DNA of 41,281 bases from Prochlorococcaceae cyanobacterium ETNP18_MAG_14. GTDB lineage: Bacteria > Cyanobacteriota > Cyanobacteriia > PCC-6307 > Cyanobiaceae. A program made the translations under genes and the position numbers. Positions 1-41,281 of the stretch are shown piece by piece; the stretch's first letter is position 1; each line of letters opens with the position of its first letter. The notes beneath the pieces are model-generated. The model had not been told where the DNA came from. It made no database searches and saw only the letters and a list, made by a program, of their open reading frames with translations. The stretch spans positions 1-41,281 of the forward strand of contig JASLWC010000008.1 of NCBI GenBank assembly GCA_030741055.1, in the 5' to 3' direction.

Positions 1-198
1 TTGAAAATCTTCGGAGAGTTCAAAACGCTTCATAAACACGCGGTAGCGCTCCATCAGCTCCTCCATGGTGTCGATGAACATCTTTTTCCCCTCCCGATCA
101 AACTTTCCATATTCAGAACCGAGCTGCATCAACTGCTGATAGTCGGTGAACAGCCGCTTGGCCTCCTCCTGAACAATCTCGGATTCAAAGAAGGCCAT
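1..198 (-). CDS. DUF1825-like conserved cyanobacterial protein (3' end truncated by window edge)
   Basis: Reverse-strand reading from ATG at 198 gives MAFFESEIVQEEAKRLFTDYQQLMQLGSEYGKFDREGKKMFIDTMEELMERYRVFMKRFELSEDFQ, resembling the DUF1825 family. It runs off the window edge. The listed + ORF 1..201 is its antisense. Confidence 0.8.
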   Translation of the reverse strand, partial: MAFFESEIVQEEAKRLFTDYQQLMQLGSEYGKFDREGKKMFIDTMEELMERYRVFMKRFELSEDFQ

Positions 199-200
199 TA

Positions 201-1040
201 ATGCCCAGTGCTTGCTGGTTGGAATTGTGCAAAATTCTCGCTGTCAATAACAGTGCGGATCAACGTAATCTCCAAGGTGATGCTCTAACTAAACCTGTTA
301 CCTGGTTGCAACCAGTGGACATAACTCCCCAGATACCTTCTCTACAGCTCACAAGCCAGCAAAGCCATCCCCTTCTTCGTCGCAGTCGCACTGTTATTGC
401 TACAGCCGATCGCGTCTTAATTACAAGCTGGGTGGGTTGGTTCGATTGCCTAGGTCCACTGGTTGGCGCAGCAACTGGCGAAAACGAAACCCTTAGTTGC
501 CTAGAGAGCTCTGATGCCGATCTCCTGATCTGCACCGACCTCCTGGAAAGCGGTAATGGCCCGAGCCTGGTACGTAAAGCAAAACAGCTAAAGCCTGATC
601 TCAAGGCCCTGATGCTGATTCAACGGCCACTTTTGCGCACCCTGCTGGATGCAATCGATGCCCATTGCGATGGACTCTGTGCCCATGAGCTTGTGGGTAG
701 TGGCACCCTACTGGCCGCTCTCAGCGCAATCGAAAGCGATGGAACCTACTTGGACCGTGTGGTTGCAGGTGTATTACGCCACGGCCGTCTTGGCAATGGT
801 CAACCCAATAGCCAAAACGACAACCTCAGCTTGCGAGAAGAAGATGTGCTGCGAGGTATCTGTAAAGGAATGAGCAACCAAGAGATCGCCGATGAGCTCT
901 ACCTCTCAATCGACACTGTAAAAAGCCACGTGCGCAACCTTCTGCAGAAATTGCCAGCTCGAGACCGCACCCATGCTGTGGTTGTAGCTTTTCGCGATGG
1001 ACTGGTGGAGTTACCTCCACGAATGCCACGTTGGCAATGA
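201..1040 (+). CDS. LuxR-family response regulator transcription factor (true start may be downstream, e.g. GTG 315)
   Basis: C-terminal LSLREEDVLRGICKGMSNQEIADELYLSIDTVKSHVRNLLQKL is a canonical LuxR-type HTH. The N-terminal region resembles a receiver-like domain (DLLICTDLLESGNGPSLVRKAKQLKPDLKALM). Confidence 0.85.
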   Translation: MPSACWLELCKILAVNNSADQRNLQGDALTKPVTWLQPVDITPQIPSLQLTSQQSHPLLRRSRTVIATADRVLITSWVGWFDCLGPLVGAATGENETLSCLESSDADLLICTDLLESGNGPSLVRKAKQLKPDLKALMLIQRPLLRTLLDAIDAHCDGLCAHELVGSGTLLAALSAIESDGTYLDRVVAGVLRHGRLGNGQPNSQNDNLSLREEDVLRGICKGMSNQEIADELYLSIDTVKSHVRNLLQKLPARDRTHAVVVAFRDGLVELPPRMPRWQ

Positions 1041-1133
1041 CACGAGCTTCCTTGGTCGTGGAACAGTTGATTGGCATCGTGCTCTTTGAGATGCAGCGCA
1101 CAGGTCCAAAACTTCCGCCAGGGTGCTGAAGCA

Positions 1134-1730
1134 ATGGAAACATCAAAAGGTCAGGGCCAACTATTTCCAAATCAAGTTTTATCAGCCGGTAGCTCTCCCC
1201 ATGAGGGGCTAACTCTTAGCAGCGAGCTTTTACAAAGCTGGCAAAAACGCATTCATGACCATCAGGCAGGGCTATTCAAAGGCAAGCCCGAGATGGCTAG
1301 ACAAAACTCGCTGTTTTGCAGCGAAGACGAAACTGTCAGCGACCAATTAAATCCCCTAAAGCTCACGCCCCTACCCCTGAGCTTCTGGCGCTGGCCAAGC
1401 AGCCCTCACCATGGGGCCGCCATATACCTGGTAATGGACCGCCCAGCAGACCTCGACACCCCCCTATTGCTCTACGTAGGCGAAACGATTGCTGCAGATC
1501 GTCGCTGGAAGGGTGAGCATGACTGCAAGGCCTATCTTTCAGCCTATGCAGAAGCCCTTGCTGGGGCGGGGCTAACAAGTCAACTCAGCATTCGCTTCTG
1601 GAGCGATGTCCCAGAAACCACCCGAGCACGCCGCCAGCTTGAACAAAAACTAATCCAGTACTGGCTTCCACCGTTTAACAAGGAGACAAGAGCACGCTGG
1701 AGCACCCCGTTCACAGCAGAGATCAACTGA
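1134..1730 (+). CDS. GIY-YIG-like nuclease domain protein
   Basis: Motif AAIYLVMDRPADLDTPLLLYVGETIAADRRWKGEHDCKAYL ... QLEQKLIQYWLPPFNKETRARW resembles a GIY-YIG core. The ATG at 1134 (METSKGQGQLF) is preferred over 1071. Confidence 0.65.
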   Translation: METSKGQGQLFPNQVLSAGSSPHEGLTLSSELLQSWQKRIHDHQAGLFKGKPEMARQNSLFCSEDETVSDQLNPLKLTPLPLSFWRWPSSPHHGAAIYLVMDRPADLDTPLLLYVGETIAADRRWKGEHDCKAYLSAYAEALAGAGLTSQLSIRFWSDVPETTRARRQLEQKLIQYWLPPFNKETRARWSTPFTAEIN

Positions 1731-1768
1731 ACAGCGCAGCTAACATCGCGCCATCTCATCAACATCCC

Positions 1769-3241
1769 ATGGAGATTTGCCTTTTTCCAGCAACATTGCA
1801 GAGCTGGACTGGGGACGTGCTCGTAGTAGGCATGTTTGAAGGAGATATGGAGGATCGTTTAAACGATCTTGAAAAACGCTGTGGAGGCTCTCTGGCGCAG
1901 AGGCTTGAACAAAAGATGTTCACAGCTAAATCTGGAGAGATCGCCAATTTTCAACTGCTTCAGAGCAACCCAAGCCAGCTGGTAATTGTGGGGCTCGGTG
2001 AAGCCCAAAAGCTGATGCTTGATGACCTGCGCAAGGCAGCCGCCCTGGGAGCCCGCGCAAGTATTGGCAGCAGTGGAACGCTGGGGATGATGCTCCCCTG
2101 GGAGCCCCTGGTTCCAGCCGCAGCAGCGATAGCCATAGCTGAAGCCGTTCGCCTTTCCCTTTACAAAGACGTCCGCTTTCGCAGTACTCCCGAGCCCCGT
2201 TCTACGCCAACAAAACTTGAGCTAATTGGCCTGCCCGACACAGCTGGCGCAGATCTTCAAACCGTTCACCCAATCTGTGCAGGAGTTGAGCTAGCGAGGG
2301 AACTAGTTGCAGCCCCACCAAACAGCCTCACACCAGCCAGCCTCGCCGAGACAGCCGCTCAACTAGCCCACGAACACGGCCTCCAGCTGAAAGTGCTGGA
2401 GCGAGCCGACTGCGCCGAGAAGGAGATGGGGGCTTACCTTGCGGTCTGCCAAGGCTCTGATCTTGACCCAAAGTTCATCCACCTCACCTATCACCCGCAA
2501 GGGCCTATTCAACGACGCCTAGCACTAGTAGGCAAAGGCCTAACCTTCGATTCCGGCGGTTATAACCTTAAGGTCGGCACAGCCCAAATCGAACTAATGA
2601 AGTTCGACATGGGCGGCAGTGCTGCTGTTCTTGGGGCCGCCCGAGCGATTGCCGAATTGCGCCCCAAGGGAGTGGAAGTACACATCATCGTGGCAGCCTG
2701 CGAAAACATGGTCAATGGATCCGCTGTTCATCCCGGAGACATCGTGCGAGCCTCGAACGGCACAACCATCGAGATCAACAACACCGACGCAGAAGGGCGA
2801 CTAACCCTTGCAGATGCATTGGTGTACGCATGCGAACAAAAGCCAGATGCAATCGTGGATTTAGCGACCCTTACAGGAGCATGCGTTGTTGCACTTGGCG
2901 AGGAAATCGCTGGTTTTTGGACGAGTGATGAGCACCTGGCGCAAGGGTTAAGCACCGCCGCCGATGCAGCCGGCGAAGGTCTTTGGCGCATGCCCTTGCA
3001 AAGCTCCTACCGAGACGGCCTGAAATCCCTACACGCGGACGTCAAAAACACTGGTCCTCGACCTGGCGGATCGATCACCGCGGCCCTTTTCCTAAAAGAA
3101 TTTATTGATGAATCCATCCCCTGGGCCCACATCGATATCGCTGGCACTGTCTGGTCAGAGAAGGGGCGAGGCCTCGATCCCTCAGGTGCTACGGGCTACG
3201 GCGTTCGAACTCTGGTGAACTGGATTTGCAGTCAATCTTGA
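1769..3241 (+). CDS. pepA: Leucyl aminopeptidase
   Basis: M17 signatures: VGKGLTFDSGGYNLK, MKFDMGGSAAVLGA, NTDAEGRLTLADAL, DLATLTGACVVALG. Confidence 0.95.
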   Translation: MEICLFPATLQSWTGDVLVVGMFEGDMEDRLNDLEKRCGGSLAQRLEQKMFTAKSGEIANFQLLQSNPSQLVIVGLGEAQKLMLDDLRKAAALGARASIGSSGTLGMMLPWEPLVPAAAAIAIAEAVRLSLYKDVRFRSTPEPRSTPTKLELIGLPDTAGADLQTVHPICAGVELARELVAAPPNSLTPASLAETAAQLAHEHGLQLKVLERADCAEKEMGAYLAVCQGSDLDPKFIHLTYHPQGPIQRRLALVGKGLTFDSGGYNLKVGTAQIELMKFDMGGSAAVLGAARAIAELRPKGVEVHIIVAACENMVNGSAVHPGDIVRASNGTTIEINNTDAEGRLTLADALVYACEQKPDAIVDLATLTGACVVALGEEIAGFWTSDEHLAQGLSTAADAAGEGLWRMPLQSSYRDGLKSLHADVKNTGPRPGGSITAALFLKEFIDESIPWAHIDIAGTVWSEKGRGLDPSGATGYGVRTLVNWICSQS

Positions 3242-3292
3242 ACCAAAAACATGGCCATCAAACGAAACAAGCATGAAGGCATGCATAACTGA

Positions 3293-3502
3293 TTAGGCCA
3301 CAGCGCTAACAGCTCGATCCCTTGCCTGAATCCGATCCGAAAAAGAAAGGGTCTTGGGGCATTCCAACGCATGAATCTGCCAACGCGCCCGTTCAGAAAA
3401 AGACGACAAAACCCTATCTAGATCATCAGAAGCCTGCTTTGGAGAGAGATAAGGACCAACGTAACGAGTTACAAGTCCATCCTTAACGGTTAGCAGATAC
3501 AT
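3293..3502 (-). CDS. Small conserved hypothetical protein (69 aa)
   Basis: Intact ORF MYLLTVKDGLVTRYVGPYLSPKQASDDLDRVLSSFSER... in an otherwise unoccupied gap; no family recognised. Confidence 0.6.
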   Translation of the reverse strand: MYLLTVKDGLVTRYVGPYLSPKQASDDLDRVLSSFSERARWQIHALECPKTLSFSDRIQARDRAVSAVA

Positions 3503-3615
3503 ACATCCCCCTTCTCAAATCTCAAGCAGATGTTAATCAGCTTTTACTAGCCAGGGGATGGGTGGAAACCCGCATCTGCACTGCGAGGTCGCCAGCTGAC
3601 AAGCAAATGCTGATT

Positions 3616-4293
3616 TTATTTTTTCCTTATATTTGAGCGATCAGGTTGCTCCCATGGTTGGCCTGTTCTTGCCCTCTCGCCCCATAGCTGATCTAGTCGA
3701 CGATCGCGGCCACAAGTAAACCGATAGAAGCTGTATTTGAGACCATTGAGCTCAGCGTAATTTTGGTGGTAATCCTCCGCTAACCAGAACTCGCTTAAAG
3801 GCTTTATCTGAACTCTCAGCTTGCGGTTGGGCTGGGCCAGCTCCAAAGCCGCAGCATTAGCACTCTCACGTGCCTCGCTGTTCTGCTGAGCATCTCGGGT
3901 GAAAATCACAGCTCGATAAGAGTCGCCCTGATCACAAAACTGACCGTCAGCATCGAGAGGATCAACATTGCGCCAGTAGCTGCGTAGTAGCTCGGCATAG
4001 CTGATTTGAGCAGAATCGAATCGAACCCTTACAGCCTCTTGATGCCCTGTGGTCTCAGAGCTCACCTGACGGTAAGTAGGGCGAGGCAAATCACCACCTG
4101 TGTAACCACTCTCAACGGAAATCACACCGGCCAATCCCTCAAGATCATGCTCAAGGCACCAAAAACAGCCCCCAGCGAAAACGGCTTCCTCTACCGAAGC
4201 CAGGACTTGAAGCGGCAAACCAAGCAAAGCAACACAGACAAAGATGGCAATCCAACATCTCCTCACAACTCGAAACGGTGGTTTTGGTTTCAT
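3616..4293 (-). CDS. msrA: Peptide-methionine (S)-S-oxide reductase with N-terminal signal/TM segment
   Basis: [57 protein letters not shown] is the MsrA active-site signature; the N-terminus is hydrophobic. Confidence 0.93.
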
Positions 4294-5468
4294 CTCTTGG
4301 TTAGATCAAAAATCTCCTTAGCCGCCCTATCTGTAACACCTGGGACACCAAGAGTCTGACGCAAACGCTGATAGCCCTCAAGCATCACAGCGCGCTGCGC
4401 TGGGTTCTCCAGCAAAGGGATCGCTGACTGCACGAGTGCTTCTGCAGTCAGCTCAGCCTGCAGTAATTCCGGCACGAGCCGTTCCTTCAGCAACAGGTTC
4501 ACCGGCGAGATGTGATCCACCCGAAAGCGCAAAAAGTGACGGGCCACAAATGCTGTGATCCGACTCACCTTGTAGCCCACCACCTGCGGAACTCCACGCA
4601 GGGCCAGCTCCATATTGACTGTGCCTGATTTCCCGAGGGCAAGATCAGCCGCTGCATAAAGCATTGGTTTGAGCTGATCTGCCTGCTGAGTTGAAAGCAC
4701 TCGCCCTCGAACCGCCGCCTTATTAAGCGCCTTCCTCAAAGGCTTTTCCAAGCCTGTCAGCCCTGCAGGAACAACCACCTCAAGGGATGGATCCATCCTC
4801 TGAAGCAAAGCTGCTGCCTTGGCGAGAGAGGGCATCAAATAACGCAGTTCCTGATGCCGAGAAGCCGGCAACAGTAACAACAACCTTTGACCAGGCCGCA
4901 ATCCAAGCCGCTCACGCGCCTGCTTGCGATCAGGCAGCACGCCCACCGTATCGAGTAACGGGTGACCGACCCAAGTCACCTTGGCGCCCCGCTGAGAATA
5001 GAACTCGGCTTCAACCGGAAAAATCGCCAAAATCCTGTCGGTGAAACTCAGCAGCTGGGTGGTGCCGCTATCTCCAAAACGCCAAGCCCATTCCTGAGGA
5101 GCGATGTAGTAAATGATCGGCACCCTGGGGAACCAACGCCGCATCTTGTGACCCAAGCGAACGTTGGCCCCCATGTAATCGATCAGCACTACGGCATCGG
5201 GTGGTCGTTGTCGAAGCAAATGATCCACACGAGACTGAAGTCTCAGAGTGGGCAAAACCAGTGGCAAGGCCTCCCAAAGGCCAATGGCACCCAAATGGGC
5301 AGTATTAGCAAGCAGCTCTGCCCCAGCTGACTGCATGCGCGGACCGCCGAGAGCCATCAACTCAAGCGGCAAAGAACGCCGTTCTGCCTCCCTGCGCAGG
5401 GCTTGAATCAAAAGGCTCCCCTGCAAATCACCAGAAACCTCGCCTGTGCTAATCAGCAAGCGAACCAT
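4290..5468 (-). CDS. lpxB: Lipid-A-disaccharide synthase
   Basis: [24 protein letters not shown]... [12 protein letters not shown] ... [25 protein letters not shown] is typical LpxB. Confidence 0.95.
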
Positions 5469-6319
5469 CAGCGGGTTGAATTAAGGGCAGACATTGGACC
5501 GCGACGACCCTTCTGAATTGAGGCCTCGAGAAAGGCACAAAGATGTTCAGCCGCTGGCATCAACTGCTCTTCTCGAGCAAGTCTCAAAGCCTCGACGATG
5601 ACATGGTCAGAGCGAAAGAGCAGGTTCCAAATCTCCTGAAGCTGTCCGAGCTCTCCTGCTTGTTGTGTATTAAGACCACTACGCCTTAGACCAACGCGAT
5701 TGAGGCCCCGCACCCTGCCTGGTTGCCCTTCCACTAAGCAGTAGGGGGGCACATCTCGATCAACCCTTGTCATGCCTCCCACCATGGCAAGGCGTCCAAT
5801 GTGAACAAATTGATGAATACCCAAACAGCCGCCAATCACAGCCCGGTCTTCAATCACAACATGACCAGCCACCTGTATTCCATTCGACATCACAATCCCA
5901 TTGCCTAGCTCACAGTTGTGACCTAGATGGCAATAGGCCATTAACAAATTTTCATTGCCGATCCTGGTCTGTTCACCTTCCTCAGTAGCCCGGTTGATGG
6001 TGACGTATTCCCTGATCGTGTTGTCATCACCAATCACCACCTCAGTCGGTGCACCTCGATACTTGAGATCCTGTGGCTCAAGACCAAGACAAGCCCCTGG
6101 GAAAACTCGATTATTTGAACCAAGGGTCAAACGACCATCAAGCACCACATGAGGACCAATCCAGGACTGTGCCCCAATCTTTACGTCAGGTCCAATAATC
6201 GCCCCTGGGCCAACAATTACACCGGAATCAAGCTCGGCACGTGGATCAACCACAGCAGAAGGATGGAGCTGAACTTTTCCTTCGGCATTCATCACTGAGA
6301 GATTGCGAGGCTCGCTCAT
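5468..6319 (-). CDS. lpxA: Acyl-ACP--UDP-N-acetylglucosamine O-acyltransferase
   Basis: Left-handed beta-helix hexapeptide repeats; [62 protein letters not shown]. Confidence 0.95.
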
Positions 6320-6324
6320 GGTCC

Positions 6325-6780
6325 TCAGTCCACCAAGGAGAACATCAATTCACCAGAGCAGACCAGCTGACCGTCCACCATGGCTTCTCCCTTGACCTTG
6401 CCAAAGCGCTGCCGCTTCAAGCTGAGCAACTCACAGCTAATCGTGAGCTGATCGCCTGGCACCACAGGACGACGGAAACGAACTGCGTCGATACCTGCAA
6501 AAACAAATAACCCCTTAGGTAGATCTGGCATTTGGGTAACAATCAAGCCACCCACCTGAGCCATAGCCTCAACAATCAAGACCCCAGGCATCAGTGGCCG
6601 ACCAGGGAAATGGCCCTGAAACTGTGGTTCATTAAGGGTCACGTTCTTGATGGCAACAGCTCGCTTGCCAGGTTCATGGGCCACCACCCGATCAACCAAG
6701 GCAAACGGATAACGATGAGGCAGCAGCCCCATAATCTGCTCACTTGTTAGTACAGCAGCATTAGCAGAGGAATCGGTCAA
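6325..6780 (-). CDS. fabZ: 3-hydroxyacyl-ACP dehydratase
   Basis: [17 protein letters not shown] ... [29 protein letters not shown] is the FabZ active-site motif. Confidence 0.95.
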
Positions 6781-7634
6781 GAGACAGTTACAGGACAGAC
6801 ATCAAGGAGAGCTTTAGCTAGATCGATATGGAGTCCATGGGAGCCCCTATATACGAGAACTTGAGCCTGAGGGAATCCCACAAGTGCAAGATCTCCGATC
6901 AAGTCCAAAAGCTTATGGCGCACTGGCTCATCAGCAAAACGAAGTGGGGGGTTCAACCAGTGATCTCCATCGCAAACCAAAGCATTATCGAGGCCACCAC
7001 CTTGGATCAAGCCCGCTGCCCGCAGCTGATCTACCTGATCGCGAAAACCAAAAGTCCTTGCCGGAGCAATCTGCTCAACAAATCGCGCAGGCGTTAGCTC
7101 AATCGCCAACATCTGATCACCAATAGCCGCTTGGGGAAAATCGATCACGCAAACAAGATTGAAGCCCTCGGCAGGCGTAGCTGTGATCACACTGCTACCG
7201 CGATGGCACACCACGGGATGCTTGATCTCCGGAGGCTGTAGCCGAGAGGTTGCCGCATGAGTCAGACCAACCTCTGCTATCGCCTCCACCCATCCCAGGG
7301 CAGAACCATCAAGCAGAGGCACTTCCTCACCAGAAACCTGAATCTCGACATGGGTCAAACCACAACCCGCTAGGGCCGCAAGCAAATGTTCGACCGTGCC
7401 TAAACGCCGGTCACCGAGCATCAAGGTGGTGCAGAGTGGACTCTCTTGAGCCTGATGTGGCGTCAAAGTGACTGAAGGGTCGCTGTTATTCAGCCAGGAG
7501 ACATGAAAGCCAGCCCGAGACGAAGGCTTTAAGCACACTTCAGCAATCTCTCCACCATGAAGGCCAATCCCTCGTCGTGAGACAGGTCCCCCTAGGGTCC
7601 AAACTCCGTCATAGCTATCAGGCCAAAGAGCCAC
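6777..7634 (-). CDS. lpxC: UDP-3-O-acyl-N-acetylglucosamine deacetylase
   Basis: [69 protein letters not shown]. The ORF track starts at 7670, but a GTG at 7634 overlaps the bamA TAG as TAGTG and is a plausible coupled start. Confidence 0.93.
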
Positions 7635-9829
7635 TAGAACTTCCAGCCAACTCCGAGATTGAAACGCCACTCATCAGTGAAATCTTGGGTGGCCACCTCA
7701 AGACGTAGGGGACCCACTGGGGTGGTGACAATCAAACCTGAACCAACAGAAAAGCCAGAACCTGGCTTGTCGAGAATATCGCCCGGCTTACCAGGCACAT
7801 TGCCTTGACTACCTAAATCCGTACCGCCGTCAACAAAGAGCTCACCGGCAATAATGTTCCAGATCGGAAAACGATATTCAATCGTGGCTTCAGTAAAACT
7901 TCTCCCTACAGCAAGGTCGCAATCATTCCACCCCCTTACAGAGTTAGATCCACCGAGGCAAAAGGCCTCATAAGGTGGCAATTGGCCAACGATTGTTCCT
8001 GCTTTAACCTGAAAAGCAATAGACTGTGGGCAGTTAGCCTTTTCACCAGACTTAGGACGACAGCCCTTGGCAATCTTCAGCCAATTAACTGGAATAAAAT
8101 GTGTATAACTGGTTCGAATTCTATTAAAGGTAGGTGAATGCTCGCCAACAGATACAAATTGCTCAGTACCAAAACTAAAGAAATTGCCAGATGTTGGATT
8201 ACGAGGATCGTTGAGATTGTTATAGGTAGCTGCCACCCTTACGCCAAGAAGATTATTTTCATCTGCGCAGTCAAAAGCGATGCAAATAACATCATCATCA
8301 GAGGCGCCCTTTTCCTTAACATCTGCCGCCCCATAAGGGCGACTATCACCAGCAAAGTTAATCGGCCTAATGCTCTGAACGTTCAATCCAGCCAATAGAT
8401 TCCAAGCCGCCTTTTTATAAGGGTCGCCACCATTTAAAGGTCTTGCAAAGATTATACTGCCGCCAACTCTCTGCAGTGCAACCGAATTGCCCTCATAATC
8501 AAACCAACTGGTATTTGGATCTTCCTTCTCTGCTTCTGAAACAGAATCAAACTTTCGCCCAGCAGGATTATGCTTGTCGTCTATTCTATAAGCGTAGCTA
8601 GAACCCCCATCGTAGTAGTCTTCAACAGTTCTTATATTCCCAGATTCTTGACTCTGGAAAATCTGAGGGACCTCTCGACTAAGGAATACAGAAGCACGCA
8701 AAGAGGTGCGGTGATCATCACCCTTAATCCAAGGATCGCTAAAGGTAATACTTCCTAATCCTCCATACTGTCCGTAAGTGATATTCAGTGCCATATTCCA
8801 AGCGCGACCAAGAAGATTGCTGTCCTGAAGTTGCACCTGACCAAAAACACCCTGACTCTGGCTATAGCCCAGGCCACCAGATAAAGAACCGGTTGATTGC
8901 TCAACTACACCGAGAATTATGGTGACGTTGCCGGGCTCACCAGCCACAGGCTTAAGAGTCACCTTCACATCGCTAAATAGAGATGTGCCGTAAAGACGTT
9001 TGATGTCAGCCTCAAGTTGATTTCGATTAAACACTTCGCCAGGTTTAATTGAAATCTCACGGGTAATAACCCAGGGCTTGGTCTTGCCACTGATCGGCTC
9101 ACCTTTCTCATTAGTTGCATCACCTTCCTTATTCAAAAACCGCACTTCCACCCCTGCCACAGTTCCCTGCACCACCTTGAGCTGTACAACTCCCTCTGGA
9201 GTAATCCGTGTAGGCCCAGTAACCCGTGCCAGGGAATACCCTTCTTTTGCATACCACTGTTGAAGCTGCTTAATGCGAGCCTTAAGTTCATTGAGATTCA
9301 GAGTCCTGTCGTAGTCAGGGCTAAACGTTTGCTCAACTATGGATTCGGGAAGCTCCGCATCCGGTGGATCCAGTTCAACCTTGGTGAGCAATGGATTCGG
9401 CTGTACTTGCACCACGATTTGAACCCCCAGGGGTCCATCAACTGGCTCAATGCGCACATCTGAAAACCAGCCCGTGGCGTAAATAGCATCGAGATCACGT
9501 TTGAGCTCATCTCGAGTAACTCGGCTACCAGGACGCACAACCATGGCGTCGTAAGCAGCCAGTTCAACTCTCTCTTTCTCTGGATGGCCTGCGATGCCTT
9601 CAATGATCACTTCAGTGATCAAGACGCGAGGCTCCTGTTCTGACGTCACATCATCTTTGACCAGCGCCTCCTCAACAGGAGGCTGAGTTTTCTGCTCAGA
9701 AGTCTGAGCAGAAACAGGCGCGGCCAGAAGTGGCATGGCCAGAACCAAGCCAAATGCACCTCGCCGCAATGCCTCCGAGGGTCCGCTAGGAAAAAAGCTG
9801 GCCATGGGTAAGAAAAATCCGGCGACCAT
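7634..9829 (-). CDS. bamA: Outer membrane assembly protein BamA/Omp85/Toc75 family
   Basis: POTRA-like N-terminus, GQLPPYEAFCLGGSNSVRGW and a C-terminal beta-barrel ending in aromatic F (NLGVGWKF). Confidence 0.92.
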   Translation of the reverse strand: MVAGFFLPMASFFPSGPSEALRRGAFGLVLAMPLLAAPVSAQTSEQKTQPPVEEALVKDDVTSEQEPRVLITEVIIEGIAGHPEKERVELAAYDAMVVRPGSRVTRDELKRDLDAIYATGWFSDVRIEPVDGPLGVQIVVQVQPNPLLTKVELDPPDAELPESIVEQTFSPDYDRTLNLNELKARIKQLQQWYAKEGYSLARVTGPTRITPEGVVQLKVVQGTVAGVEVRFLNKEGDATNEKGEPISGKTKPWVITREISIKPGEVFNRNQLEADIKRLYGTSLFSDVKVTLKPVAGEPGNVTIILGVVEQSTGSLSGGLGYSQSQGVFGQVQLQDSNLLGRAWNMALNITYGQYGGLGSITFSDPWIKGDDHRTSLRASVFLSREVPQIFQSQESGNIRTVEDYYDGGSSYAYRIDDKHNPAGRKFDSVSEAEKEDPNTSWFDYEGNSVALQRVGGSIIFARPLNGGDPYKKAAWNLLAGLNVQSIRPINFAGDSRPYGAADVKEKGASDDDVICIAFDCADENNLLGVRVAATYNNLNDPRNPTSGNFFSFGTEQFVSVGEHSPTFNRIRTSYTHFIPVNWLKIAKGCRPKSGEKANCPQSIAFQVKAGTIVGQLPPYEAFCLGGSNSVRGWNDCDLAVGRSFTEATIEYRFPIWNIIAGELFVDGGTDLGSQGNVPGKPGDILDKPGSGFSVGSGLIVTTPVGPLRLEVATQDFTDEWRFNLGVGWKF

Positions 9830-9850
9830 GCCGCCTAATATGCGCTGACA

Positions 9851-10603
9851 TTACTTGCAGTTGTAAGGATTAGCGCAAACCCCTTGGACCCGTTTGAGGA
9901 TCTCCCCGTAGGCTTCAATTACTCCACCAAGATCCTGGCGGAAACGATCCTTGTCGAGGATGCGAGCCTGAGGATCACTATTTAGTTGATCCCAAAGCCG
10001 ACAGGTATCTGGACTGATTTCATCAGCCACCAAAAGTTTGCCGGCAGCATTGAAACCAAGTTCTAACTTGAAATCAACCAGCAATAGATCCAAACTCTCA
10101 AAAAAAGAAAACAGCAACTCATTTACCCGACGAGCCAGCTGTTCGATCTCTAAGCGCTGCTCAGAATTGATCAACCCAAGCAGCTTCAACCGTGATTCAG
10201 TGAGCAGAGGATCCCCCAAGCTGTCGTCCTTGTAATAGAGATCCAATAAGGGTGGCGACAGCTCTGTGCCAGCAGGAATCGGCGTCTGTTTACAAAGAGA
10301 TCCAGTCGCAATGTTTCGGATCACCACCTCAATGGGAATCACCTTGACTTGTTGCACCACCATCCAAGTTTCATCAGCCAGGCCTAGGTAATGAGTTGGC
10401 ACACCCTTGCTCTCCAACATCTCGAAAAGTCGAGCCGAAATCTGACAATTAAGCCGACCCTTGTTATCGAGTTCCGCCCGCTTGAGCGCATTAAACGCCG
10501 TTGCATCATTTTTAAATTCCACCAATACGCGCTCGCGCTGGTCAGAAGCGAAGACCCTTTTAGCCTTGCCCTCATAAAGCAACGAACCGTGATCAGGCGT
10601 CAT
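9851..10603 (-). CDS. purC: Phosphoribosylaminoimidazole-succinocarboxamide synthase
   Basis: [67 protein letters not shown]. Confidence 0.96.
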
Positions 10604-11589
10604 TTTGACTCTGAAGGAGCTAAAGAATCAGGACTTACTCCTACCGCAGCATGGCCGCCAGGCTGCAGAGGCGAGCGCAACTCCTGCTCTAAAAGAGTTG
10701 CCGCCTCTTGTTGATCACTATCAGCGCGAATCAGCTGCCAAAGGGTGTAGCGATCATCAAGGCGCGTAGCCAAGCGCTCTAAACGTCTTCGCGGCCTAGA
10801 ACCATCGCCACCAGCTTTTAGCTCAAGCTTTAGCTGCAAGCGCAGCAAATCTTCTGCCAGCCCCCAAGCTTGATCTGCAGCTGCCTGATCGAGCGCTGAT
10901 TCCAACATTGTTGAGTGCTGATCGCTGCCGAGATCCTGAAGTAACTCCGCCGCCAAAGCGAGGCGGCGGGCCCCCAATGTTCCTCGGGCACGTCCTGCCA
11001 AAAGCACAATGACAGCCTCGCTAGAACGACCCTGAGAAATCTCGTGTTCCACGAGGAGATCAAGAGCAGAACGTGTAAGTGGCAGGCCATCCTCTCCATA
11101 ACCAACGGTGAGCTGTTCGAAATCCAACGCCGTGAGATTGCCATTCGCCAAACGCCGCAGAGCCAAAGACGCTCGAGAATGGTCAAAGGCTGCGCTAGCC
11201 GCCTGCCAGGAAAGCAGCAACCAATCCCGACGCTGTCGTCCGGGAGCTGGACCAAAACGAGCGAGCACGGTCTGAGTGCTATCTGGAGCCCTGCATACCA
11301 TCAATGCCCGGGCATTGGCCATCACAACATCGAATGGCTGGGGGGGAGGAGCAATGACCATAAGCCGATCACGAAGTTCCTCAAGGCGAGCATTGATGCC
11401 AAAAAGATCTGCATCAGCACAGGCTGCAGCAAGATCGGGTATCTCTCCTTCCCTCAACAATTGCCGATAGACCACTTCAGCCATGGGCTCCTTAACAGAT
11501 GCGCTGGTGGCAGTCGCAACATTCAAAGGCGCAGCCTGACTAACGCCAGCTAGCAGCAAAACAGTCAGCGGCAGGGAGTGAATCCCCAT
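10600..11589 (-). CDS. Secreted/periplasmic conserved hypothetical protein, helical-repeat-like
   Basis: From the ATG at 11589: [27 protein letters not shown], a likely signal peptide, followed by an Ala/Leu/Arg-rich helical protein. Overlaps purC by 4 nt. Confidence 0.75.
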
Positions 11590-11690
11590 GGTGGTTAGAC
11601 GTTCAACAAAGATAGAAGAGGGCAACGGATTTCTCTGACGAGAACCGGCCTGCTCAAACCTAGGGGGCTTCCCCATCCCTGCTTGCTTCG

Positions 11691-13007
11691 ATGGCTATGT
11701 CCAAAACCCGTCCCCAAGCCCTTCCACCTCTGCAAAGGCTTCTTGTTGTCGGCAGTGGTGGCCGTGAGAACTCCCTGGCATGGGCACTACAGCACTGCAT
11801 CGGCGTTGAGGCGGTCTGGGTGACGCCCGGGAATGGAGGCACAGAAGAACACCATGGCTGTCGATGCCTCGCAATAGCAGAAACCGACACCAAAGGGCTG
11901 ATTGATGCTTGCCAGGCACATGAGATCAATCTGGTTGTGGTGGGTCCAGAAGCCCCACTAGCCGCAGGAGTGGCTGATGAACTCCGTGATGCAGGGCTAG
12001 CAGTATTTGGCCCCGGAGCCCAGGGTGCCCAACTCGAGGCCAGCAAAGCCTGGTCCAAAACCCTCATGGAAGAAGCCGGCGTGCCAACGGCAAAACACTG
12101 GACGGTGCACACAGAGGCAGAAGCCCTAAGCGTGCTCAATCAAGTGCGACAACCTTTGGTTGTCAAAGCAGATGGCCTTGCTGCAGGCAAAGGGGTCACT
12201 GTGGCCGACAGCATCGATGCAACAGCAGACGCGATCCACGACGCCTTCAGCGGCCGTTTCGGAACAGCTGGTTGCCAACTTGTACTTGAAGAGCGCTTGG
12301 AGGGACCAGAAGTATCAGTTTTCGCACTCTGCGATGGTGAGCGGTTTTTACTGCTGCCGCCAGCCCAAGACCACAAGCGCCTAAAAGACGGCGACAAGGG
12401 CCCAAACACTGGTGGAATGGGCGCTTACGCCCCCGCCCCCCTCCTAGATGCAGCGGGACTCGAAGTCGTTCACCAGCTGGTATTGAAACCAACCCTGGCC
12501 GCCCTAAAGCAACGAGGCATCGACTATCGAGGAGTCATCTATGCCGGGTTAATGCTCACCACCTCTGGCCCGCAGGTGATTGAATTCAACTGCCGTTTCG
12601 GTGATCCCGAATGCCAGACCCTGATGCCATTAATGGGGCCAGAGCTTGCACAAGTACTGCAGGCTTGTGCACTCGGTTGCCTGGATCAAGCACCAGAGCT
12701 ATTTATCGTTGACCGCTGCAGTGCATGCGTAGTAGCTGCAGCCTCGGGTTACCCCGAAGCCCCTCGCAAGGGCGACCGAATCGACATTCAGCTGCAGCCA
12801 GATGCCTCACTACAACTTTTCCACGCTGGCACTCAGCGCAGCAAAGAGGGACATCAACTGACCTCCGGCGGACGAGTGCTGGCGGTGGTTGCTCAAGCAA
12901 ATGATTTTGATCAAGCCTTCAATGCTGCTTACCAAGGTCTTGATCAGGTGCATTTCGAAGGGATCACCTACCGCCGCGATATCGGTTATCAGGTGCGCCA
13001 GTCTTAA
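11691..13007 (+). CDS. purD: Phosphoribosylamine--glycine ligase
   Basis: LLVVGSGGRENSLAWAL, VVVGPEAPLAAGVADEL, VKADGLAAGKGVTVADS, GPNTGGMGAYAPAPL. Confidence 0.96.
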   Translation: MAMSKTRPQALPPLQRLLVVGSGGRENSLAWALQHCIGVEAVWVTPGNGGTEEHHGCRCLAIAETDTKGLIDACQAHEINLVVVGPEAPLAAGVADELRDAGLAVFGPGAQGAQLEASKAWSKTLMEEAGVPTAKHWTVHTEAEALSVLNQVRQPLVVKADGLAAGKGVTVADSIDATADAIHDAFSGRFGTAGCQLVLEERLEGPEVSVFALCDGERFLLLPPAQDHKRLKDGDKGPNTGGMGAYAPAPLLDAAGLEVVHQLVLKPTLAALKQRGIDYRGVIYAGLMLTTSGPQVIEFNCRFGDPECQTLMPLMGPELAQVLQACALGCLDQAPELFIVDRCSACVVAAASGYPEAPRKGDRIDIQLQPDASLQLFHAGTQRSKEGHQLTSGGRVLAVVAQANDFDQAFNAAYQGLDQVHFEGITYRRDIGYQVRQS

Positions 13008-13028
13008 GATGCACTGAAACTAAGTGGC

Positions 13029-15089
13029 TTGATGGCCAGCAGTAGTTCGCCAGCCATCATCGAAAGCAAGCCACCTGAAGGTGGCGATCAACCGCCTGAG
13101 CGATCCAGTTGGTGGCAACTCATCTATCTCTGGTGGGCAGAATTCAGCCTGCAAACCAAGTTGCTGGCCATCGCCACACTGGTTGTGAGCCTGATGATGA
13201 CGGGCATCACCTTCTTCGTCCTCAACAGCATCCAGAAGGATGCAGTGATGAACGACACCCGCTACGCCAGAGATCTAGGCCTGCTGCTTTCAGGCAACGT
13301 AAATGAGCTTGTAGCCCAAAAACGTGACAGAGAACTAGCGACTGTTGCCGAACAATTCTGGCGCTCACGCAGTCTTCGCTACATCTTCTTCTCTGACCCA
13401 GAGGGCTTGGTCTATTTAGGAATCCCCATTAGCGCCCCGCCGATTAGCGGCAATAGCGAACTACAGCTCAACCATCATCTGGAGTTACCAACAGAGCTGC
13501 CTAAACGTCCTGAGAACACGTTGGTTCGTCAGCACCTCACACCTCAAGGTCAACTCACCGATGTCTTCGTGCCGCTGCTTTGGAAGGGGGAATATCTAGG
13601 GACACTGGCGCTAGGAGTAAACCCCAATGAAACTGCCCTAGCCAGTGCGGCTCTCACCAGGAAGGTAACCATTGTTGTCTTCATTTCGATCTGGGTGCTT
13701 GTAATTCTCGGCGCCGTCTTCAATGCTCTGACCATCACCAGACCTGTAAAAGAGCTTTTGCGCGGGGTAAGGGCAATTGCCTCCGGCAATTTCGAAGCTC
13801 GAATCGCATTGCCAGTAGGCGGGGAGCTTGGAGAACTACTAAATGGCTTCAATGCCATGGCATCACAACTAGAGGCCTATGACGCAGCAAATATTGAAGA
13901 GCTCACTGCTGCCCAAGTCAAGCAACAGTCGCTTATTGCCACGATGGCTGATGGCGCATTACTACTCGACGAGCTTGGCCAAATTGTGCTAGCGAACCCA
14001 ACAGCGCGTCGGCTATTTCGCTGGGAGGGCCGAAATCTTGAGGGCCAGGAACTGCTCAATGAATTGCCGGAAATAATCGCTAATGAACTACATGAACCAC
14101 TCCAATCACTACTCTGCAATGCCAGCGAAAGCTATGACCTGCGTTGCAGCCTTGAAGAACCAGCACGCACACTTCGCATCGTGCTTCAGTCAGTGCGAGA
14201 TCAAAGCAAAGAGACCATTAAAGGCATCGCAATTACCGTGCAGGACCTAACTAGAGAAGTAGAGCTGAATGCAGCTCAAAGTAGATTCATCAGCAACGTC
14301 TCGCATGAACTAAGAACTCCGTTATTTAACATCAAGAGCTACGTAGAAACACTCCACGATCTCGGCGATCAACTCAGCGAAGAACAAAAAAAAGAATTTC
14401 TAGGTATTGCCAATGACGAAACTGATAGGCTCACCCGATTAGTCAATGATGTACTCGACCTTTCACGATTAGAATCCGGACGATCAGTACATTTCGAGCC
14501 AATAGATCTGCGCCCCGCCATAGAGCAGACCATGCGCAACTATCGACTCAATGCAGATGATAAGCAGGTTCATCTTGAACTCAATATGGACGATCTGCTG
14601 CCATCAATCCTTGGCAATTGGGACCTACTACTGCAGGTTCTAGATAATTTAATTGGCAATGGAATTAAATTCAATCGCACTGGAGGCACCTTGATAGTGC
14701 GAGCATATACATGGCCCGATACCTGCAAGATGGCTCCAGCTGAATCCAATAATTCAGCGCCTTATTGTGAACTTGTCTCACCACTTCCAAGGCTTCGTGT
14801 AGAGATAGCAGACAATGGGTCAGGCATCAATGCAAACGATCAACAACATATCTTCGAACGCTTCTATCGGGTGGAAAATACTGTGCATACGGAAGTTGGC
14901 ACTGGCCTAGGGCTTTCAATCGTGCGCGGTATCATCGAAAAACATAGCAGCACAATACGCATGGCTAGCGAGCCAGAACTAGGCACAACCTTCTGGTTCG
15001 ATCTACCTCTTGAACAAGCCGATGCAGACGAACTTATGCTTCAATCAGAGCGAAAAATTCGTCAACAGGAAATGGGCTTGGAAGTCTGA
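13029..15089 (+). CDS. nblS: Sensor histidine kinase, NblS/DspA(Hik33)/Ycf26 type
   Basis: Two TM regions, HAMP (TRPVKELLRGVRAIASGNFEARI), PAS (IATMADGALLLDELGQIVLANPTARRLF), HisKA (FISNVSHELRTPLFNIKSYVETL), HATPase (NLIGNGIKFNRTGG, GTGLGLSIVRGIIEKH). Confidence 0.88.
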   Translation: MMASSSSPAIIESKPPEGGDQPPERSSWWQLIYLWWAEFSLQTKLLAIATLVVSLMMTGITFFVLNSIQKDAVMNDTRYARDLGLLLSGNVNELVAQKRDRELATVAEQFWRSRSLRYIFFSDPEGLVYLGIPISAPPISGNSELQLNHHLELPTELPKRPENTLVRQHLTPQGQLTDVFVPLLWKGEYLGTLALGVNPNETALASAALTRKVTIVVFISIWVLVILGAVFNALTITRPVKELLRGVRAIASGNFEARIALPVGGELGELLNGFNAMASQLEAYDAANIEELTAAQVKQQSLIATMADGALLLDELGQIVLANPTARRLFRWEGRNLEGQELLNELPEIIANELHEPLQSLLCNASESYDLRCSLEEPARTLRIVLQSVRDQSKETIKGIAITVQDLTREVELNAAQSRFISNVSHELRTPLFNIKSYVETLHDLGDQLSEEQKKEFLGIANDETDRLTRLVNDVLDLSRLESGRSVHFEPIDLRPAIEQTMRNYRLNADDKQVHLELNMDDLLPSILGNWDLLLQVLDNLIGNGIKFNRTGGTLIVRAYTWPDTCKMAPAESNNSAPYCELVSPLPRLRVEIADNGSGINANDQQHIFERFYRVENTVHTEVGTGLGLSIVRGIIEKHSSTIRMASEPELGTTFWFDLPLEQADADELMLQSERKIRQQEMGLEV

Positions 15090-15143
15090 TTCAATATTCC
15101 GTGTGAATTAATCATCCGGATTTACATCCTGAGCAAACCTGAA

Positions 15144-16646
15144 TCAATCAGGGCGATCTTCACTGGGAATGCGATGGGGAGCACCACTAAATATCTGCTC
15201 AAAATTGGAGAACGAGTCCTTAATCTGAGGCCCTTTATCTGTAATAACATACTCGCGTATCCTCTTGTCATGCCAAGAGCCTCGCATCTTGAATACATTC
15301 ACCGCTCTTGCCATCTCGCCGCGAATTTCAACATACTGAAGCAGCAGGATAGTATCAGTGATAGTAGAAATATGGGAATCAGTAATCGAGTGACTACCCA
15401 TAAACTCTTCGGCAGTATTTGTGAAGAAGCCCGCTATTTCTTCTTGTTTTGCATAACCAGTAACTCCGATCACAAACTGCCTGAAGGCGTTGAGGCTCAC
15501 CCCACGCGCCAAAGCCGAAAGTGAATCAATAGCCAGCCTAGATGGCTTGAAATCAACAATCCCCGACTTAATTATCTGAAGATGATCCTCTAGACCAGTC
15601 GACTCAGGATAAGCGCAAATAATTTTCAGCAACCCTTCCCTTTCCATCTCTTCAAAATCAATCCCCCAACTGGTGGCATTACGAAGCAATTGAGCTCGCG
15701 ACTCCTCATAAGCAAAAAGAATCGCGCGTTCCTTATTTCGGAAAGCATCCTCAATGAACTTCGATACCAAAAGGGTCTTACCAGTTCCCGTAGCACCAGT
15801 AACAAGAATAATCGAATCTTTGAAGAAACCTCCTCCACACATTTCATCTAGATGTGGCACTCCTGAACTTATTCGCACATTGGAGGAGCGCTGGGTAAGT
15901 TGCATTGCACCCAATGGGAATACACTAATTCCGTGAGTACCCATGGTGAATGGAAACTCACCTTTCATGTGAGTTGTGCCACGCAGCTTGAGGATCTCAA
16001 CCGTACGCCGACGTTTCTCTGCCTCAAGAACATTGCGTAGGATGACAACATTATCGGAGACAAATTCCTCAACGCCATAACGAGCAATTGGGCCATATTC
16101 ATCGATACGCTCTGTGGTCATAACAGTGGTGACGCCAATCTCCTTAAGACGAGCAATTAAACGAAAAATCTCTCTACGCACCACAGAAACAGCATCATAT
16201 TGCTGAAAAACTGCTGTAATTGAATCAATTGAAACTCTTTTCGCCTTATACTTAACTATGGCGTAATTAATCCTTTCAATTAGCCCTGAAAGATCAAAGC
16301 TTCCTGCAACATCCTGCCCATCAGGATCAGGTGAAGCATCAAGTATAAACAATTTATCTTGATCCACCATCTCCTGAAGGTTCCAGCCAAAACTGGCGGA
16401 ATTGCGAAGAATATCCATTGGAGACTCTTCAAAAGTTACGAATATTCCCGGCTCATCAAACTGTGTAATGCCGTTATGCAAAAAGTGAAGCGAGAAGACA
16501 GTCTTGCCGGTGCCAGAGGTGCCGCTGAACAGCGTACTTCGCCCCGTTGGCAAGCCACCATGGCAGATATCATCAAAGCCTTCAATCCCTGTAGGAAGCT
16601 TCTGCACTTGCATCTGAGAGGGACCACCTGTACTGGAGAACTGCAT
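15144..16646 (-). CDS. kaiC: Circadian clock ATPase KaiC (C-terminal tail shortened)
   Basis: Two RecA-like domains with SGTSGTGKT and TGATGTGKT Walker A motifs; phosphosite region GSHSITDSHISTITDTILLLQYVEIRGEM. Ends ...NFEQIFSGAPHRIPSEDRPD*. Confidence 0.97.
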   Translation of the reverse strand: MQFSSTGGPSQMQVQKLPTGIEGFDDICHGGLPTGRSTLFSGTSGTGKTVFSLHFLHNGITQFDEPGIFVTFEESPMDILRNSASFGWNLQEMVDQDKLFILDASPDPDGQDVAGSFDLSGLIERINYAIVKYKAKRVSIDSITAVFQQYDAVSVVRREIFRLIARLKEIGVTTVMTTERIDEYGPIARYGVEEFVSDNVVILRNVLEAEKRRRTVEILKLRGTTHMKGEFPFTMGTHGISVFPLGAMQLTQRSSNVRISSGVPHLDEMCGGGFFKDSIILVTGATGTGKTLLVSKFIEDAFRNKERAILFAYEESRAQLLRNATSWGIDFEEMEREGLLKIICAYPESTGLEDHLQIIKSGIVDFKPSRLAIDSLSALARGVSLNAFRQFVIGVTGYAKQEEIAGFFTNTAEEFMGSHSITDSHISTITDTILLLQYVEIRGEMARAVNVFKMRGSWHDKRIREYVITDKGPQIKDSFSNFEQIFSGAPHRIPSEDRPD

Positions 16647-16712
16647 AGCTAGGACGTTCTACTCATACGCTAGAGAGAACAACCCAAATAACAAAGAGCT
16701 GCACCGCGAGCC

Positions 16713-17087
16713 TTAAGAATCTGATGATTCAATGTCATCTTCTGCCAACGCATCCAAGAACGATGCATCTAGGGTGCCCCCCTCAAGGTTGCCCTCGGAG
16801 ATCTCGTCATAGAGGAGGTCAAGACCAATTAAGACCCTTTCACGATCAGAGAGATCACCAATGATCCGCCGAACCGGTGGCGGCAGGATCTTGGCCAGAG
16901 TTGGAGTGGCCAGAATCTTGTCTTCCTCTGCAAGCTGAGGATTCTTGAGTACGTCAATCACTTTCAGCGCATAAACGCCACGGAACTCGTTCTCAAGGAT
17001 GTTGCGTAGGGTATTCAAAGCTCGCATCGAGTTAGTGGTATTCCCTGCCACGTACAACTTGAGGATGTATGTCTTGCGTGGGCTCAT
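16713..17087 (-). CDS. kaiB: Circadian clock protein KaiB with acidic C-terminal extension
   Basis: [95 protein letters not shown] is near-identical to canonical KaiB. Confidence 0.97.
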
Positions 17088-17420
17088 GATGAAGCCTCCG
17101 AGGCATCTTTTAATTCAGAATTGATTGATGCTGAAGAGAAGGGAGCACCTACTGGAACCGAATCTCGATAAATCTCACAGGTTTGAACCATCACATCAAT
17201 GTAGTGCGAGGCGATAGTCCTGCAGAGAATCGTTCATTTGCACTTCTAACAGGGCTACTGCCAAGAAAGCGTCGATGAAATTCACCTGACATCTCCCCAG
17301 CTTTAATGATCGACAGATCAAAAAAGAAATACTTGAAACCGACTGGGCCATTCGCCGTTTCAAGGTTCTATTCAAATTAAAATCTTGACGAAAGGTGCTC
17401 AGAAGCATGATGATTGTTGG
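17084..17420 (-). pseudogene. kaiA: kaiA relic (C-terminal domain fragments in more than one frame)
   Basis: Minus-strand fragments: IIMLLSTFRQDFNLNRTLK; KLGRCQVNFIDAFLAVALLEVQMNDSLQDYRLAL (same frame); then, shifted, YIDVMVQTCEIYRDSVP ... ending at TGA overlapping the kaiB ATG. These track the KaiA C-terminal pattern (VLSYFSPNSNLNQSID ... KVVEIHMELMDEFAKKLRVEGRSEDILLDYRLTLIDVIAHLCEMYRRSIP). Confidence 0.85.
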
Positions 17421-17519
17421 TTGTACTTCGATTGCGGCTCAGGCCAAATCGGTAAGAACGGTGGAGCGCCTAACGGCCCGGCCATGCAAATTCCGAGCCT
17501 GAACGCGTCTTAACCACCC

Positions 17520-17951
17520 ATGGCCGATAAACCCGCTGCAAAGCCAAAAGCCGTTGCCAAGCCAGAGGCCGCTGAAAAGGCGAAGCCCGCTTTATCTACA
17601 GCCAAAGACCAGAGCGATTCATACGCCATCGTTGAGGCATCTGGCCAGCAGTTTTGGTTGCAAGCAAACCGCTACTACGACATCGACCGTCTTCATGCCG
17701 ACGTTGATGACACCGTCACCCTTGAAAACGTTCTACTGGTGAAGGAAGGCAAGAAGGACGCCACTGTTGGCCAGCCCTTCGTTAAAGGCGCGAGCGTGGA
17801 GCTCAAGGTGATGGCCCACCGTCGTGGACCCAAACTGATCATCTACAAAATGCGCCCAAAGAAAAAGACTCGGCGCAAAAATGGACACCGCCAGGAACTC
17901 ACACGAGTGATGGTTCAATCCATTTCAGTAGACGGCAAAGCCATCAGCTAA
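17520..17951 (+). CDS. rplU: Ribosomal protein bL21 with Ala/Lys/Pro-rich N-terminal extension
   Basis: SYAIVEASGQQFWLQANRYYDIDRL ... KVMAHRRGPKLIIYKMRPKKKTRRKNGHRQELTRV. Confidence 0.95.
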   Translation: MADKPAAKPKAVAKPEAAEKAKPALSTAKDQSDSYAIVEASGQQFWLQANRYYDIDRLHADVDDTVTLENVLLVKEGKKDATVGQPFVKGASVELKVMAHRRGPKLIIYKMRPKKKTRRKNGHRQELTRVMVQSISVDGKAIS

Positions 17952-17992
17952 CACCCCCTTAAATACACTGACCTCAAGAACGATTACCTCCC

Positions 17993-18259
17993 ATGGCTCA
18001 TAAGAAAGGCACAGGCTCCACACGTAACGGACGCGATTCAAATTCCAAGCGACTTGGTGTTAAGGCCTATGGCGGCGAAACCGTCACTGCGGGGTCCATC
18101 TTGATCCGCCAACGAGGAACCTCGGTTTTGCCAGGAATAAACGTTGGCAAAGGCAAGGACGACACCCTCTTTGCTTTAACAGATGGGATTGTGAAGTTCG
18201 AAAGTATTCGCCGCGGCCTGCGCAATCGCAAACGCATCAACGTGGCAGCCTCCAGCTGA
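17993..18259 (+). CDS. rpmA: Ribosomal protein bL27
   Basis: [43 protein letters not shown]. Confidence 0.98.
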
Positions 18260-18379
18260 ATATCGCTTGGCCGTTTCTTGGCTTTAATTACCAACAGCAG
18301 TCCATGAGCCTCATTTCGCTGGTGTTGCAACCGATGGGCTGCTGGATGCAACAGTCAAAAGCTGATCGCCACTAAACAA

Positions 18380-19327
18380 GTGGAGGGCCCCTTCGGCTTT
18401 GTGGTGATCGATAAGCCTGCTGGCATCACCTCACATGCCTGTGTGAGCCGAATGCGTCATGTTTTTGGACTGCGCCGAGTAGGCCATGGCGGCACCCTTG
18501 ACCCAGCAGTGACCGGCGTGCTGCCAATCGCTCTTGGCAGCGCCACCAGGCTGCTGCCCTATCTACCAGGAGCTAAGACCTATAGGGGCATCATCCAACT
18601 GGGACTGAGAACCAGCACAGATGATCTAGATGGAGAAGTGATCAAGCGACAGGCCTGGCCAGAGCTCGAACAAGATTGTTTAGATCAATGCTTGGATCAA
18701 TTTCGCGGCACAATTGAACAACGGCCCCCACAAGTCTCTGCCGTACACGTGCAGGGGGAACGAGCCCATACAAGAGCCCGCAGAGGGGAAGTTATGGCGA
18801 TGCCGCTGCGAACGATCAGCATCCATCAGTTGCAACTGCTGAGCTGGAATCAAAACGCCGGCCAACTTGAGATCATCGTGCATTGCTCAGCCGGCACCTA
18901 CATTCGGGCGCTGGCAAGAGATTTAGGTGATGCCCTCGGCTGCAGCGGCTGCCTGGCAGAGCTGCGCAGAACCCAGGCGCTGGGATTCAAGGAAAACCTG
19001 GCCGTGCCGCTGCCTGATCGTAATGAGGATGCATTGACAACGCCTCCAGCTCTATTGCCTCCCCTACTAGCACTCGGCCACTTACCAAGACTGCAACTAA
19101 AAGAGGAAGAAGAGGAAAGCTGGCGCTGTGGTCGCGCAATTGCGGCCAACCAAGAGAGATACCAAGCGGCACCCGATCCGCAACCACTTGATCTACAACA
19201 AGCTGATCAAGTCAATACAGAGCCGATGATCGTGGTGCTCGACAGTGCAGGAAAAGTGGCAGGAATGGCCTACTGGGAAGAGAAGGCAACGCTAAAACCC
19301 AAAGTAGTCTTTGACGCACAGGGATAA
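18380..19327 (+). CDS. truB: tRNA pseudouridine(55) synthase
   Basis: GFVVIDKPAGITSHACVSRMRHVFGLRRVGHGGTLDPAVTGVLPIALGSATRL; GTG start. Confidence 0.95.
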   Translation: MEGPFGFVVIDKPAGITSHACVSRMRHVFGLRRVGHGGTLDPAVTGVLPIALGSATRLLPYLPGAKTYRGIIQLGLRTSTDDLDGEVIKRQAWPELEQDCLDQCLDQFRGTIEQRPPQVSAVHVQGERAHTRARRGEVMAMPLRTISIHQLQLLSWNQNAGQLEIIVHCSAGTYIRALARDLGDALGCSGCLAELRRTQALGFKENLAVPLPDRNEDALTTPPALLPPLLALGHLPRLQLKEEEEESWRCGRAIAANQERYQAAPDPQPLDLQQADQVNTEPMIVVLDSAGKVAGMAYWEEKATLKPKVVFDAQG

Positions 19328-19398
19328 GTGCTCTGCTGACTCAAGAGGCTGCCACCATTAACCTGCAGCACCAAACAAAGAGATGATCCGCCACAACC

Positions 19399-20139
19399 AT
19401 GGCCGGCCATAGCAAATGGGCCCAGATCAAACGCAGCAAAGCGGTGGTGGATGCCAAGCGAGGTGCTGTATTTACCCGCCTGGCAAGGGAAATCTCTGTA
19501 GCAGCGAGATCAAGCGGAGACCCAAATGGTAATTTTCAACTCCGCACCGCGATCAATAAGGCCAAAGCAGCAAGAATGCCTGCGGCCAATATTGAGCGCG
19601 CGATTGCAAAAGGCTCCGGCCACGGGCAACACGGCGCATGCCAATTGGAAGCGATTCGCTACGAGGGTTACGCACCTGGAGGAGTCGCGATTCTCGTGGA
19701 AACTCTCACAGACAATCGCAATCGCACAGCCGCAGAGCTGCGCCTGACCTTCAATAAACACGGCGGCAAGCTCGGCGAAAGCGGCTGCGTGGCGTACTTA
19801 TTTCAGCAACGCAGCGAAGTGTATTTGAGTGCGCAGACTGCGCAAGGCGGGGGCAAGTTTTCAGAAGATGCACTACTAGAAAGCCTGATCGAACTTGAAG
19901 CTGATGGCTATCAATTGATCGACGATGGTGCTTTGGTGTATGGACCTTTTGAAGCGCTAGAAGCCCTACAAGCTGGGCTTAGGGATCAAGGTTGGACTGT
20001 TGAGGGCTGGGTACACTGCTGGAGACCACTCACAACTATCAGCCAAACAGACGAGGCAACCAGCGAACAATGTCTCCAATTGCTGGATGCACTTGATCAC
20101 CTGGACGATGTGAATAACATCAGTTCAAATCTTGAGTAA
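19399..20139 (+). CDS. YebC/PmpR-family protein
   Basis: [74 protein letters not shown]. Confidence 0.95.
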
Positions 20140-20767
20140 GCGATGAAATAATTACAGCCTTAACAACAGAGCCCTACGCCACATTTTCAATGCATTTAAT
20201 ATCGCCGGAGCATATACTTCAATAAGAACATTTCGAATTAATTACACCTAGGCTCTTGTCATAGTCTCTTAAAAGCACTTCAATATCCATAGCCAAACAT
20301 CAAAGATCGAGCGTGATAGACCAGCCAGAAACAATACCTATACAGGCGAAACCAAGCAAAGAGAATGCAAAGCAAAAGCCAGCAACCAAAATTCATACAG
20401 CCCGTCAAAATAGCCAAGCATGACTTCCATCCCTCCTCAGTCGCATGACAATTATAATTTACTTTATAACTACCATCCAAAACAAATTATAACAGCAAAA
20501 CTGACCAAGCAAGCCGCGAGCATCAATCAGACGAATTAGCCGACTCTGACTTAACAATAGACCTCGAATAGGTAATTGCAAAGTATTTTTGAATCTAATA
20601 TATAATCGACTTTTCACCCTTAATTACTACGTCTTTCCTTCGGACCCAATTACAAGTTGAATTTCCATCAGGCATCTAATAACTGCAACTTTTAACTATC
20701 GTTTTTAACTCAACCAGCAACTTAAACTTAAGGCCAAGTATTTGTTGCAATCTGCTGCAAACATTAT

Positions 20768-21565
20768 CTATCTATCAAGAGCTGCTTGATCTACCCAAAG
20801 TGAAACCCGAGGATGATTGCGCAACCAACTGGCCGGCAACTGATCACTACATGGCGACTCAAGCAATTGCTTGAGGATCTCTGCCTTGGCTTTACCAGTC
20901 ACAATCAGATAAATCTCATCAGCCGCAAGAATTTCTCGCAGGCCAAGCGTGAGTGCCTGAGATGGCACCTGGCTGGGATCACCATCAAAAGCAGCTGCAT
21001 TCTGTTGCTGGGTGGACTCCGACAACGACACCACCCGACAAGAGGCATCAGGGCCGCAGGGAGGCTCATTGAAGCCCACATGGCCATTACTCCCTAGGCC
21101 CAACAGCTGCACACCAACACCACCAAAGCTCTGCAACTGATCCGCATAGCGGCAAGCCTGCTGCTCTGGATCAGCCGCCCTTCCATCGGGAAGATGCACC
21201 TGCTCCGCAGTTAACTGCAAAGGCTCTCCAAGATGACGCGCCATATAGGCCGCAAAGCTGCGCCTATCAGTTGCCCCCAAGCCCACGTACTCATCGAGAT
21301 TGAAGCTGCACCACCCCTGACGCAAATCCTCCCGCTCATCAGCTGGCCAACGCTGCACACGGGCCACCAGTTCGACATAGATGGGCACCATCGTGCGCCC
21401 AGTGGCCAAACCAAGCGGCTTAGGGGCCTTTTCCCCCAACCGCTGCTGTAGGCGCTCCTCAAGGGCATCAACAACTGCATCCACAAGGCTTGGCAGGTCA
21501 TGCCGCACCGTGATCGTGCTCGCGAACCCTTGCTCAGAGGCGACAGAAGGCCGCAAAGATTTCAA
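20768..21565 (-). CDS. nagB: Glucosamine-6-phosphate deaminase / 6-phosphogluconolactonase family
   Basis: LGLATGRTMVPIYVELV, FNLDEYVGLGATDRRSFAAYM, LLGLGSNGHVGFNEP, IYLIVTGKAKAEIL. Confidence 0.88.
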   Translation of the reverse strand: MKSLRPSVASEQGFASTITVRHDLPSLVDAVVDALEERLQQRLGEKAPKPLGLATGRTMVPIYVELVARVQRWPADEREDLRQGWCSFNLDEYVGLGATDRRSFAAYMARHLGEPLQLTAEQVHLPDGRAADPEQQACRYADQLQSFGGVGVQLLGLGSNGHVGFNEPPCGPDASCRVVSLSESTQQQNAAAFDGDPSQVPSQALTLGLREILAADEIYLIVTGKAKAEILKQLLESPCSDQLPASWLRNHPRVSLWVDQAALDR

Positions 21566-23002
21566 TCAGCTCGCTCCCATCGTCTCAACCCCTTCAGGCT
21601 GACCAGAGCGCAGCAGAAGGGCCAAAGAGGGGTTTTGTAGCTGCCGATAGGGAACAATCTCAGCGCCTCGGTAGTAGTGATTGAGGATTTGGCGGAAATC
21701 TGCACCCCTTTGCGCCAGGCCATGGGCACCCCACTGACTCATGCCAACGCCATGACCAAAACCCTTGCCAGTAGCAAGCAACATCAACGGCTTACGAGGC
21801 GGACGTTGCGTTGAGCGAACAGATAGAGGCGGCAACGGCGGCGGCGGACTCAGACCAAGGGAACCGACGTTTGCACTGATGCTGGTAGCAAGCACGGTCT
21901 CACCTGTTGCTCCATCACGCCAAGACCCCATCAACTGCGTTCGATGGCCAGAAGTTGAGCGTGATCCAAGGCTGTGGGCAAACCGTGAATGCAGAGCACC
22001 TGAAACAGGTGGCACAGACTTCGAAGCAAGCATTTCAAAACGCACCCAGGTGCTTTTCAAGCCCAAACGACGGCGGAGATCCTTGCCACTGAGTACCAGA
22101 TCACCACGAGGCCCTCGCACACGAGCCTTAAGAATTCTGCCCGTGTCAGTGGTGCGCAGCACCTCAATGCTGCTCAATCCACCAGTTTCACGAAACGCTA
22201 CTAGCAGCTGATGAGGTTCAAACCACACATCCCACTGATGTGCAGGGCTGTGTTGATCGTGATCCGGCACGCTGATCAGATAAGGCAGCTGTTTTGTCCA
22301 TACCGCCCCGCTGGCTTCTGTTGCACCCCCAGAGCTGCTGTGAAAGACAGCATCGATCAACTTGCCGCCATAGGCCAATACCAACGAATGGGTGCTTTCG
22401 ACCGCCTTCAGGGTGTTAGCGGTTTCAGATTCCACTCCGCGATACACCTGACTGGAAACGGTGGCCTTTACGTCAAAACCACCTGCTTTGCCATGCTGAG
22501 CTAGGGCATAGGTGCGAGCGGCCACCGCCTGTGCCTGAAGTGCAGCCAGCGGCCAAGATTCCGGCATCTCACTGCCAACCACACTGACTAGGTAGTCCTC
22601 AACGCGGAGGTGGTTGACCACCTGCAAACCCGCACCAACAGATCGAACCCTCAACTCACCGCGATAACGACGCCTGCCCAGCCATATCCCACGTTTGTCC
22701 TCACTGCGAACCCTTATCTCACTCCCTAATGCAAGGGAAGCCCGTACTCGCGAACGCCCCTCAAGAGTCAACTGCAGCTGCCCATGCTGCTTGCGAACCG
22801 ATAGAGCCTTAAGCCTCTGCTCACCAGAACCCAAGCCTGTAACAAACAAAGGCTGCTCAGCATCAGCCCGCAGCCGTAGCTCCAATGCTTCCATCACCAG
22901 CACCCGCATCACCGGCTCCTGGGCAGCAATCACCTGGGCAGCGGGGCTGGCGATCAACCCGCCAACCAACCCCAAAGCCCATATCGGCGATGCCAGACCC
23001 AA
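21566..23002 (-). CDS. SpoIID/LytB-domain protein
   Basis: VNHLRVEDYLVSVVGSEMPESWPLAALQAQAVAARTYALAQ, FHSSSGGATEASGAVW, GKGFGHGVGMSQWGAHGLAQRGADFRQILNHYYRGAEI. Confidence 0.9.
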   Translation of the reverse strand: MGLASPIWALGLVGGLIASPAAQVIAAQEPVMRVLVMEALELRLRADAEQPLFVTGLGSGEQRLKALSVRKQHGQLQLTLEGRSRVRASLALGSEIRVRSEDKRGIWLGRRRYRGELRVRSVGAGLQVVNHLRVEDYLVSVVGSEMPESWPLAALQAQAVAARTYALAQHGKAGGFDVKATVSSQVYRGVESETANTLKAVESTHSLVLAYGGKLIDAVFHSSSGGATEASGAVWTKQLPYLISVPDHDQHSPAHQWDVWFEPHQLLVAFRETGGLSSIEVLRTTDTGRILKARVRGPRGDLVLSGKDLRRRLGLKSTWVRFEMLASKSVPPVSGALHSRFAHSLGSRSTSGHRTQLMGSWRDGATGETVLATSISANVGSLGLSPPPPLPPLSVRSTQRPPRKPLMLLATGKGFGHGVGMSQWGAHGLAQRGADFRQILNHYYRGAEIVPYRQLQNPSLALLLRSGQPEGVETMGAS

Positions 23003-23104
23003 TCAACCTGTTCAACGAGGCAGTTCAGTGTGCCCCGATGAAAGCGACTAGGCCAGAGGGGCTAACCCCAGCCATGGCAGCATGGTCTTTGGCAGTACAA
23101 GACC

Positions 23105-24061
23105 GTGCAGGTCACCTTTCTCGGCACCAGCTCGGGCGTACCAACACGAGCCCGCAACGTTTCTGCAGTGGCCCTGCGGCTGCCGCAACGTGCCGAGTTG
23201 TGGCTATTTGATTGCGGAGAAGGCACCCAGCACCAATTCATACGCAGTGACCTACGTCTTTCCCAACTAAGGCGGGTGTTCATCACCCATATGCATGGCG
23301 ACCATGTTTTTGGTCTGCCCGGTCTTTTGGCCAGCCTCGGTCTAGCTGGCAATAGCAAGGGAGTTGATCTCTACGGCCCTGATCCCCTTGAAAACTACCT
23401 GCAAGGCGTGTTGCGCAATAGCTCCACGAGGATCGGATACCCCCTCAAAGTGCATCGCGTGCAAGAAGCCGCGAATCAGCACATGGTTTTGTTTGAGGAC
23501 AAAGACATCCTGGTGCGCTGCACCACGCTCACCCATCGAGTGCCGGCTTACGCCTATCGAATAGAGCAAAAACCTAGACCAGGCCATTTCGATCTAGAGC
23601 AAGCCCAGGCCCTAAACATTCCACCAGGCCCTATCTATGCCGCGCTGAAACGCGGTGAAAATGTGCACCTTGATGATGGTCGCGTAATTGATGGCCGCGA
23701 ATTCTGCGGACCGGATCGCCCCGGAGCAAGCATCGTTTACTGCACCGATACGGTGTTTTCCGAGGCTGCTGTTGCTCTAGCTAAAGGCGCGGACCTTCTG
23801 ATTCATGAAGCAACCTTCGCCCATGCAGAAGCCGAAATGGCTTACCAGCGACAACACTCCACCAGCACCATGGCAGCCCAGACAGCCGCTGAAGCAGGAG
23901 TGGGTCAGCTAGTGCTGACTCACCTCAGTCCTCGCTATGCCCCAGGCAATCCGCTCACACCAAATGACCTGCTGAAAGAGGCTCAATCGATCTTCCCAAA
24001 CACCATCCTTGCCAAGGATTTCCTCAGCCTTGAGGTTGCTCCAAGCTGCAACAGTTCTTGA
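23105..24061 (+). CDS. rnz: Ribonuclease Z
   Basis: [77 protein letters not shown] start. Confidence 0.95.
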
Positions 24062-24130
24062 TTACAAGCGTTTTAGATCCCGCTCCGTGATACAAAATGT
24101 TGTCGCTTCTGTCAGTATCTGGCGTCTTAC

Positions 24131-24646
24131 ATGGCCTCTCTCTTTGTATCCCTGGGACGGTCCCTGGTCAAACTATTGATCGTTTTGCCCGTATTAATTG
24201 GCCTGAGCATCAGCTCTCCAGCCATGGCTGCCCAATGGGATGCCGAGACTCTCACCGTTCCCGCAAGCCCAGGCGGACAACAGGTGACCTTCAGCGAGGC
24301 AGACATCAAGGCAGGCAGCAAGCTGTTCAAAGGCAACTGCGGCACCTGCCATAACGCTGGCATCACTAAGACCAATCAAAACGTTGGTCTCGACCCTGAA
24401 ACTCTTGCGCTGGCAACACCTGCCCGTGACAACGTTGATGCCTTAGTCGCCTTCATGAAGGATCCTTCGTCCTTTGACGGCGAATACAGCATTGCTGACA
24501 CCCACCCCAGCACAAGCAGCAGTGACATCTTTGTTCAGATGCGCAATCTCAACGACGATGAACTCAGCCAAATAGCTGGTTATATCCTCACCGCTCCGAA
24601 GGTGATGGGTCCCAACCAGTGGGGCGGTGGAAAGATCTACTTCTAG
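24131..24646 (+). CDS. psbV: Photosystem II cytochrome c-550
   Basis: Signal peptide, CGTCH heme motif in GSKLFKGNCGTCHNAGITKTNQNVGLDPETLALATP, C-terminal GPNQWGGGKIYF. Confidence 0.95.
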   Translation: MASLFVSLGRSLVKLLIVLPVLIGLSISSPAMAAQWDAETLTVPASPGGQQVTFSEADIKAGSKLFKGNCGTCHNAGITKTNQNVGLDPETLALATPARDNVDALVAFMKDPSSFDGEYSIADTHPSTSSSDIFVQMRNLNDDELSQIAGYILTAPKVMGPNQWGGGKIYF

Positions 24647-24671
24647 ATCCCGTAGATCCCGCTCAAGAATC

Positions 24672-24709
24672 TAAAAAAGGATCTCAGCCAATGCTGGGGT
24701 CCTTTTTTA
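24672..24709. terminator. Bidirectional rho-independent terminator between convergent psbV and hypothetical gene
   Basis: AAAAAAGGATCTCAGCCAATGCTGGGGTCCTTTTTT: A-tract/T-tract flanked hairpin (GGATCtCAGC / GCTGgGGTCC). Confidence 0.85.
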
Positions 24710-25147
24710 TGCAGAAATCGAGCCTGGCAGGAGATTTGTGGGGTGCTTCGAATGTGGCTTACGGCTATACCACCACTCCTGCAGACACGGTGTAAAACGC
24801 TGAGAGAAGAGTGTAAGTACGGTGGATGTGGGCTTGGAGCCTGGCTGTAGCAGCTCTACCGCATAGGAAGGGCAACGCCGGGCTGCTAAATCAGCAACAA
24901 AACGACTACCCACGCGCCGCCAACTTGGCTCCCTAGTCCGCCAGGCAAGCCGAGAACAAGGCCACGGCAGTTCCTGGCGATCAAACAAACGACAACAAGG
25001 GCCGATCACACGAAAGCTGTATTGCCCACCAGGGCTGGTATTTATGCTGCCGTGCTCAAGCAGAACATCGACATCAGCTCTGGCAAGGACCACAGAAATC
25101 CGATTTACAACAGAGCAATCACCGTCGCCAAGACAGCAAAAAGCCAC
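24707..25147 (-). CDS. Cys/Arg-rich hypothetical protein (146 aa)
   Basis: Intact ORF downstream of the ferredoxin gene, ending at the terminator; no family recognised. Confidence 0.5.
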   Translation of the reverse strand: MAFCCLGDGDCSVVNRISVVLARADVDVLLEHGSINTSPGGQYSFRVIGPCCRLFDRQELPWPCSRLAWRTREPSWRRVGSRFVADLAARRCPSYAVELLQPGSKPTSTVLTLFSQRFTPCLQEWWYSRKPHSKHPTNLLPGSISA

Positions 25148-25215
25148 CTGCTGAGGGTGGCTGATGAGATCTCGACCCGCAAGACCTGGTCAAAAGCTGA
25201 CGAATGCCTTAAAGG

Positions 25216-25515
25216 CTAATAAAGCTCTTCTTCAGCATGGGTCTTGATGGTGCAGTCAGAGGTTGGATAGGCGACGCAGGTCAGCACAAAGCCAGCCTCC
25301 AGCTGATCATCGTCAAGGAAACTCTGATCAGATTGGTCCACTGAACCAGATGTGATCTTACCTGCACATGTGGAACAAGCACCGGCACGACAGGAGAAAG
25401 GCAGATCGATGCCCTGCTCTTCTGCAGCATCGAGGATGTAGCAATCATCAGCGACCTCAATGGTCTTGTTCAGGCCCTCTGACTGACTTGTCAGGGTGAC
25501 TTTATAGGAAGCCAT
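25216..25515 (-). CDS. petF: Plant-type [2Fe-2S] ferredoxin
   Basis: [99 protein letters not shown]; the CxxxxCxxC...C cluster is present. Internal ATG at 25515 preferred. Confidence 0.96.
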
Positions 25516-25677
25516 GGAATGGATGGAAACGCATAGAAATCCAGAAGTAGGAACCCCTGGATCGCTCCTTCTTACACCGGATAAGCACAATTGCAGAGTG
25601 TTCTTGCCGGCTACCGGGTCAAGGCCAATCAAACAACGGCCACTGATAACTTTAGCTTATGGATTTTTCTGCCAACG

Positions 25678-26586
25678 TCAGCTTCTGCAAACATCTAATA
25701 ATCCCCAGCGACCCTGCGCAGTTAGATGGCTCACGCGCCATCCCAGCGCCTCCAAAACAGCCGTGAGCCTTGGCGCCTGATCCACAAGCAAACCACTTAG
25801 CAAAGCTCGGCCCTTAAAGCTCAACAACCGATCAAAGCTTGGTGCTAAGGCCTCAATCACAGGCGCCAGGATGTTACAAAGAAGTAGATCGGCAACTTCT
25901 CCCTGCAGCAGTGATTCCAGGACGTCCACTGAGCCGAGGGCGACCCGTAAATGCTCTGAATTGAGACCATTGAGCGCTGCATTCTCTCTCGAGGCTGATA
26001 CCGCCAAGGAATCGGTGTCAGCAGCCACTACCTGCCTAGCTCCAAGGCCAATTGCTGCTAAGCCCAGCACCCCACTGCCACAGCCAAGATCCGCCACCAT
26101 CAAACCCTGAGGGGGATGCCTCTCCAACGCCTCCAGGCAAAGGCGAGTAGTTGGGTGACTACCAGTGCCAAAAGCACTACCAGGATCGATGCGTAGAACC
26201 AAGCGATCGCTGTGCTCCTGCGGTACGTCCAACCAAGCAGGCAAGATCAATAAATGCTGCCCAACCGGGTCGGGTTGCCAATGTTTTTTCCAACTCAAGC
26301 TCCAGTCTTCATCTGCAACCTGGCACCAAATAGGGGAGGCCAATGTGAGTCCAAAGGTTTCTGCTAAAGGCCTCAGGCTGACCACCAGCTGTTCTCTATC
26401 CGAATCAGACCACTCAGAAGACGGCAACCATGCCAACAGAGTTCGTTCAGCAGGCCTCTCTGGTAGATGTTGCAGAGCAACTCGATATAAGCCCAGATCT
26501 GTGAGTTTCCAGAGCAGCGACTCTTCCAATTCATCGGTAATGGGCAGCTCAAGACGCCACCAAAGAAGAGGCGAAACAGAATTCAT
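25678..26586 (-). CDS. prmA: Ribosomal protein L11 methyltransferase
   Basis: LVLRIDPGSAFGTGSHPTTRLCLEALE, VADLGCGSGVLGLAAIGLGA, LLLCNILAPVI. Confidence 0.93.
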   Translation of the reverse strand: MNSVSPLLWWRLELPITDELEESLLWKLTDLGLYRVALQHLPERPAERTLLAWLPSSEWSDSDREQLVVSLRPLAETFGLTLASPIWCQVADEDWSLSWKKHWQPDPVGQHLLILPAWLDVPQEHSDRLVLRIDPGSAFGTGSHPTTRLCLEALERHPPQGLMVADLGCGSGVLGLAAIGLGARQVVAADTDSLAVSASRENAALNGLNSEHLRVALGSVDVLESLLQGEVADLLLCNILAPVIEALAPSFDRLLSFKGRALLSGLLVDQAPRLTAVLEALGWRVSHLTAQGRWGLLDVCRS

Positions 26587-26600
26587 TGCACCAACATTGA

Positions 26601-28187
26601 TCAGAGAGTGACCGGATGAGCCTCCTGAATACCATTGATTTGATGAATGGTGGCCAGCAAGCTGGGCGGGATTGGATCGTCGATGCTGAGCACCATCACC
26701 GCATCGCCGCGCACTATGCGTCTACCCACCTGCATCGAGGCGATGTTTACGTTGTGCTCGCCAAGCACTGAGCCCAGGTTGCCAATGATCCCTGGCATAT
26801 CCCGGTGCCTGGTGAACAGCATATGTCGACTGGGCGGCACGTTTACCGGGAATTCATCGATGGTCGTGATGCGCAGATCACCGTCAGCGAATACTGCACC
26901 AGTCACACTGTGACCACCCTGATCACCACGAGTAGTTAGTTGCAAGGACCCACCGGCAAAATCCTTGCTTGTGTCGTCTTTCACCTCAAGTACACGAATG
27001 CCACGGCCTTTAGCTTCTAAGGAGGCATTCACATAATTAATTCGATCACCAAGAGCACTTGTCAACAAGCCCTTTAAAGCGGCAATCACCAGGGGCTGAG
27101 AAGGATGTTGAGCGAACTCCCCTTGAAGGCGAACTTCAAGCTCCTGCAATTGCCCACCAGAAAGCTGGCTGACTAACAGCCCCAGAGTCTCGGCTAACTG
27201 CAAATGAGGCTTTAGCCGCTCCATGATCTCAGCACTAAGGCCAGGGATGTTGACTGCACTACGAGCAGGTAAGCCGAGAAGTACATCGCGAATCTGCTCA
27301 GCGACATCAACAGCCACGTTCTCCTGTGCCTCCGCAGTAGAAGCACCCAGATGAGGCGTAAGAATCAATCTCTCCTTCACAGAGCGCAACGGCGAATCTG
27401 CGGCCAGGGGTTCTTTGGCGTAAACATCTAAAGCCGCTCCACCAATCACTCCTTTAGACACGGCCTCTGCCAGAGCCGATTCATCAACAATGCCACCGCG
27501 GGCACAATTCACCAGCCGTGCTGTGGACTTCATCTTGGCCAGCAATGCAGCATTTACCAAGTTCTCCGTATCAGGAGTGCGCGGCAGGTGCAATGTGACG
27601 TAATCGGCCTGCTCAAAAAGGCCATCCAAGTTGACTAGTCGTACCTGCATCTGTTGGGCGCGATCAGCAGAGATGAAAGGGTCGTAACCGATTACTTCCA
27701 TGCCCATGGCATTAGCGACTCGAGCCACGTGGGAACCGATTTTGCCTAACCCAACTACGCCGAGAACTTTCTTATAAAGCTCATTACCTACATATTTCTT
27801 GCGATCCCAGCCCCCAGCAATAGTGCTGGCATGAGCCTGAGGGACATGGCGAGAAAGCGATAGCAATAAAGCCAGCGCATGTTCAGCCGCTGCAATGGTG
27901 TTGCCCTCCGGTGAATTCACCACCAGAACACCCCGTTCGGTGGCTGTCGGCACATCGACATTGTCGACACCAACGCCAGCGCGACCAATAATGCGCAAAC
28001 GTTCAGCCGCCTTGATCACATCCGCCGTCACCTGAGTACCAGAACGGATCATCAAGGCGTCATAGTCACCAATAATTCCCTTAAGTTCCTCCTGCGACAA
28101 TCCAGCACGCTGATCTACCTGTGCCACTTGAGTGAGGATGTCAATCCCCGACTGGTCAATAGGATCTGAAACCAGAACTTTCGTCAT
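26601..28187 (-). CDS. serA: D-3-phosphoglycerate dehydrogenase
   Basis: MTKVLVSDPIDQSGIDIL, RAGVGVDNVDVPTATERGVLVVNSPEGNTIAAAEHAL, GVVGLGKIGSHVARVA, C-terminal ACT domain. Confidence 0.96.
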   Translation of the reverse strand: MTKVLVSDPIDQSGIDILTQVAQVDQRAGLSQEELKGIIGDYDALMIRSGTQVTADVIKAAERLRIIGRAGVGVDNVDVPTATERGVLVVNSPEGNTIAAAEHALALLLSLSRHVPQAHASTIAGGWDRKKYVGNELYKKVLGVVGLGKIGSHVARVANAMGMEVIGYDPFISADRAQQMQVRLVNLDGLFEQADYVTLHLPRTPDTENLVNAALLAKMKSTARLVNCARGGIVDESALAEAVSKGVIGGAALDVYAKEPLAADSPLRSVKERLILTPHLGASTAEAQENVAVDVAEQIRDVLLGLPARSAVNIPGLSAEIMERLKPHLQLAETLGLLVSQLSGGQLQELEVRLQGEFAQHPSQPLVIAALKGLLTSALGDRINYVNASLEAKGRGIRVLEVKDDTSKDFAGGSLQLTTRGDQGGHSVTGAVFADGDLRITTIDEFPVNVPPSRHMLFTRHRDMPGIIGNLGSVLGEHNVNIASMQVGRRIVRGDAVMVLSIDDPIPPSLLATIHQINGIQEAHPVTL

Positions 28188-28276
28188 GAACAGGCAGGAA
28201 ACTGCAGCACGGCACTGTAGAGATCTACATGCACCAAGCCCTATAGACCACAGAACAGGGTTCAGAATTCAAACTA

Positions 28277-28858
28277 TTGAGGAGTGGCTGCATGGCTGTT
28301 TGCGTTCTTGTTCTCGCCGAAAGAGATCCGGCTGATCAATTGAATCAACAACTAAGGGCAGCAGAAACTCCCCTAGAACGTTGTCAGTTATTACAGCCCG
28401 CAAGCTCACCGACAACCAAAACCGAGCCAGCAGAGCTGAATATCAAGGGTGATGAAGACACCCTTCCATTAACAGACATCGACTCGGTCGAGATGCTTAG
28501 CCCAAAGCTGGCACGCAAAATCCGCCAGAAACGCATGACCTACTGGTTGTTGCCCTTTGGCTTCTTTACCGGTATCGCCATGACGTTAATGACGGATATG
28601 GACACCTTTGCCCGCTACGGCAGCTTGGGTGCATCACTGATCGGCGGCCTACTGGGCCTGATTTCAGGTTGGATGGGAAGTTATGCATCCGCCATGAGTG
28701 TAAAAATCGAGAATTACGATGACGTGCGCATCTTGCGCAATCGCCATGAGCAAGGTCGCTGGCTGCTGCTGCTGGAGACACCTATGGGTACCGATTTACC
28801 TTGGAAATTGCTACGAGAAGCAAATCCTCTCGAGATCACGAGGTTGAGCGAATTGTGA
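28277..28858 (+). CDS. Conserved membrane protein (start may be ATG 28292)
   Basis: Two glycine-rich TM segments (YWLLPFGFFTGIAMTLM, GSLGASLIGGLLGLISGWMGSY). Overlaps the next gene's start. Confidence 0.75.
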   Translation: MRSGCMAVCVLVLAERDPADQLNQQLRAAETPLERCQLLQPASSPTTKTEPAELNIKGDEDTLPLTDIDSVEMLSPKLARKIRQKRMTYWLLPFGFFTGIAMTLMTDMDTFARYGSLGASLIGGLLGLISGWMGSYASAMSVKIENYDDVRILRNRHEQGRWLLLLETPMGTDLPWKLLREANPLEITRLSEL

Positions 28859-29643
28859 TGTTGCCCAGGCAACAGCTGCTCAAAGATTGCAAGGATCCAA
28901 GTGGAATGGAGAGCCTACTGAGACAGGCAGACGAGGTGCTACGCACATGGCAGCCCAGCTGGAGTCCTTTTATTTCCGCCCCACTGCAGGAGGAAGCACT
29001 AAGGGTGTTGAGGCCCCTCACTGATCTGCAATGGCAGGCTGATGGTGGCCATCCCAACGCTGAACGCCAAAGGCTTCGCTGCAGCCGTTGTGAAGATGAC
29101 ACCCACACATCTTCATCAGCAGCCCCAATCCATGGGCTGCTGTTAGAAGGCAACTTCCTGTTTGATCCCGTCAGCCCAACTGACATTCTCAAGGCCCTAG
29201 AGGCCATCGGAGCTCAACAGCAAGACTTGGGGGACATCTGGGTCCGTGGCGACAGAGGCGCTCAAGCACTTTGCACCCCCGAGTTAGCCGCAAAGCTCAA
29301 TGGCTGCTACTGCAAAGTGCGAGAGGTGGAAATCAACTGTGAAGCCGTAGCTGTAGATCTACTGCAACCACCAAGCCAACGGCTAAAGCGCCGACTTAGC
29401 AGCGTAGAAGCCTCCTGCCGGCTAGATGCAATCGCCTCAGCAGGCTTCGGCCTATCGCGAGCAAAGATCGTGAATCAAATCAAAGAGGGTCGTCTTCGCC
29501 TCAACTGGGAACCAATAAGGCAAACAAGCCGAGCCCTTTTGGTAGGTGATCGCCTGCAACTTCAGGATCGAGGCACGCTAGAGGTGCTCGCGCTGGAGAT
29601 GACCAAGCGTCAACGCTGGCGGGTTGAAATGCTGCGTCGCTAA
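28858..29643 (+). CDS. S4-domain RNA-binding protein (photosystem II S4/YlmH-like family)
   Basis: C-terminal S4 domain RRLSSVEASCRLDAIASAGFGLSRAKIVNQIKEGRLRLNWEPIRQTSRALLVGDRLQL. Start at ATG 28858 or GTG 28855, overlapping the upstream TGA. Confidence 0.85.
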   Translation: MLPRQQLLKDCKDPSGMESLLRQADEVLRTWQPSWSPFISAPLQEEALRVLRPLTDLQWQADGGHPNAERQRLRCSRCEDDTHTSSSAAPIHGLLLEGNFLFDPVSPTDILKALEAIGAQQQDLGDIWVRGDRGAQALCTPELAAKLNGCYCKVREVEINCEAVAVDLLQPPSQRLKRRLSSVEASCRLDAIASAGFGLSRAKIVNQIKEGRLRLNWEPIRQTSRALLVGDRLQLQDRGTLEVLALEMTKRQRWRVEMLRR

Positions 29644-29720
29644 AGCTTCGTATCCGTAGGCTGCTAGCTTCGCTGCTTACAAAACAGCCGCTCAAACCTC
29701 ATCTGAAAGAAGGGCCACGC

Positions 29721-29792
29721 GGGCGATTAGCTCAGAGGTAGAGCACTACCTTGACACGGTAGGAGTCACTGGTTCGATTCCAGTATCGCCCA
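29721..29792 (+). tRNA. tRNA-Val (GAC)
   Basis: GGGCGATTAGCTCAGAGGTAGAGCACTACCTTGACACGGTAGGAGTCACTGGTTCGATTCCAGTATCGCCCA folds as a cloverleaf; anticodon GAC; GGTTCGATTCC T-arm. Confidence 0.97.
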
Positions 29793-29819
29793 CTCCCCTT
29801 ACAGAAACAGGAATCATTA

Positions 29820-31202
29820 ATGGCACGCACTGTGGTCGTGGGGCTTGGACGCTCCGGCATCGGTGCGGCACGACTGCTACAAGCAGAAGGGCATCAAGTA
29901 ACAGTTTTTGAGCGCGGTATCGAGTCCAACCTCCAGGCCTTGGCAGCGGACCTTCGTCTACAAGGCATTGATGTGGAGCTAGGGAAGCCCATGGAGATCG
30001 CTAGCTTCAACCCCTGGCTTGATCAACTTGATGCTGTGGTGATCAGCCCTGGCATCGCCTGGGATCACCCCACACTGACTGAACTACGCCAACGCGGCAT
30101 CAACATCCTTGGGGAGGTGGCAGTTGCCTGGCGAAACCTAAACGATCTGCCATGGATCGCGATTACCGGCACAAATGGCAAAACAACCGTTACTCACCTG
30201 CTCAATCATGTGCTTGAAAGCAATGGCCTCAGGGCACCAATGGCAGGCAATGTTGGCCATGCCGCGGCCGAAATCGCACTGAGCTGGCGACAAGCAAAAG
30301 GGCAGCGGCCCGACTGGTTGGTAATGGAACTCAGCAGCTACCAAATAGAAGCTGCCCCTGAAATTGCCCCACACATAGGTATCTGGACAAACCTCACACC
30401 CGACCACCTCGAACGCCACGGCACCCTCGACGCTTACCGAAAGATCAAGCGTGGCCTACTGGAGCGCTCCAAAGTCCGCATCTTCAATGGCGATGATCCC
30501 GATCTGGGCAGCCAAAGATCCAGCTGGGACCATGGGCTGTGGGTGAGCAGCGAAGGACCTGGTAGTGCAAATCATCCCGCCGACCTTTGGATTGACGCCG
30601 AAGGGCTGGTTAGGGAACCACAAGGAGCACTCTTTGCTGCTTCGGCTCTGGCCATGCCTGGGCAGCACAATCTTCAAAATTTGCTGATGGTGACAGCCGC
30701 GGCCCGGCAAACGGGTTTACCAGCACAGGCCATCGAAGCCAGCCTGCGCTCGTTCCCAGGCGTGCCTCACCGGCTTGAGCTACTAGGGCAGGTGCAGGGA
30801 ATAAGCGTTTTCAACGACAGCAAGGCCACGAACTATGACGCCGCCTGCGTGGGCCTAAAGGCCGTTCCTGCACCTGCCGTTGTGCTTGCTGGTGGGCAAA
30901 CCAAACAAGGCGATGCATCCAGTTGGCTAAAGCAACTGAAGCAAAGCGCATCGAGCGTGGTGTTGTTTGGCAGCGGCGCTGCTGAACTACAAGTATTAAT
31001 CGAAGCCTGTGGCTTCAAGGGAGACCTGATCTGCTGCGATGACCTAAATCAAGCCGTCAACCTGGCGATTCCTCTTGGCCTCAAGCAACAAGCGGCCAGC
31101 TTGTTGCTCTCTCCAGCCTGCGCAAGTTTTGATCAATACCAAGACTTCGAAGCCCGCGGCGAGCATTTACGCAGCCTAATCAAGCCATATTTAAGATCCT
31201 AA
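29820..31202 (+). CDS. murD: UDP-N-acetylmuramoylalanine--D-glutamate ligase
   Basis: VVGLGRSGIGAARLL, WIAITGTNGKTTVTHLLNHVL, FNDSKATNYDAACVGLKA, LLSPACASFDQYQDFEARGEHL. Confidence 0.96.
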   Translation: MARTVVVGLGRSGIGAARLLQAEGHQVTVFERGIESNLQALAADLRLQGIDVELGKPMEIASFNPWLDQLDAVVISPGIAWDHPTLTELRQRGINILGEVAVAWRNLNDLPWIAITGTNGKTTVTHLLNHVLESNGLRAPMAGNVGHAAAEIALSWRQAKGQRPDWLVMELSSYQIEAAPEIAPHIGIWTNLTPDHLERHGTLDAYRKIKRGLLERSKVRIFNGDDPDLGSQRSSWDHGLWVSSEGPGSANHPADLWIDAEGLVREPQGALFAASALAMPGQHNLQNLLMVTAAARQTGLPAQAIEASLRSFPGVPHRLELLGQVQGISVFNDSKATNYDAACVGLKAVPAPAVVLAGGQTKQGDASSWLKQLKQSASSVVLFGSGAAELQVLIEACGFKGDLICCDDLNQAVNLAIPLGLKQQAASLLLSPACASFDQYQDFEARGEHLRSLIKPYLRS

Positions 31203-31701
31203 TCGCTACCAAATGGGCGTACCTTGGACGTAGTGCAACCCAAGATACTCTTCCCTTGCTTTGACAACTAAATCTATTTTAGCGCAACAAAAAAGCTAAA
31301 CAATTGATTCAACCACTTGAAGAACTAACCGTTCAGACAGAATTTACAGACAGCCAAATATCCCGACAAGCCCATCTTATCCACAGTAAATTCTCGCATT
31401 TATTTTTACAAAACACCTTATGTCAATTTCCCAATTGAGCCAAAATCAGGGCAACGCTCTAAAAGGGTATTGTTTAATCATTTCCCAAGGCTACATGAAA
31501 ACAAGCAGCTAACGAAGGCCTCAACAAGCCAAGTCAATAAAAAATATTCGCAAGATCAGTTCTGCTTGGCTTAATGGCGGGAGCGCATGTTTAGGCCCAA
31601 TCCTCTCAACTATTCATGTCCAACTGGAGCAACTCTCTAGCTATCTGTCTTATCATTTACGCCTATTCAGATTTCAACAACGCCGAACCAAATCGCCTCA
31701 T

Positions 31702-32172
31702 ATGACAACACGCAACTACTGGTTGATGAAAAGTGAGCCTGATGCCTATGGAATCGACCAGCTCAAGCAAGAAGGCAGCACACTCTGGGATGGGATTCGT
31801 AACTACCAGGCCCGCAACTTCATGCGATCAATGGTCGTTGGTGATCGTGCATTCTTTTATCACTCGAACTGCAAGCCCCCAGGAATCGTGGGGCTAATGG
31901 AAGTAACGGAAACAAGAATCATTGACCCAACCCAGTTTGATGCAAAGGCGAAGTACTACGACCCAAATTCAAAACAAGACAAACCACGTTGGGACTGCGT
32001 TCAACTGCGTTACCTCGGATGTTTTAACGAGCTGCTGAGCCTGGAAAAACTACGTGATAGATACAGCGCAGAAGAGCTGCCGGTAGTTCGTAAAGGCAAT
32101 CGCCTCTCAATCCTGCCGGTACCCAAAAGCACGGCAACAAATCTGTTGCAATGGCTTGGGCCACTCAACTAA
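31702..32172 (+). CDS. EVE domain protein
   Basis: YWLMKSEPDAYGIDQLKQEGSTLWDGIRNYQARNFMRSMVVGDRAFFYHSNCKPPGIVGLMEV. Confidence 0.93.
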   Translation: MTTRNYWLMKSEPDAYGIDQLKQEGSTLWDGIRNYQARNFMRSMVVGDRAFFYHSNCKPPGIVGLMEVTETRIIDPTQFDAKAKYYDPNSKQDKPRWDCVQLRYLGCFNELLSLEKLRDRYSAEELPVVRKGNRLSILPVPKSTATNLLQWLGPLN

Positions 32173-32251
32173 CCCTTTACAAAGCCCCCTCAAGCTGGCA
32201 GCGCTGTCGCTAGTTCGAAAGTCGTAAAAAAATAATCGCCGCAATCACCAG

Positions 32252-32590
32252 TCACAAACCCTGCATCATGGAATCGCTACGGAACATATTGCCCACGTAA
32301 AGACGGGTTAGCTCTCTTGAATCCATACCGTTTTGCACAAGAAAGCCAGCCAGAGCAGCCTTGATTAATCGGTACTGATCCCAATTGGGGCACTTCTCAA
32401 TGAAACCAGTCATCGCCTCTTGCAAATCCACAGGCAACTCAGCCTGGAAGCTGACGACGCCATCAACAACCTCATCATCAACAACCTCCTCACCAACAGC
32501 CTGTTGAACTGTCAGCGGCGCCTCTATCGCCACTTCTAGCTCAGCCTCTTTGACATCCCCCACTGAGATCTCGTATGCGTTGAATGACAC
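32252..32590 (-). CDS. DUF2811-like protein
   Basis: VSFQAELPVDLQEAMTGFIEKCPNWDQYRLIKAALAGFLVQNG matches the remembered DUF2811 pattern; acidic N-terminal extension. Confidence 0.75.
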   Translation of the reverse strand: MSFNAYEISVGDVKEAELEVAIEAPLTVQQAVGEEVVDDEVVDGVVSFQAELPVDLQEAMTGFIEKCPNWDQYRLIKAALAGFLVQNGMDSRELTRLYVGNMFRSDSMMQGL

Positions 32591-32762
32591 CAGTTCTCCA
32601 CATCTCGACCCTGCAAGTCAAGACCCCGCTCAAAAGCACATCCCAACCCGTCTCACAATGAGAACGATGGCCTGACAGCCTTCCAGGGAGAGGGCCTCAG
32701 TATTTAATCGCCACAGGACTCACGAGCGATCTGCGTCAAGGGGGCATCCAACTCAAAAACAC

Positions 32763-32815
32763 TTTTCCACATGTTTTAGTGGCAGAGATGGTCAAAGCTT
32801 GCAAGCTGTGGAAAA
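32763..32815. promoter_or_regulatory. Inverted pair of DnaA-box-like 9-mers
   Basis: TTTTCCACA at 32763..32771 and its reverse complement TGTGGAAAA at 32807..32815, in a non-coding gap. Confidence 0.45.
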
Positions 32816-32880
32816 GCTGTGCATTACCTTGCGCAAGACCGGGGAAAGATCAATCCCGCCCTATCGATCAGCCTCTCTAA

Positions 32881-33258
32881 TCATTGATCAGAATCCCAGG
32901 CGGTTCTCATCGCTGCTGCCATTGCCTGTGCAGCAGGTGCTGGCCAGTGCCCTTCAACCCCTCGGGCACTCTCGCCATCACCCTGTAAAACCACCTGGAG
33001 GCTCCAGTCATGGCGATCACCATCCAGGCAAGCCCACCATGACTGGCGTTCCATCTCTAAGCAGACAGATTCCTCTGCAAGCAACTGAGTAACAAGCTGC
33101 TGATGCTGATCCGTGAGCTCAACGATCAGAGCCATCAAAAGCTTCCATTCAGCTTGAGTGAGCTCAACAGCCCAACTTTCTCCTCCTATTAACACAGGGA
33201 AGGCTGTCCTGGCAGGGTCCCTAGCGAGTCGCCAGCCAGCCCCCTCCTTTTGAATCAT
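32881..33258 (-). CDS. DUF1818-like conserved cyanobacterial protein
   Basis: EGAGWRLARDPARTAFPVLIGGESWAVELTQAEWKLLMALI...; internal ATG at 33258 chosen. Confidence 0.75.
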   Translation of the reverse strand: MIQKEGAGWRLARDPARTAFPVLIGGESWAVELTQAEWKLLMALIVELTDQHQQLVTQLLAEESVCLEMERQSWWACLDGDRHDWSLQVVLQGDGESARGVEGHWPAPAAQAMAAAMRTAWDSDQ

Positions 33259-33262
33259 GGCC

Positions 33263-33490
33263 TCAGCCAGGCAACAAATCCGGTTGGTCCTGCTCGTCAC
33301 TGAGTTCAACGATGGCCCGCTGAACTGGCTTCACGCTCGATTCCTCTAGCAGGCCATCAAAATCATCGAAGCGTCGCTGCTTAGCGCGAAATGCAATCCG
33401 CACTGTTGTTAGGTAGCGATTAGTCGACTTACGGATAAGGCTCTCCCCGCGCTTAGCCAGGTCTTTGGGATCCACGCCAGATGTGATCAC
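33263..33490 (-). CDS. rpoZ: RNA polymerase omega subunit
   Basis: [35 protein letters not shown], cyanobacterial omega. Confidence 0.9.
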
Positions 33491-33533
33491 AGAAACTTCT
33501 CTAATAGCTATTTCAGTTCAGTTTAGGCGAGCG

Positions 33534-33821
33534 CTAAGCAAATAGATCACTGTGAAACGGCACCTCCATCGGATAGGTCCGCTGCAGGGAACCCGGCACC
33601 CGCAAGACAATCTGTCGACCAAGCCCCAAAGCAGCCAAAGGAGGCCTCAGATATTTCAGTAAGGCACTGACTTCTTCTAGATGCTCTTGATCAACACACT
33701 CAATGCGGATACTCCCCCAACTACGAGACATGCGGCAATCGAGCAACGGTTCCAGCTCTGCCTCGATGCACGAGTCCTCTCGATAAAAAGAGAGCACCAG
33801 GCGCTGCAACCGGTCCATCAT
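33534..33821 (-). CDS. Conserved hypothetical protein (95 aa)
   Basis: Intact ORF MMDRLQRLVLSFYREDSCIEAELEPLLDC..., in a plausible arrangement divergent from the Hsp70-like gene. Confidence 0.65.
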   Translation of the reverse strand: MMDRLQRLVLSFYREDSCIEAELEPLLDCRMSRSWGSIRIECVDQEHLEEVSALLKYLRPPLAALGLGRQIVLRVPGSLQRTYPMEVPFHSDLFA

Positions 33822-33864
33822 GATTTCCTCTTAGCCTCCTTATCACCACAACCTGGCCATAACA

Positions 33865-35493
33865 ATGGACATGCCCCCAGAGGGCGCAGGAAAGCTTCAG
33901 ATTTCCCCACAACAATTCGGCACCCTTGCGATCGACCTCGGAAGCACCACCACGGTTGTTGCCTTCCAATCTGAACATGCTGAGAAGCCTCAACTACTTG
34001 ATCTACCACCAATCAGCCGTCGCTGCGGTGAAGTACCCAGCCTGATCTGGGCCTACCAAGCCAAGGACTCCAACCCTCTAGTCGGCCAGCAAGTGCACGA
34101 TGCAGATCTGGCAGGCCAAGACCACCAAAACCTAAGCAAAGACTTCAAACGCTCGATAGGAGCCCCAGCTCCCCATCGAACTAGTCGCGATGGATCTGGG
34201 CTTACCCCAGAACAGGCCGGGGAGCTCTTGCTGCAACAGATCTGGCAGCGACTCCCCCCCCATATTGAGGTGCAGCGCCTTGTGCTCACAGCACCAGTGG
34301 AAAGTTACCGCGCTTACAAGCTCTGGCTGAATCAAGTCTGCACAACACTGCCGGTCGATGAAATCGCCCTGGTTGACGAACCCACGGCCGCCGCCATGGG
34401 TGCCGGCCTGCCACCAGGGTCCAAGCTGCTAGTGATGGACCTAGGTGGTTGCACCATTGACCTTTCCCTAGTGGCGCTAGAAGGCGGTGAAGGACGCTCT
34501 GGCCCAATCGCCCAGTTAGTCAGATTCGCCGGTAAAGATCTCCAGGACAGCAGTAAACAGACCCTTCGTTGCGCACGGGTACTCGGCAAGGCGGGGCTGA
34601 AGCTAGGTGGACGGGATCTGGATCATTGGATTGTCAATCATCTCTATCCCGATGTTCCCCTCTCAGAAGCACTGCTAAACAGCGCAGAACGTCTTAAGTG
34701 CCGCCTTAGTGAGGATGGGCTTAAGGATGATCAAAGCCAGCTGGAGATTGCCGTCGAGCCAGGAGGCAATCAAATACTTCCTCTGCGACTCTGTCGCCGG
34801 GAACTAGAGCAGCTCCTAATCAGCAGAGGCTTGCTAAACAGCCTCGCCAGACTGCTTGAGCGAACTCTGGCCAAAGGAAAAGCCAATGGTTGCGACCTCA
34901 AAGACCTTAAAGGCGTAGTAGCCGTTGGTGGAGGAGCACAAATCCCCTTAGTTCGTCGTTGGTTGCAGCAACAAACTCAGCCAGCCCAACTGCTAACACC
35001 TCCACCAATAGAAGCCGTAGCTGTAGGAGCCTTGCAACTCACACCGGGGGTCAAAGTTCGCGATCTGCTACACCACGGCGTATCTCTGCGCTGCTGGGAC
35101 CAAAGAAGCAAGCGACATCATTGGCATCCGCTATTTGTCGCCGGGCAGCCCTGGCCAACAACAAACCCGCTTGAACTAGTACTAGCCGCCAGCCAGGTCG
35201 ATCAACTGCAGCTGGAGGTGGTGCTTGGTGAGCCGGACAGCCAAGAGAGTCATGAAGTGATCTACATCGATGGCATACCGACCCTGCAAGCAAGCTCAGC
35301 TGAACGTCGAATCGATCACTGGCCTGATAACTGCAACCCCACCTCCCTTGCACTGAATCCACCCGGGCAGCCAGGGCAAGACTGCCTGAAGCTGCAGTTC
35401 AGCATCGACGACAACGCTCAACTGCAGATGGAAGGGATAGATCTCCGCAGCGGCGAGCGGCTGAACAAGCAAAAGCTGGGCAGCGTGCGATAG
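33865..35493 (+). CDS. Hsp70-family (DnaK-like) protein, divergent
   Basis: LAIDLGSTTTVVAFQ, VDEPTAAAMGAG, VMDLGGCTIDLSLV, VVAVGGGAQIPLVRRWL; short non-canonical C-terminus. Confidence 0.9.
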   Translation: MDMPPEGAGKLQISPQQFGTLAIDLGSTTTVVAFQSEHAEKPQLLDLPPISRRCGEVPSLIWAYQAKDSNPLVGQQVHDADLAGQDHQNLSKDFKRSIGAPAPHRTSRDGSGLTPEQAGELLLQQIWQRLPPHIEVQRLVLTAPVESYRAYKLWLNQVCTTLPVDEIALVDEPTAAAMGAGLPPGSKLLVMDLGGCTIDLSLVALEGGEGRSGPIAQLVRFAGKDLQDSSKQTLRCARVLGKAGLKLGGRDLDHWIVNHLYPDVPLSEALLNSAERLKCRLSEDGLKDDQSQLEIAVEPGGNQILPLRLCRRELEQLLISRGLLNSLARLLERTLAKGKANGCDLKDLKGVVAVGGGAQIPLVRRWLQQQTQPAQLLTPPPIEAVAVGALQLTPGVKVRDLLHHGVSLRCWDQRSKRHHWHPLFVAGQPWPTTNPLELVLAASQVDQLQLEVVLGEPDSQESHEVIYIDGIPTLQASSAERRIDHWPDNCNPTSLALNPPGQPGQDCLKLQFSIDDNAQLQMEGIDLRSGERLNKQKLGSVR

Positions 35494-35620
35494 CCGTTCT
35501 ATCCACACCAACCTCAAAGCAGTCAAAAGGCAAGGCGAGCTTTGGCTGACCTGATCTCTGACATAAATACAAAAGGCACCGATGCATTGACGCTGCTCTC
35601 AGCAGCTCGCCATGTATGCC

Positions 35621-36175
35621 TTAAACAGATAACTGGCGCAAATAGACACCCTCTTCTCCATCCACATCGGCAAGGCGCAATTCAATACTTTCAGTACGAC
35701 GTGTCGGCACTTTGCGACCACAGAAATCAGGCTGGATCGGTACTTCCCGGTGGCCACGATCCACCATCACCAACAACATCACCCGCTGAGGCCTCCCCCA
35801 AGCCTGAAGAGCCTCAAGGGCAGCACGCACGGTGCGGCCGGTAAAAATCACATCATCAACCAATACAACCTGTCTACCCTCAACGCTGGTGGGGAGATTG
35901 GTGGGTTGCACCATTCGAGTACCGACCCGACCAAGATCATCGCGATGGAAAGTGGGATCCAGGCTTCCCTGGGCAATTTTTTGACCAGAAAGTGTCTCCA
36001 ACTCTCTTGCAATTGCAAGAGAAAGCTGCACCCCTCGAGTAGGAATCCCCAAAAGCAGCAGCTCCTGGCTATTGGGTACCGACTCGAGCACTTGAGAGGC
36101 AAGGCGCGACAAGGTGCGACCAAGCTCCTGAGCCGACAGGATCTCCACCCGTTCGTCACTGCCGCTGTTGATCAT
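35621..36175 (-). CDS. pyrR: Bifunctional pyr operon regulator/uracil phosphoribosyltransferase
   Basis: EILSAQELGRTLSRLASQVLE, LLLLGIPTRGVQLSLAIAREL, QVVLVDDVIFTGRTVRAALEAL; internal ATG at 36175 chosen. Confidence 0.93.
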   Translation of the reverse strand: MINSGSDERVEILSAQELGRTLSRLASQVLESVPNSQELLLLGIPTRGVQLSLAIARELETLSGQKIAQGSLDPTFHRDDLGRVGTRMVQPTNLPTSVEGRQVVLVDDVIFTGRTVRAALEALQAWGRPQRVMLLVMVDRGHREVPIQPDFCGRKVPTRRTESIELRLADVDGEEGVYLRQLSV

Positions 36176-36331
36176 GGGAGTGAGTATTAGCAGCTGAGTG
36201 TATGCCGATCCTCTTGGGACTCCAAGTGCAAGGGATGCGTAAAAGCTGACGCAAGTCGGCACAAATGCGACCCAAGCCCCGAGACGAAGTAAATTGACTA
36301 TTGGGAAGGCCTTAAGAAGGAATAGTCGCGT

Positions 36332-37960
36332 GTGAGCATGCCTAGCAGCAGTTCCGGAGACTCAAGGCATTTCGGCCGGGTCGCGCCTGTAGTGCTGGCG
36401 ATCCTTGATGGCTGGGGGCATCGGGAGGATAGAGAGCACAACGCCATCCGTTGCGCCGAAACTCCAATCATGGATGCCCTTTGGCATGCCTACCCCCACA
36501 CCCTGATCGAAGCCAGTGGTGCCGCTGTCGGGCTACCTGACAACCAAATGGGCAATTCCGAAGTTGGTCATCTAACTATCGGTGCAGGCCGGGTAATTCG
36601 TCAGGAACTAGTACGCATCAGTGAAACCGTACGAGCTGGAAAGCTTGGGCAGACCCCTGCCCTGATCGAGCTAGCCGAACGGTTGCAGCACTCTGGTGGC
36701 ACACTTCACCTATTAGGACTCTGCTCCGACGGGGGGGTACACAGCCATATAGATCATCTCTGTGGGCTTTTGCACTGGGCGGCCGCCGTTGGCCTCAAGA
36801 AGGTAACGGTGCACGTGATCACCGATGGACGAGATACACCGACTCAAAGTGCAGGAAAGTACCTAGAACAAATTGAAGACGCCATCAGCGCCAGTGGGGT
36901 CGGGGAACTAGCAAGCATCTGTGGCCGTTACTGGGCCATGGACCGCGACCACCGCTGGGAACGTACGGTCAAGGCTTATGACCTGCTCACCAGCCCGGAG
37001 CAGTCGCTCAGCGAGAACTGTGCAACAGATGTACTAAGCGAAAGTTATGCCGCAGGTACCACCGATGAATTTCTTGAGCCAACACGACTAACCAACAATT
37101 GCCTCAAAGATGGCGATGGTCTGGTGATGTTCAACTTCCGACCTGATCGCGCCAGGCAATTGGTGCAAGCCCTAACCCTTTCAAACTTCGATAGCTTCCA
37201 GCGAAACCATAGTCCCCAGCTGGATGTAGTCACCTTCACTCAGTACGAACAAGATCTACCTGTAGCCATAGCCTTTCCCGCCGAGTCCCTCGACCATCTA
37301 CTTGGTCAAGTGGTGTCCGAGCATGGCCTGCGCCAATACCGCACTGCAGAAACAGAGAAATATCCCCACGTGACTTATTTCATGAATGGCGGCATCGAAC
37401 AACCATTGGCTGGAGAAGACCGCCATCTAGTGCCATCACCGCGAGTAGCCACCTACGACCTATCTCCAGCCATGTCTGCAGAGACTCTTACCAAGAGTTG
37501 TATTGCATCTATTGAGAGTGGTTTGTATTCACTTGTAGTGATCAACTACGCCAATCCAGATATGGTCGGCCACACCGGCGTGATGGGAGCCGCTCAGGAA
37601 GCCATCAAAACTGTGGACAGCTGTATCGGCAAATTGCTGGATGCAACAGGACGGATGGGCGGCACCCTTTTGATAACTGCCGACCATGGCAATGCTGAAC
37701 TGATGCAGGGATCAGATGGTCAGGCCTGGACGGCTCACACCACCAACCCCGTACCGGTAATCCTGGTAGAAGGTGAGGAACGCAAGCTCGCCGGCTATGG
37801 CAATGAGATCCGATTACGTGAAGACGGTGGCCTGGCTGATATCGCACCCACTCTGCTGCAAATACTTTGCTTGCCCAAGCCAGATGCCATGTCTGGCTTG
37901 TCGTTGATTCAAGCTATTGAGTCACCAACACTTTCCGCACGACTACCGCAACCGGTCTAA
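36332..37960 (+). CDS. gpmI: 2,3-bisphosphoglycerate-independent phosphoglycerate mutase
   Basis: [74 protein letters not shown]. Confidence 0.97.
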
Positions 37961-38018
37961 GCGCTGCTTTTAGAACTTTGACGTCAGCATGCAGCCAAAT
38001 CATCCCTAGACTCATCCG

Positions 38019-38249
38019 ATGACTACCACTATTCTCTCCTGGGTTTGGATCGCTTCTGGCGTTTTATTGATGCTTTTGGTACTGCTGCATAGCCCCAAAG
38101 GTGGTGGCATGGGAGGCATATCAGCTAGCGGTAGCTCCAGTTTCACAAGCACCAGCAGTGCTGAAGCAACATTGAACAGGATCACCTGGATATGTCTAGC
38201 CGTATTTCTCAGCCTTGCCGTGATTCTCAGCGCCGGCTGGCTCAGCTGA
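38019..38249 (+). CDS. secG: Preprotein translocase subunit SecG
   Basis: Two TM helices flanking LLHSPKGGGMGGISASGSSSFTSTSSAEATLNRITWI. Confidence 0.93.
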   Translation: MTTTILSWVWIASGVLLMLLVLLHSPKGGGMGGISASGSSSFTSTSSAEATLNRITWICLAVFLSLAVILSAGWLS

Positions 38250-38950
38250 ACAGAACTGTATTAGCCATCAATATCACCATCTAGATGCGACAGGACTTGC
38301 TAAAAGGCTTCACCGAAAACTTGCTTAAACTTGTCAGCAGCCAAGATCAAGCTCACAAATGACAAGTTCACCAATAACAGGGCCATCGCCTTGTCTATAT
38401 AAATCAAAGCTCAAGCATTGCACCTAATTGGCCAATAGTTATTCATCGCCAATCGGAAACCAGCAGATGACAACAAAAGGCGCAGTAAATAGATGTCTTG
38501 CAAAGTTATGCGAAAAAGTTTTCAAGCACCTATAGCCAGTTGCAGAGTGTCGACAATGCCTTGAGCGCCTGATGAAACTGTTCCTAGAGAATCACAACTC
38601 TGCTCAAATCAAGGCACTTAGTGATATCGAAGCCAGGGGAAAAGACTTGTCCCTTCAAATAGGTCACGATCGCATTAGGAGGCATGAACGACTTGCGACA
38701 AGCAAGCCCTATCAATTTTTGAACATCCCTAGAGGCAGAGATCTTTTCTGCCGCGAAGGCCAACTAGCTGCAGAAGCCTTGCTGCAAGCAACAACTAGTT
38801 GATAACTGCTAACTATTAAGTCGAGACCAAGTAGGCGATAAGATCTCAGGGTGACTGAGTCAAGTTGGCAATATGCGATCCCAGGCATACAAGTGATACA
38901 GCCACAAAGCCAAAACAAGGAGCGAGCTCTACTAAATAGGCGTTACAAGC

Positions 38951-38956
38951 TATAAT
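38951..38956 (+). promoter_or_regulatory. Candidate -10 element (TATAAT) upstream of the orphan ORF at 39025
   Basis: GTTACAAGCTATAATATAG; perfect TATAAT about 70 nt upstream of the ATG. No convincing -35. Confidence 0.35.
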
Positions 38957-39024
38957 ATAGTTGTCGGCAATGGCGACTTGCTCTACTGATCTCTTATCGA
39001 CAAGACATCTATCGGAAACCCACA

Positions 39025-39315
39025 ATGGCAAAGGCCCAAGAAGAGCAATCGACAAAGGCTCCAGACGAGAAAATTACAACCGATACAATTATCTTGCTTT
39101 TCGTAAGGATTGGATTAATTTTATTTGACGCATTAAAGAAGTTTTTCTCAATCCTTGATGCAGGAATAACAAAAACCGATCCAGCTGAAAACAAACAAAT
39201 ACTGCCGAACAAAAATTCCAATGACAAACTTAAAACAATGCTCAAGAAAGATTTAGTAGAACTAGTAATCGCCTACGAAAAGGAAACAGGGATTGACCAT
39301 GAGAAAGTTAAATAA
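39025..39315 (+). CDS. Orphan hypothetical protein (96 aa), one predicted TM segment
   Basis: MAKAQEEQSTKAPDEKITTDTIILLFVRIGLILFDALKKFFSILDAG...; Lys/Glu/Ile-rich, in an AT-rich island. Confidence 0.6.
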   Translation: MAKAQEEQSTKAPDEKITTDTIILLFVRIGLILFDALKKFFSILDAGITKTDPAENKQILPNKNSNDKLKTMLKKDLVELVIAYEKETGIDHEKVK

Positions 39316-39451
39316 CTAACCATTTTGGCAATCAATAGCAAAGCCAATCAAGAAGAAAGTTGGCTTACCGAACAGGCCCTACACCTCTTCGGGAGCATTC
39401 ATCAACAACTACTAATAAGAAACCCTTAGCTCACCCATCGTTTAAAAACAA

Positions 39452-39952
39452 GTGAACTCAAAAGCAGAAAACCTTGCTAAGTCAATAAGGGAATCCTCTC
39501 CTTTATATGATTACTGGAAATCGGAACAAAACGAAGCCGACGAAAAAGAACGATTGTTGAAGGCAAACAGCGAAAGCCCAGCATCATATCTGTTCAAGGC
39601 AGAGCCATATAAATGGGAGAACCTATACCAAAGCATCACAAGAGAAATCATCAAAGGCGATAAAGACTCAATAAAAGGGCTGAAAGTATTACTTAGTACA
39701 ATCAATACCGAAGAAAAAGGCAAATTACTTAAAATACTTGGCAGCAATAAAATCCTTGACGGAGAAACACTTGACCTGATAAGGCACGAGGACATAAAAA
39801 AAGCAACAACGAAGAAAAATATATTTAGATTCGCAAGAATACTATTTACAATATTTGTTAATCCATATGGCATCAAATTAAAAGGTGAAAAAAAGCACAT
39901 TTATGAACGTACTGGCGCGATCATAGCTACATTAAAAAAAACAAAATACTAA
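39452..39952 (+). CDS. Orphan hypothetical protein (166 aa)
   Basis: GTG-start ORF MNSKAENLAKSIRESSPLYDYWKSEQNEADEKERLL...; AT-rich codon usage; no family recognised. Confidence 0.6.
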   Translation: MNSKAENLAKSIRESSPLYDYWKSEQNEADEKERLLKANSESPASYLFKAEPYKWENLYQSITREIIKGDKDSIKGLKVLLSTINTEEKGKLLKILGSNKILDGETLDLIRHEDIKKATTKKNIFRFARILFTIFVNPYGIKLKGEKKHIYERTGAIIATLKKTKY

Positions 39953-40121
39953 AGAACTACTACCTACAAGCCTTTGCATAAAACACAATCTTCAAATTAA
40001 TTCTCCACAATTAATTCTCAAATCTCAACCATCAAATTCAACCATAAGCACCCTATTTGATCAGCAGCAGCCGGTCTAAATTGCATTGCTCAATCTGCTT
40101 ACTTAGCCTTCTCCAGCTAAT

Positions 40122-40142
40122 AAAAAACGCCCTTTGAGGGCG
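40122..40142 (-). terminator. Rho-independent terminator of groL
   Basis: Minus strand CGCCCTCAAAGGGCGTTTTTT: 6-bp stem, 3-nt loop, T6. Confidence 0.88.
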
Positions 40143-40164
40143 CCTTTAGATATTTTCGACGAAT

Positions 40165-40188
40165 ATCGGGACCGCGAACAGTCCCGAT
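40165..40188 (-). other. Second hairpin in groL 3' UTR
   Basis: ATCGGGAC-8 nt-GTCCCGAT perfect 8-bp inverted repeat between the groL stop and the terminator. Confidence 0.7.
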
Positions 40189-40195
40189 GTTTTGA

Positions 40196-41281
40196 TCAGT
40201 AGTCGAAGTCACCACCCATGCCGCCGCCGCCAGCAGGAGCAGCCTCCTTCTTCTCTGGCATATCAGCAACGATGCACTCAGTGGTAAGCACCATGCCTGC
40301 AATCGAAGCAGCATTCTGCAAGCCCGAACGTGTGACCTTGGCGGGATCAACGATGCCTGCAGCCAACATATCGACGTAGTCACCAGTGGCAGCGTTGTAG
40401 CCATCACTGATCGGTTTGCTCTTTACGTTCTCAGCGACAACTGCTCCATTTGCACCAGCATTCTCAGCGATGCGCATCAAGGGGGCAGCAAGTGAAGCCT
40501 CCACGATGTTGGAGCCGATCAGCTCCTCACCACTGAGGTTGCTATTCGACCATTTCTGCAAAGCAGAAGCAAGATGAGCAAGAGTTGTGCCACCGCCGGG
40601 AACGATGCCTTCCTCGACAGCTGCCTTAGTGGCGTTAATGGCGTCCTCAAGACGAAGCTTCTTATCCTTCATCTCTGTTTCGGTGGCTGCACCCACCTTC
40701 ACAACGGCAACACCACCGGCCAGTTTGGCCAAACGCTCTTGCAGCTTCTCCTTGTCGTAGGTCGAGTCGGTCTCGTCCATCTGCTTCTTGATCTGCTCGC
40801 AACGCCCCTTCACAGCCATCTCGTTGCCTTCGGCGACGATGGTGGTGGTGTCCTTATTAATAGTGACGCGACGGGCGGTGCCGAGCATTTCAAGCTTGGC
40901 GTTATCCAGCTTGAGACCGGCGTCTTCGGTAATTAACTGACCATTGGTCAGCACTGCCATATCTTCGAGCATGGCCTTACGGCGATCGCCAAAGCCAGGG
41001 GCCTTAACTGCCGCAACGTTCAGCACACCACGCAGGCGGTTTACCACCAAAGTGGCGAGAGCTTCCTTCTCAATATCCTCAGCAATGATCAGCAGAGGCT
41101 TGCCGGTGCGGGCAATTTGCTCGAGCACGGGCACCAGATCCTGAACCAAGCCGATCTTTTTATCAGTAAGCAGGATGTAGGGCTCATCGAGTACAGCCTC
41201 CATTCGCTCGGTGTCGGTGGCGAAATAAGGAGAGATATAGCCCTTGTCGAAGCGCATACCCTCGGTGACCTCCAGTTCGGT
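40196..41281 (-). CDS. groL: Chaperonin GroEL (5' end beyond window)
   Basis: [35 protein letters not shown] ... [25 protein letters not shown] ... [15 protein letters not shown]; tail [11 protein letters not shown]. Confidence 0.97.

Follow-up and report, generated by a model that had tools for sequence, protein, structure and literature searches.

The kaiC gene analysed here raises the question of what becomes of the KaiA-binding tail of KaiC in a lineage whose kaiA is broken, and of what the DNA directly behind its stop codon is. We analysed a window, meaning the whole stretch of 41,281 nucleotides from Prochlorococcaceae cyanobacterium ETNP18_MAG_14, a deep-branching Prochlorococcus, in which kaiC ends 12 amino acids early (features in Table 1). 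Apart from its end, the encoded protein has the makeup of a KaiC1-type kinase. The KaiC ATPase domain PF06745 matches in 2 stretches (E = 3e-117), giving two RecA-like domains, and residues 10-498 align with residues 14-502 of Synechococcus elongatus KaiC. In a full-length alignment with solved KaiC structures, the phosphorylation sites Ser431/Thr432 and Thr426 are present (SHSITDSHISTITD) and the A-loop (488-497) is retained. The protein ends at position 504. Nothing in it corresponds to S. elongatus residues 505-519, so that most of the KaiA-binding tail at the C-terminus (residues about 500-519) is gone. Canonical KaiC1 of marine Synechococcus, Cyanobium and S. elongatus shares the two domains, the phosphorylation sites and the tail register, but its tail (...DERSELSRIxRGV...) is intact and binds KaiA (structures 1SUY and 5C5E). 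The body of the window KaiC is under strong conservation (dN about 0.024, dS 1-2.7).

Table 1. Features of the kai locus in the window and the evidence for each
Feature	Position	Strand	Description and evidence
Sensor histidine kinase, NblS-like	13029..15089	+	Convergent with kaiC; HAMP-PAS-HisKA-HATPase; 18 nt separate its end from the old kaiC stop
Original stop TAA (putative)	15108..15110	-	Same end column as the most frequent intact tails
Decayed KaiA-binding tail remnant (very probable), FRFAQDVNPDD	15111..15143	-	Profile score, shuffles, nucleotide identity to G002, codon-position pattern
13-nt block ATTGATTCAGGTT	15136..15148	-	Identical to the original kaiC stop region of sister L003 (G071); possible copied segment carrying the TGA
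In-frame TGA	15144..15146	-	Leu505 position (S. elongatus numbering); Leu in 75/75 kaiA-bearing loci
kaiC	15144..16646	-	500 aa; C-terminus SGAPHRIPSEDRPD; ORF and translation
A-loop Gln (CAG)	15195..15197	-	Aligns with Arg488; G002 and the sister clade have Arg here
kaiB, intact	16713..17087	-	ORF list, domain search
kaiA remnant, C-terminal part in two frames	17096..17285	-	VNFIDAFLAVALLEVQMNDSLQDYRLAL and a 35-residue second-frame stretch; tblastn
rplU-like gene adjoining the kaiA remnant	17520..17951	+	ORF; synteny

The reading frame of kaiC continues behind its stop. A longer C-terminal reading of KaiC, FEQIFSGAPHRIPSEDRPD, is followed by the TGA at 15146..15144, and the codons behind it are TTC AGG TTT GCT CAG GAT GTA AAT CCG GAT GAT, then TAA. 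An earlier note on this DNA had taken the TGA for a nonsense codon and the peptide FRFAQDVNPDD, closed by a TAA at 15110..15108, for the lost tail; its coordinates and reading are exact. We searched the region between kaiC and the kinase gene for a terminator or promoter and found none, and an Rfam search of the window returned nothing at kaiC. The sole Rfam match in the window is a tRNA gene at 29721-29792 on the plus strand.

We traced KaiC in 300 genomes of the family and in a public genome collection, which yielded 130 distinct KaiC genes. A full tail is present in all 75 loci with intact kaiA, and Leu505, Arg507 and Ile508 (S. elongatus numbering) are invariant among them, so that the TGA does fall, as had been proposed, on the Leu of the SELSR motif. 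The nearest kaiA-bearing relative found, the genome G002, encodes a KaiC 94% identical to that of the window, with the FERIFSGAP A-loop region that is also seen in the LLIV sister genomes, and an intact KaiA of 296 residues. In contrast to the window, both kaiA and the KaiC tail (SGAPSRIVGDERSELSRIIEGVEPQS) are intact in G002, which carries a sense codon, TTG, at the site of the TGA; the same stop in a close relative with intact kaiA, which would have told against a nonsense truncation, is therefore absent. The genome G002 has 13 phycobilisome-domain matches, compared to 2 in the kaiA-less genomes tested. This content fits the AMZ-II/III lineages, which have been described in a survey as basal Prochlorococcus with phycobilisomes (PMC11559063), and G002 is probably of that type. 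No clock KaiC match was obtained in the searched same-genus genomes G098 and G120.

To measure the resemblance of the post-stop peptide to these tails, we used a position profile built from the 75 kaiA-bearing KaiC tails. In fixed register FRFAQDVNPDD scored 9.8, whereas control 33-nt fragments from the 3′ flanks of other loci had a mean of -21.9 (sd 6.0) and none of 11,856 reached that score; base shuffles of the post-stop sequence gave p of about 2e-5. The distal half, AQDVNPDD, was distinct by itself (p about 5e-5), while the three residues adjoining the stop, FRF, were not (p = 0.07). At the nucleotide level, the remnant and the G002 tail are identical at 20 of 36 positions including the stop codon (permutation p = 1.4e-4). 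Counting the remnant, the tail would have 26 residues with the old stop at residue 27, which is the commonest length (40/75 kaiA-bearing loci). Between the old stop and the end of the kinase gene lie 18 nt, the spacing also found in MIT0701 if the later TGA of MIT0701 is its old stop, and the best global alignment of the window with MIT0701 is near gapless. The gapless match with conserved length that the earlier note had drawn against the S. elongatus tail is thus borne out in register, with the same end column, and the resemblance to kaiA-bearing tails goes far beyond chance.

The gene for the partner of this tail is likewise broken. The kaiA remnant lies between kaiB and the adjoining gene on the plus strand, which we take to be rplU from the usual kaiABC synteny. 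The position of rplU in this synteny is also stated in PMC8113500. By tblastn the remnant matched the G002 KaiA with E = 2e-8 and several KaiAs with E = 8e-7, bearing out the claim that tail loss stands next to a dead kaiA. No PF07688 match was found in the window's genome (G000; 79% complete, with the syntenic kaiA site present). The intact kaiA of a canonical KaiABC oscillator is thus missing, and the gene content, kaiB and kaiC without kaiA, is that of a reduced KaiBC timer. MIT0701 and G071 (loci L002 and L003) carry longer kaiA remnants between rplU and kaiB, interrupted by TGA and TAG and found on the kaiBC strand with tblastn E values of 6e-16 and 5e-10. Since remnants in two frames or interrupted by stops occur in the window, MIT0701 and G071, neither kaiA nor the KaiC segment that docks KaiA is functional any longer in this genus. 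An earlier report of kaiA remnants in MIT9303/MIT9313 was contested by PMC8113500, which describes a reverse-strand ORF without KaiA homology in this lineage and denies a kaiA pseudogene. This ORF is probably spurious, and the remnants found here lend support to the earlier view of a pseudogene.

These results indicate that the 33 bases behind the TGA are very probably what is left of a decaying KaiA-binding tail, which an in-frame stop severed in a lineage with a broken kaiA, as far as sequence can tell. Changes in the KaiC body relative to G002 (dN 0.025, dS 2.7) fall almost all at third positions (0.05/0.02/0.49 per codon at positions 1/2/3). In contrast, mismatches in the 11 remnant codons number 7/4/4 at positions 1/2/3, which in so short a segment amounts to no third-position bias, and sites that are otherwise invariant are altered, with Leu505 and Ile508 lost and Gly/Ser511 replaced by Asp. 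The segment therefore has the marks of a nonsense-truncated one, with a sense codon and intact tail in G002 and constraint lost behind the stop. Because third-position bias is missing behind the stop while the KaiC body is strongly conserved, the sequence pattern is that of lost constraint in a decaying remnant and not of a used extension.

A programmed or leaky stop, through which some KaiC would still be tailed and the amount of KaiA-responsive KaiC regulated, would agree with a frame that runs on uninterrupted until the usual end of the tail. This is hard to reconcile with the absence of any kaiA to bind the tail, with the altered residues just described, or with sister genomes in which the stop is another one and the sequence behind it is frameshifted or dissimilar, and no structured RNA was found behind the stop, where the fold is unremarkable (z = -0.46). 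An extension conserved at the protein level was not found, and read-through, rejected on the lost profile fit at invariant sites and the neutral codon-position pattern, is the least credible of the explanations considered. Hardly more credible is a TGA created by an assembly or base-calling error. In its favour, the assembly is a draft of 140 contigs with 78.8% completeness, and a search for a second genome of the species found none. Against it, decay extends beyond the TGA to several tail positions that are invariant elsewhere, a single miscalled base could not produce the neutral pattern, and the sister genomes are truncated too, including G071, which is a single-contig assembly.

A different challenge, which we consider unlikely though a good deal less so than the former two, comes from the bases around the TGA. 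The 13-nt block ATTGATTCAGGTT, which includes the TGA, is the longest word common to the window and the original stop region of L003, a length reached by 0 of 1500 dinucleotide shuffles, and the window has 11 nt in common with MIT0701. The TGA could accordingly be the original stop of kaiC, an in-frame deletion having taken the tail, with the DNA behind it intergenic and tail-like by chance. Such a history needs a deletion of ~36 nt and a compensating insertion of ~36 nt, because the distance to the adjacent gene has not changed. It also stands against the near-gapless MIT0701 alignment and would require AQDVNPDD and its stop to match the distal tail (p = 5e-5) by coincidence. A decaying remnant remains the preferred reading, and it would be kept if a short copied block had replaced about 13 bases in place and brought in the TGA. 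Copying of this kind would explain both the 13-nt identity and the poor match of the three stop-adjacent residues to the ancestral tail. The earlier note had proposed a single TTA to TGA change, which is possible, given that TTA occurs at this site in the kaiA-bearing locus L047; on the other side, the TTG of G002, the nearest intact relative, would need two changes. The identity of the block, TGA included, with the original stop region of the sister makes a point-mutation origin uncertain, and the sequence suggests that the stop may have been copied in rather than made by one point mutation.

The sister clade, MIT0701 and G071 (MIT9313-like, LLIV), resembles the window in belonging to the same genus, in its kaiA remnant, in a nonsense loss of the tail just behind the A-loop and in the position of the old stop. 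It differs in that its KaiC C-termini, SGAPHRISNDDRA in MIT0701 and SGAPHRITDDERA in G071, are closed by TAA at Glu504, one codon earlier than in the window, and in that Arg488 is kept and the remnant is more eroded, with a one-base shift in MIT0701. The profile recognised the sister remnants weakly (L003, p = 0.06; MIT0701, p = 0.005 after the one-base shift). Since the two KaiC stop codons differ, the tails of the window and its sisters were, most simply, closed independently, as judged from the sequences. The kaiA-less KaiCs of L002, L003 and L129 keep Arg488, whereas nearly all other kaiA-less KaiCs have Gln. Arg488 and a truncated tail are combined in MIT0701 and the MIT9313-like G071.

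Tail loss is also seen in other kaiA-less lineages. On a KaiC tree built with tail and A-loop excluded, the minimum number of changes is at least 7 for the truncated tail, 3 for position 488 and 2 for kaiA presence. With phylogenetic correction, kaiA presence and tail state offer only 1-2 independent losses or pairs, too few for a p value; with kaiA loss mapped only twice on this tree, the link between the two losses is not statistically independent. In a tree of eight concatenated proteins, G002 falls beside the window's genus (97/98), both within the Prochlorococcus branch, and a single clade of all kaiA-less genomes is disfavoured (AU p = 0.027). The G002 loci L004/L156, with intact kaiABC, thus stand beside the MIT9313-like genus, a hint that kaiA may have been lost more than once; in published phylogenies AMZ lineages of this kind come out as basal, which is also where PMC11559063 puts AMZ-II/III.

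In four other kaiA-less lineages (L005, L018, L048 and L059), too, KaiC terminates at the column of Glu504 immediately after the A-loop, possibly a hot spot or a boundary of selection. The tail profile recognised no remnant behind the stops of L018, L048, L059, L122, L010 and L151, and that of L005 was marginal (p = 0.016). L011 and L041 are kaiA-less with a full-length tail that keeps Arg507-Ile508 (ISRIKK and TTRIIK), and could be intermediates of tail decay. Most other kaiA-less Prochlorococcus (e.g., L120, L125, L073, L134 and L149) carry a new tail motif, hydrophobic-P-G-V-F-K-x-I (PGVFK). Over 36 kaiA-less loci its F is conserved in 36, K in 35 and G in 34. Conservation of the motif while it is encoded by varied synonymous codons suggests, at the sequence level, that this tail gained a new function after kaiA loss. 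We give about an even chance to the proposal that the tail met two fates once kaiA was lost: repeated cutting behind the A-loop that left a readable fossil, in the LLIV/AMZ-I-like branch and several others, or rebuilding in place to the selected hydrophobic-P-G-V-F-K-x-I motif, which would serve another partner or an internal KaiC switch.

In the mechanism we propose, the disappearance of KaiA would have left the tail without a partner and unselected, so that a stop codon could persist at the Leu505 position and the remainder drift, while the KaiC body, by its sequence, stayed under strong selection. The KaiC peptide in 5C5E starts at residue 500 and has 20 residues; because 15 of these 20 KaiA-bound residues are missing in the window KaiC, the shortened protein would neither bind nor respond to KaiA. 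Glu487, Arg488 and Thr495 keep the A-loop buried, and R488A KaiC phosphorylates without KaiA (PMC8538168). The change of Arg to Gln at 488 in kaiA-less KaiC, the KaiA independence of MED4 KaiC and the lost conservation of KaiA contacts have been reported (PMC5520375, Schmelling 2017), and the rhythm of MED4 KaiC is non-self-sustaining (PMC6070526). By analogy with the S. elongatus R488A and MED4 data, the window KaiC, with Gln488 and no tail, probably autophosphorylates without KaiA, and KaiC and KaiB would probably form a timer driven by light and not a free-running oscillator, that is, a KaiA-independent KaiBC timer of the MED4 kind.

With the MED4-type KaiC of kaiA-less Prochlorococcus (PMC5520375, PMC6070526) the window shares a non-functional kaiA, Gln in place of Arg488, lost conservation of KaiA contacts and the retention of kaiB and kaiC. 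The tails differ: in HL-type and many LL lineages they have kept all or nearly all of their length and carry a conserved PGVFK, whereas that of the window is cut by a stop with its remnant readable. The hourglass-like, KaiA-independent mode put forward for this KaiC in the earlier note would accordingly belong with Prochlorococcus timers already published (PMC6070526, PMC5520375). Degradation of KaiA-contacting residues where KaiA is missing has been published as well, and the nonsense remnant and the repeated truncation appear to be the new detail. The remnant had been thought undescribed: the literature searched, which covered part of the key primary papers so that an earlier mention is possible, holds no description of it or of repeated truncation, but the truncation itself is not unique, as MIT0701, MIT9313 and other kaiA-less lineages are truncated near the same site.

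Together, these observations offer a sequence-level record of the decay of a circadian oscillator: kaiA and the KaiC peptide to which its product docks are eroding jointly, selection on KaiC itself remains strong, and sister lineages show different stop codons for the same tail loss. With Arg488 still present in the sister clade despite its missing tail, the order of kaiA decay, tail loss and the Arg488Gln change can be read. The reading predicts that adding KaiA would not rescue these KaiCs, which bears on the idea that they work in an hourglass timer.
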